Origin: Filosporella fistucella
Taxonomy: Eukaryota > Ascomycota > Leotiomycetes > Helotiales
NCBI GenBank assembly: GCA_030077755.1
Contig: JAQJZZ010000008.1
Coordinates: forward strand, 2,914,001-2,978,000
Reading direction: 5' to 3'
Length of the DNA stretch: 64,000 nucleotides
In this document: piece by piece, positions 1 to 64,000 of the stretch
How the letters are laid out: each line of letters begins with the position of its first letter
Position numbering within the stretch: the stretch's first letter is position 1
Notes under the pieces: generated by a model
The model's input: the letters and a program-made list of their open reading frames with translations, nothing else
What the model was told of the DNA's origin: nothing
Databases searched by the model: none
Program-made: the position numbers and the translations under genes

Positions 1-2955
1 AGAAAGGTTTCTTAGCCAAATCCCCCTGTTGTCGTCATTCGAGATCATATCCTTCAGAAGTTGGTGCCCAAATTCTGGAGGGTTCTGAGAATCAGAGTGA
101 ACGAAGATGGCGAAGAAAGGAGGATGCGTTCGGGGAGGAGCTTAAGATCATGGCGACAGTGAAGGCTTCCCTCAACATCAGACAATGGTATCCATTGAGT
201 TTTAAGACCTGGAGGCTCGGTAAGCTGCTGCGCATAGATTTAATGAATAGAGTCACCTTTTAGTGTTTGATACTCCTGTGAGAAGGACAGTATCTTGCCT
301 ATAAATGTCTCAACTCGCGAAATACTCTTGATAGACTAACAAGAACATCAGATGTAACCCTCCGAGAAATATTGTTGATGGTAGTAACAGTTGACAAATC
401 TGGACCACTACAGTCGTATCTCTTAACAACAAAAGCTATTAACAGCCGAATTCTCCCATCTGATCCGAATTGTCGTTAAAGATTACTGGTCGTACTCACA
501 AGGATCTACTAATCGAAGTAGGAGTCTATTGCAGAATTTCTTCTTCAAGCACGAAGTACACGCTGGATACTCTTGCTGATTCAATTTCACAACCCATCCA
601 TTGGGCGTCTTCTGTTTCGCCAGCTACTTGTGTCTCTCGGATCAACGCGCTACCTGTGTGTTGATGGATAATCTCAAAGTATACCTATAAATAGATTACC
701 GATTTGTACCAAAACGCATTGGCACCCCTCGACTTTTGTTACGAATTCGACCTCTTGAGTTTTGTTCCGAAAAGGTCAGGCCGTTGAACTTCACTTTAGG
801 AGTACGGGCCCAATCCCAAATTCATACTCGAACCATTTTGAAAAAAATGATGAGACAAAGGCATCGGAAGAAGCTATTTCAACGATAAGATATCTTATCT
901 CTACCCGCTATCGGCTTGCATCTCAAAAGGAAATATCATGACATCGCACTCAGAACTCGAAGCCCTAGAATTAATAATCTGACCTGTAGCAATTGGAATT
1001 ATATGAAACGAGCGTGAAGAGTGTAAAGCCGCCAAATCGGACACCAATGGTGTCGGGAAAAATAGATACTTCTCATTCCTCAGGAATTGACGTTGTCCCT
1101 GTCTGTCACTTTAAAGTGCTGACATGCAGATGTCAGATCTGATCTCGAAAGAAAGTGCTGACGGCACTAAAAGAGAGCCACCCTAGAATGCAACGATGCA
1201 TTGACTTCCGAGACGACCTAAAATGGAATCGCATCGGTTTCGATTGCTGGATAACGGGCTCAACCTATTTACAGCGCCTTTTTACTCTTGCAAATCTAAA
1301 TACGTGATTCGAAGAATGTTCACACACTCATCAGCCAGCCTTGACCGTGTTTTCGATTTCCAACGATAGTAAAATCAATTCTCAATTGCTAATGTCGATC
1401 AGCTTCAACCTTGGTGCATATTCCGAAATCAGAACCAGTGATGGTCCTCAGGAAGGACATTGAGAAGATAGAGCCTCGGACACATCCCAACATTAAACTA
1501 GCCCAAAAATGGCATCGCCGTAGTTAGATTACCTTCTCTGCATCTAGATGATGCTCTTATTTGATGTCACGTATAATAAGAAGTATGGAAGGCAAAGGCT
1601 GAGATATGAGAGAGAAAAATGCTGACTAATTTATCGCACAAATTTTACCTTCAAAATCAAGGCCTACCTTGCCAGCAGCCCCTCAAATTGTCATTTCATC
1701 TTCCGTCGCGAATACTCGGCAATCATGACCATGAATCATGATTAATCACGAAATGTGTTCTGGTTTGTCCTGGAAAAGTTCCTATCTCCTTCGTGTCGGG
1801 TATGAAGCGCACTCACATTCATCCAAAATGAGACCATACAAAGTGGAATCCCTCTCCGACACAGCAAGCTCCATCATTCTTTCGCCCAATGACTGAATTT
1901 CATGATGTCCATGAAATAAGCTCCTCCAAGAAGTGCAAGCATCATCAAGCTCAACAAGCTTTTTGCGTGGCGACGCAAATGCCCGTCACGTCGGTGCCTC
2001 TGCTCAATCCAGAAGGCCGATGCTGTGCCAAGAGGTATCTGGCCGATCTGCTGGAGCAACACAGGCTCGCTACAGGCGGCTCGGCACTATTCTTTCAGGG
2101 ATTTGCTAGGCTGGACGCCACTGAGATTGGTGGCTCCGGCGCTCCAGATGGCGTCTGTTATAGCGCGCCTCCTTCCCTGTATTTTTTTGGGGGGGGAAAG
2201 GGTCGTGCTCGCTGTTCCCTTAATGTCTTTCTGATGCGAATTTTTATGATAACGGCAGCCGAGGTTTGGTCAATACAGGACTACCTGGTATACTTCCTCA
2301 TATACTCCATCTGTTATGTCAACTCCCGTCTTTTCAATTCCAATCATCCAGATGGATCAGAATCCACTCGAGTCGTGCCGTCTAACGTCCTCCACAAAGT
2401 CATTCTAGAAGCTTGAGGCGGATCCTCTACTTTCCTGACCACCTTCTTCATGGGGCTACTTCGTCCAATTTCCATCCACAAGCACCGGATCAAGATACGG
2501 GGCTTTCCTCGCGTCGATAAAATGTCACCATAATGCGGCGATAAACGAATTGCTTCGGTATTTCAGAGCGGGTGAGCTGTCTGATTGGCTTCAGGTTGAT
2601 ACTAAACTGGACGGCTGGACCAAGCCGGCTCTCACCAGCCGTAACAACACGCTCTCCCTTGGTTCCTGCACCCCACAACTTGATCCTCTTGGATGATTTC
2701 TTATCTGGATGGTTGATTGTTAAGGGTATTTACTGTACAATTGAACCACAGATAGCGGGCACTCCGTGTATGGACCTTGGGTTTGGGTCCGAGTGGAGAC
2801 CATGTCGATTCCTTGACCCAACTATGAGCATGTGATCTATTGGCATACATAAAGCTGTTGATTCCCACCGTTGTGCCTCTTAGCACCAGTCTGTATTGCG
2901 AACATATAGCCATGGGTAAGACGACTGTTTCCAAGTCACGGATGGAAGCTAATAA
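1..2955. other. gene-poor left end
   Basis: No gene can be supported here. A frame open from the window edge runs 3-263 and ends in TAG. It could be the last exon of a gene starting outside the window, but it matches no family I recognise. The longest frame with a start (1889-2416, plus) has a composition unlike the recognised genes and includes a G-run translated as glycines, so I do not call it. No tRNA or rRNA was recognised. Confidence 0.5.
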
Positions 2956-4909
2956 ATGTCAGCAGCCAACAACATCACAGCAGATGCCCAAATCATCGTA
3001 GGCGGACTCGATGGAGGTGCCCATTTGGATATCGGGACCACCAAAGGCTCAATTGTCGTTGCTGATGACGAGAGAGTTGCCATCGGAGCACATGTCAACG
3101 AACCTACTGAGGAGGAAAGACACACTCTGAGACGAGTACCAGGATCTCTTCCCATAGTCGCCTATGTCATCTGTGCTGTAGAGTTTGCTGAGAGGGCTTC
3201 CTATTATGGTATTCAGCCACTCATCGGTAACTTCGTCAACCGACCGTTGCCCACAGGTGGTAACGGATATGGTGCTCCTCCAGTTGGAACCCAACAAACT
3301 GCTGGTGCCCTGGGAATGGGCACTGTCAAGAGTACAGCTGTCTCTCAATCCTTCTCCATGTTGGCTTACACCTTGCCCATGCTGTTCGGTTGGTTGTCAG
3401 ATACCAAGACTGGTCGATTTCGTATGATTTGTTATGGTATCGCTGTATGTGGTGTCTCTCACGTATTGATGGTTGGATCTGGTTCCAAGAAGCTTTTGGC
3501 GGATGGAAGTGCAAAGATTCCTTATTTCATCTCTCTCTACATTTTGTCAGTTGGTGCTGGTAAGTTAAAATCTTCCTTTGCCTTGATGATTTTTGTTAAC
3601 ACAGTCAGCCATGTTCAAACCGTGTATTTCACCTACCTTGCTGGATCAGATGAAAGACACCACCCTCGTCACCAAAACTCTCAAGACTGGCGAGAAAGTC
3701 ATCGTTGACCCAGAAGCAACGACCGAGCGTGTGATGCTTTGGTTCTACCTCTTGATCAACATCGGTGGTTTCATGGGCGTCCCAACATCATACTCAGAGA
3801 AATACGTCGGCTGGTGGCTTGCATTCCTCCTACCTCTCATCCTTTACCTCCCACTCGGTCCTCTCCTCTGGTGGCTACGAAAACGCCTCGTTTTGCACCC
3901 ACCCGGAGGATCTGATCTCGGCAACGTCTGCCGCATCGTAGGGATCTGTTTCAGGAACGGAGGGCTGAAGAAGATCTTCTCCAAGAAAGGGGGTTTCTTC
4001 GACGCAGCCAAACCATCTAACCTCGCTCTTTCTGTCAATCCAATAGAAGTTCCATGGAACGACGACTTCGTCGACGACGTTAAACGTGCCTTCCAAGCTA
4101 CAGGAATTTTTTGCTTCTTCCCCATCCAATCAATCAACGACAATGGTCTCGGTGGCGCAGAATCAGCTCTTACTACCATGTTAACCACAAACGGTGTCCC
4201 GAACGACGTTATTAACAACATCAACTCCCTCTCCATCATCCTCATGGCTCCCGTTCTAAACTATGGTCTCTATCCCCTGCTCCGTAGACGAAACATCCAC
4301 TTCGGTCCCATCGCACGTATAACCTTCGGACTCTTCCTTGCTTCTCTGGCTGGTCTAGGATACACTCTTCTAAACTACTATGCATATAAAACTGGTCCCT
4401 GCGGTTCCTTCGGTACATCCGAGACTTGCGTCGATGCAGACGGTGTTTCTCTCGTCTCATCCATCACAATCTGGTGGACAGCTATCCCCCTCGGCGTAGG
4501 TGGCATTTCCGAGCTCTTCGTCAACGTCCCAGCTTTCGGACTCGCCTACTCCATGGCACCAAAGAACATGCGTGGTCTCGTCTCCGCCCTCAATCTCCTC
4601 TCCTCAGCATTCGCATATGCATTTGGTCTTGCTTTCGCGGGTTTAATTAAAGATCCCTATCTCACATGGGACTTTGGAGGACCTACGATTGTGGGATTTG
4701 TAGCTACGGCGCTGTTTTGGTGGATATATAAGGACTTGGATAAGAGTGAGTATAAGTTGACGCAGAATGGGGATTATCATTTGAAGGTGAAGAAGGAGAG
4801 GGAGGATGAGGCGTTAAGGGAGGGGAGTGAGGGGAGTAGTATTGGGGAGAAGAAAGTGAGCGATTTGGAGAGAGAGCGGGACCAGGAGAAGATGGGAGAT
4901 GTTGTTTAG
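2956..4909 (+). CDS. POT/PTR2-family proton-coupled oligopeptide transporter
   Basis: This is a plasma-membrane transporter that imports di- and tripeptides with protons (established for the POT/PTR2 family). There are two exons, 2956-3559 and 3609-4909, giving 634 residues. The 49-nt intron has a GTAAGT donor. The acceptor at 3607-3608 restores the frame into FKPCISP, whereas the AG four bases upstream does not. Visible signatures are EFAERASYYG (residues 76-85), the FKPCISP segment after the first block of helices, and FYLLINIGGF. Many hydrophobic segments fit a 12-helix transporter, with a soluble N-terminus of about 60 residues and a charged, Glu/Lys-rich C-terminal tail. The start lies in a good context (aataaATG). 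The length is normal for fungal PTR2. Substrate range cannot be told from sequence. Confidence 0.93.
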
Positions 4910-6080
4910 TTGTGTAAAAAGTGCTAAACATGGGAGGATATTAATGATGATGATACCATAACTGAGCTCTACAATCACATTCTTCATAGTTTCATCATCC
5001 TCACTAATCACATACTATTCCTTGCTAGTCGCTGTCGATAGACCTCCCCAGAAACTATGAATTCAAAAATACTCGTTCACCTCAAAATCTTTATTTACTC
5101 GCCTCGGCAACTCCTTGCACCCCTACCTCCCTCCACCTCTCAAACAATCCACCATCATCCCTCCACCCCGAGCCCATATTTCTTGATCCGAACCCACTTC
5201 TCTTTCTCCGTCCCCACTATATATCCGTACCCCATAGTATCTCCGTCGTATACCGTACCCACAATCCCCTAACATATTTTTATGACAACGGGTATTTGGG
5301 TAGGAGGGTGATTTCGGGGAGTTCCGATAAGTTGGGAACGGGTAGTGGAAAAGGGAGGAGGATTGCTTGCAGGAGACTAGGTTAATAAGATGATAATTAC
5401 TTGTATAGTACATTTTGGCATGCCTGAAGACGGATTGACTCGTCATTAGTATATCCCTGATTTCTTTCGCCTGGGCGTACTTAGTATTCTAGGGCTCCCC
5501 CTACAAAAGCTTGCGTCGAACATTTGACTCCATAGTGCGTGCTTATCGCATGAAACCATTTCTCTGTTATGTCTTTGAGGCGATTATATGCAGATCCTCC
5601 TGCGCAATCGTAGGCATTGTGGCTATAGTAAGTCACGTGATCATCACATTCTTCCAGTTTCTGTCCTATCTCGGAAGTGTCATAGTCCGCCTCAAGGATA
5701 GGGTATAATACTAAGTTTTCTTTTCAATCGCAGAGGTTATAGCCTGATTGATTATAATCATTCCAACCTTAGAACGTTTCTCACAACATCTGCCCAGGAA
5801 GCAACCATATGCACCCACGAAATAACTTTCATCATTAATATACTACTATTATTTTCAGGTTGTAGCATCAAGTGACATTTAACATCAGGCATATATTGTG
5901 ATGTTTCAATATTCACGCCAAATCGAAATTAAAAACCATTCCTCATTGGCTTTCATTAATAGTTCCATCTCCAAATGTTTCTCATCCGATCTGTGTCCAA
6001 GTTACTGTTACGTTTTTGAAAGGTGTACCCGTGAAGGGATTGAAATCTTAGATAGTAACTGGAGCTTGGATTGGATATAA
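4910..6080. other. intergenic
   Basis: This is the space between two genes ending toward each other, so it holds both 3' regions. Short frames on both strands are pyrimidine-rich or overlap each other and none looks coding. Confidence 0.5.
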
Positions 6081-7454
6081 TTACAGTGTCAAGCCTGTCT
6101 GCTGGATATGTTGTCTTTCTGAAGCATCATCCCGAACCAAAACAAAATTTGCAAAGCCTTTTATCCGTCTGTTTGTGGGTTTGTCAACAAGCCAGTTGAA
6201 CAAATTCGCCACCAAGAGCGATATAACCACAATTACAACCGAAACCAATATCTTCCAAAACCCACCATCTATCTTATCAGACTTCCAAGACCCATAAAGA
6301 AGCCATGCTCCTAAGTTTCGAATAGCCATATTGTGTATGAGATACAATGAGAACGAGATTCTTCCCAGGTGCTGAGCTAGACGCGTTTCAAAGATCCATC
6401 GCAATGCTGGTGGGCCTGCTCCTAATGCATATACCACCATCGAAGACCCAATTGCAATGAAAACTCGACCTCTCTCTTCCGCTTGAGATATCTCAGTCGA
6501 AATCGAATTGCTATACGAGACGCTATCATCTCCTGGCTCTGTGGTCTCAATGACAATATCTGGTAGGCTGGGAAGATCAGGCTGGGAGAGCAAACCGAGC
6601 CCTACCGCAAGTAGAGATATCATAGCAATATTATGAAGTATGGGAGGCATTCTCTTATTCTTATCGCCTGAGACCCATGAAATAGGTAACACGGTAGATT
6701 GAGATTGAGAAGCACTTTGGTGTAGATTCGCAACAAGCATTCCTGCAAGGAACAGAAACACATCCCAACGTCCATAGAACATATAATATGCCTGTGAGAG
6801 AGCTAGCAAGAGTCGACGGGGTGCTGATCTGACAGGACCCAAAGCGAGGATATAGAGGTACAAAATAAATGAACACCAGAGTTCTACCGGGATCGTCCAT
6901 AACTGTGAACCGTATAGCAGATCAGGCACTTCCAAATCGGAAGACCAAGGTTTAAGGAGCCCCTTCATCTCTTGTGACCAACGGGATATCTGCGCACCCC
7001 AGGTTGGACAGCTCGTCGCCGTGATAGAAAACATCACAGTGGAGGGGAAAGGCTGGTCGAAGGCGCCAAATTGAGCAAGTATCATTGAAATCAAAGACGA
7101 CATAATTGCAGGAACTATGAGGCGTCCTGATCTTCGAAGTACAGATGAAGCGAGTTTTTTGACGAATAAGTCTGACGAGGACATCCCTCGTTGGAGAGGT
7201 CGATGTGACAAGACATAGCCAGATATGACAAAGAAGATGCCAACCATGGCATTGCCACTGTAGATCAGACGTATGAAAGGTAACTTCCACAATGAATTTC
7301 GCCCTGGTTCTGAACCTTCACCGTAGGCAAATAGTAGGCTTGGCTGGATGGCTCCAACAATGTGAGAGAAACAGACCCCAAGTGAAGCAAAACCCCTCAG
7401 GCCGTCCAGCCATGTCGTGTCAGGATATACAAGGTTTGTTGAAGTACCCATCAT
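6081..7454 (-). CDS. acyltransferase-3 family membrane O-acyltransferase
   Basis: This intronless gene encodes 457 residues. The N-terminus carries WLDGLRGFASLGVCFSH (residues 15-31), the hallmark start of the Acyl_transf_3 (OafA/NodX-like) family, with the Arg and the His in their usual places. About ten hydrophobic segments follow, as does the family's late SLYLIHN stretch. Members transfer acetyl or other acyl groups to sugars or small molecules at a membrane; the acceptor here is unknown. Two ATGs stand in tandem at the start (7454 and 7451). A polar loop around residues 305-335 is rich in Ser, Thr and Glu and separates two membrane blocks. The upstream region is gene-free for over 1 kb, so no pathway partner is adjacent. 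Confidence 0.88.
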   Translation of the reverse strand: MMGTSTNLVYPDTTWLDGLRGFASLGVCFSHIVGAIQPSLLFAYGEGSEPGRNSLWKLPFIRLIYSGNAMVGIFFVISGYVLSHRPLQRGMSSSDLFVKKLASSVLRRSGRLIVPAIMSSLISMILAQFGAFDQPFPSTVMFSITATSCPTWGAQISRWSQEMKGLLKPWSSDLEVPDLLYGSQLWTIPVELWCSFILYLYILALGPVRSAPRRLLLALSQAYYMFYGRWDVFLFLAGMLVANLHQSASQSQSTVLPISWVSGDKNKRMPPILHNIAMISLLAVGLGLLSQPDLPSLPDIVIETTEPGDDSVSYSNSISTEISQAEERGRVFIAIGSSMVVYALGAGPPALRWIFETRLAQHLGRISFSLYLIHNMAIRNLGAWLLYGSWKSDKIDGGFWKILVSVVIVVISLLVANLFNWLVDKPTNRRIKGFANFVLVRDDASERQHIQQTGLTL

Positions 7455-8833
7455 AGCTTTCAGAAGAGGGATTCGCGCTTCGGTATTGATACCAGGGATA
7501 AAGTGAGTAGAAGCTGTCGCATAATATATATCGACTTGCTAATTTGTAATATATGGAAGCCATCAGCAGGAGTGACCCGAAAACTGAATCTCAGGATCAG
7601 CAGAGTCCAGGAAAGAGGCACTCCTTGGCTTAAACGCTAGACGGCTTACACTACATGTTCCTGCAAGTATTGTGTTGTTCCTGCAACCCTTTGGCGAAAT
7701 AGGCGAACGAATAGGTAGCGGCTAGAAACGCCTCAATTGAACTCAGGTGAGGCTTCTCTTTTTTGTATTGGTTGTCGAATCCTCTGAAAAGATGTAGGAT
7801 TATCCTCTAATTTGGGATTCACGGCGTGAAAGACTTGATGTACCTATGGAGTTGATCTTCTGCGAGGAACGTAAATAATTCTTTTAATAATTTTTCATTT
7901 ACTGAAGATTTAAATTCATGATGTGGAGCTCAAGTGTACGTACAGAATATACTTCGAAAAGAAATAAATTAAGCCAGTATGCAGAGGCATTTCGGACTTG
8001 CCGTGAGCTGGATAGTCAACCTTATGATCTAGACCTGCCGTCAACTGGGTGGGGTAGGATTTCGCTTCTTTATACTCCAAAAGGAACGGGAGGAGTGCAA
8101 GGAGACCGTAGATGCGGCCGAAACGCTGTAGAGAGGCACAGCATACTTGGATAAACCCAGCGCTTGCAGTATCCGAAGATTTGGAGCACCTGTGGTCTAT
8201 CAAAACGATATGTTATCATGAGATTCTTGAATTGCAGATAAAGCGGGCTTTGATATATTTAACGGTCTGATTTAAATGCACAGAGTAGAGATAGTCGCAA
8301 GCAGACGAGTAGATGGACAAAAGGGGGAGCGTTTCAGGAACACAATTCACACCGCGAAACAGCAAAAACTGTGGTGGCGCATATCATCCCACTGAACTAA
8401 TTATTCCAAGCCACTAAGTCGTACTGCGTGATATCTTTCAGAAGAGAATGAGTGCCACTGCCCGGGTCGTACAGTAGACAAATCAAGGCTGGTAATTTGG
8501 TATTGCACAAGTCTGCTTCCCATACGCCTTCAGCTTCTGAATACGTGGAGTAGCAATGAGGAGGATTCTTTTCCATCCATCATGCGATGGCCTCTTAGGA
8601 TTGACCAGAATAAGGATGAGATCCTTCAATCTAATGCTAGATCATTATAATGAATGCAGCTATTATTGGTCGATCCCTTCAAGACTGTCATGTTCAGTGG
8701 ACTGATTAGAACTGCACGGGTATAAATATAACAACAAATGTCCCCACAAGGAATCTATCTTCTAATCAACATCCATCTTCTCAAGTACATCATCCGCTCT
8801 CAGAAACTGCAATTACACTCTCTATTCTCCAAA
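7455..8833. other. intergenic, shared upstream region
   Basis: This region lies between divergently transcribed genes, so it should contain both promoters. Two overlapping frames on opposite strands near 7.9-8.2 kb are mutual shadows without family resemblance. The only element I can point to is the TATA box at 8721. Confidence 0.5.
8721..8728 (+). promoter_or_regulatory. TATA box of the small secreted protein gene
   Basis: TATAAATA lies 113 nt upstream of the ATG at 8834. It is well placed for a transcript with a leader of roughly 60-80 nt. Confidence 0.55.
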
Positions 8834-9359
8834 ATGCGTTTTGCTACAATCTTCTACATTGCTCTTGGCATGACGCAAGGAGTCAGCGTTCTCGCCACTC
8901 CTGTCTCAACAGAGACTGATGCACTCGCGGAAAGGTGTGTGAAGCCTCCCACTAAACTCGAGAGGATTTGTATCAACTAATTTATCAGGAATCCGGTCCC
9001 CATCGGGGATCTGCTCCCCATGCCTGCCCCTCAACCAGAGAAGTAAGTGATTCCGTTCAAATGAAACCCCAAAAATGTCAAGAAACTCCCTTATTGGTAT
9101 CACGTACCCTCGATGAATATTTATTGATCCAACTAACATGCCATCAACCAGACGCGGCCTAGCCGCCTCGCAGGCTAGATTGCAAGCGCTTCTCATGAGA
9201 AAAGCGGATATAGAGTTCATCTTGAGAATTCCCACCTTATCAGCTGCCGATCGCGCCAGGTACCAGCAACAACTTGCTCTGGTCAACGCAGAGTTGCAGA
9301 AAATTAGGGACATCATCAATGCAAATATTGAACCCTCCTTCACGCAGCTTGGAAGATAG
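8834..9359 (+). CDS. small secreted protein, cysteine-free (hypothetical)
   Basis: Three exons (8834-8934, 8989-9042, 9152-9359) join in frame to 120 residues. Both introns have good signals: the first has donor GTGTGT with branch AACTAAT just before TTATCAG, the second has donor GTAAGT with branch AACTAAC. The N-terminus is a clear signal peptide, with a hydrophobic core after MRF and likely cleavage near LATP. A Pro-rich linker follows (NPVPIGDLLPMPAPQPEK). The C-terminal 65 residues are Ala/Leu/Arg/Gln-rich and probably helical. Unlike most small secreted fungal proteins, the spliced product has no cysteine. An ALAER motif ahead of the linker could be a propeptide processing site. I do not recognise the family; an effector or cell-wall role is only inference. 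A longer in-frame ATG at 8738 is rejected because it would bury the signal peptide. Confidence 0.7.
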
Positions 9360-11595
9360 AGTCTGTAACAATGGAAAGTCATCGGGAGGACCGGGGCTCT
9401 ATTGTCGTGGAGGATTTGTATGCCATCGAGGCGTTCGGCCCTGGCTTCTCGTCACTCTATTGGGAAGGTTGATTTTTGGTGATGTTCCTAGCTCAGATAC
9501 CTAGCTCTTATAAGCAAATTTCAGGAGAAAATTTCCCAGTAACCATCATACGTTCATTCCCTGCCTTAGAAGCTGGAAGGAAGTGCTTTTTCTGAGCAAA
9601 GTTGGTAAGGTCAAATTTAGTCCTAAAGACGGCGTTCACCTTGTTTTCCATCACTTGCACTTTTCAAAATTAACTATTCACAATTCAGTACTCACTAAAT
9701 AAAACCAATTGTTAAAGTGGATACAAGTTCACGTACGTCCACATGGTTGTTCCAACTGTGTGCAATTTACTGGTCTTTTTCACCACACTCACTGTTCAAA
9801 ATGTAGACCATTATTTGCAGCTTCAACTAGACTTTCTACTCATCCACATCACCTTACATCATGTTTTCTCGACTTGCTCTTTGAAGCCTGTAATCTTCAC
9901 AACTCGAAGACAAAATACCTGAACAACCACTTCGACCTGGTCAAATATTCCAAACTTGCCCGAATTCTAAATATCCCACCATTTAATTAATGCCCAATCT
10001 GTCCCCCTCCCTCCCTTGCCCCCACGTCTTGAAAACTTGAGCTTATATCCAAATTTACTACGTCAAATCCCATAACCCCACCCATATCTACGAAATAGCG
10101 AGCACTTACGTATCAAGTGTCGTAATGATCCACGTAGCCAGCACACATTATCTATTACCCCCACACTCCCTTCATCCCCTGAATCGTCTCTATTTCTGCT
10201 TGCATGACAAACTTTTTCAAAGATCATGTTCAAATTCAGTTGGAAAATACGTCTCTGAATTGCCAAAGAGCTTCATTCTGCTCTATAATTTATCTGTTCT
10301 GGATTCATCTCAGGTTTCCGTGGACTCAGAAGACAGGTTGGGCGATGTCATAACTTAGTGGACAAGACTTGGTCACACCTCGACCGGTCTGGAAAGCGCG
10401 TCACAAGTGCATTTCACATATCTATGTGAAGGAAATTTCTTCTCTATCAATCTACGATCAGTTTCATTTCTGTTCATTCGTGCGGTTCTGCATTTTTCTT
10501 GGATATGGGCATGGTACATTGTCCCACACTAGTGTGGATCGCTGAGTGCAGATTCCAAGAACTCGATTGTATCGCTATCAAGCTAGAGATAGCATATTAG
10601 TACAAAAACCGCTTAAATCTCCCAAAACTAGAACTGTGCGCTAAAGCTCTCGCCGAATTAAACCACCACCTCTTTTGTCGTCTGTCGGCAACAGCTGCAA
10701 CGCATACACCTGCGTCAAAATGACCACAGCTCCCAAATGTACCAAGTAGTATGCCCAATCCCCAAAGCTTCCTGCGTAGCAGCACGTGTTCCTCCTTTCG
10801 CAATCTCTATTTCTGGTCCGAATAAATTATTTGTCTGTATTGCGTGGTTTCGTTTTGGAGTATTGCCGGCAGCGTTTCTAGACAGTCTTAGAGCGAGTCA
10901 GTAACTGCAAATAGTTTTGTCATGGGAATAAACAAACACTGAACTCGATCAGTCCTTCTTTGGGGTTCAAACCGTGAATCAGCAGAGCTAGTTTGATCTT
11001 CCGGCATTGAAGATGGTAGCGAGGAGGGTATGGTGACGTCTGGACGTTGGAAAGTCACCAGTATCATTGGTTGCTGGTCGTTCGACACATTTTCTTCCTT
11101 CCCAAGTCCATTTGTGTTATCTTTGATTTCCTTTTTACCTCGACATGCTCCTCCTTTGTGTTCGCGTGTCGCGCTTTATCGAATTGTAGCGGATTGAGGG
11201 TACATGATGTGTCAAAAACGATCGAAGAGAAGATAGAATCTAGGTCGGATCTGCAATATGTCTTATCAGCATTTGAGACTCTCTAGAGCAGTGAGCCAGC
11301 TGTGATGATTTACCGTGGCATGCCATGATGAGTAATCTGAGTGTGTGATGACGATGAATCAGGACCAGACACACCAAGTTCACTGGCAGTGATGATAAGT
11401 CTGAGCCGGCGATGGCGAATACTGGACCTAAAACACCGTTGAGTGTAGTTGGCGCGTCAGCTAAAAGCTGACAATATGTAACCATCCCAATATGTCCCCC
11501 CCTCTGGGCTCTCTCTCTTGGATCCAGCTACGAGGAAGCTGTCCCCTTCGAGGTTGGGGGGTTTTAATCTACGAGCGTTTGATGTCCTCCTCAAC
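9360..11595. other. intergenic
   Basis: This AT-rich stretch has short frames on both strands with no recognisable motif. Part of 11.4-11.6 kb may hold upstream exons of the tentative gene at 11596. A pyrimidine-rich run ending in an AG at 11525 resembles a splice acceptor, but I could not join an upstream exon in frame. Confidence 0.4.
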
Positions 11596-11985
11596 ATGGA
11601 AAACGGTCGAGGAGGGGGCTCTGGCTCGATCATGGCGTACCTTGTATGTCCTATCAATTGCTTCTGCAATTTCGAACTCTGCTTCAGGTCCTCAATACCG
11701 TTGCGGATGTTCATGTGCCCCCAGCTTTACTGCACAATCAAGACAAAAAAGATGCCTTCCTAGCATCAATTGGGGTGGGATGTCATCTTCTCGAAACAAT
11801 GTTTTTTGGGTATGGTAGAGTGCACAGCATTCTTGTACCAATTCGTGGCGATGATGAAGCAATTAAATGACCATAGAGCGTCCCGAGAAGCTGAGCCCGA
11901 AACAGACTGGACTAAGAAGACTTGGGATCAGGCAATTTGCAATACTTATGCGAGAAGTGTGCATATGGAGTCTGAAGATGATTAG
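11596..11985 (+). CDS. hypothetical small protein, two introns (tentative)
   Basis: No single frame is long here, but three segments join cleanly. They are 11596-11643, 11688-11809 and 11877-11985, giving 92 residues with the frame preserved across both junctions. Intron 1 is 44 nt (GTATGT to TTCAG) and intron 2 is 67 nt (GTATGG to CATAG). The middle exon reads as ordinary protein (VLNTVADVHVPPALLHNQ), and the last exon (residues DWTKKTWDQAICNTYARS) ends in an acidic tail. The frame stays open upstream of 11596 back to a TAA at 11479, so further 5' exons are possible and the true start is uncertain. I do not recognise a family. It could be a fragment of a decayed gene. Confidence 0.4.
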
Positions 11986-13252
11986 TATCATTTCTCATGA
12001 TGAATTGATATTGTTTGTTGCTGGTTGTAGATGAGAAGAGAAGAAGAGAAAGAAGAAGAGGGGGAAGAAAAGAAAGTACATGAAAGATTATATTGCATAG
12101 GGAAAGTGCTCAATTGGAAACTTCCTATGGTAACAAGAAGGTGATGTTGAGCATCCTATGACGCGGATCAATACTGAGGAAAGTACGAACGTTGCTTTGA
12201 AGCATTGCTTTGGTTTACACTTCGAGAATGTCTTTGTTTTTACACAGTGAATATCGTTTTTCAAGGCTTATTGATAGTATTAATCTAGTTAGTACAAAGG
12301 TATCATTCGTCCTACTCCTATTTCTATAGCATTCAATTTCTCTTATTTTTCTCGGTGCAATCAGCTTGTAGAATCCTCGAGCAGTGTCATTTATGTTATT
12401 AACTTTTCTTTCCTGGGGTTCACTACCCATAAGCTTGAAAATTTCACTTTCATACGATAATGGCCTTTTTTTCTAGGAGCTGATTCTGCCGATGTTTATG
12501 TCAACTGGTATTAAGTGTTAATGATCATTCTTGGGTCACATGGCTTTCTCATCTTCAACAGTCTCTGCATATAGCTCAAGTTAAATATCATCAGAGAGGC
12601 TGCTCGAGCATGCTTTAAGCCTACGATTCATTGTAGCTACACCTTCTGTAATCTTCAAGCTTATGTGCTCATTATGCCTCGCCTAACAAAGGGGCATAGA
12701 CGTTCGTGGATGTCTCACCGCTGTGAGGCCAAGAATTCTATGGGGCTTACTTGCTCAGTTGCCTATGTGAATGAATTTGATTTGCATAAAATTTTGCGCA
12801 TACTAGGAGCTTCTATCTAAGCTACGGAAATAGTGAAATTTTTCACCGCTGGATCATTACCTCCACGTACTTTACTTACCCTTTGGTCCCACACTTTCAA
12901 GTCTTGGCACATCTCTTCATCACAAACTGGTTGGGAGGCATACAAAATCAACCGTTCGGGTTCGGAAACTTCGTCCTTGCAACTGTGGCTCTCTAGGTCT
13001 CCAATTTCTTAGTAACTCACGGTATAGATGATAGAATATATGATGTTAAATTTATCAATGCAATTTAAAATGCTGAGGTTCCTGGTATAAATCACAAACG
13101 AAAGTATGTGCATCCCTCTCGCTATACTATCTCTGTCCTGACTAAACCATATTCCTCCCTTCCCTCCAAACCATCAAATCCAAACGCCAAACCTTCTCTG
13201 TACACAGCAGTGTCATACCCCGTTTCTCCTTCTCACAACCCAATTAGATAGA
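11986..13252. other. intergenic
   Basis: This is AT-rich sequence between two genes ending toward each other. Apart from the purine tract at 12032-12077 I see nothing in it. Confidence 0.5.
12032..12077 (+). repeat. GA-rich purine tract
   Basis: A run made only of G and A, with interspersed GAAGA units, lies just past the 3' end of the tentative small gene. It is a simple low-complexity tract. Confidence 0.7.
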
Positions 13253-14028
13253 TCACTTCTTCCCGCCCCACAGCCCTCCAAGCATTCCTCCCGCACCCTT
13301 AACACCACCAACCACACCCTCGCCAACTCCCTTCCCAGCACCAACAACCGTCTCACCCACCTTCTGTCCTCCTCCACCGACCGCACCAGCAACACTCTTC
13401 CCTCCTTCCACAACACTATCCCCATACCCTCCCAGCGGTCCACCATAGCTCCCTTGCTCGTCCTTTCCTCCTCTCTCCATCCTATTTATCCCCTCCTTAC
13501 TAACCATATTCCCGATCGGTGCGAGGAGTCCATTAGGACCAACCTGGTTAGCGACAAGAGAATGAACATCGTCTTGCAGTTGGTCGACTTGTGCGATTCC
13601 GGTCACTTTTGTTTTGTCTAGTGTATCTGTAAAGAATACGTTAACACTTAATGTTCAAAGTTGAAATCGGAGACTAGGTGATAGCATAAGGGAAAAATGG
13701 GAGATGTTCAGAATGGAGAGAGTGAGATAGTCAATATCCTATCACTGCTCTTGCCATCCCTCCAACCTCCCGTCTCCTAACCCCAACTCCCAAGTCAAGC
13801 AACTATAAAGTAAGGAAACATACCCTTCGTAACATAACTAGCCTTGTTATCTTTCCCAAACCATTTCAAATATATGTCCTCTAACCATGGCATCCATCTC
13901 TCATACTGATAATTATAATTCTCCTTCAACCACTCGGTATACGTCTGTTTTGCTTTCTGCTCTGCAGGGAGAGCGTTATATTCTTGTTGAGTCTGGGCTT
14001 GGGTCGGCTCTGAGGTTTTGTCTGCCAT
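13253..14028 (-). CDS. conserved fungal protein, helical N-terminus and glycine-rich tail
   Basis: Two exons on the minus strand (14028-13824 and 13626-13253) join to 192 residues. The 197-nt intron has a GTATGT donor and a TTTACAG acceptor, and the junction reads YVTKDTLDKTK. The first 70 residues are rich in Trp, Tyr, Glu and Lys (TYTEWLKENYNYQYERWMPW) and look helical. The middle (residues ~75-125) is polar. The last 60 residues are mostly Gly, Val, Lys and Ala in a repeating GxGVGEGVVGG-like pattern ending GGKK. I recall closely similar proteins as hypotheticals across Pezizomycotina and know no function. The glycine-valine tail could be an amphipathic membrane- or droplet-associating segment, which is inference. 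Confidence 0.8.
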
Positions 14029-15202
14029 GTTCGTGGTTTATTTTGTAATGAGGCGATGCTATAGTGGGCTGGTAGAGTAGAAGACAGACGTTTTGATAGG
14101 TATTTGCAGTGGTAAACGGTAGATAACTAACTTGGGCACGATGTGACAGTATTCGTGGATGTGGCTGCCCTCTCCATGAATATATATCTCTTCTGGACCC
14201 CAAAATCAAGAAAAGGCATGTGGCAGTGCATCTCCAAGATTCCTCGTCACCATCATATAACCCACCTATCATCATTCCCTCTCCATCCCACACATACCCT
14301 ATCCAAACCTATTACCACTCTCCACATGACGTATTCCCAAACTCTGCAACAAAGATCCAGACCCGATTTCCCGGTTTCCAGATGACCCACTGGGATATAT
14401 CCCTTCCACTTAAAAAACTTTATGGGGAAAGTGTAGAAGACAAGGATTATTCCCTGATCTGCTCCGGCTGTCACGTGATTTACGCGATTCTCGCTTAATG
14501 CCTGAACCCCGTCCCGTCCCGCCAATTCCTCCGTTCTACTTCGTATCCATCTTATTCTCATTCTCTACAATGGGGTTACAACTGTCAATGAAATACCTCT
14601 ATAAAAGTGGATCGCACTGGGTTTCTTACGAAAGTAGCCGCCGCTATCGCAACAGCGTGCATAGCTACGTCAGGTGATTGGCCGTGCGTCAATCCGCAAC
14701 TACTCGGAAGCGTTCAAAATCTATTTGAGTATCTAGACAAGTCTATATGATACCAGACCGATGCAAATTCAAGAGAGTTAACGAAACCTTAAGGCAGGTT
14801 GGCCAATATTAGAAGGGGCTATTATTCTAAAATCCAAGAGGCTGACGTTTGCCCCGACAAATGTTGTACAACGTGTTGAGCTCCAATGAGAATGCGACAA
14901 CCACATGAGGCTGAGGCCTGCATCTCAAAAACGCCTCATCAATCCCCTGTAATATTTTGGACATGCAGCTACCTACATACAGGTTGCCGAGAAAATGGCA
15001 CCTGAACAACACCAGCACTTTTAATATAGCTTTGTCTACATTCCAATCCGTTCTTCCATCTATCATTTTCTTCTCCATATTCCTTCCACCATACTGGGTA
15101 GTTGCTCAACAATAAATCAACCTGCAATATTCTTCAAACAACGGTTTATGGTAATCTTATTCCATCAATACGAGACGTCACTAACCCCTCGAAACCGAGA
15201 CG
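14029..15202. other. intergenic, divergent promoters
   Basis: This is upstream DNA of two divergently transcribed genes. Pyrimidine-rich tracts occur around 14.25-14.4 kb. No further gene is supported. Confidence 0.5.
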
Positions 15203-18200
15203 ATGGCCTCCAAAGGAAAACGAGAAGCCATCAAGGCTCCATCAGAAGAAGAATGGGAGTCTCGGAAATGTGTTATTCATGAGATTTATGATCAGGGAAC
15301 GCTCAAGCACTTGATACATACCATGGAAAGCGAATATAATTTCGTTGCGTCGTCAGTTTTTTGGCAACGAGCATTGATACGGGACTCATCATCTACTAAA
15401 ACAATCTTAGTAAAAACCAATTTGAGAGAAGGTTGAAAGATTGGGGGTTCAGAAAATATATGATCAGAGAGGAATTGGAATCTGTGCTTCGTAAGAAGCG
15501 CAAAAGAGAGGATTCAGGCAAGAAGAGTCGGTTCGTGCTGCAAGACAAAGTACTCTCAGAAAAGAGGATCAAAAAAGCTCAACGGCGTTTCCCTTTGGTC
15601 AAACTTCGGCAAATAGAGAGCCAGTGTCCGTGTTCACCATTTGCCCCTTTCGAAAGCGGTAGCTGATAGACTTGCTAGGCAGAGATACACCTTCCCCTCC
15701 AGGAATCTCTGTTTCGACTCCACCTGGGGAAATGGAGACAATATCCCAAAGAATCCGATACCTGACTATACAATTCGACAATCTCCCAAGCAAAATATTT
15801 CGGGATTTTCTCATGATACAAAGTGCGTGCGGTTGGTACGTGGAGGATTTTAGATCTGATTTGCTCTCAGTAACGAGGAATCCAAATTCTATTACCAAGT
15901 TTCATCACAAAGGCTATCTTTCAGGTGGGCTCAGAGATCATCACTTACCTTATTTTTATCCAAGAATTACAGAGAATGAGCAGCCACTGTTTTCTGGAGA
16001 GGATGTGGCCCCGATCCACCCAATGAAAGTCTTCATTTTTGGTCCTTCATGGCATTGGGCAAAACCTTCGCAATCCACAATCAAGCAACTCGTGAAAAGT
16101 GCAGTAGAACGTTCGACTCTGGACCTCGATGATAAAGAGTTGAACCATCAACTAGAGAAACTCTTCGCCCCTCACGAGACTCTTGAACTAATTAACTTCG
16201 TTGTACATTTTGCGTCCAATAACATGTTCGATTTGGTACAAGCAAAGCAGTTACTAGATTGGGTCACATCCCAGACAGATCAATTCCTTCAACGGGTCTT
16301 TGCCATTGAGCTCCATGCAATACAAGCTTGCTGGGACACCTTGCTCAACATATCCATTCGGAGGCGCCGGTCAGAAGCCTTTCGAGTTTTGCTACGTGCA
16401 GCTTCCAGCAAATCGTTAATCTCTGAGAGACTGGGCCATATTCTGCATGGATCACTGGAGATGAAACTCGATGATATTGTGGAGGAACTACTGAAGACAG
16501 GATTTGATGTCAATACTCCCCTCGTTACGCGAGAATCTCGCTACGGTTCGAAGCATATTGGAACATACCTTGGCGTCGCTCGTACTGCCACAGCTGCTCG
16601 TCTCCTTCTGCAAAAAGGTTCTGATGTTGATGCGCTCAGTTATTGCCCAACCAATAGAGTCTCCCTGCCACCTATTTATCAGGCCGTACAAAAAGGTGGC
16701 TCAGATCTCCTCCAGGTGTTCCTGAACTATTCCGCAAAGTTTGATCCAAATTTGATCAACAATAGAGGAAGATCGGTGCTTAGCTATGCAGTGGAGCGGC
16801 AGGATATTCAATCTATCAACTTGCTGTTCGCTAGAGGAGCACGATGTCAGGATATATTGCAACCATTTCCTAAGTATGAGACCTCAAATCCCCCCTATAC
16901 ATTACGAACAGAGCTTCAGGAGGCTGCATTTTCCGGAGATGAAGGTACTGTGGCTGCTCTCCTGGCCACACAATCTGGCAGAGCCATTCTTCGTACAGGA
17001 AAATACAGTTGGACCCCACTACGAGACGCAGCTTTGGCGGGGAACAAATTAGTGGCCAAAATGCTGATCGATGCTGGGGCCGATATTGAATCAACCGGAG
17101 TGCCGTCCATAAGAACGAGCGAATCACTTGAGACTCCCACCCTCACGTTCCATCCTTGTACAGCCCTTATTGCTGCTATACAATATGATCACCCCGAGAT
17201 CGTACAGCTCCTGCTGCCCCACTATGGAGTGGATCTGATAACTCTCGCACTAGATGAGCATGGAAGAAACGCTCTTGAACTTGCGGAGGCCCTTGGAAAT
17301 TGGGATATTGTCTCACTTTTGAGACTATCTACGACGGAAGTCCCTGAGCGGGACCTGGTTGTTAAAATGTACAAGTGCGGTTTAGATATGGATATCCAGA
17401 GCGCCCACTACCTCAACAAAAAAGGTGTAAATGCTTGCCATTTACTTGATGCCGTTTCGACAATCCCGGCACATCTTTCCACAGTGTACTCTCAGGGCCG
17501 GTTAAAGAAGCATCTGCTGACAGAGAGAATTCCATCCGTATTCATGGCCGTTGACGGAGATCCCAACATCCCGGGGCCGAGATTCCACGAGTTCCCTTTA
17601 CACATAGCCGGGGATGCTAGTCTTTTTGATATATGCCGCCAGTTAGCCCTCCGAGGAGCAAGACTAGATATTCCAGTCCCTACGGATGGGTCTATCCTCC
17701 AATTAGTCTCCAATCAACTTCACTTACGCGGTTGTGATGATCTGATTAGACTCTTGGTAGAATATGGTGCATGTGCAAGGGAGCCTGCAACCGACTCTGC
17801 TCCAACCGCGCTTCAATATGCTACGTTTTATGGTAGGATCGACATCGTGGAGCTTCTATTGGAAGCTGGTGCCGACGTAAACGCAGAAATTTGTATGGGA
17901 GAAATTGCCTATAGAACCACCGCACTTCAGAATGCAGTTCGATCTGAGCATCCAGAACCTCTGGTGGTCGAAATGCTGGAAATGTTGATCGAACGTGGGG
18001 CCAATGTGAAGAGCATCACGGACGCGCTTACACCAGCCATCCTGGAAGAGAAAAGTGAAGAGGTCATCATGTTGCTACTAAATAATGGGGCAGATGTGAG
18101 GTCTTTAACCGTACTGCAGGCCGCCATCGCAGGGTTTGGGATCGACAAAAATCGGGTGCCCGATCATGGGATTATTAGCCTCTTGTTAGAAAGGGGTGCG

Positions 18201-19076
18201 GATGTAAATAAACCAAATGGCAAAGTTCTTGGTTTCACCGCCCTGCAATGCGCCGCTAGCTGCGGAGATGTTGAGGTGGCTCAAATGCTGATCGAGAGAG
18301 GAGCTGATATCAATGCGTTGCCTTGTCTCGAGTATGGCGGGGCTGCTCTTCAGATCGCAGCGAGTCAAGGTCATCTGAAGATGGCTCACTTTCTGTTAGA
18401 GAGAGGAGCTGATCCAAATGCAGCGGGGTCCGAAGTACATGGTATGACAACCCTGGAAGCCGCTGCTGAGGGCGGACGTCTCAATATGGTCCAATTGCTC
18501 GTCAATGCTGGAGTAAACCCTACTGCGAGCGCGGCGGACTTGGCTAACACGGCGAATCATTTTGTGATTGCACAATTGACAAGAGACGAGATGAAGAAAG
18601 GAGAATACGAGAATGTCGATCAACTTCTGGAGAACAGTTACCAAGACGAGATTGTGGATAGCCTTGAACCGGAAACAAATTTTGGCGCCGTGCCGGATTT
18701 TGATTTTTCGTCAGGAGGCCAAGTATTCGAGCTCGATCATCTGGGCAACAATATGGAAGACATCTTTCCACCAACTCTCACTGCTAATAATCAGCCTATC
18801 GAGACAATATCTCCAAATGAGCTTTTTAAGGTCATGGACATCTCCATGCACAGCAACCCACACGAAAGCCTCTACATACACAACTTGGAAAACAACCACT
18901 CCCATGACACGACCACCAGCGTTCACGCCATTGGGGACCCAACATTCAGCCAACCACTTATCCTGCAGACGCTCGACCCGACTCGACCACTAGAGATTGA
19001 TGGGCTGTCAAGTACGCTACTTGAAGAGGTGCCGTGTCAGGATTTAGAGTTTTTCAAGTGGGGAGATATTTTCTGA
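15203..19076 (+). CDS. Clr5-domain ankyrin-repeat protein
   Basis: Three exons give 1,251 residues: 15203-15351, 15411-15623 and 15683-19076. Intron 1 (59 nt, donor GTCAGT) is well supported because it joins MESEYNFVAS to KNQFERRLKDWGFRKYM, the Clr5-domain consensus. Intron 2 (also 59 nt, donor GTGTCC, acceptor GCAG) is the best in-frame choice but other donors within 10 nt are possible. The Clr5 domain occupies residues ~13-66 (EEEWESRKCVIHEIYDQG onward). A basic stretch follows (RKKRKREDSGKK). Ankyrin repeats are degenerate from ~residue 290 and clear near the C-terminus, for example ALQYATFYGRIDIVELLLEA and three further units ending about 150 residues before the stop. The tail is acidic and resembles an activation region. 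Such proteins are common in filamentous fungi and their roles are mostly unknown. Confidence 0.87.
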
Positions 19077-19737
19077 AAATGCCAGTATTGAGACGGACCC
19101 TGTGAGGAAACGGGGTACAGAATGTCAGAAAAGCCGTTGATCTAGAAAAAATGTTTTGTTCAAGATTTCCTCTCAAACATGAAGTGCCGTCGAGTACTTG
19201 GGGGTGGTGTCATCGGAGGAAATATCAAGGATTAGACCTCTGCTCTTCAATTTGTACTGATACCCTAATTTCGAGCCCATACTCCTTAGCTCAGATACCT
19301 TTCTTAGTTTCACAGATATTTCTGAATTATAAATGGTGCCCTTTCCGCTTACTAGTTTCGCTTTGTTTCGGGACATTGCAAGTTATTGCTAACAATAAAG
19401 TCTGATAACTCTTATTGCCTTTGTAAGCTTATGATGGCATGAACTCATAAAAAGTATTTCAAATTATACTGTAAACTGTAAGACTATAATTCAAATCAAA
19501 GTAAAAAGAGATATTCATCACAAATCTACTTATATCAGATTGACTATACACTCACTTGCTCCAAATTTTAAGGGCATATTCCTGAACATTCATGAACCAT
19601 ACTTACTTTAAATATACACTACTCACAGACACAACTTTCAGTATGTATAAGCAAATTAAAATCAATATTTTCTACCTACCTACTCAAACACTCCTCCTCT
19701 CCTCTCTCCCTGCCTCCCCTTCTCTCCCTAGCCGTAC
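19077..19737. other. intergenic, convergent 3' regions
   Basis: AT-rich 3' flanks of two genes ending toward each other. Nothing else is visible. Confidence 0.5.
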
Positions 19738-21645
19738 CTACGGCCACAAACTCCCCCTAACCCTCTTCCCCTCCCCCCTCGGTCCAAAAACAGTACTCAA
19801 TCTATCCTTCCACGCCACCTCGCCTAAAACCGCTACCCTTCCTCCAGCATTCACTCCTTTACCCTTCCCACCAGCCTTACTCACCTCACTTGCCGGAGGT
19901 CCTTTCCTCTTACTCGCAGCCTGTTTCGCGACTAATTCTTTTTCTATTGCTGAGAGTGGTGGAGGCGCTGTACGAGCGGTTGAAGGTGGTGGGGGAGGGG
20001 GAGAAGAGGCTAGGCGTTTGCGGAGATGGAGATGGGTGAGGGTTCGCTTTAGGGAGAGGTTGATGGTGAATGGGTTGTGGATATGTAGGCGAGATTTAGA
20101 AGAGGGATTAGAGGCGTGATCGGAATTTGAGTCCGAATTTGGAGGCGAGAAATGCCATGATTCCGAAGTGGAATAGGGAAGTGTAAGAGCTGTGGATCGT
20201 GGATCGTCGGGAATATCGTGTTCTCTCTCTTCTTCTTCTTCTTCTGAATCAGAAGACCGCCTCGTTTTGCCTCCGACGAGTTCTGCTCCTGCATCTTCGA
20301 AGATATTCTCCCATCCATTTATCCCACTCGTCAATACATGTCGTCGCATCGCTACGCCCCAGGAGAAACTACTCTCCCATATTCCGCCAAAGATGCTGCT
20401 TCTAAGCAAAACCTCAGAATCGACTAGGACTTGTTGATCCCAGTTCAGATTGCCGTATTCGATCCATTCTTTCTCGTAGCCTTTTACGGGTATACGTTGC
20501 GTCAAGGGGGTAGTGGCAGGGTTGCTTAGGAGGGATTGTGCTGTTTCGACGGCAATGGAGAGGTTGGTTGCGAGAGTTGTGAAGGCGGTTATTGAGGCGG
20601 CGTCAGGACAGGAGAGGTAGACTAGTTGGAGAGAGAATTTCTCAGCTTCTGATAGATAGTTCTGAGATTGGATCGCTCCTGGTGTCCAGCCTGCGACCTC
20701 TGCATCTGGTCCTGTTCGTAGATGCGCGCCGTAGAAAGTTCCACCTTCTACCCCTTCCTGTGGGTGGATGCCTAGATTATGTTTTTCTGACAGTCGGTAC
20801 AGGATCGTAGAAGCTAGGCGGCGGATATCGAGGCGTGGGATGAGAAGGTGTCCAAAGGTTGAGACAACGAGTGGGAGGTCGTAGCTGAGTGGGAATTGGA
20901 GGAGAGAGGGATGGACAGAAACCAGAATTGGTTTCTCTGCTGAGAATGTAGTTGGATGTGTGCCGTTTAGGAAGTCCTTGAACTCGTCATTCCAGACTGA
21001 GGGGTTTGAGAGGATACTGCTAAGGAGAGGAGCAGGGTCGAGCTTAAGAGGATCGAGAAGAATGGGTTTGGCGGTTGTGGGTAGGTCGTAGAGATCGTTT
21101 TTGTGGTTGTATATTTGGATTTGAGGACAGGAGGTTGAGAGATGGGTGGTGAAATGTGGCAGATCAAAATAGTGTGTCAAAGGTACGGGAGTGCTGGTTT
21201 TGCCAGTGGTAGGGAGGAGGATTTCGGGGATGACCAGGCCAGTTGCTAGGATTGTGTTAGTGACGAATTGCGATTATGATGAAGACGAACCTCCTGCTTC
21301 GATTGTGTAGCGGACACAATTCAATATCATATTTCGAACATTTGCAACCCCTCCTTGTGGACTCTCACACTTGAATATCAATCCTGGTACCCATTGCTTC
21401 TCTCCACATAACTGTGCTAGCGAACTGTTATCATATTTCCCATCAATTGGGTACTCCAACGCGCTCTGAACGAAAGTCGCTTTCTTGCCGGAGACGGCCA
21501 CGTGTACTAATTGCTTGTAATCATGATGAGTAAGGTTCGAACGACCTGAAAGTATATATCCAACAGGAAGAAGGAGAAATAAAAGGAGAGAAGAGAGTTT
21601 GAGAATGTGAAGGAGACGTGGTGAGAGGGACATTTTTGTATTCAC
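19738..21645 (-). CDS. membrane-anchored O-fucosyltransferase-like protein
   Basis: Two exons (21645-21291 and 21245-19738) join to 620 residues. The intron is 45 nt (GTTCGT donor, CACTAAC branch, CCTAG acceptor) and the junction reads IEAGATGLVIPEI. Residues ~12-33 form one membrane segment (LKLSSLLLFLLLPVGYIL), giving a type II Golgi topology. The next region carries the fungal family pattern VRNMILNCVRYTIEAGATG, and FYGAHLRTGPDAEVAGW (~289-305) matches the GDP-fucose-binding HxR motif of O-fucosyltransferase-like folds. The C-terminal ~150 residues are disordered, with a Glu run encoded by a GAA/GAG microsatellite and a Pro/Ser/Lys-rich tail. Donor and acceptor sugars are not known for the fungal members. 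A second in-frame ATG 12 nt downstream could also serve as start. Confidence 0.78.
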
Positions 21646-23960
21646 ATCATTAATTACGAATGATAGTGAAGGGAGAACACAGTGATGGAAAACATTCCTG
21701 AGAATGAGCCCCTTAGAAAAGAAAAGGAAATGTCTTGGGTATACTTTAGGTTGTGGCTGGAACTTATCGAATGCGGTTGAGATGAGCAGAGTATTGATAA
21801 GACGTCATGGTGGATATGATGGTAAAGTGCTTGTCTAATGTAGCGAAGATTTGAATTGATATACAACACTATGAATTGCTTCAATTATAATAATAAGAAT
21901 TGGTGACACCGGAGAGAGATGAAATAAGGGGAGTGTAAACACTCAGAATAACTGGGCAAGAGAGTGAAATGAGATGTCTGAAAAAAGAAGCAATATTGAT
22001 TTGATTGTGAGGCGTACTGAGGCGTCCCGTGCTGTTCAGCTTGTGACATGTCACGTGTGGCTTGCAAGCCCAACTTGTCCAGCATTAATTGGAAGAACTT
22101 TCGGAAATCGGAAATCGAGAAAACATCGAGGAAACATTCCGAGATTTGCAGCAGACATCCGAAGCTTGTTTTATGAGGTCGGCTCCGGAGTATATACCTG
22201 GCTACTAATTTACTACAAACCTTGAAGTTCATTCTCCAGATATTTGATTACCGTCCTCGGGAATTCCAATCCTACCTCAAGGCATAAAGTTCTTTATTCA
22301 AGTGATCCATGGAGTCGAACGGATGGCTTGGGGATCCTCGGACTGATCATTATTGGCAGGGAGGCACGCGTGGGAAAGAACCTTGTTTGTACGCTCGGAC
22401 GAGGTCGAAGCTGATGGATGGAAGGGCTGTGATGGGATGGATATGGTGGGATGGGATAAAAGTTGGGTTCCCCTCTTTTTTTTCACTGCCTTGTTTTCTG
22501 CATGAACTAAATCAAGCACACCGCGATGAGATAATTTGATATGAGGGAGATTGGAGGGGAGAGGAATATGCGGTCAGTGTAAGAACTTGGAGTATGTGAG
22601 AACGAGTTGATGAATTTGATATCGGGGTTGGGAAGAGGCTGGAAGAGGTGGGAAAAGGCGTGGAAAAGAAACGCAATAGAGAGCAAAACAAAAACAGTTT
22701 GCAGCGGATGTTTGGCATGGGGAAATGTGGAGGAAGATGATCAAGAATAAGAGGTTGTCAGATAAGACATGAGATGGAGATTGAAGCATGATCTGGAGTT
22801 ATAAGAGGTTGCCCGGGAAAGCCACGAGAACGAAACTGTATATACACCTGACTTGAGCGGCTGCTTGAGAGTCAGTGAGAGTGTGAGTGTGATGACTTGC
22901 ACCTGTGATCGAGTCTCACTCTCAGCCATTGTGCGGGTGAGGCAGATGTGAGCCTTGGTGAAGAGGAGGTGATAGTGGCGGCGGTTGGGACGGAGGGAGA
23001 AACGGGCGGTTGAAGATTCACGTCGCGTCTAAAAAAATAATCACGAAAATAACACGAAAATCAAGCGAGACGCGTCTATGAAAATCCGGAAGAAAAGCTC
23101 GATCCAATCGTGGACATGCCATTGGTCCCGACAACTCTTGGTGATACACGGTTCGAGATACCATGATGCACGACGCGGTGGAAGTCTATCGAGAACGTGT
23201 GTGTGTATACTTGCTATCATATGTATTTATCATACATTTCTATGTCAATGTCGCTGCACTATACACCAAGTCATTATATTATGTGTCAACAGTCGACCAG
23301 AGGCGGTATATAGCTATTACTCAACACTTTTTACGTTTTTGTGGAGTGTTTGTGCTTCTGGCGCATTCATGACCTCTCTCGCTCTCTTCAGTTCATCGCA
23401 GTCCATCCATCTTCACCTCAACTTCCCCGTTGTCTCACTTGGAAGAAGCTAACTCCACTCTGCTGCATGTGCACAGCAAAGCACCGCAACGCACACACTG
23501 CCTAGACACTTCACCCAGAATACGCAATAAATGCACCGGTGAACTGGCTTACCTGACGCTACAAGGGCAATACATGGACCACATTACATGAGCTACATGG
23601 GACTGTAACATCCCAAGTAAAATCAACTGAACTCTCAAGTCAATTGGTTTTGACTGTGCACATACTCTATACTCTAATATCAGGTACCAAAGTGTACATA
23701 CAACATCTCAGCTCGTACGGCTCCACCTGCCACGATATACAGGCTTTCTCTGCCAGCTATTTCCATGTTCATGTGCCAATTCCACTTATTTATATAATAT
23801 ACTACTCCTCTACTCCGGATCTGTACAGGGTGAATCCGCTGGTGATCTGGTTGGAGCCCTCTTTTACCACCTCGACCACATGTTGAAGAGCACGAAATTC
23901 TGTTGCAAAGCGCGAGGTCCGCAGTTCTGCTCTTGAATCCACTGCAAAGGCTCTTGGTCT
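21646..23960. other. intergenic
   Basis: This is upstream DNA of the O-fucosyltransferase-like gene and of the gene at 25527. Short mirrored frames occur on both strands. I see no supported gene or RNA. Confidence 0.45.
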
Positions 23961-25526
23961 CCACTGCGTGCCCACAGTTGGCGGTCCAGATCTGCACCAA
24001 GTCCTGGTTCTGCTTCTGGTTTTGCTGCTGCTTGCGCCTGCACCCGCACCGCACGTCAGGCTAGTCTCACTTCTCACCCAGTCTCGCCAGTCTGAGCTTC
24101 CTCACCCACTTCCTCTTCCTCTTCAAGCGCGACGACCAGGTCCCTCACTCCCACTCACTTGCTCATTACCCTACCCTCATCACACTCATACATCTCAGAT
24201 CGACCGACCTCATTCTTTTCTTCCCTCTCTCCTCCACCTAAAGAGAGCAATCCGGGTCAGATCAGAACGAAACAAAGCAGAGCAGTATCGCATATCAGCC
24301 ATCAGACCAGACATCACCATTAGCCAGCATCAAACTACCCGACCGACTTTTGCCTACAACCTCAAGTACCTGTCCGCGTCTGCATTCGCATCTATCCATC
24401 TGCTGCTCCTCTTCCTCTTCGACTTACTCTTCTTGGCTGCCACTACTCCCAAAGAGAAGTCTCCTCCCGCAATCACACCCTCGACCTGCATCGCACCCTT
24501 CAACGGTCCTCTATTCTCTCCACCCAACCTGCACTCAAACCTGGCACATCACATCTTTCTCCCCCATCACATCTGCACTCAAACCAGAATAGCAGTGAAC
24601 TCACCACCACCGCCCTACTCTCACCAGGCTCTCGTCCAAACCCTCACCTCACCGCGAACCTCTCATTCCCAATCGCAATCCTGGTGCACGTTTCGGCCTC
24701 GAGATCCGATATCATTCGTTGTCTGCACCTGGCCAGTCTGCCTTTGCCTGTCTAGATCGTCGTTCACTCGTTCATCCCACTCACACCTCCCCACGCCCTC
24801 TCCTCTCGCACATTTCTCTCACCCTATCACTCGTGGTTGTAACCACTTCACGTTCATTCAACCATCATTCTTTCTATTCAATTCTTGTCTGCGCATAGAC
24901 AGCGACCTTCGACCCGACCCTTTCGATTGTGCGATCGGACATTCAACGGGAACTAATTTGGCTTGAAGATTTACGATTCAAGTCAACGAAAATCAAAGTC
25001 GAACGGAGAGTCACAACTGACTCGAAATCTATCCTCCCACGATCAATTGGAAGTTTAAACGGTCGCGAATTGATTGATCAGACGACAGATATCTGCGGAC
25101 GATAATTGATTGCTCTACTTACGTTGTCGCAATCCAGTACCCACCAGCCACCTCGAAACTTTCCAACTCTATACTCATGCAGAGCCCTTGAAGGAGAACT
25201 TTGGATCGCATTATTGCGTGGCAATTGTAGCCGGGAACTTCGCTTTCAATTTGCGACTGAGGATACTGGGTGAATTGAGCTTCAATCTCAAAGAGCAGCT
25301 CTTCGCAACTTACTTACGATCTTCACCTCAACTGTAACTTCTCTTCAATACGACAACACAACTTCACCAACTCTTTGCATCTCCCTGCAACTAACGATCT
25401 TCAACGACTATTACTTCTTCAATTCTACCTCAATTGTACCATACAACTTGTAATCAAACGCCACTGTGTACACTCGATCTACCTCCTTGCGTCTTGCCCC
25501 CGACCAACATTCCCCGCGCAAACAAA
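23961..25526 (+). promoter_or_regulatory. long pyrimidine-rich promoter/leader of the downstream gene
   Basis: About 1.5 kb before the ATG at 25527 is strongly biased to C and T on the plus strand, with many TCTCC, CACTC and CATC runs. One frame (23968-24966) is open for 332 codons because CT-rich DNA lacks stop codons. Its translation is Pro/Ser/His/Leu-rich without domains, so I read it as leader or promoter. Long pyrimidine-rich leaders are common in front of fungal regulatory genes (general knowledge). The transcription start is not determined. Confidence 0.5.
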
Positions 25527-27455
25527 ATGTCAGATAAGATGTTTTACCAACATTCAAACGGGTCAACAACCTTACCGCGTGGCTTTCGATTTCACCATGA
25601 AGAGGGCCCAAAAACCCCAGAACCCCTTTCCATGGACGAACCACGACAACCCTCCCCACCACGTCAACGACTGAAGGTTCGAAGACGAAACGCTTCTAGC
25701 TTACAAGCACCAACTGAACACTTTCTTGCATCTGTTGCTGCTGCAGATGTACCAATTCCAACAATTGAGATACCAGCTGCGGAGGATTCTATCATGGTAG
25801 ATCGAGAGGAGATTTCTCATACAACTGGATTTCTCGCTCCATCATCATACCACGCACAGTTCACTTCTCCGCCAAAAACCCCAGTCCCATTTCTTTCAAT
25901 GGATGAGACTATTTCAGATCGGCCAGATTGGTCAATGGGTACTCCATCGCCTTCCGAAGATTACTTTCGACCTTCCTCCGCGCTGTCGAACGCCTCGTCC
26001 GATGACTCTTTCTACAGCGGTAGTCGATTTTCACGTCCTTCTGAAGATGGTAGCTGTACAAGTCCAGAGTCAGATATTGGAGATCCATTTCAATTCCCAA
26101 TTAAAAGCAAAGGCAAGATGGCAGCAAAACCTTTGAACGATAAATTCCGAAGCAAGTCTAGCAAGACTGCCCTGTGGACTAAGGCCCAAAGTACCCATCT
26201 TTGGTCAACCTATCTTGTTTATCTCCAGGATCCAACGGTGACACCATTTCGGATTGCTGCAGGTGCCGTCCCTCCTGAGGGTGTCTGTCATAGAGTTGCT
26301 AGAGTGGCTAAGAGAAGCTGGAAGGGACCAAAACCACGACCAGTCAGAACCACACGTGATACTGAGAAGAGTGGCAGCAACACCCCGACTGGCGAACCTG
26401 TCAAGGTGTATGCAGCCTGGCCACACTCAAGCAGTGCAACCAGGAGTCATTTGAGAGATCTTTGCCGAGGCAACACAACCTCAGTCTCCCGACATCGACA
26501 CTTGCAATCTAGAAGCCCAACCCCATTTACCAAGCAAATTCGATTGAGAACTCCGGAGCCTCCATTCATGTCATCATTCAATACCAAGGACATTGCTCTC
26601 TCCCTTACAACGAGCACTGCTGAGACTATGCAACCAAATGGGCCACTTGCAAAGCTTGCTTCTGAGACTAGCAAATTTCCACCCTTCGAGGATTTTCAAC
26701 CATTGAGTTTCGGAAAGACTCGTGGTACTGATGGAGGTCGTGATGGTCGTAGACTGGCTTCACCATTCGTTGCTCGAACATATGGTCCCAGTTCTTCTAA
26801 TACTAACGAATTCCGACCATCTCCTCCACGCACACAATCGGATGTAACTGGACCACATTTGCGCTCCCCACTCCGCTTCGACAAGCCTCGCTCTTTGAAC
26901 AATACTCAAAAGAGACGTGCTCAACACGATTTGGAGGAAGAGCTTAGTCCCAGTGGTGCAATTGTCCGACCAAGCATCTTGAATGAGCAATTATTCGGCA
27001 CACCATTTGCTCAACGACGTGTCCGTAGTCGTGGATTCAGTCTCGGAGATGAGGCTTTGAGAGGTCGTCCAGTTAGCGAGTTTCAGCGTTCTCCTTTCGA
27101 GTTTCGTCAACCCGTCAACATGAATGTACCTCCACCAAAGATGCAACCACTCCCAGTACCACAATCAACTGCACCACCACGACTTCTTCCATCCGCTACA
27201 TTCGACCCACCCCGTTTGGGATCACCGTTCACCGAGAATGGTTCTAATAACACTTTCCCTCGACGTCTCTTCCCAGAAGGTACCGCCACGATTCGTCGCT
27301 CTGCATTCGCAACCATGCATCAGACTCGTCGCTCTATCGAATCATTTGATTTCGGTGAGGGACCTTCTTTGCAGAGTCGTCTTGAGCAACTTGATCAAAA
27401 GCTCAAGCAAATTCGTGAGCGAGAGGCCACATCCAAGCGTCAATCTTCTGAATGA
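25527..27455 (+). CDS. conserved fungal protein with a Trp-rich core, mostly disordered
   Basis: This single exon encodes 642 residues. The start at 25527 has a strong context (acaaaATGtc); the frame extends upstream to 25434 without another ATG. Most of the protein is Ser/Pro/Arg-rich and likely disordered, with many SP and TP sites. One compact block at residues ~217-270 looks conserved: WTKAQSTHLWSTYLVYLQ, then DPTVTPFRIAAGAVPPEGVC and RVAKRSWKGPKP. It could form a small DNA- or protein-binding helix bundle. The C-terminus ends in a short coiled coil (LEQLDQKLKQIREREATSKR). I recall this block in hypothetical proteins of filamentous ascomycetes but cannot name a function. The long leader suggests a regulated gene. 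Confidence 0.82.
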   Translation: MSDKMFYQHSNGSTTLPRGFRFHHEEGPKTPEPLSMDEPRQPSPPRQRLKVRRRNASSLQAPTEHFLASVAAADVPIPTIEIPAAEDSIMVDREEISHTTGFLAPSSYHAQFTSPPKTPVPFLSMDETISDRPDWSMGTPSPSEDYFRPSSALSNASSDDSFYSGSRFSRPSEDGSCTSPESDIGDPFQFPIKSKGKMAAKPLNDKFRSKSSKTALWTKAQSTHLWSTYLVYLQDPTVTPFRIAAGAVPPEGVCHRVARVAKRSWKGPKPRPVRTTRDTEKSGSNTPTGEPVKVYAAWPHSSSATRSHLRDLCRGNTTSVSRHRHLQSRSPTPFTKQIRLRTPEPPFMSSFNTKDIALSLTTSTAETMQPNGPLAKLASETSKFPPFEDFQPLSFGKTRGTDGGRDGRRLASPFVARTYGPSSSNTNEFRPSPPRTQSDVTGPHLRSPLRFDKPRSLNNTQKRRAQHDLEEELSPSGAIVRPSILNEQLFGTPFAQRRVRSRGFSLGDEALRGRPVSEFQRSPFEFRQPVNMNVPPPKMQPLPVPQSTAPPRLLPSATFDPPRLGSPFTENGSNNTFPRRLFPEGTATIRRSAFATMHQTRRSIESFDFGEGPSLQSRLEQLDQKLKQIREREATSKRQSSE

Positions 27456-28584
27456 TCCGAGACATAGGGATACATACCCAAAAAAGCATACCGAGGAGTT
27501 TTGCACCAAAAATTGCTTTGCTTTATATTTCTATCGATGGCTTCGCTTCTGCATTTGCATTTGCAGGTGTTTTATTTCGCTCTTCTTTTCGGCCAGTTTC
27601 TCAGGGCAATGATGATACAATGATTATATGACACGGATGATAGGATGTCAGGCATGACAGAACTGGCGTTTCGGAATTTTTTGCTCTTCTGACTTGCCAT
27701 TCTCTTTCATTAGAGAATCGGCCTTGCATTTGCACACTTCTAAATTGCATCACTGTCTTCAAAGACGTGTTTTTTCTTCTTCTCATCACACTTTTTAATT
27801 TGATTTGGGGTTGGGGATTGGGGCAGGGGTTATGATGATGCTGGCTGGATAGCCTTGGGGATTGGGGATTTGGCTAGGACGAATGAATGTTATGACTGAT
27901 GAATGATTAGCGGGCATGGATTATGAACCTTCTATCTGCCTGGTAGGGCTGTTCTTTCGGAGCGAAGGTGTACATAATTGGGGATGTGCATAGGTGGAAG
28001 GGGTGGAATGTGTAGATAGACGGAGATAAAGATCAATGCATGCTGTTAGCATATGAAAAACTTCCTGTGGGCTCTGCAAATGTTGTCGCAGTGAAGAACC
28101 GTGAGATGGCATGTTCCCAGATATCATGACTTAAATGTCGAGCCTCTTGTCCTGGACTTAGGCGTTAGGAAATTCCTTTACCCGTCCAAGGTCCCCCGAT
28201 TTTTTAACTCCGGCTCCACGACCCAAAATCCGGGTCCCTCGCATGTACCCCACCATCAGCAGCTTGCATTAAAGCCCTGCCCAGTCCCCTAAAACAGACC
28301 GCAGCTGTCCTTTTCCAGCGAGAGTTCAGACGCTGCTGCGAATGGCTTATTGCTGTTTGACCAATCACCTTATTGAATTAAGAGGAGCATAGTTTGGCAT
28401 TGAGACATCGTGGAAGAAGGTTTGATACCTTGTGTTTTGAAGGGATTAATGGCGTCGGGGGATTATTCGGGTGAAGTGAGGAGAGATGAGGAGACGTCAT
28501 AGCGGTTTTTAGAGGGGTATGTTAAGGTAGCTAGCTGGTTCGCTTTCATAAGGGGTTAGTTGTATTATATATACTCTCTTCTTC
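27456..28584. other. intergenic
   Basis: 3' region of the preceding gene, then the promoter of the aldo-keto reductase. It contains G/T-rich runs near 27.8 kb and no supported gene. Confidence 0.5.
28566..28573 (+). promoter_or_regulatory. TATA-like element
   Basis: TATATATA lies 12 nt before an in-frame ATG at 28585 and 168 nt before the ATG at 28741. Its position suggests that most transcripts begin after 28585, favouring the downstream start. Confidence 0.4.
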
Positions 28585-28740
28585 ATGCCTCGTTTTGCCC
28601 ATCTCTCTCTCAGACCAGTTTTCAGGTATAAAACTACCTTTCTTCACCCACCCAATATCAATTTTAAACTTTACCCCTCCTTTCCCAACTCAACCCAGCA
28701 AATCACAGCAAGGAACTTCGCAATCTCGTCTACACGCAAT

Positions 28741-30227
28741 ATGCCTCATACAGTTCCTTTTGCGGATATCGAGGTCCCGAGCCCAGGTTTTGGAGCTATG
28801 GGGTTGAGTTTTTCGCTGGGGAATAATTTGAGCTTAGAGGAGGCGGAACCGGTGTTGCTTAAGGCTATTGAGTTGGGGTGTGTGTTTTGGGATACTGCTG
28901 TGGGTTTTTTCTTCTTCTTTGAGTTTTTGCGTTGTTTTTGAAGAGGGGTGGAAAAGGTGGTTAGGAGGGGTGGTGACTTAGAGTGCTTGATAGGAGAGAA
29001 TGGCTAGAGGGGACAGTAAGAAGGAAACGGAAGCTGATAAAAATAGGTTGTCTACCGAGCTGGCGTCAATGAGAAACTCCTCGGTGATTTTATTAGGAAA
29101 CATAATGTTCGGGATAAGATATTTTGTATGCTACCCCTCCCTCCTCTTTCCTCCGTCCTCTCAGTAGCTTCAGAGAGGCAACAGCTAACGAGAATAATAG
29201 TGGCATCTAAATGTGGTTTCAATTGCATCGATGGAGATAACAGCGTCACTAATTCTGCGAGCCATATCAAGACGTACATCGAGGGAACGATAGAGCGATT
29301 GGGGTTTACGCCTGATTTGTATTATTTGCATCGGATTGATCCTAGTATGTCTTCTTCTCTACCTCTGCTTGCCTTGTAATCCGATTTCTAGTCAGATTGG
29401 ACTGGATATATTGGACTGGAAGGCTTTAGGTGCCGGTAAGAAGATTGAATTGACGAGGAAATAGATACACCACTCGAAGAATCCATCCCAGCACTCGATG
29501 AAATTCGCAAGCAGGGAAAGACGAAATATATCGGTCTCTCCGAGTGTTCCGCAAAGACCCTTCGAAAAGCAAATTCTAGTTCGTATCCCATCTCTTTCTT
29601 TTATACCTCCCCCTCTCAAGTAGATGTGAGACTAACTAGACTTAGTCGCCAAGATCGACGCCATCCAAGCAGAATACTCTTGTTTCGAGACTCTCCACGA
29701 AACGGACGGTCTAATCGATACAGCGAAAGAACTTGGTATCGCGTACGTGGCATATAGCCCGCTAGGTCATGGTTGGCTAGTCGATGATTTCCCATTCAAG
29801 AGCCCGGATGATTTCGCACCAGATGATTTTAGGCGTAAAGGTACTATATCCCCCCTCCCCTATCTCTCTCCCTTTCTATCCCTTCCCCACACAACTTCCG
29901 CTTGGTGCGAATGACTAACACCACCGACTAGTACCAAAATTCCAAGGCGAAAACTTCTACCTCAATCTCTCCATCGTCGATGAGATTAAAACCCTCGCCA
30001 AAAAGAAAAATTGTACGTTAGCGCAGATAGCATTAGCCTGGGTAGCAGCGCAAGGAATGATCGCCATACCTGGCACCACCAAGCCAGGTAGATTGGTGGA
30101 GAATTGGGGCAGTAGAGATGTGGTGTTGAGTGAGTGGGAGAAGAAGGAGATTAGGGAGTTACTCGAGAGGGCTAAGCCGGTGGGAAAGAGATATGAGGCT
30201 GCGCAGGAGGCGGCGGTGGGACATTAG
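28741..30227 (+). CDS. aldo-keto reductase (YakC/AKR13-like), six exons
   Basis: Six exons join in frame: 28741-28899, 29047-29125, 29201-29344, 29465-29578, 29646-29840 and 29932-30227, giving 328 residues. This is a cytosolic NADPH-dependent carbonyl reductase by family. The full catalytic tetrad is visible: Asp and Tyr in [18 protein letters not shown], Lys in LASKCGF, His in YYLHRIDP. The barrel continues with [28 protein letters not shown] and [10 protein letters not shown], and the cofactor loop reads [15 protein letters not shown]. An in-frame ATG at 28585 would add 52 residues that are basic, lack acidic residues and include [11 protein letters not shown], which resembles a mitochondrial presequence. 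I chose 28741 because the family begins there and the TATA-like element sits too near 28585. The natural substrate is unknown. Confidence 0.92.
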
Positions 30228-31063
30228 CTTGGGAAGGATAGGATGGCGAGATGAAAGATGTTTTGTGGCTGGTTGGAGGAATGCTTGAGTTTGGAACTGG
30301 AAGGCGGAAATGAAAATTGCTGTCAAATCATCAAGCATAGTCCTCTTCGTTATTCGAATTCTCAGAATCGTGGATTCCTTTACACTTCCATGTCTGTAAT
30401 TATTCTATCATTCATTCTCGTGTTCTTCTTCTCCCTGGTTGACGAGTGTCCCTATCAATATTCGACTATTCAAGTGCTTAATTCGACGTAGTAACTTCCA
30501 ATGTTCCATGTTATTGATTTCCTCTGAACTTGGATTTTTAATGGTCCTCAAACGAACTTTGCTATCGTCAAGCGTTCCCATTAAGGGTAGAAAACAGGAG
30601 TTCTCAACATGTGAAGCCACATCACTCATGCCTGGAATGCCGAAGAAGAATGTGAAAGATCATCATATTAGATTACCTTTGCAAAACTAGGGAGACGTTT
30701 CCGTAACTTAAGGCCTGCGTATAACAGAATACTGTGTTGCTAAATCACAAAATTCTCACCAAGTACAAAAATCAAAGTGCCGAATTTTCATTCATCCAAT
30801 ACATTTCCAATGTCTCATTGCTCTGTATCCTTTGTAAAACATGCTCGATCTTCTAATATTACAAAATTCCAATCCATGAAGATTATATTTTAAAACCATT
30901 CTCCATTAACACCTACTCTTCCTCATTTAAATCATTCGTGTCTATGAATCGTAAGCTATCGTCATCACAATTGTGCAACTGTCATTTTACTCCATCATCA
31001 TCATCGATATCGGGCTTACAGCTAGACTACTATCACTTAAATAATCTACGCACAATAGAGGAA
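30228..31063. other. intergenic
   Basis: 3' flank of the reductase and AT-rich DNA. Short frames only. Confidence 0.5.
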
Positions 31064-31837
31064 ATGCCTCTTTTCGACTTCTCTGGCCGAGTACCACCAG
31101 AACTTATGTTTCCTGAACTTCGTATCTCCGAACCACTCGTCGGTCCTGACGTTGTCTTGCTTTTGGACATTGTGAGTCTCCGTGCCTACATTTTGAGATA
31201 TTCCGTGATCTTCACTTTCTCATTGCTGACTTTCTGTGTTTCCACTCGGTGTGGCAGCTCGCGGTAGGTAGCATGATGAGCAGCCGTGATCTCGTGTTTG
31301 ACTTACCTCGGATTATTTCCAAAATGCTGAAGGTGGAACAAACTCTCGGCTCCTGTCTCTACACCTGCTTGATCCAGAACTTGATAGTGACCACCTTGTG
31401 ACTTACTCGTGGTGAGAATGTTTACCAGCTCTTCATGTTTCTGCCTATCTTCTTCAAGAAGTTTCAGACGCTTGCTACTTCCTCCCGCTTGTCGTTGGGG
31501 TCTGGGGAAACACTTGCATCTATACGTGTGGTGCTTGCTGAGCAGGAATAGCAGCAGGAAATGAACGGAATACAGCTACAAAGTATGGAGCAAGTTGATC
31601 ATTCACGTGTTCGAGAATTACAATAAGCAGGCCTTGAGTCCAATTTGGACGACGTTCGACGGCTGCTGAAATTTTTCAAGGACAAAAGCGAGGATCTTTC
31701 AAGTCAGCTCCAGGAGGAGAGCAAGCAAGCAAAAAAACGAGTCCGGATTGAAGACCGTCATTGCAGACCTTGAGCAAGAAAACAATTTCCTAAAAACCAG
31801 AATTAAGGAGCTTGAGGAAGGAGTTTTGGAAGAGTGA
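31064..31837 (+). pseudogene. decayed coiled-coil protein gene
   Basis: A start at 31064 opens MPLFDFSGRVPPELMFPE and runs to a plausible GTGAGT donor at 31172. A GGCAG acceptor at 31256-31257 leads into SRDLVFDLPRIISKMLKVEQ. Further on, one frame reads as protein but has two stops where Gln codons would fit: TAG at 31549 and TAA at 31624. It continues as a heptad-rich coiled coil (LDDVRRLLKFFKDKSEDL). At a run of seven A (31731-31737) the coding sense moves by one base into LEQENNFLKTRIKELEEG and ends at 31835-31837. Two nonsense changes plus a homopolymer shift mean a dead gene. The family is not recognised. Confidence 0.55.
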
Positions 31838-32365
31838 GGGAAGAGGATGGCTGTCACTGGATCCAAGTATCGAATGCGAAGAGCCGCGGTGTTGTTGGGA
31901 ATTCGAGTACAGTAGGCAGACAAAATAATTTTGGTTTCAATGTCATGCCTGTCAATCTGCAAGACTTTACTATTAAACATGGAACAGAGATGAAGGCGTA
32001 ATTCGTAATGCAGTGGAGATCGACAAATTTTGACAGCGTCGCTGTGCAAAGAGAACGGAAGGGCTTTACCCAAACTGCGAGTAATCTTCAGGTAGCATGC
32101 AGCACTAGACGCCATGCACTGAGCTGGGAGAGAAGTGTGAATGGAGGATCAGAACAGCTTAATCCTGTAATTCTGCTTTTCGCCAAGCTTCAAGTTCAAA
32201 AAGACACCGCAATTCTTGTTTCAATTCCCTGGCACTTGCTATCGTGTTCCAGTGATTGAGGTCATATCAAACGATCACGCTAGACTGAAGAATCTTTCAC
32301 ACTCAGATAAAAGAGTTTCTGGGTATCATCGCCATACAAATTTAGGCTTTTCTCATACTTCCTAC
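31838..32365. other. intergenic
   Basis: The space between the decayed coiled-coil gene and the 3' end of UTP18. I see nothing in it. Confidence 0.5.
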
Positions 32366-34174
32366 TCATGCTCGGATGTCCCACAACCTGATTTTACCAG
32401 ACTCATTGGCGACAGCAATCATATCGCTTTGAGCACCAAAAGCAACGGCGGTAATCTTGCCCAGAGGCGTCTTGTCTGTTGGCCAATTCCTATACACTGT
32501 ACAGCTTGGTAAATGTACCAATCGTAAAGCATCCTTTTTCCACTTGCTACTAAACGCCAACAACTGTCCATCGGGACTTATCTCGAGATTGCTCGTAGGT
32601 TTCGTAAATTGATCAAATGATCGTTTCGGTCTCGGTCTTTCCGGGATGGAAATTTTTCCTTGCTCGTTGGCAAAATCTCTCCGGTCGTAAATATTGACAA
32701 TTCCACTTTGCGATCCTATTACCACCCATCTATCACCACCGAGTTCCGCAGGTCCATTGCTCCCACCAAGAGTGAGAACAGTTGGTGCATGGCCATCATC
32801 AATCCACCTTGCGACATATGATCGAGATTCGACATTCCATTCGCCCACTTCCCCTCCTTTGCCGATCACGGTTATACCATCGCCATCTCTCCACCATGCA
32901 AAATCTGCTACACCATTGGCGCCTTCAATTCGCATAGAAGCTACCCATTGTGTTGTATTTGCATCTAAAATGTTGATGATTCCACCACCTTTCCTCGAAG
33001 ACCCAACAAGGGCCATATACCTTCCACAAGGACTAAGCTTGAACTTTTCCATGGTTCGCTGCTCTTCCTTCTGCCCATATATTCTTGTGACCTTCTGGAT
33101 TGTGCCTGAGGGCATATCCCAAGTATGGAAATAGCGACGTCTGCCTGAGAATATAATTTTATCTCCTTTGGGACCAAGGAATGCCGAAGTATGCAGCGGT
33201 GTATTTTTGATGTGTACTGATGTGAGAAGAGGGTGCGGATTTGGCAGAGCCGTTGGAGCCACATGGTGCAGATAGAGGGTGGCGGCTGGTCCAGACGAGA
33301 GTATGACGGGGTACTCGGGGTGGAAAGAAAGTGAAGAGATCGAGGATGGCTGTACCAGAGGTATTGCTCTAGTCTGCTGGATATCTATGACTTCGGGTCG
33401 CAACTTTGTTCTTTTACCAGAATTGATTGGCTTGTTTCTCAGTGAACCAGCATCTTGCAATATTCGAGCGAGAGGGAGTGTCGAGAGATCTGAATCATCG
33501 ACATCCATATCAATTGAGGACATTGAGTCGTCCGACCCAGCAGACGATCTGCGACGTCGTTTGGCAGGTCTAGAAGAACTCGCCCACTCGGGAACTGGAT
33601 TTAATCGTTCAAACTGCTTTCGAAGCCGTCTTGTATATTCCCTCCCATTGACAACATCCTCGTTCTCATTTACTCGCAGTTTCCTTAACCGTGGATTACC
33701 AGCAAGAGATATAGCTAATCGATCGTCATCACTATCCTCCCAAGCTGGCCCATCCCCATTCGTGGTATCTGCTGATATTATTGCAGTAGAATCAGATGGC
33801 CCGGCATCGACGAAAAAAAGCTTTCAGGTCGTCAGTATAAGGAATTTGTGCATTGGAGGATTTCCTACATCTGCATCATCGAGGTGCTCCAGCCCACCTT
33901 CATCATTTGATTCTTGCTCCTCAACATTATCATCCTCCGAGTCCACTTCCATTTGGCTTCCCAATTGTGCCATGAATCCCGCTCCATCTCCAAGCACAAG
34001 TCCCTCCAAGTCCTCTTCTTCGACATCTTTTTCTAGCTCTTCTTCACTCTCTTCCTCAATCTCATTTTCACTTTCACTTTCACTTTCTTCCCGAGTACGC
34101 TCAGATTTCAGCGCGGAATCCTTCTCAGCCTTACGACTGGCTGAAATCTTCTTTGATCGTTGGCGGGGAGGCAT
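32366..34174 (-). CDS. UTP18: U3 snoRNP component Utp18 (WD40)
   Basis: This is a subunit of the small-subunit processome (UtpB) needed in the nucleolus for 18S rRNA maturation. Two exons (34174-33869 and 33820-32366) give 586 residues, close to yeast Utp18 length. The 48-nt intron (GTAGGA donor, TGAAAG acceptor) joins an acidic, Ser/Glu-rich N-terminal region to the LFFVDAGPSDST and ISLAGNPRLRKLRV blocks that mark this family. The C-terminal half holds WD40 blades, including SISSLSFHPEYPVILSSG, GRRRYFHTWDMPSGTIQKV, LEISPDGQLLAFSS and a final SGKIRLWDIRA. The basic patch RPAKRRRR after the first block fits nucleolar import. Several long frames on the opposite strand are shadows of it. Confidence 0.95.
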
Positions 34175-34998
34175 CGTGGGCGAGAGTTGGAATTGGACGT
34201 TACTTTATCGCATCGCACTTTTTTTCAAATCTTCAAACTTTTGCAGGGGTTGGATTAGCGCAGCAAAGTGGCCAGCCTTGTCAGCCTCGTACTGTGGCTG
34301 GTCACGTGTTGCTTGCCACGAATCGATCTGGGCTCCATTGTCAACGCGACAGCCTTTTTGATTTTCGGATATGGACCAACATTGTCACTCGAACTTGGTT
34401 CAGTGGTTCATATTTCATAAGGGTGGTGTGCCTATTCTTTACTGTCGCCGGACTTGATGCACAACGAGGTTTTCTTGTCCGGAAAATTGGCAGTCCGATT
34501 CTATAGAAGACTCGTTCACACAAGGTGCACGCTCAACCCAGGGTGGTGGACTGCTTGACGGAAACAACTTAAACCATCTGCTACTATGCATGTACGAGAT
34601 CCGTGGATTGCACGAAGCAGGCTGCATATTTGCGAGCTATAGTACACTTTTGGCTGCATAAAACCATCATTTCTGCAAACACAGTATCTGTACCTAGTGG
34701 AGCAAGGTTTCCATTTCGTTTGTAACGACTTGGTTTTCATCATCGATTTTGTTTTGGTTCAGTTCCCTAAGAGACCTTTGTGATAATTCAAAGGGCTCTC
34801 TTCTGAATGCAAACAGTGAAATGGCAAAAGATGGTACGTAATCAAAGAAACACCAGCAGGTAAACACGCCATATAATTATTACCTTCAGTTGGGCATGAA
34901 TTCATCTTTCTTTGCCACTTTTCTAACCAGTCAACGTTCTATCCAATTGTTTTTCCACCCGCTTTTTCAGGATGTACACATATACACTTTACCCCAAG
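34175..34998. other. intergenic
   Basis: Shared upstream DNA of UTP18 and the 2EXR relic. No gene supported. Confidence 0.5.
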
Positions 34999-35780
34999 AT
35001 GGGGGTCTTGCGGACATTCGAACGGTTTGGGGACCTTCCGCCGGAGCTCAGAGAAACGGAATGGGGGTTTCTGCTGCCCGAACAATCATCGTTGATGTAC
35101 GCGCCATTCCTCGGTACAATCCACACCCCACCATCAGTGCAACCATGAGCCGCGATCATTTGATCCCATCAAACTACCTTGCTTTATCATTTCAGGTACG
35201 CTTACCTAGAGGCCAGCCCCCCTTCCCCACTGCAATTCACAATGTAAATTCAGAGTCAAGAAGAGTCGACGACCGGAGGCAGAGTCTATTTCTGGACAGC
35301 AGCCAAGCCCGAATCTTGTTTAGCCCTGATCTTGACACCATATATTTCGATCTCCAAAGTCTTTACGCGTTGAGAGACTATGTTACACCTCAATATAAAG
35401 GTTTTTTTGGTCCTAGTTCCGCTGAAAGTAGCCGCATTCTAGCTTCTGGGCGCTTTTCTGCTATACAACGTGTAGCCACAAATATTCCACCAAATGAGAT
35501 ACAGGGAGGATTGATATATCTGTGCCACAGGGGTCTATTTAGCAATGATGTGATATTTAGCCAGAGAACTTTCAATGTTAGAAGGAATGCTCCTTTCTTC
35601 TACGATATTTCGGGTGGTCCTGTGACGAGCGTCGCACCGCCGGAGCTCCAAGACATGTTCCAACTTATTACCCAATTAAGCACCAATGAAGTTGAAGCCC
35701 TGTTGCTAATAACCCCACTGTCACTCAATCAAGAGGCTGCAAAGGGCTGCATCGGAAGCGATGGAGCAGCTAGCCCATGA
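34999..35780 (+). pseudogene. 2EXR-domain protein with a frameshift
   Basis: From the ATG at 34999 one frame reads MGVLRTFERFGDLPPELRE and WGFLLP. This is the start of the fungal 2EXR domain (F..LPPELR..W...LP). At about 35077-35080 the match moves to another frame (codons at 35079 onward), which reads ARTIIVDVRAIPRYN. It then carries the family's NVNSESR and SPDLDTIYFDLQSLYALRD blocks and runs on to the stop at 35780. One base appears to be missing in the first frame. No GT-AG intron can explain the change. It is either a pseudogene or a sequencing/assembly error. 2EXR proteins are abundant in filamentous ascomycetes and functionally unknown. Confidence 0.55.
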
Positions 35781-37680
35781 CAGAAGCAACGATGTCCGTA
35801 TCTTTTTCGGTCAATCCCACAGCATGATCCGCTAGTAGAGGGTGAGGGCTCTACAGGTACATCAAATTGATCGAGCGTATCTAATTTATAGATTAGACTA
35901 GATAGCCTTTTGAAATCAGGAACAAAATAAATCCACTTTGCAAAAGCTTCCGTATGGCAATGTTGCTCGTCTTTACAAGCAGGTAGAAAGATACCTACCT
36001 TGGTACTTAATATTAGGTCACGTGCCGTCGCAAGTTCAAGCCGGAGCTTGGGACAGACTGCGGAAGCATTGGACCTCCGAGACGAACATCGTCAGATACA
36101 ACTACTGGTAGTTCCACAGCAGCAAGCCCAACTCCTACCACCTACAAGAATCGATATAGGTCTAGGTGGTCGTTCGAATGCCATCCTTTCGCTCGATACA
36201 TTAAGCTTCATTGTCAAAAACCACATGCAAACTGGGCTTGTTGCAATCATCACAACTCCACACTCCAGCAACGAGATGACAATCAATTCATAACAGGAGA
36301 AAGTGGGCCTGATAAGGGATCGCTGGTTCGATTAAGTTCTATAGTCGCTATGATACGTTCAGAGATCTATACAACCATACAATCTATCGTGACCAGACGA
36401 GTATCGAAAGGAATGAACGATTCGGAACAAATGCACTACAGAAACCTGCTTGGATTATAAGGACAATGATGGCTGTTGAGGATGTCGATCTTGAATCACA
36501 TTGTCTCACCGACTATTCACGGACTCTACAAAGGGCGAAAATAGCCACACAAGCTTGTGCTACTGTTTTGATAGCCTGCACGCAGAGCCGGATTCTGAAT
36601 TGACTTTGGGGAAGCTTTACCGATTGAATATTCGTTTTCGGATACCTGGTATGCCTCATTCGAGCCTCCCAGGGTGAATGAGATGTTGATATAAGGTTGC
36701 TTATTGCTAAGCATCTATCCATCACTACCCTCGTGTCAGCACGGGCAAATCTACCCCGACCAGTAAAATGACAAGGAAGCTTTCAAGACAAAATGCCTGC
36801 CACGATGGGAACGTTGATAGGCGCTCCGGTGCTGGTTTCTCTGGAGCATTGCGTATAAATGCTCCCCTAAAATTCCTCAGCTGTGAGTCTGTGACCAAAT
36901 GGGACGCCGGATGTTCGGCCAGCAAAGCCGGAGATCAAGAAACGCCTGGCATGCCACCCTTCGGCTTCAACCCTTCAGTCTCATGTGGCAATGATACAAA
37001 GGAGCATGACGATTGCAAACGCCAGAAATTATCCCATACCGAATCCTAGATGCGGGGATAAGGTTTAACTCCAATCGAGACGGGAATCTGTCTCCTGATT
37101 GTCGCTTTGGTCCGTGATTGATTACCAACCCCTCGACGCCTTGATAATACATATCTCTTCGATGACTCTTATCATCGTTGCTCCTCCCTGTTGATTTAGC
37201 AGGATGAGGACGAAGCCCGAGGTACGGGTAGTGAAAATTTCACGGTTGCATCGTTCATTTTGCCTATCAGTTTCATCACAGTCGGAATAGTTTCCCATTC
37301 ACACAGCTCGTGTGCAGTGAGGTTTCGTTTTGGACCAATCACTCTCCAGTTTTTATATAGTTCAATCGCATTGCGATGGAGTAATTTCCCCCGCTGCTGC
37401 TGCATGTCTCCTCTGGGGATTATTTCACGATATAGGATAACATTACAATACAAACAACCAGAAAGTCCTGTATCGCCATCACCCGTTGAGCACATAAGCA
37501 TGTGTGAGGTCAAGCAGGATGGTGATCCCAGTAAGTTCAGCAGGCCCGAAAATGGGGCAAGAGGTATATAACATCGATTCCCTCCCCTTTGTAGCATTTA
37601 TCTCTTCATCAAACTCGACAATCGTATTCTCTACACGATCTCAATACCCCTCCTAAAAACAATTCCAAGCAACATCTGAA
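35781..37680. other. intergenic with an unassigned open stretch
   Basis: Between 36016 and 36459 the plus strand has a frame without stops for about 148 codons but with no early ATG. The other two plus-strand frames are also open in part of it. It follows a TATTAG acceptor-like site. I could not place a start or recognise a family. The last 100 bp before 37681 are promoter/leader of the reductase. Confidence 0.35.
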
Positions 37681-39077
37681 ATGGCTTTCGCTCCACCACC
37701 GCCTCCGACCAGCGCCCTCGGCTTTTATCGACTTCTATCTCCAACTGCTTCAGTGAGAGTCAGTCCGCTCTGCCTTGGGGGCATGAACTTTGGTGAATCT
37801 TGGTAAGAATCAGTATTACTTATAGGCGGCATTTTCTACGCCGCCTTATATACTAACACTTTCCAGGAGAGAAGAAGTCGGCCCGAGTGATCATCAGGCA
37901 ATTCTCGATTTGTTTTACGACCACGGTGGGAACTTTATTGATACGTATGCAGTCTGCAATTTTACTCCTTCTCTGCTAAATATCGTTCAGTGCCAATAAC
38001 TATCACAAAGGGGAGTCTGAGAGGCTCATTGGACAATGGATGATGAAACGTGGTGTAAGAGACCAGATGGTAATTGCGACCAAGTATTGCACTCCCTATC
38101 GAACTGGATATGGTGACCGAGAAATCATTGTAAACACAGGAGGAAATGGTACCAAGAGCTTGAGATTGTCACTTGACGAGAGCTTGAAGAATTTGCAGAC
38201 AACATATATTGATCTGGTATGTTTCCATGTGTTCCCACTCTTCGATGTTGTCTGACAGACATCAGCTTTATGTCCATTGGTGGGATTTCACCTGTTCTAT
38301 AGAGGAATTGATGCATGCCTTGAATGATGTTGTTACTTCTGGGAAGGTGTGCTATGTTGGCGCATCGGATATGCCGGCCTGGATTGTCGCCAAAGCAAAT
38401 CAGTATGCTCGTGATCATGGTCTTAGGCAGTTCTCTGTGTATCAAGGAAATTGGTCAGCTGCTTGCAGGGACTTCGAGAGAGACATCATCCCAATGGCAC
38501 TTGCGTGAGTTGAACACACCTTCCCCTTCTTATCTCGGTCTCTTTGGCGAAATTGACTGACCGGATGACCCAGCGAAGGAATGGCAATCGCACCTTGGGG
38601 CGCCATAGGTGGTGGCACATTCAAAACTGAAGCAGAGCGCAAAGCAGTGGTCAAAGGAATGAGCCGTAAGATCGCTGAACCTGACGCAAATACCACCGCC
38701 GTTGTCGCTGCTCTGGAGATCATTGCCAAGAGAAAAGAGACTGAGATCACCAGTATTGCCCTTGCGTACGTGATGCAAAAAGCGCCATACGTCTTCCCGA
38801 TTGTGGGTTGCCGTAGAGTAGAACAACTCAAAGCAAATATCAAGGCATTGCGTATCGAGCTGAGTACAACAGAAATTGAGGAAATTGAAAAGGCAGGAAC
38901 TTTTGAACTCGGTTTTCCCCATTCCATGATTGGGACTGGTCCCGCGAACTGGTTGAATGCAATTGGTGGGACGTGTGACTGGGTTGCTCCACAGAAGGTA
39001 TGTCCACCACGTTGGTTACCAGCACGACTGCGTTTGAACTGACTATACTTTAGCCAATCGCTCCACACCAAATGTAA
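37681..39077 (+). CDS. aldo-keto reductase, norsolorinic acid reductase/aryl-alcohol dehydrogenase type
   Basis: Six exons (37681-37802, 37867-37944, 37991-38216, 38266-38504, 38574-38997, 39054-39077) give 370 residues, and every junction keeps frame. The last exon is only 24 nt and adds PIAPHQM. The sequence has SPLCLGGMNFGESW, then the catalytic Asp and Tyr in NFIDTANNYHKGESERLIG, Lys in VIATKYCTPY and His in LYVHWWDFT. It continues with GKVCYVGASDMPAWIVAKAN and PIVGCRRVEQLKANIKAL. These match the AKR9 group (aryl-alcohol dehydrogenases, NorA-like). NorA acts in aflatoxin synthesis, but no polyketide synthase or other cluster gene is nearby, so a general aryl-aldehyde reductase is more likely. 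It is not closely similar to the reductase at 28.7 kb. Confidence 0.93.
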
Positions 39078-39296
39078 ACGCATAACCCAAAGCGCAGACT
39101 TCTGCTCAGGAAAGGAGATGAGAATATTAATAGCAAGTTACGATCGAATACTGAAATACAATAGTTTGATTGCTCTTCCGTTCTCCGTTTACTTTGCTTT
39201 TCCGTGCTCCTTGCTAAAACAAAATATTTTCGATTTCGGTCCCGAAATCTGACAAGTGTCAAGATCCAGCTCATTCAGAACTCAGAGCCTCTGCTA

Positions 39297-39760
39297 TCAA
39301 TGACAGATATGCGCCAGCAGACTTTTCACAGGACCGTCTTCCTTCGCCTTCGCCAGCGGATAGAACTTCTGTGTCCGTCTGGTGTATTGAGCTAGAGCAG
39401 CTTGAGTGCGGAAGCGGGTCGCATTTCTTCGTTGACCGTCTGGAAGTCCCTTCTCGATATCCTCTCGTTCGTTGAGGAAATCGTGAATGTTGATCCAGAT
39501 TGGACGCAGAGCCTGGTTTGACAATCATCAGTTACACCTCCTTTTCAGTACAACAGCAGGAAACATAGCGGAAAGCGATAAGGTTGGGAACTCACCATTC
39601 TGCATCTCTTCAAGCTTGTTAGTCCATGCGTATTCTCAATTCCAACGTCTGCACAAAATCGCTGCCAGTTCTCCAACTTGCTCTCCTCGCCGAAGTATAC
39701 TTCGAAAGCGGCAACAACATTTCGTCCTGCATTCTTCCCTTTGTCCTTTCCTTTTGCCAT
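39297..39760 (-). CDS. conserved small basic protein of unknown function
   Basis: Two exons (39760-39596 and 39512-39297) join to 126 residues. The 83-nt intron has a GTGAGT donor and an ACCAG acceptor. The N-terminus is Lys/Gly-rich (MAKGKDKGKNAGRN), followed by VVAAFEVYFGEESKLENWQR and CADVG. The second exon gives PIWINIHDFL, ALAQYTRRTQKFYPLAKAK and GPVKSLLAHICH. I recall similar short proteins as hypotheticals in many Pezizomycotina, with the same order of blocks. The first-exon frame is open upstream to 40000, but the ATG at 39760 matches the family start. No function is known to me. Confidence 0.75.
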
Positions 39761-40742
39761 GAAGTTTCTCTTTTCTTCCTGCTTGCTGATTAAGACAGAA
39801 GGCCCTGGGAATGGGGAGGCTGTGTGATTGAACCGCTGGACTTTGAACAACCTGGGGGATGGTGGGATCTTGTTTGCAGAGGTGACAAAGATTGAGGAGG
39901 CAGGCCTTGAGATTTGCAGTGGGAATTGCCCCCAGTAGTAGAAGCAAAGACGATAATTCTCGTTGAACTTTTTCAACGGGCAATGCAAAAGCTGTACCAA
40001 GTTTTCTGAGTCTTGCTGATTCTCGGGAGGAGCGAGAAGTGTGACCCTCTCTGACGATTACGGTTTGAGAGGCGGCTCGGGGATGCAGTGCTACACCGCC
40101 TTAACTCTCGGCTGTCTTCAAACTCATGCTTGACGTGAGTCTAGAAAGTGAGCAAAATTGGACACATTTACTTTGAAGCCTCTCAATGGGCTGAACTGCT
40201 TTATCAAGGGAGTAAATGGGCCAAAGACAAACAGAGCAGATTCAACGCAGGAACCCTTGACGCCATGGACCGACACCCGAGAAAGTTTAGATATCATAAA
40301 TATGCAGACAAACGCACTAGAGATGACTTCATGCAGACACCCGTCAGCAAAACTGGCAAGTGCCAGCTCTGGCCACCTCTGAACATTGAAACATTTGAAC
40401 AATTCCTGTCGTCATTGATTTGCTCACTCTTTTCGATTTCATTCATTGATAAGAAAGGAAGTCTTCACGTCATATACCATGTGTTTGAGGAGTTGGCAAA
40501 GTGGCATTCATTCATAAAGTATCCCACGGAAGAGAACACTGCATCTAATACATTCATCCTGCCGTCGCTAGCTGCCATTCAAGTCTGTTCGGTCTGTGTG
40601 GGCACGCAATCTCTGATGAAGTGGCCCAACTATAAGTTGTGACACCAATGATGATTGGGAGAAAGTGTGGAAGATGAAATCCAGTATACCCCGCTCATTA
40701 TACGAGACACCATTGTATAACCAAACATCTTGCGTCCTTCAA
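39761..40742. other. intergenic
   Basis: A 164-codon frame at 40148-40642 begins without an ATG and has no recognisable motif, so I do not call it. Otherwise empty. Confidence 0.45.
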
Positions 40743-41520
40743 TCAATTCTCGTAGTCTGCAGCATCATACCACCAGATAATCTCCGCATCACTTGGAGGT
40801 GCCTTCCCAGCTTGAAAGTATCTTGCCCTGACCCAGATAATGTCCTGAGTGACTTTACAGTCAAGAGTGTAATCGTCAACCCAGTCAGCAATTCCAGCTC
40901 CGACACGTTGTCTGTTTGAGACTGCCATCTTCGCACGATACTTTCTCTTCAAAGCCGAACGAGCTCGTACGTGAAGTGTTGGATCGCGAGCTGGATCGGA
41001 AGGCTCCCAGTTGGGTGAAAAGTCTCCAGCTGGTCCTGCTCCGGTAGTGGAAGATGCGTTTTGACCCATGGTAACGGGGAGTGATACCGCAGCTTTGTTG
41101 TTCGATGGAAGTGGCTTTCTTCGAATGGTCAAAGTGAACTCGGGGTCAGGAGTACCTTTTCAAATATCAGAATCAGAGCGAAAGAAACAATGAAACGCGT
41201 CAGGTGACACGTATTTACGTACCAGATCTTGTTGGAAAACCAGAATTGGCGTTTCTTGCTTCAGAGTCACGAACGTAACCAGCGATATCGTTGATGGTAT
41301 CCTCAGTCAACGGAGCGAAGGTTCTGAGAGCTGGAAGGCGTTTCTTTGCTGCGTTGTCTCGTGTAAGTTGGACAGTGCGGGCGATCTCTTCTAGCATTTC
41401 CGCGTTGCTCAGATCGGGGGTTGCTTGACGGTCTGCGCGAAGGTTCATCATAGAGGATGGCCGGGGTTGTGTGCGTTTGCCTCGACCCCGCAAGGTGGCG
41501 ACCAAGGTTTCGAACACCAT
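40743..41520 (-). CDS. hypothetical protein, 236 residues
   Basis: Two exons (41520-41223 and 41155-40743) keep frame. The 67-nt intron has a GTACGT donor, and the junction reads TRSGTPDPEF. The N-terminal part is basic with RGRGKRTQPRPSS, followed by a helical LSNAEMLEEIARTVQLTRDN. The second half has HVRARSALKRKYRAKMAVSN and ends in an aromatic stretch (IIWWYDAADYEN). No signal peptide or membrane segment is visible. I do not recognise the family. Confidence 0.7.
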
Positions 41521-42499
41521 TGCTTAGTCGTTATTGGGAGTGGTTGTTGGGGTCGTCGCCGCGCCGATGCGTCGAGATTTGTTTTCCACACGATCGCTTG
41601 ACGACGAGAGGAATTGGTGGCTAGGGCTACAGCCACGTGCCTTGCCTTCACTTTCTTTTGAAGAGTTCGTCATCGACTGAGGTAAAGCCTAATTACTCAG
41701 GCGAGACAGATCATGACAGTTTGATCAAAGCATATATGCCGTCCGTGTATCAAATACCTTCTATGTTGGTGCCAAATGTGGATTTGGGTTCCCAGGCAAC
41801 CGTGATTAATCTATATATCAGAATTGAAGAGCAATCATTGAGCAAATATAGTGATAGAAAACAGTAATAGTATACATAGGGGCAAAGGTGATTGGAAAAG
41901 TATTCAACACTTAGCGAATTTCACCTTGCCGGCATATAGGTTGCTAGATTCGCTCAGAAGCCTTTCCCACATCCGGCTCACCGTTTCTGATTTGAGTGCA
42001 ATGACTATACTTCGAGCACCTGATAGACTAAATAGTACTTTCCTATAATTCTTTCTCGTTGCAAGAGTGAATAGTGTCTTTATATGTAGGTTTTCTTACC
42101 AATTCCTAGGATTTAAGAACTTAGGGGCTGGTCTCAAATTAGCCGAAAGAAAAAGGGGGGTCATTCGGTAACCTGCATGGCCTCAATGTCACTCTTCAGT
42201 GGCCTACCAGAATAAACCCCTGCTATTATGAGAACAAGTCATTGAGTCAATCGGTGTTACATTGATTCGAGGGGGAAATCATTCATGTATATTTGGTAAT
42301 GCGTTGAGCACCAAAAGAAGAAGAATATTATCTTCGTGTCAGCTATTTTCCGACGATGTGCGGTTGCAAAAAAAGGCAATTCAGAAGACTCGCTTAGAAT
42401 ATAAGCTAAGTAAAGAGATAGTCCCTTGGTGGAGCTATTATCTTTTCGAGATCTTCGATTCTATCTTGCTTCATAGAATCTCAACACAACTATCGAGCA
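41521..42499. other. intergenic
   Basis: AT-rich DNA between the hypothetical gene and the DUF6604 relics. Nothing recognisable. Confidence 0.5.
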
Positions 42500-43113
42500 A
42501 TGCCGCCAATAAATCTTCTAGGCTCCTACAAACGATACAAAGAGGATACCAACCTCTTCACATCATGGCTTCTTGCAACTACCAGGATCCTGGGGTACAA
42601 GTTGCCCCAGTCTACTGGGCTTGTTGTCGCTGACCCCACCAAGGTCGTTTGAAGGGTAGGGCCAGAAAGGAGGCCAAAGCAGCCGCGACAAACCTCGACA
42701 CTCCATACCGAGTCTCAACAGCAGAGTTCCTTGGACGCAAAGCTGTAAACACGACAAAACCGTTCCAAATTTACCAGCCTGAATCGCAAGGCAAACAAGA
42801 AGTAAAGAAGCACTTGGGAATTTCAACATCACTTGTTCTTCACACTTCTACAAAAGAGAATATTTCTTAAGCGAGAGTCGTGGTAAGCTGCAATATGGTC
42901 AAGGTAGCCATCGCAGCTCAGAGGTCCATCTTGGACGCAATCAACACTTGGAAGGATGAAAGCGCGCTCCAAGTTGTTCGTTTGGATGGAGATTTCCTTG
43001 AGGAATGGGTCTTAGCTCGAACACGTAAGATATGGGATAGTAGGTGTGGTAGGTGTGGTACAGGATGTATCCACCAGTCAGAACCTAGGGAATTGTCTCT
43101 GTTCAAGTGGTAA
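42500..43113 (+). pseudogene. DUF6604-type gene remnant, copy 1
   Basis: The ATG at 42500 opens MPPINLLGSYKRYKEDTNLF and TSWLLATT, the N-terminal start of the fungal DUF6604 family. The frame hits TGA at 42647-42649. The family's next block, RLKGRARKEAKAAA, lies in another frame from 42646 (the two frames overlap), so a frameshift separates them. After another stop at 42868, a third segment (AAQRSILDAINTWKDESALQ) continues to 43113. No intron repairs this. Intact members are several hundred residues long and often carry further domains; this copy keeps only the beginning. It lies in tandem with copy 2. Confidence 0.6.
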
Positions 43114-43811
43114 GAAGCATAGGAAAGTTCTTCAGAGATTTAAGAGAGTCAGTAAATCATTATGAAACCCTATTTCGTGTTTTCCAGGAGAATTTTCGAT
43201 TAGATCGTGCTTGCTCTTCTTCACGAACATGTTTCTGCATTCAGGATGAACTGATCAAACATTTCAGACTAATTGGTATCGACCAAAAGACAGTCTAGCC
43301 ATGCCTTATGATCAAAATCACAACAGTACAAACTGAAAACATGTGCCACTCAGCTAAGATTGAAAAGCCCAAGCTCTCCGCTCCAGAACGCCTCTCACAT
43401 TCGTCTGCCTCGGTAAAACAGAACTGTATCAAATGCTCATATTTAAATTTAATTTCATACTCTCTAATCTATAGGGTCATCCTTATAGGTATAGGCAATG
43501 TTGTGACTTAATTCTAGTGCGTCTCAACCACCAAAGCCGAGTGGATGGATTGTTATGCCTAGAATATCTGTCGAAATTAAATTTTAAGAATAAAAATGTA
43601 AACGAACAAGCCCCAAAAGGAAAATCGCGAGCTACTTATCCAAGCTTAATAATTTAGTGCAACGCAACAGATACTTGACCCAAGAAAGAAACGTCTTGCT
43701 TACCAGCCTCTAAGCCCCAACGAGCCCACTTCAGATCTGTGATATCGCTATCTTGGCTACAATAACCTCTGCACCAAGTTCGACGATCATTCTTACAAAA
43801 TATTACCTCAG
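43114..43811. other. spacer between the two DUF6604 remnants
   Basis: AT-rich. A short frame at 43107-43298 may be decayed continuation of copy 1, but no family block is recognisable. Confidence 0.4.
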
Positions 43812-44921
43812 GGCTTGATTGGCATCTACCAACGGTACAAGGCCCAGACAAATGCTGACCTCTCTTGGATGTCCATCACTGCTCATAACAATGGATATAA
43901 GCTTGACCAAGGTGTCACCAATACAGCACCGCCTCAAAGGCAAGGCTCAAAAGGAAGCCAAAGTAGATTTGAAGTCGGCCCCCCCGTTATACTTCAACCC
44001 AAGAGTTGATTGTTCAAGCAAAAATTGTAGCAGCCTCCACCAAAGCCAAGGTGCCTCTTGCTAGTTAGAGGTTGCTTCGAAACGCGATTTATACACGGAG
44101 GCAGTGGACAGCTCACCCCAAGTTGAAGCACGGGAACCAAGATCATATATCACACTCAACACACGAGCTCTTTCTGATGGTCCTGGAGACTATATTGGCA
44201 ATTCTAGAGCCTCGGTTTGAGGTTTCTAAGAAGCACTACTCGTCTACAACAACGAATGCGAGTCTAGCTGACCTACTTACAGCCCAGAAAGGCCCCAACA
44301 TTTTCAGCAACCTATATCTCTCGAAGAGGTCGCAAATGACTTTGAGGCCGTTCAATATATGCTATTCAATCTTCCTTCGACAAAGTCTGCCTCTGCCAAG
44401 CTTCCTGAAGTCGACATTCCGGTAGAGGGAGATCTTTACTTTGCTATTTCCTGTTTTTTCCCTGATCTTCATGACCTTCAAAAATTTGTAAGAGAGGTAT
44501 GGAAGCGGTACGTGGAGCAGAAGTTGGACTTGCTTACTGCATCCATTACGACAAATGTTGCACTCGGGTTAGCTCGCGTTCAAGAGAAAATCCATCATCG
44601 AGCTGTCGCCAGAGACGTTCTCCAGCAATCCTTACAGCAACATTGCTTCAATGCTTGCCCCTTTTGCCTCCTACAGAAATCCACCCGCTTCAAACAGCTT
44701 TTAGATCACCGAGACAGAGCAATTTGGAGATCACGAAGGAAGCCGTTGGTCGAAGCTTGAAACATACGGGAAAGAAGGTTGTGTTTAGAAATAAGGGAAT
44801 TTTTGATATCGCTGCTGAAGTTTTCAAGGACTTTATCAGCAAGGAAAATATGGCTACAAGATCTGATGAAGAGTCAGTTACTCCTTTGGTCAATGGCGTT
44901 GTATCGGATAAGGAAATATAA
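43812..44921 (+). pseudogene. DUF6604-type gene remnant, copy 2
   Basis: The segment begins with GLIGIYQRYKAQTNADLSWM, equivalent to the start of copy 1 but without an ATG at that place. RLKGKAQKEAKVDLK follows in a shifted frame from 43930. HELFLMVLETILAILEPRFE is in a third frame, and FEAVQYMLFNLPSTKS with RYVEQKLDLLTASITTNVA is in yet another (44359-44760). These are the family's blocks in the right order, spread over all three frames, so at least three shifts separate them. It is longer than copy 1 and keeps most of the domain. One of the shifts could be an intron, since an ATTTTCAG acceptor-like site precedes one of them, but not all. Confidence 0.65.
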
Positions 44922-45212
44922 ACAAAATTGGTGTCTGAAAGAAATGCTGCTGAAATAGGTAGCGCTAGGTAGAGAATTCGCAGTATCTCATCATCGGATT
45001 GGATGAGTGTATTTTACTGTAAGAAATTGATTGAAATGAGGATACGTCTAAATTCAGCTTTAAACAACATATAATTTGCCCTCAATGATGCCTCCATTAT
45101 CAAAAAACTCCGAAAATAAGACAAAGTCAGTTGCTGTATACTAAATTGCCTCTGCCCATATCCGCTAGAACTTGACGAGTCCCGTTGCCGAGCAAGTATT
45201 TTGAGACTAGTA

Positions 45213-45980
45213 TTACTTTCGAGGTTTGCCTGTTGGAAGAGAAGGTTTCGCTCCCTGTTTACTCGGTGTAGCAGGCTTTTTTGTTGCAGGTGGAGACGGA
45301 GTTGGAGGCTTTGCTGTCGGTTTGGATGGAGCCCCCACCTGCTGCACCGGACCATCCCTAAGAAAGCTTGTCAGGAAATGATCAATTTGCATGAGAGAGC
45401 GAAGATCTTACAATGCACGATCGTTAGCATGCCTAGCCTCAAACGCCATATCTATAGCTTTATTTTTCTCCGCGTCTTGAATCATATGATCGATTTCTTC
45501 TTTCGATAGTCTACCTAGGTCATTGATGACTAGAGAGCAACCAGATCAGCATGAATCAACCCATTCTTAAAAATGATAAGCTTACTTGTCATCTTGCTCC
45601 ACTTCCCAACTGTCCTGTCTCTAGCAGAGACTTGAAGGTTGAAGTTAGTATCTAAAGAGAACGTCACTTCGATCTGAGGAACCCCTTTCTTCGCTAGGGT
45701 GATGCCGCTTAGAGTAAAAGCTCCAAGTTTTTTATTTTGGCTGCAATGTGCTCGTTCTCCTTCATATCTACATTGAATCAGTGATCAGCAGACAAGCTAA
45801 AGTTTTTTAGTGAAGAAGGAAAGTTTACACTGTAATAGTGACACTAGTTTGGTTATCCTCGAGCGTTGTGAACGTCCGTGACTTCGTGGTAGGAAGCGGC
45901 GTGTTCCGGGGGATGATAGGGGCAAAAACATCGCCTAGTAGATCCATGCCTACAGAGATTGGAGCAATAGAGGAAGCCAT
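45213..45980 (-). CDS. free-standing Hsp70 substrate-binding-domain protein
   Basis: Four exons on the minus strand (45980-45829, 45767-45586, 45529-45412, 45357-45213) join to 198 residues, with all junctions in frame. The product starts MASSIAPISVGMDLLGDVFA, equivalent to the beginning of the Hsp70 beta-sandwich. It continues with the family blocks IPRNTPLPTTKSRTF, DNQTSVTITVYEGERA, LGAFTLSGITLAKKGVPQIE, NLQVSARDRTVGKWSKMT and INDLGRLSKEEIDHMIQDAE. The helical lid is cut short. A new tail rich in Pro, Lys, Thr and Ser follows (ending PTGKPRK). The ATPase domain is absent: no DLGTT-type motif is seen upstream. Splice sites are canonical, with donors GTAAAC, GTAAGC and GTAAGA. With no ATPase domain it cannot cycle like a chaperone; a peptide-binding or competitor role is inference. 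Confidence 0.78.
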
Positions 45981-46796
45981 TGAGAAGTCGTTATAACGAA
46001 ACTTCTAAAAGTTTGATGTCAGGCTTTAACAGGAAGACAAGTGTGATGAACAAACAAGTCAAGAAAGGTAAATATAACAAATTTGTAAAGGGTCTTCGGC
46101 CTCAGTAAAAGTCAGGGAGATTCTTCAGTAATCAATATCCTTTGCATCTGGAACCTATCAGACTTATATACTTCGTGACCATATAGCTTCGTACAGGCCA
46201 GCCTATGTCTGACCAAAAATTCTAACATTTCCAGGAGTATCTGACAATTTGTGCTAAGCCTCCGGCTACACATAGATACAGTGGCAAGTTAGCAATTACA
46301 TTGGTTAAAACTTCCGATATCTATTCCGGGCACATCCCGAAGGCACATGACGTGGGAGTAAGCGCCACATAATCATGGCTATGCACTTGTATCCTGTGCC
46401 GCACGTGGCATTTGACTTATCCGAAGCTCCCAAGGGATGGGTATGCTAATTCACTGACGCTGGGATTGGAAAGATGAGATTACCATCTCAAAATTGAAGC
46501 ACATATAGCATATTCAACCGTAATGATGAATGCTCGCCAGGCAAGTGCTCAATCGTTTTGCAGGTAAAGAAGTCGAGCTGAAATAAGCAGAGGTCTCCAT
46601 AGTCCAGGATCCTCATATGCCTTAAGTAATTATGTAGTGATTCATGGTTCGCAAATTGACATGCTCCCATTACAAATTCACAGATTTAGTTACTCAACGT
46701 GCTTGCATTGCGAAAAAGAATGGACCATGCTATGCTACAAACTCGAACCTCAACTGCCAACCCACCTTCAGCCTCAATCAACCCCCCGCAATCCGA
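45981..46796. other. intergenic upstream of the Hsp70-like gene
   Basis: I looked on the minus strand for an Hsp70 ATPase domain and found no block of it. Short frames only. Confidence 0.5.
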
Positions 46797-48686
46797 CTAC
46801 AACCACTCCGCGAGTTCAAACAATTGAATCAACTCATCTTCTGTGAGTTTTGGCTTATCATGAGTCAAGTAAGTAACCCCATCAAGTAGCTCTCTTGCCT
46901 CCGCGAGGACTTCCTCCCAGTCATCATTCTCCTTCCGACCCCTCCCCTGACTTTGACATCGTTTCGCTAACGCATATAGAATACGATATTGGTCTGCTAT
47001 CTCTGCGTCCTCGATGTCTCTGTCGTCTTGAGCAATTTCTTGACCATTCTCTGACTCATGACCTGGGTTACCGCCAAAGAACATAACAATGTCTTCCTCA
47101 GTCGGCATTTTATTTTCAGATTTGGATTCAACATCTGATTCAGGGTCAGAAGAGGAAGTGTTAAAGTGAGCGGTATATTGGTCATGAAGCCACCATGTAT
47201 CGAGAAGCGCCTTACGAGAAGCCAATCGAACAGCTAGCCAAGGTATCTTGGACAAATAGAAATTCGTCAAGACACTTATGGCTCGGTGATAATATGGTTT
47301 TCCATCTTCGTTGATCTCAGGAAACTTGATGCGCATCCATACAATACCACTGTCCTGTTTATCAAAGTATTCAATAGATTCTCCGCCCTCAAAAGACTGT
47401 GCCTCGTAGAAATTAACGATATCTTCGGACGTCGCTTTACCTGAGAGACCAATATAATACTCTCGGCTGAAGAAGATGGCATCATCCTTTGCTTTCTCCC
47501 ATGCCACCGACTTGGAGATCCATGGTAGCTTTGAAATAATATGTTTCATCCGCGTATTAGCCGCACTCTCCACATTCTGGTAATTGAAACCCGCAGGTTG
47601 CAAAGCGTAGAAGAGCCGGTTGTCACGATTCGAGTTCAATGAAGCAGGTCTTCTCTCCATTTCAGCTGTCAATCTTGTGATCTCCGCCTTCGCAATTGCA
47701 GAAGCTCCTTCCCCATGGAATTCATCGTAGCAGGGACAATCGACTCCTTCGGTAGAAGACAGTGTTCTCTCTGAATTGGGAATAGGGTTGTACTTCCCAG
47801 AAGCAATAATCTTGAGGGGTTCTGTTGGCGTGGAATCTAGGTCTCTTTCTCTCATGAGATACCACACGCCATGTTCCCTGTCGCGAAGAATATATCTGTC
47901 CCGTTCTTGGTGGTATTGGATCCTTGGAGTCATCGATGGAATAAATTCGAGTGGCATTGCGTGATGTGGTAGAGCTGGCTCACAACCCAAACCCATAGGG
48001 ACGACGCGACAAGTGCATTCTTCGTGTCTACCCAGTAAAGCGGCCTGGGAGGGTCCAGCACATTTCCAGTCAAAGTGAAATCTTCCAGCGCCCCTTTGGA
48101 TGTAGCTCTTCTTGAAAGGACAGCCGGGGATTTTGCAGTGGGCATGTCTTTCCTCAATCTCATGTCCATGGTTTTCACGGTAACCAGAGCCAAAGCCATC
48201 CCATCCATTCCCAGATATGCAGGCTTTGAGGACCATAAGCTCTAAATGACGGTGAAACGAGGAATCTGTCGAATCTGATGAGTTTGTGCTTTTGTCGAAC
48301 GAGGACGGCGAGGAGACGGAATGCGGAGGAGAGTGGCTACGATGTGGACTATAGTCTGAGAGTCCTCCACAGCGGCAATCAGGACATTCGGTGTAATAAG
48401 TCTCTTGCAAGATATCAGGCGTTGCGACCCGGCTTCTTCCAGGGCTGCTAGGTATCTCTGAAGATCCATGGACTGACAATGGTATGAGTTCCAGGTGCTC
48501 ATGAACCTGTGCGCCTGGGGAATGAGAAAGCTCTGGCTGAGAGATGTTTGTCGTGCCCTCGGTCCATGTGCTTGTGATATACGTTGGAGGAGTCCGAGGT
48601 GTTGGTGAAAAAACTTGTTGATTTTCTGGTGGTGGGGAAGGGAGGTGGATGGTGCGATCTTCAAATGCTGGGTTTGGCTCAGTCAT
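46797..48686 (-). CDS. unrecognised 629-residue protein with Cys clusters and an internal repeat
   Basis: This is a single exon. Residues 1-150 are Ser/Pro-rich and disordered, with CPDCRCGG at 101-108. A Cys/His-rich middle follows (HAHCKIPGCPFKK at 181-193, CTCRVVPMGLGC near 224-235, CPCY near 317), spaced in a way that could bind zinc. The C-terminal half contains a duplication. KLPWISKSVAWEKAKDDAIF (386-405) with TSEDIVNFYEA (419-429) is echoed by KIPWLAVRLASRKALLDTWW (480-499) with TEEDIVMFFGG (529-539). The end is acidic (LTEDELIQLFELAEWL). No membrane segment or signal peptide is present. I do not recognise the family. The 5' flank holds a 23-bp minisatellite about 200 bp upstream of the start. 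Confidence 0.75.
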   Translation of the reverse strand: MTEPNPAFEDRTIHLPSPPPENQQVFSPTPRTPPTYITSTWTEGTTNISQPELSHSPGAQVHEHLELIPLSVHGSSEIPSSPGRSRVATPDILQETYYTECPDCRCGGLSDYSPHRSHSPPHSVSSPSSFDKSTNSSDSTDSSFHRHLELMVLKACISGNGWDGFGSGYRENHGHEIEERHAHCKIPGCPFKKSYIQRGAGRFHFDWKCAGPSQAALLGRHEECTCRVVPMGLGCEPALPHHAMPLEFIPSMTPRIQYHQERDRYILRDREHGVWYLMRERDLDSTPTEPLKIIASGKYNPIPNSERTLSSTEGVDCPCYDEFHGEGASAIAKAEITRLTAEMERRPASLNSNRDNRLFYALQPAGFNYQNVESAANTRMKHIISKLPWISKSVAWEKAKDDAIFFSREYYIGLSGKATSEDIVNFYEAQSFEGGESIEYFDKQDSGIVWMRIKFPEINEDGKPYYHRAISVLTNFYLSKIPWLAVRLASRKALLDTWWLHDQYTAHFNTSSSDPESDVESKSENKMPTEEDIVMFFGGNPGHESENGQEIAQDDRDIEDAEIADQYRILYALAKRCQSQGRGRKENDDWEEVLAEARELLDGVTYLTHDKPKLTEDELIQLFELAEWL

Positions 48687-48884
48687 AGCTATTGTTCTTT
48701 GTGTGATTCGGGTGTTGCTGAAACGAAAGTATACCCCAAGTCTGAGTATTACTTGATGAAAAGCTCAAGGACGTTGTAAGAAGCTGCTTGTGTGGTAGCT
48801 CAAGTGTGATGATGTAAGAAGATGTTTTGTAATGCTCTTTGAAGGAGATCCGGCTTGGCTTTTATAGCTGGTTGTGGGGCATGT

Positions 48885-49168
48885 CAGCGACTCACGGTCT
48901 CAAGGAGAAGCGACTCACGATGTTAGATGTCAGCGACTCAAGTAGGAGCGACTCACTATGCTAGATGGCAGCGACTTACTGCTTCAACAAGCAACGACTC
49001 ACAGCCTTAACTGGCAGTAAGTCACAGCCTTAACTGGCAGCATTCACTGCTCCAACCGACAGCGACTCACGGATCCAACTGGCAGTAAATCATGGCCTCA
49101 ACAACCAGCGAATCCTCATCTGGCAGCGATTCACAATTTTGCTTAGTAGCGACTTACACATTACTCCT
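48885..49168. repeat. 23-bp minisatellite, about 12 degenerate copies
   Basis: The core CAGCGACTCAC recurs at 48885, 48908, 48931, 48946, 48969, 48992, 49015, 49038, 49060, 49083, 49106, 49123 and 49146. The interval is nearly always 22-23 bp, with two shorter steps (15 and 17). A typical unit is CAGCGACTCACNGCCTCAAC plus TGG. Individual copies differ by point changes such as GTAAGTCA or GCATTCAC. Confidence 0.85.
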
Positions 49169-50239
49169 AGGTATATATAAATCAGAACACAACTTGGTAT
49201 CGTGATTCTAGCGCCGACATCCATGTCAGAGTGCCCGACTCACACACTCCGTAGATGTTATCAACTGGAAAGATATTTCCGACATTTAGCAGGTTCAACA
49301 ATGATTCATACGGCTCATCCAGATATGATGTATATCTGCTACAGCACAAAGAATACATTTAATGAGGCAAGCATCATTCGGCCCATTTGAAAGCAGACAG
49401 TAACGTGCTTGATAGAGCAAAATTTGTGCACCTGGCATCACCAAACGGTTGATACCTTGTTCGCCTGTGATGTAGCACTTGTATCTCGCAAGAACTCTGC
49501 CTTGCTGAAAATACGCGGCATCAAACAGACGCAACCACCGAAGACAGAATTCATTCATGGAGCGCTGCATCCACTAGCCTGACATAAAAAGTCCAGGTTG
49601 AATCACATGGCATTATGATCAACAGCTTCAAACACAGCAATACTTGACGTATGATACAACAATGGTTACATATCACACACTTCCTCGAATGCTCCAGACA
49701 TAGGACTTCTGTCCCAGCTGGCCTCCATTCCGCGATTTATAATGGCGCCCAGAAGTCTGGGATTGCGGAAAATAGTCAGCAAGCTTCTGCACCTAGAGCC
49801 TTAAATCCGGCCACTAACCACAAGGGAAATTAGAGCACGGCCTCCGCTCTAGAATTTGTGAACCGGGTGTGAATAAGCAAAAACCGAGTCGAAATGGGCA
49901 ATCAAATAGCAGCACTTGCTGGGAATCAGATTGGGGTGGGATTAGAATGTTTGGAAGACTGTGATTCAATATAGTACAACTGCAGGAGGACCAGATGACT
50001 GCCTTGGTCGGGATTTGATATTTTGGAATCTTTTCTGGGTATCGGAGTGTAAGGAAAATGATGCCGCTTGGCCAAGGCCAATGGCAAATTCGACTGAACT
50101 CTATCTGGCAATTTTGTCCCCATTCCCGATCGAAACACAGATCGTCCGATCAACTTCAGCCCACTACCGTAGACTCCTCAACTCCCTGCTCCAAATCTGC
50201 GTCCAGATATTTGTCCAGTATCTCTATGCTCATCGCAAT
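49169..50239. other. intergenic
   Basis: Short unconvincing frames on both strands. No gene supported. Confidence 0.45.
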
Positions 50240-51493
50240 TCATACGGAACCAGACTCTCTTAGTCTCATCTCTTTGAGCAGTTTCATATCCTCCTCACTC
50301 ACTGGCACTCCTTCCACCTTCTTGACTCTCTTGCCTTCCTTAAAGATAACCCATCCGGCAGCAGATGCAACAATGCAGGCAAGCGAGATAAACAAGCCGA
50401 CACTCCAACTTGGTCGATCATATTTGTTGAAACCCCACATCAAGCCATTTAGGACGATCTGCAGAAGCGTGTTCCATACGAATCCCCAAATAACAAAGTC
50501 CAGCTTCCAGTATTTGGATGGAGAGGCTCGCTCACCGGTCAGAGGTGCATCGGGGGAGAGGCTGATAGGGAGAGCAAGTACAGATTCACTGACTCCTTCC
50601 GGAATAGGATCATCCTTTGGGTGATATTTAACGTCAATATGCTGCGAGCCCTCAAGACGGAACCAAGCTTGGTGGATGCCGGCCAGTCTTCTCAACGAGC
50701 TCTCGTCCTTGCCAAATCTCCACTTCAACAGATAGTAAAAGTCTCTAAACCGCCATGGAATTAAGCCCAGACCAGTGACATTAAACAATGCGTTCAGGAT
50801 CTGAGAATCAATCTCGAGCCATTTCTTGGCCCCACTGTCCCAAGAATTATAGCTTGGATGTGCCATCGCTGGTGTCGCACGGATAAGAATCAGGAAGAGC
50901 ATACCGCCCCACGCCACAATATTGAGCGCGTAGATAGTGAGTAAGAATCCAAATGGTGTAATAACAAATTTGCAGAAGCTCCTAAGCGCAATTGTGGTGG
51001 CTTGCCACTTGGTATGTTTGGGTGGAAATTGGTAGCCATTCGGGTACGGTTCTGAAGGGTCGTGGGGTGTTACAACAGTTATCTCCTCTGTCTGTGCCGT
51101 GAGAATGCTTTCGATTTGATCTCCTTTCTTCTTTTCGTTAATGACTTCGATCTTCTTTGGTTCCGCAATGGTTTCCATGGTTTTTTGTCGATATAATTGC
51201 ATGACATCAGCATCTGAATCGCGATGCGCTTGACTGTTACGTCTCTGACCAGGACCAGACCATCCGTCAGGATCAAACTTGCCAACTTGTATATCGTTCA
51301 GGGTAGGAATATTTGAGCCAACAGATCCAAATGCATGGAACATCCCGACCGGCGGCCTGGACTGAGTGAAAGTCTCCTGTGCATTGCGCATCAACTTTGC
51401 TGCTTTCGATGGTTCTTTCGATTTGTTCGTTTCAGACGGCGATAAAGAAGATAGAGCGGGATCTATCCCATCTGAGGGAGGCTGGCGCGACAT
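50240..51493 (-). CDS. DUF2985-family integral membrane protein
   Basis: This single exon encodes 417 residues. The first ~160 are polar and cytosolic (Ser/Lys/Glu-rich). A first membrane block (FVITPFGFLLTIYALNIVAW, then GGMLFLILI) is followed by WLEIDSQILNALFNVTGLGL and IPWRFRDFYYLLKWRFGK, the conserved core of DUF2985. Two more membrane segments lie near residues 335-390 (LDFVIWGFVWNTLLQIVLNG and VGLFISLACIVASAAGWVIF). The charged tail is KRVKKVEGVPVSEEDMKLLK. The family is widespread in filamentous fungi; its function is not established. The Cys-rich segment found in some homologues is replaced here by AHPSYNSWDSG. Confidence 0.85.
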   Translation of the reverse strand: MSRQPPSDGIDPALSSLSPSETNKSKEPSKAAKLMRNAQETFTQSRPPVGMFHAFGSVGSNIPTLNDIQVGKFDPDGWSGPGQRRNSQAHRDSDADVMQLYRQKTMETIAEPKKIEVINEKKKGDQIESILTAQTEEITVVTPHDPSEPYPNGYQFPPKHTKWQATTIALRSFCKFVITPFGFLLTIYALNIVAWGGMLFLILIRATPAMAHPSYNSWDSGAKKWLEIDSQILNALFNVTGLGLIPWRFRDFYYLLKWRFGKDESSLRRLAGIHQAWFRLEGSQHIDVKYHPKDDPIPEGVSESVLALPISLSPDAPLTGERASPSKYWKLDFVIWGFVWNTLLQIVLNGLMWGFNKYDRPSWSVGLFISLACIVASAAGWVIFKEGKRVKKVEGVPVSEEDMKLLKEMRLRESGSV

Positions 51494-52791
51494 TCCGATA
51501 TTGACCTGTGCTTGATGGCCAATTTCGACAGATGATGCGAATAGATGATGTTGAAGTCAAGGTAAATCCAAATCTTGACTTTGAGCAGTGCGCACTCTTA
51601 TGGGAGTCCAGGTTCACCACCATAAGGTTCATACAGTGTAACAGGGGCTTCAGCAGGCCCAATCAGCACACGCGTATTCCATCGGAAGAGCTGTTTTGGC
51701 CAGGATCAAATATCAGCCAGCGGTTGCTGACTTGCTAGCGGGCTGCACCATGCTTACTATCCCCGACAATCTCAAAAGTCCGTTGGAGGCGAGATCATCA
51801 ATTGGAATACCAAATTTCCATGTAACGATTGATTAGTTGTCATATCGCGTCGACGCCCCAGGTGAATAAGCAATGCAGTGAGGGCCACGGGATATGGAAG
51901 GTGGGTTTATATTCCAGTCAGCCGCAACTCTCGCCAAGTTTCGCAGGCACATATGTATTAATCGCTTTGGGATGACGGTAGATAAGTATTTAGTGAACTT
52001 CCGATCATTAGCAGACACCAATCGTCGGTCTGACAGTCTTGAACCCTTATAACGTGCTGCTATCCAACTAGTTGTAAGCAATTCCCCTCACATGGAAGTA
52101 GCTTTCTCGGGGATGCAGATTGGTTCTGCGTAGAAAATATACGCGGATTCAGAGACACTGTGTGAATCAGTATCAATATGATTATGACTTACGAAGCAAG
52201 GTAAGGAAGCTTCGCAAGCAGAAATTCATTGCCAAAATCGCAGCCAGAGTAAATTTAGCTGGGAGCTACTCCCGTTTTTTCTCAAATCGCAGGCGTTGAT
52301 TTACTCTCCACTTGCTCGAGATGAGAGAAAAATGTTATCCAGAGCAACGCAGCACATATATTCCGGCTTGTGAATATGATCTTGTACGAGCGGGACAGCA
52401 TGGCACCTTATCACAGCTGCATCCCTCGATGCATTGAGTGTCCTCATTGTCAGCGCTCCAAGCCTTCTTGCTCCCAAAAGTGTTGAATCGATGTGACTTT
52501 CTTCCCTAGTGGAATTCGCAATCGCTGGGTCAGCCGGAACGTGACAATAGACTAAACTTGTGATGCTCCAGCATTGCCATTTCTCAAGACCAAAGCTTGG
52601 AAGTGCCATCCCCTATCCTAGCATCTACCGTCGACTTGTTACATAGATAGACACAGCTCAATTGTGTCATCTGTACCCCTCAGTGAGATGGAGTTGTATT
52701 ATGCAACTTTTGTCGACAGCGAGGACTTTAGGGCCAATGAGTGTCAGTCAAAGTCGCGTCGTATCGAAGTCGATAGTCAATATGTTTTGGC
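51494..52791. other. intergenic
   Basis: Upstream DNA of the DUF2985 gene and the 3' flank of SLD5. Short frames without recognisable motifs. Confidence 0.45.
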
Positions 52792-53542
52792 TCAAACCAA
52801 CTCCAATTCTCCTTGCTCAACAAGATCTCTGACATCAGACCACCGAGCCACAACCACCTCCCCTCTTTCTACCTCGACCTCTCCATCCCCATCTCTGCCC
52901 CTACCTCTAACGGCTGTATGCATTTCTCCCTCGGCGTCTCTAGATCCCAGGCCTCGCACGAACACACCACCCTCCTCATCTGGACCACCAATCATAGATA
53001 TACCACCAGCAGTATCATTCAGATTTTGTAGATTCAGTGGGAAGCTTGCCAAGAAACTGCTCAAATAATGTCCATGTAAAAGTTGCTGGTGGCGTGTCGC
53101 ATACGCGACCTCATTCTCGCTCAATCTTTCGAGTAAGGTAGGTGTAGAAAGGTAGTGAAGAGTGTGCTTGTCGATTTTGGCTATACGTGCGCGTAGGTAG
53201 GAACGGATCAGGAATTTCCAGCGCTCGACTTCAGTTTGAATGATTATAAGACTGAAATTTGTTTTGGGATCCATGTCGCCGGTCATCTGTTCGACCAGCT
53301 CAATCTGCTGTTTGATACGGTTCGTGGCTCGTTCAATGAGTGCATCTCTTGGCCATCTGCGAACGTCAGTTGTGCTCTGCAAATATGGAGAGGACGTACG
53401 GTAGCAATTCTGTAGCTCCACGTTCATTGACCCATGCTCTTGTCAGGGCTTGGAGGTCTGCTTCTCCAGAGGGCCCGTATGCTTCAAAAGGATCGCGTGC
53501 ATCATGGCTACCGAGGCCCTGAAGGATATCTGAAATGTCCAT
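52792..53542 (-). CDS. SLD5: GINS complex subunit Sld5
   Basis: Sld5 is one of four GINS subunits, part of the CMG replicative helicase at DNA replication forks. Two exons (53542-53400 and 53356-52792) give 235 residues. The 43-nt intron has a GTACGT donor and a TCGCAG acceptor, and the junction reads [18 protein letters not shown]. Conserved blocks are [16 protein letters not shown] near the N-terminus, [20 protein letters not shown] and [14 protein letters not shown] in the A domain, and [10 protein letters not shown]. The C-terminal B domain ends [17 protein letters not shown]. An acidic, Gly/Arg/Glu-rich insert (~190-220) separates the two. The frame is open upstream of 53542, but MDISDIL is the usual fungal start. 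Confidence 0.93.
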
Positions 53543-54066
53543 GATTTTAATTGTCGTCGACGGTGCAGGTGTTGTTTGGTGGTGGTTGTTTTGCAGCGTC
53601 ATTGCAACAGAGGGGCACGCGTAAGGAAGGTGCGGGCGCGATCTCAGCACCACCAGACATCAGGGGTATTCTGGCCAGCCGAAGATAAAGGTACAGGACC
53701 TGTATCTAAGAAAATTTCGAAGATGTAACAATTGAAAGCAGACACCCTTAAAGAGCTGATTATTTAAATCCTATCTGAAAAAGCTAAACTTTGGTCACTA
53801 TTTCATGCAGTTGCTGCATATTAAGAGAGCTTTTCACTACACAGCACAGCTGTGGCAGCCGCTCAGCTGTGTCGTACCAGGCTTTACAAACCATATATCG
53901 CAGCCTCTGATGACGCCGAAATATCAGCCTGCAATAGAATGGCATCTTTTGGCCTTTCTCGCTTGCCATTTACCCGAGGAAGTCGCGATCTTGTGCAAAA
54001 AAAGGTAGGATTCTTTGGAACCCTTTATAACCACAACACAATTCCCGCTCGCTCCAAAAATTTGAC
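53543..54066. other. intergenic
   Basis: Divides the SLD5 start from the 3' end of U6. No gene supported. Confidence 0.5.
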
Positions 54067-54323
54067 AAAAAAATTGGTAGCTTCTCTTTGATTGAGCGTG
54101 CTATAATCTATTAGTATAATGCGAATTAATTGGGTCTTGGGTTGAAATTACTCATCCTTAGTGCTTTTTTCTCAGTTAGTTTCCGTAATTTGGTTGGTTT
54201 TGAATAGGAGGTCATACCAGGGGCCATGCTAATCTTCTCTGTATCGTTTCAAATTGACTAAATTGGTGTTAGTAGTGTTACCGTTAGACCAAGTGGACCA
54301 ACTTACCCAAATGCCTTGCGGCG
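54067..54323 (-). ncRNA. U6 spliceosomal snRNA with three introns
   Basis: On the minus strand, four exons reconstruct a U6 of about 103 nt. They are ~54323-54307, 54257-54218 (40 nt), 54163-54152 (12 nt) and 54100-54067. Exon 1 holds a short GCC-GCAA-GGC hairpin and CATTTGG. Exon 2 holds GAAACGATACAGAGAAGATT and AGCATGGCCCCTG, that is, the ACAGAGA box and AGC triad. Exon 3 is CACTAAGGATGA. Exon 4 starts CACGCTCAATCAAAGAGAAG and ends in seven T, a Pol III terminator. Intron 1 is 49 nt (GTAAGT, branch ACTAACA, TTTAG), intron 2 is 54 nt (GTATGA, branch ACTAACT, AAAAG) and intron 3 is 51 nt (GTAATT, branch TACTAAT, TTATAG). Exons agree with U6 of other fungi with no gap. The 5' end is set from TATA spacing. 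Confidence 0.9.
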
Positions 54324-54344
54324 AGGAGATTTGCACTGTTAGGG

Positions 54345-54350
54345 TATATA
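54345..54350 (-). promoter_or_regulatory. TATA box of U6
   Basis: TATATA on the minus strand lies 22-27 nt before the inferred transcript start. This is the spacing expected for a Pol III U6 promoter with an external TATA. Confidence 0.65.
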
Positions 54351-54840
54351 ACCGACGACGTAGTGGTTGCCTGGAGAGCCTGAGGTCATAGTGATTTTCC
54401 ACAAGTATGCCAATGTTTCTTCCACAAAGGCAACAACAATTATGCTTGCATAAAATCTCTCAGATGACAGCAGCTCAATTTTTGTCACAGATAGTCTCTT
54501 GAATCGTGTTTGTTTTGCGTAACATGCAGAAAGCTCTATTTATTTTTTATTTTTCTGAGTAAATAAAATTATATTAATGGATGGAGATTAGGCAGACGCT
54601 ATATAATCACTTAATAATTCTTTTATAAAATACATATCTAGGATTTCCATGTTTTATTTTATTATTTGTTTCAAAGCTATAGATGTTAGTACAATTCTAA
54701 ATCCTGTGTTTCCAATTCCAGATACGCCTATCTTCTTCTTCAAACTTTCTGTAGAAGTGAAAATATGCTTACACCTACACAAATCATATATACACTTCTT
54801 GGTTAGTTATTTGTAAGTGGATAGAATATACGTGGCTTTT
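54351..54840. other. AT-rich intergenic
   Basis: Very AT-rich. The last part may contain a decayed copy of the tandem repeat that follows. No gene. Confidence 0.45.
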
Positions 54841-55105
54841 ATGAAGACTCATATTCTCCCTACATACGGCAAAGGGAGCTCTTTGCAATAGTGTTGAAAG
54901 TACAAGTATAGTATGAAGACTTGGTGCCCTTACTATGTGCGGCAAAGTAATTTTGTCTGCAAATATACAGAACATACAATGCTGCTATGAAGACTTGAGA
55001 CCCTCTTTTTGTGCGGTAAAAGGAGTTTCATTTCCAGTACATGAAAAGTACAACGTTGACATGAATACTCGCTGACTTCACTATGTGCAGTAACTTGAAA
55101 AGTAG
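54841..55105 (+). repeat. 72-74 bp tandem repeat, four diverged copies
   Basis: ATGAAGACT (ATGAATACT in the last copy) recurs at 54841, 54913, 54987 and 55061, giving steps of 72, 74 and 74 bp. Each copy then has a related TATGTGCGGCAAAG-like segment about 25 bp in, with variants TACATACGGCAAAG, TTTGTGCGGTAAAA and TATGTGCAGTAAC. The later part of each unit contains a less conserved stretch with ACA-rich sequence. The repeat is non-coding and AT-rich. Confidence 0.75.
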
Positions 55106-56659
55106 ATGATTAGCTTCGACGAGTATATAAAATAGTAGGACAACAAAAGGGGAACCATTATCTGAGCGATGAAATTACATCAAGTCAACTATATCCGATG
55201 TATCGAAGCAAATGTTTTGAACAGCTCAGAAATGAAAACTGACTGTACCAATATCTTCATGAAATTTAATAGGCCCGCTGTTTATTCCTCGACTTGTAGA
55301 CTGCTATCGCTATCTCACAATATTCCAGGTGATTACCCTTCTTTCATCAAATTTTGTCACACTGCCTCTCCCTGAATCTGCATGTGGATCTTTTTTAATT
55401 CGCTAGAAAACTATATGAAATAGGCAAAATTCACGTCTTGACAAGCCAATTTCGCAATATCATCGTGCATTTATCTCAATTTGGCTCTGAATGTATGATG
55501 CCGGTCCGCCTCAACTACGTACCCAAATCCCAGACTTTGAAAACTTTCGTATGGTAAAGTAGCATTTAACTAATAGTATAGTGTTATTTTGGAAAGAAAA
55601 TTTGCGAGGTCCATATTATCAGTCCCTCCCCCCAGCCCTTATTGAACTTTTTCAATAACGCTTCTCTGCCCAGCCCACCTTGACTTATGGAAATTATTCC
55701 ATAAGCCTCCATCCGGGCACCAGCAACATCTGAAATGAATACCCTTAAGCACCCCGCTTTTTCCTGCTGCCATCTTGGCCTTCATTGCCTGCTCCTCGCT
55801 TCATTCTGCCATTCCGAGGGGGCAACACTTCTGATTTTGCACTGCCCTCAATTTTTGCTCTGGCTTCTCTTTCAATACTGGCCCGCGTTACTCTATCGGA
55901 ACCATTTGTTTCTTCATACGAGTTCGGTCAAACGGGTATTCATTCCAGACATCATCATATGCTGGCTCTTTCAGTCTCAGGAAATGTACAAGTCTTCATG
56001 CCGTGGCTTTTGATAGGGAAGAAAGCTTCTCTTGTGCTGAACAGTGAGTCAATAGCCTATACTGAATTGAATTTAAGCTGATTTACACAGGTACATGATG
56101 GCTTAGAAAGCGATGATTCGCAAGGACGGGTAAGTCTTGCGAAAAATTCATGAAAACCACAAAACCAAAGATAATGAGGAGCTTGGGAAGAAATATCTCA
56201 AACTTTGAAACGGCACATATTTCCAAAGGCTCCTCAAATGTAGCTATAGTAGCTTTTGTGGCAGCGATGACGGTTTCACTTTTCCGGCAACGCTGACGGA
56301 ACCCAGGGCGCTTGTCATGAGAATGATCTTGGTCGAACGAGGGAAGACTTTGGGTCATTGAAGTCTCCAAATTTCTCCTCTCGTTCTATCTATGCCATAC
56401 TGGACCGAAGACTCACATATATGTATCCAATATTTGAGAGATTGGCTTCCATAAACCTGATATCCAGTCAGTTATCATAAATTTCGATCAAGTACAAGGG
56501 AGACTGAGGGCTGTAGAATAGGCAGGGAGGAAGATCCTCACCAATTGCCCTTGGATAGTTTCCGTCCTCCATATCAATTTTTGATGTTCGACCCAATCGT
56601 AATATCAAATGACTGACTATCCTAGGCATGATCCGCTGACAGATTTCCACACCCCAACC
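55106..56659. other. intergenic
   Basis: AT-rich. Frames on the plus strand near 55.7-56.1 kb and the minus strand near 56.1-56.65 kb lack recognisable motifs. Not called. Confidence 0.45.
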
Positions 56660-57114
56660 TCATGCTTGTCCCGCAGACTTGTAATTCTTTGGGTTGAACA
56701 GATACATGGGCATCCCGGCGTCCACAGCGTCAAGAAACTCTTCTATTTCCTTTGAAAGATTCCCCGAATATCCTCTTGTCGAGTGGAAGCATTTTTCGTA
56801 CTCTTCGAAGGTTGAGGTTTGATCTCCACATCGTCATCTGCGAGTACGCTGGCTGTAGACCGATGCTGTTTCAAAGTTCGAGTTGGAATCCACTGCTTGA
56901 TGTCGTCATCGCCATCGTGATTGTCCACATTTTCTCCTTCCTCTATCTCTGACCTAGGCGCCTGAAAAGGTTGGATACCGTCTTCCCCATCTCCTTCTCT
57001 GTCCTTGCCCAAGTGGGTTGTCATGGAAGGGTACTGATTCGCCTCCTCGCCCTCCTCTCTATCTTCTAGTCCCTCCTCTTCGACAACGCTGAAAGAGAAG
57101 AGAACTGTTTGCAT
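56660..57114 (-). CDS. hypothetical acidic protein, reading frame interrupted
   Basis: From the ATG at 57114 a 123-codon frame runs MQTVLFSFSVVEEEGLEDRE through a Glu/Asp/Gly-rich stretch to a stop at 56743. Within its last 90 nt another minus-strand frame reads TFEEYEKCFHSTRGYSGN, then LSKEIEEFLDAVDAGMPMYL and FNPKNYKSAGQA, ending at 56660. The second looks more like conserved protein than the end of the first. Either an intron I could not place or a frameshift links them. I do not recognise a family. It may be a small gene with a missed intron or a decayed one. Confidence 0.35.
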
Positions 57115-57770
57115 GGAGTTGTGGGTTTATATACCCGAGGAAAGTATCGTTCCTTCCTTCTTTTGTGGGGTGGAATGTGGGGGAAGAGGAGGGGGATAGG
57201 GGGAGAGGAGTTTGAGTTCAATTTAGAGTTTAATTTTACGAGGGCCTTTGACTTTGTTTTCAAGAGGGGGGGGAGGGGGTTGACTTAGAATTTGAGTTAC
57301 CTTAGAGTTCAAATTCCAATCTTGTATCTTCACTCTTAATATTGCTTTCCTAAAAACAAGTCCCTCCTTCCCTCGCCTTCAATTTCCCTTGATCTTCCTG
57401 TTCAATTCTTCCCCTAATTCTCTCCTTACTTTTCCTTTCGAACTTTCTGCTTGATTCGTCCGCTTAACTCCGCTCCCCCTAATTCTACCAGTTATTCTTT
57501 GAATCCGTTCCCTTAACTCTTCCCCAAAACCCCCTTTCCCACTACATTTATACCAACAACTACATCGCTGGAATTGGCAGTTGGGAAATGATATCTCTGG
57601 CTAAAAATTGAATTTCACATACCGATATTCACCTATCCTGAGTGAACCCTACCTCTTCTACAGCTCTTGTTCTCTCTGAGCACTTGGTTATCAATCAACA
57701 TAAATCTAGAAAGGATGTCTCCAAATCCTTGGAATTGGTATGTAAGTACGGCTCTTCTATCAATCACACT
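57115..57770. other. intergenic
   Basis: Flank between the hypothetical gene's start and the ADE2 3' end. It contains G-rich and C/T-rich runs around 57.2-57.55 kb. Confidence 0.5.
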
Positions 57771-59694
57771 TCAATACTTCTCAAATCCCACATCTTCTAA
57801 TTTCCCTGCTTTGCCGACAACTTCTTCACCCATGTCAGCAGCGTACTTCTCCAACTTCTTTCTGATAACCTCATCACTGGTGCCAAGGATACGAGCGGCG
57901 AGTAATGCTGCATTAATCTATTTAATGTCAGCTTAATTTGAAAGTCATCGGAAACGCTGTGTGACTTACCGAGTTGTTGATTGCAACAGTGGCCACTGGT
58001 ACTCCCCTTGGCATTTGAACAATGCTCAACAGACTATCCATCCCATCCAAAGTACTTCCCTTGACAGGTACACCAATGACTGGAAGTGGAGTCGAAGCTG
58101 CAATCATTCCTGGAAGATGCGCAGCTCCTCCAGCTGCAGCGATGATTACCTTGAATCCTTGAGAGACAGCTGATGCTGCAAATTCTGTCATACGGAGAGG
58201 AGTACGGTGTGCAGAGGTGATTGTGACGAAAAATGGGATGCCGAGTGTTGTGAGAAGAGCAAGTCCAGGTTTCAGTACTGGTAAATCGGAATCTGAACCC
58301 ATCGTTACCGCAACTAGCGGTTGACCTGAAGGACCAGTGGGGATGGAGACTGCCTTGGATGTTGGTTTTGGGAGCCCTTTGCGTTCAGCGCGAATGCTAT
58401 CGACTGTTGAAATGAGTGGCTGCATAATTTGCTCTCCCTCGGCCATGGATTTTGCGACCAATGTGATGTGGCCGATTTTTCTCGCGGGCTTGGACTCCTT
58501 CCCGTACATATGAAGTGCTGCAGTGGGTACTATCATCCATTAGTGATATTCCCAAGGGACTTTGAACACACTTACTTGCTACTGCACTCTTCATAAGCTC
58601 ATTATGAGCCTCTTTTGAAGCACCACCCAAAATATTGAGCATGATAGTCGCTGGAAACATGGAAGGTATGACCGAATTCGGGAACGAAGGCATTGCCCCT
58701 AGTATCGATAGTAGTTGTGATTTGTATTGCGAGAAGGTCGGGCAGGCTTCAATAGTATAATGTCTACCAAATTGTTAGCACACGAGCTGAGGTCAAGCCC
58801 TGCAGTAACGAACCCAGAGTTATGCGGCCTTGGAGCAATTTCGTTAACGACAAGCTGGCCATCACCCATCAAAAAGAGCTCGACACCAAAAACACCCTTG
58901 CCCCATAAGCTACCAACAGCCTTCCTAGCAAGATCCTGAGCATCTCGTTGTACCTTCTCAGATACACCACGAGCTGGCGCATACACCAATTTACAAATGC
59001 TGTCTTCATGTATGGTTTCAACCGCCGGGTATGCAATTGTCGAGCTTCCATCCTTGGATGTCGCGTCCTCTGTCTTAACAACCATAACAGCCAATTCCAT
59101 CTTGAACTCCGCCCATTTCTCAGCATATAAATCCCTGCCTTTTAGCGCCTGTAAAGCCTCGGGAATATCAGATTCAGACTTGACGGGAAAGTTTCCTCGC
59201 CCGTCATATGCGTCCTTCCTTGCTTTTAGCATGAATGGGAACCCTAACTTGTCACCAAATTCTTTTAGAGATGTCGGTGTAGATGTCAGAGCTTGGGATT
59301 GTGCCACAGATACGCCATTCTTCATCAGATGTTCTTTTTGTAGAAACTTGTCCTGTATCGTTCGCAATGTTCTCCAACTTGGTTGAACCTCCACTTTCCT
59401 CCTCTTCTTCTGTCCCCCTTCAGTGACCTCAACCCCAGTCTCCGCAATCTCCTCCAACACAACTGTATCCACATGCTCAATTTCCACAGTCAGGATATCG
59501 ACTTTCCTAGCTAATTCGCGGATCTTTTCTGCGTCGATGAAGGAGCCGTCGATGTGGGAATGTTTGGCGTTGACTTGTTTCGCAGGAGAATTCGAGGCAT
59601 CGAGGATAACAATCTTGATTCCGAGAGGATTTGCTGCTTCACATAGCATCTGGCCGAGCTGGCCGCCTCCCAGAAGGCCAATTGTGCGGTCCAT
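57771..59694 (-). CDS. ADE2: phosphoribosylaminoimidazole carboxylase (AIR carboxylase)
   Basis: The enzyme converts AIR to CAIR in de novo purine synthesis, in the cytosol. Four exons (59694-58814, 58763-58576, 58529-57970, 57917-57771) give 591 residues, near yeast Ade2 length. The N-terminal ATP-grasp (PurK) part shows [28 protein letters not shown] and [18 protein letters not shown]. The C-terminal PurE part (from ~residue 430) shows [35 protein letters not shown] and [20 protein letters not shown], and the end reads [17 protein letters not shown]. Introns are 40-52 nt. The frame stays open upstream to 59820, but [10 protein letters not shown] matches the family start. In yeast, loss of Ade2 gives red colonies and adenine auxotrophy. 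Confidence 0.96.
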
Positions 59695-60385
59695 GGCGGG
59701 GTAGTATGTCAAGAGTTGATGTTGGCGGGGTAGCTTCCACGGGGAGATGTGCCTATAGTATGTTAGCGAGAATGAAATCGTGAAGGGGAAATAACGAAGC
59801 TGTGGGCTCGCATTGAACAATTGAAAATTCTTACCTTTATAGAAATGGAACAGTATACCTACGATGGCAGGCTCTGGTGGCTGTGAAGATTTGCCCTGTT
59901 AAAACCGAGGTACTAAAAGATAAGATGCTGGATTAAAAAAAAAAAGGTTTCTGCCGAAGGCGGTGTGGTTGAGCTGAATTGAGAGGTTTCACGTGATTTG
60001 AATAGGGGGATCGCCGTATGCAATTATGGCGTAGTTGTCTCGTTGACAAGACGATTAAGTCAATTCTAAAATAAAATTACCCGACTTCAACCATCCTCAC
60101 CGGAGGGTTTTCGACTGGGAGGCTAGAGTTTTGCTGTTTTTGACCAATTTCTTTTGGCTATTTTTGGCACCTTTTTCACGTTGAGTCTGACTTGTACTAG
60201 CATCTGGACTGTTCAATTATTTGGGATTGCGCACGCACAACCCTTCCGTAATTTCCCTTGATGCAGAAGATGTTGTTTTTATGAGCTTGAAGCTTACCAC
60301 GCTCCATCCAGTTATCTCGTTCGGTAGAGTGTTAGGAGGTTCATACAGAATTTATCATAATTATACATCTTACATTTCCTTCCCC
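59695..60385. other. intergenic
   Basis: ADE2 promoter and the 3' flank of the next gene, including an A-run of about a dozen bases at 59935-59946. No gene supported. Confidence 0.5.
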
Positions 60386-62942
60386 TCACCTCTCCGGCCA
60401 AAACCTCGCCTGGATATCTAAGACCATTTCCCACATCTCTTCCAAATCCTTAATATCACTCTCCCACTCGCCACTTTTCCCATTTGCCAACCCCCTCTTC
60501 TTCGACGCTTTCCCCTCATCTCTTCGTTCTTTGAATGACGAACTACGAGATAGATATCTATCAGTCCAGAGATCATCTAGTATTCTGGTGAGAGCATCGA
60601 CCGACGAGAGTGAGTCCTCGGATGTGAAGTGAGGAAGGAGATAGAAATGGACGGCCCCCTGATCGGGACCGAGTTTTGTGAGAGGACCGCGGGTGGAAAG
60701 TGCGGCTTTGATGGAGGACCAGGCTTCGAGGTGTGCCTATTGGTGTTAGTCAAATTCAAGGTTCAATGAGCAATGGCGAAGGAATAAGTACCCTTTCTCT
60801 CGCCCACAGAATTACCAAAGCCTCTAGAACACTTCTCTCCTTCCTCTCAACCGCGTTCCCAATACTTTCTAATAGCCTCCCAAACATACCACCTGCTTCA
60901 CTAACACCATCGTCTCCCTCCCAGCTTTCGGCGTTCAAAGTAGGGATATCCTCACAGATCTCTTCAAATAGGGACAGGGTAGCTCTTGTTCTCACAATAG
61001 CACCCACAATCCAGTCCATTGTCCGTTCTCCGACGTCCTTATGCACGTTTTCTATAACTTCCACGATTTTGTTTTCAGTCTCAGGCTCATCTTGTCCCAT
61101 ATTGCCAAGACTGTTCATTCCTACACCTGCTGCTCCTGTTGCAGTTTTGAGTCCAACGTTAGTGCCTATGCCCACAAGACCTCCTAGAACCATACCCATC
61201 CCCATTCCCGCTACTCCAGAGGCAATTTCAATTCCCAGATTTGCGCCCATTCCTGGGCCAAAATCTTTTTGTGATTGATGTGCCTTATCTTTTCTTTCCT
61301 TCTCCATTCTATCAATTTCATCCTTAGCTCGCTCTCGTACCCCTCCTACTCTCTTGTTTACAAGCCCAGATAGTTTCCGGGGTAGATGAATAGAAGCAAG
61401 TAGGAGAGAGAGGTATCGGAGAGTAGTTTGAAGGTAGAGACGTTCCCGGGTGATATATTTGGATAAGATAGCAGGAGGGAGTTTCTGCTGAGAGGCGAAA
61501 CGATGAAAAGCAGTGTGGGTAGCTAGGTATAGCTTACGGGGAGAAGGACCAGAAGTCTGGAGGTGGGATGTCAAGGACCGAGGAGCGAAAGACTTGGTTG
61601 GAGAAGTGGTAGAGGAAGACCTGGAGTGGACTTGAGGTGTCTGAAAGGTCACGGAACGTTTGCGTGTGAGTGGGGCAGGAGGGGGAGAGGTAGTCGATGG
61701 TTGGGCGACAGCATCATTATAATCTTGCCGGAGTTTGAATTTGAGTTTCAAAGGCTCCGGTTCGAGTGGGATGGGAGGTAGAATCTTTGCGTCGCTTGTG
61801 TTCTCCACGGGCGATTCAATCTTTGCTGGTTGGTTCTCGTCCGGTTCTTGGTCTTGCTCCTGGAGGATGTCTTGAGGGTTGATTGGGCTCACAATTGAAG
61901 GAGTGGCTGGCGGAGATATTTCATTCATGTAATGCGATGGCGAATCAGAATCAATATCTGACACTGTTGGATCTCCTAAAGCAGGAAATTTAATTGGTGA
62001 TTTGGCCATAAGTCGCTCATCCGCCAGAGCCAGAGGGATGACTGTAGCTGAAGTTTTGATAAGTCGCTCATCCGCAAGTGCAAGAGGTATAAATGTTGCT
62101 GTGATTGCGGCTTTTGGTTTAGGCACGGGGACTGGCCTCGGATTTTCGAAAGTTTGAGATGTAATTCGGACCACTTCTGGCTCTGGTACGGCTAGGACAG
62201 AGGTTTCGACGACATTGTCCATCGATGGTCTGCGTAGAATGGATGTCAAAGGAGCCGGTGCTACTGGCGGATCAGCTAATGGTCTAGGACCATTGTTCGA
62301 AAATCCACGTCTCCGGGAGCTTCCCTGAACCAATTCCTCATCGTCTCCAATATCCTCCACCGCGGATGTGTTGAAAGTCTGGGAATTGGAGGTAGGATTG
62401 ACGCTTGCAGATGGCTTATGCTTCGATCTGATCTCATCTGTGGCTTGATTGAGGTTTGCATCAGATCGCGAACGGGTTCGACTTAATGCTGGCTTGGGAC
62501 TGATATTTCTTGGTGGGGTAGGTGGGTTTGGTGGAGATGGAGAGCTTGAGAACGTATTGCTTCGTGGCAGACTCGGTGGTTTTTCGCTCGTATCTGCAGA
62601 GAGGAGTGATGTGGATGCATTTGCAACAAGTGTCTTTCTGAAGTTCAAGGATGGCGCTCTTTTGAGATCTTTTGGGTTCGTGGGTAGGCTCGATACGAAT
62701 GGTCTCGGGGTTTTTGGGGTAATTGGAGAGGGGTTGACAGAAACCTGTGGAGGTTGCTGAGTAACGAGTGAAGGGCGTACTCGAAGGTTCGCCCACTGCA
62801 CAATATTAGCTTTCTATTCGAGATGTAACCAGAATGGAAATAGGTGGAAACTTACTGGTGGTACTTCTACTCTAGGCGCAGTAAATGCAACTCCGGTAGG
62901 AGCTTTAGCTGGTGGTGCCTCGTAAGAAAATCTATTAGACAT
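60386..62942 (-). CDS. conserved fungal protein with a Gly/Met-rich segment (hypothetical)
   Basis: Three exons (62942-62856, 62795-60792, 60736-60386) join to 813 residues. Exon 1 codes MSNRFSYEAPPAKAPTGVAF, intron 1 has GTAAGT, and intron 2 has GTACTT with a GACTAAC branch. Residues 30-400 are Pro/Ser/Thr-rich and disordered and contain a small internal repeat, IPLALADERL, twice about 15 residues apart. From ~440 a helical region begins (LYLATHTAFHRFASQQKLPP and ITRERLYLQTTLRYLSLLLA). A Gly/Met/Ala-rich stretch (~540-596, GMGMGMVLGGLVGIGTNVGL) could insert in or lie on a membrane. The C-terminal exon is helical with a conserved-looking AHLEAWSSIKAALSTRGPLT and VHFYLLPHF. I do not recognise a characterised family. 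Confidence 0.8.
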
Positions 62943-63824
62943 TGTGAATGAAAATTGAAGCACGAAATACTATGTGACTTGATTGAAGATGCATTAAAAA
63001 AATAAGAAAGCAGAAACTGGGAATAAGCTGTACTCGGTACACGGGAAAATTCCACGGGGTACCTGCGACAAAGTGACAGAAGCTTAATGGTACGATTAAG
63101 CCAAAAGTCAGATCAGACAAAAGGGGTCTGAAGCAGTTCGTGTGTTGAAACGTAACGGTCAGAGCTTTCTGAGCTGATGTTTTGAGTTGTATTTAACCGT
63201 TGAGAAGGAATTGAGATCGACTGGACGAGAAGGAAAGAAATTGAAAGATATTCTCTCTATGAGTGGAAGGTAGCAATTGATATGTTTAATAGCATTCTTT
63301 ATCAATTGCATCTATTGATTGAAGGTTCGGGAGAATAGGCTGATGCAATGCAACGTCGCAAGGGTGAGGAGGTCGGGTTCGGCCATTTGGAACCGGTAGA
63401 TCATTATGCAAAAGTCAAGAAAGACGTCACAAATAATAATCCGAAGTCGCACGATCTGATCGGGAGTATCTGTGAGAAGTAAAGAGTTAGAGAACATATG
63501 GCCTCGAGATTCTGCGGACAATGAAGATGTTAGAAGTTGAGGTGAAGTGAGAAGAAGCATAAGGATGGGGCCGTCCCTAGCTTGGTTTGGCTAGCGACTG
63601 CTGATAGCACCAAACGCGCTGAGGCGCGACTTGCGCCCCGACCTTCACTTCTCTATCAATCGTATCGCCGAGGGGACGCATTGTCATCGTGTCTTGTTTA
63701 TACCAATTATGATCGAGCACGCCTATTCTTTGATTCCAATACATCGATTCGTTTTCCTTCCACACCAAGCCGTCTCGAAATCTCCTCAATACCACAACAG
63801 CCCACATCCACTAAAAACGTCCAT
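62943..63824. other. intergenic, divergent promoters
   Basis: Upstream DNA of the minus-strand gene and of the partial plus-strand gene. Short frames on both strands are not convincing. Confidence 0.45.
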
Positions 63825-64000
63825 ATGCCACGAAGTGTCTTGCAGACGCCAAAGTCAAACCTGTTCGAAATTATATCGTATGAAAAGCTGGTTGAAGGCG
63901 TACGATGGAGCGAGTATTGGAACTATCACAGCACAGGCAGTAGCACTACATCGGCTTTAACAGAATCAAGTCACTCAATCGATAATCAAACTTTGAGTTC
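63825..64000 (+). CDS. partial gene running off the right edge (unknown)
   Basis: The ATG at 63825 opens a frame that stays open to the last base of the window, 58 codons. It begins MPRSVLQTPKSNLFEIISYE, continues KLVEGVRWSEYWNYHSTGSS and then turns Ser/Thr-rich. The composition looks like protein and no stop is met, but the piece is too short to assign. The continuation lies outside the window. Confidence 0.45.
   Translation, partial: MPRSVLQTPKSNLFEIISYEKLVEGVRWSEYWNYHSTGSSTTSALTESSHSIDNQTLS

Follow-up and report, generated by a model that had tools for sequence, protein, structure and literature searches.

A putative U6 snRNA gene split by three spliceosomal introns, and candidate introns in the U2 and U5 genes of the same ascomycete genome

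Introns in U6 snRNA genes are already known from fission yeast and other fungi, as a preliminary description of the present DNA had pointed out. We agree with this for Schizosaccharomyces pombe, in which a spliceosomal intron in the RNA polymerase III transcript of U6 is established, according to the available excerpt of the source (PMC8917221). The S. pombe U6 gene has one intron (Tani and Ohshima 1989), while the U6 gene described here has three. Going by its cited title, the study of Canzler, Stadler and Hertel (2016) holds that U6 introns were gained many times in fungi, and an excerpt of another source mentions a reesei U6 promoter 'with 1st intron' (PMC9518982). A survey, of which an excerpt is likewise available, reports missing the S. 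pombe U6 because the gene is split by its intron (PMC10581693). Intron-split snRNAs evade standard covariance searches, and are probably under-counted. Beyond U6, an mRNA-type intron has been reported in the U2 gene of Rhodotorula hasegawae (Takahashi et al. 1993, by its title as cited in PMC2586383), and fungal U3 snoRNA genes contain canonical short introns, with split and intronless copies occurring together in some genomes (PMC5832005, excerpt). Intron-bearing U3 is likewise a structured small RNA gene, but its role is in rRNA processing and not in the machine that removes introns.

Taken alone, the three-intron U6 is a further example of a known fungal phenomenon; apparently split U2 and U5 genes, a 6-nt exon and divergent paralogues in the same genome add more. 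R. hasegawae has introns in U1, U5 and U6 as well. It is a basidiomycete with an intron-bearing U2, whereas the fungus studied here is an ascomycete, for which two introns apiece are proposed in two U2 genes, and the present genome further differs in its proposed 6-nt U2 exon, in the three U1 genes found without an intron, and in its divergent intronless paralogues. Among the matches listed, which covered few subscription papers, no report of an ascomycete U2 or U5 with introns was found. The abstract by Canzler and co-workers reportedly does not treat U2 or U5.

The window, i.e. the whole 64-kb stretch of DNA that was analysed, is part of a 45.77-Mb assembly of 19 contigs. On its minus strand, positions 54322-54067 contain a U6 gene cut by three GT-AG introns, with the following features.

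54345..54350, minus strand: TATATA box, whose start lies 28 nt upstream of the predicted U6 5' end; putative Pol III promoter element
54307..54322, minus strand: U6 exon 1, 16 nt; 5' stem-loop GCC-GCAA-GGC followed by CATTTGG; 5' end predicted
54258..54306, minus strand: U6 intron 1, 49 nt; GTAAGT...ACTAAC...TTTAG
54218..54257, minus strand: U6 exon 2, 40 nt; ACAGAGA box, AGC triad and 5' strand of the internal stem-loop
54164..54217, minus strand: U6 intron 2, 54 nt; GTATGA...ACTAAC...AAAAAAG; found with all three references
54152..54163, minus strand: U6 exon 3, 12 nt; sequence CACTAAGGATGA
54101..54151, minus strand: U6 intron 3, 51 nt; GTAATT...TACTAAT...TATAG
54067..54100, minus strand: U6 exon 4, 34 nt; U2-pairing region CAAAGAGAAGCU; T7 run at the 3' end

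Intron 2 interrupts what we take to be the apical loop of the U6 internal stem-loop, and intron 3 presumably its 3' strand. The Rfam U6 model (RF00026) matched the unspliced sequence at 54282-54184 (minus strand) with 46.7 bits, at a gathering score of 44, and this was the sole match at gathering score in the 64-kb window. In the alignment, only the exon-2 part of the match is a good U6, and the flanks of the match cross intron sequence. The joined exons give a canonical U6 of ~102 nt from the predicted 5' end to the T7 run, in which the CATTTGG of exon 1 is joined to TCAATTTGAAAC, as in S. cerevisiae U6. When the joined exons were searched against the genome, this locus alone was returned, in three pieces. 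All three introns contain CTAAC or CTAAT, the end of which lies 9-11 nt from the 3' splice site; introns 2 and 3 each have an earlier AG within a few bases of the branch site, and its use would leave 7 extra bases in the product. The preliminary description had proposed three introns with branch sites in each, a 12-nt internal exon, an exon 2 carrying the ACAGAGA box and the AGC triad, and joined exons matching U6. The spliced alignment to yeast U6, the GT-AG ends and branch-site spacing of the introns (49, 54 and 51 nt) and the placement of the small exon at 54163-54152 bear out all of these. Its product length of ~103 nt and gene edge at 54323 compare with ~102 nt and 54322 here, given the predicted 5' end, and the strand, which it did not name, is the minus strand.

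The splicing model was evaluated by spliced alignment, in which GT-AG introns of 40-90 nt were permitted, against trimmed S. pombe and S. cerevisiae U6 sequences, taken as approximate references. As a control, the exon-2 core was held fixed and the remaining sequence was shuffled base by base. Against S. pombe U6 the score was 92 spliced and 62 unspliced, and none of 200 shuffles scored as high (best 78); against S. cerevisiae U6 the corresponding scores were 59 and 35, again with 0/200 shuffles as high (best 54). A 25-mer search of GTDB contigs for U6 yielded one stretch (L026, 104.9 bits), an uninterrupted U6 which was taken as a more distant reference. With L026 as reference, introns 2 and 3 were recovered at unchanged coordinates and raised the score from 53 to 73, but 12 of 150 shuffles scored as high. 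A 17-mer search of IMG/VR gave five stretches, none of them a U6 at gathering score. The branch-site spacing is only mildly informative: across the window, 26 candidate introns had a spacing of 7-11 nt, where ~16 were expected from 10 simulated sequences.

The TATATA box at -28 and the T7 end would suit transcription by Pol III, and the longest T run inside the U6 precursor is 3, so that no early Pol III stop is expected. The U6 genes of S. cerevisiae and S. pombe have a B box, which in Schizosaccharomyces reportedly lies within the U6 intron, whereas no B box (GGTTCGANTCC, up to two mismatches) was found from -400 to ~+820 around the U6 gene of the window. The joined U6 is complementary to the canonical U4 of the genome (L014, -19.2 kcal/mol) and, in helix II, to both canonical U2 genes (L017 and L019, -13.4 kcal/mol); these and all other pairing energies between snRNAs given here were obtained without shuffled controls. 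From the sequence we infer, with high confidence, that the locus is a functional canonical U6 gene of a member of the Helotiales that is transcribed and whose three introns are spliced out to give a 102-nt U6. RNA polymerase III would produce a precursor of ~256 nt, from the TATA box to the T7 terminator, and the spliceosome of the cell would excise the three introns of ~50 nt, with the splice sites paired across each intron. U6 already present in snRNPs would supply the splicing of each new U6 precursor, and the circularity of a U6 that needs the spliceosome would therefore be harmless. In fungi whose introns are of this size, splice-site pairing is usually considered to occur across the intron. 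This makes the 12-nt exon, which itself stands, less puzzling than the preliminary description suggested when it asked how so small an exon is defined.

We then compared the other spliceosomal snRNAs in a census in which the best candidates were scored and genes were read as uninterrupted, and which could thus miss further split copies. U1 gave three uninterrupted matches that are nearly identical over most of their length (46.1-49.6 bits, Rfam cut-off 69.5), and U4 gave two, L014 (100.4 bits) and L015 (87.7 bits), besides an extra 16.4-bit match of no weight. None of these three U1 genes and two U4 genes has an intron. U2 matches of 89.7-94.9 bits comprise L017 and L019, ~5.5 kb apart on contig C9, and L018 on C12. 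The two canonical U2 genes, L017 and L019, appear to carry two introns each, and the U5 gene one. L017 would have one intron of 55 nt after GATCAAGTGTAGT and a second of 54 nt after CAGTTT. In L019 (C9, ~1781.8-1782.1 kb, minus strand) two proposed introns, 48 and 51 nt long, leave between them an exon of 6 nt, TGTAGT, which is presumably the branch-site-recognising segment of U2. Such an exon would be an extreme test of the splicing of tiny exons, and of the reliance of the cell on accurate splicing for splicing itself. Aligned to the intronless U2b (L018) of the same genome, splicing raised the score of L017 from 31 to 43 and that of L019 from 11 to 35, with 0/200 shuffles as high in either case. 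The second intron of L017 lies outside the U2b reference, and is proposed on its signals and on the gapless alignment of the joined sequence to L019. The only U5 found, L021 (C3:1141879-1142038), falls with 38.5 bits slightly short of the cut-off of 40. In it a candidate GT-AG intron of 50 nt immediately precedes the loop-1 sequence GCCTTTTAC, proposed on its signals and on a 50-base insert in the alignment to the Rfam model, in which 59 bases take the place of 9. All five proposed U2 and U5 introns have GT-AG ends and a CTRAY motif ending 10-11 nt before the 3' end. With those of U6 they make eight proposed introns, all 48-55 nt long and alike in branch spacing.

The genome also encodes intronless paralogues of three snRNAs: U6b (L002, C6:601060-601162, which is L002:1501-1603), U2b (L018, C12:1074718-1074913) and U4b (L015, C16:963231-963382). 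We read them as divergent variants. Their contigs measure 2.2-2.6 Mb, so that they are not small contaminants; C16, the contig of U4b, also carries Prp8.

These paralogues, together with the alignments above, bear on how the U6 locus is to be read. The genome Rfam search returned two U6 loci, that of the window and U6b, the latter at 44.0 bits and thus exactly at the cut-off. The preliminary description would regard the split locus as a pseudogene if an intact intronless U6 elsewhere in the genome went together with an absence of spliced RNA from it; an intronless copy does exist, but it is very divergent, and the canonical copy is that of the window. We consider it very unlikely that the window locus is dead or unspliced and that U6b supplies the U6 of the cell. 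U6b is uninterrupted, has a TATATA 30 nt upstream, contains ACAGAGAAGATTAGCAT exactly (a pattern search listed 10 places, 2 exact and 8 with one mismatch), and can pair with canonical U4 (-15.2 kcal/mol) and, more weakly, with canonical U2 (-7.9 and -8.4 kcal/mol). However, it pairs less well than the window U6 with both U2 and U4. In comparison with the spliced window U6, U6b matches in 31 of 32 core columns but in only 35 of the 71 others (Fisher p ~1e-6, with the core chosen after seeing the alignment); the canonical sequence is that of the window exons, all four of which are kept exact, which would be unexpected for a dead copy. U6b ends in T4, where the window U6 has T7, and its 5' arm folds onto its own core, pairing with AGAAGAUUA at -8.2 kcal/mol, a value reached by 14 of 5000 shuffled arms. 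The matching 5'-arm pieces give -1.9 kcal/mol in the window U6, -1.0 in L026 and -6.1 in the S. cerevisiae U6 reference; because the S. cerevisiae piece also folds to this extent, the self-fold of U6b is unusual yet no proof of inactivity. U6b could be decaying. It strikes us as extremely unlikely that the U6 works but has fewer than three introns, one of the three being a GT-AG stretch that arose by chance in a locally odd copy. No single reference recovered three introns at once, since the S. pombe reference returned introns 2 and 3 and the S. cerevisiae reference introns 1 and 2. Combined, however, the references back all three, and intron 2 was recovered with every reference. The introns moreover all contain a branch-site motif at the customary distance, and joining the exons re-creates at every junction a stretch that is uninterrupted in a yeast U6.

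The existence of a divergent intronless paralogue for each of U2, U4 and U6 also raises the idea of a second spliceosome, in which U2b, U4b and U6b would have co-evolved and which would exist alongside the canonical set split by introns. U2b and U4b lack an upstream element that is common to six other snRNA genes (see below), although they keep the 3' element. Such a spliceosome is nevertheless highly improbable, as the pairing of U2b, like that of U6b, is stronger with the canonical partner than between the two. Helix II between U2b and U6b is the weakest pairing of its kind (-3.5 kcal/mol, versus -7.8 to -13.4 elsewhere), and stem II between U4b and U6b is the weakest of four (-13.3 versus -15.2 to -19.2 kcal/mol). 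The U6-binding domain of Prp8 was found at one locus only in the genome. A second U5 was not found: a loop-1 pattern search allowing one mismatch gave 11 matches, versus 16 for the reversed control, and Rfam listed no U5 at E <= 1 for those 11 loci and one more.

Two further considerations on U6b were set aside. Its internal stem-loop energies (-4.2 without the bulged U, -1.2 with it) were dropped as evidence, as the same method gives +1.8 for the canonical fold of the window U6. An assignment of U6b to U6atac was not supported, U6 being the only family listed at E <= 0.01 when the best of each clan was kept. The best U12 match in the genome scored 22.1 bits, at a cut-off of 53.

Returning to the reading of the window locus as a functional, intron-split U6 gene, its introns form part of a wider distribution. 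The eight proposed introns occupy seven distinct positions, i.e. three in U6, three in U2 (one of which is common to both genes) and one in U5, and none in the U1 or U4 genes found. Given the lengths of these RNAs (~402 nt for U2, U5 and U6 together, 287 nt for U1 and U4), the chance of such a distribution is ~0.02, a value calculated after the fact with positions treated as independent. The catalytic spliceosome consists of U2, U5 and U6, while U1 and U4 leave earlier. Tani and Ohshima are said to have put forward the idea that introns enter snRNAs by reverse splicing. Seven proposed positions in U2, U5 and U6 and none in the U1 and U4 genes found are what such an entry, in the spliceosome at its catalytic stage, would predict, a fit that we regard as suggestive only. 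The U1 intron of R. hasegawae would count against a strict rule of catalytic RNAs only. On the reverse-splicing reading, the proposed introns would sit only in RNAs present at catalysis, at or near nucleotides in contact with the substrate or forming the active site, and would spare U1 and U4. We consider it unlikely, though worth stating, that the introns entered by reverse splicing in the working spliceosome and that U2b, U4b and U6b were kept as functional variants which serve with the ordinary set and which would sustain or restart splicing when the split genes are left unspliced.

The snRNA genes share flanking elements. The sequence TTTGCTCTGTTTG, chosen by eye, stands at -113 to -125, with at most one mismatch, upstream of six genes, namely the three U1 genes (L022, L023 and L024), the two canonical U2 genes (L017 and L019) and U4a (L014). 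It may correspond, in fungi, to the snRNA proximal element, and is absent upstream of U2b, U4b and U5. A 3' element, composed of a TTTTCATTG-like sequence, a short hairpin (identified by eye) and a GAAGAAG-like sequence, follows the Pol II snRNA genes except U5, including U2b and U4b (L014, L015, L017, L018, L019, L022, L023 and L024), and is also present at L020; it may be a 3'-end processing signal. L020 (C14:2109414-2109522) resembles a degenerate U2 3' half (25 bits, below the cut-off) with an Sm-like site. It was considered as another intron-bearing U2 and rejected, as no U2 5' domain was found in 3.1 kb, and is possibly a pseudogene or a different small RNA. In the window, a reverse copy of TTTGCTCTGTTTG with two mismatches lies at 54330-54342, between the TATA box and U6 exon 1, and may be due to chance.

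Some other observations were made alongside. L026:2255-2359 is a full eukaryote-type U6 (104.9 bits) on a contig filed as a Verrucomicrobiaceae MAG, which suggests that this contig is eukaryotic contamination. The sole 5.8S rRNA match reported in the genome, L025 (C9:2686920-2687044, 64 bits), departs from normal 5.8S, and the assembly appears to lack regular rDNA. A search for the METTL16 family gave matches at one locus on C15, one piece of which contains two in-frame stops. The protein encoded at 50240-51493 of the window is 73% identical to a protein of Mollisia scopiformis, whose genus belongs to the Helotiales (Leotiomycetes), and 74% identical to a protein of Cadophora gregata.
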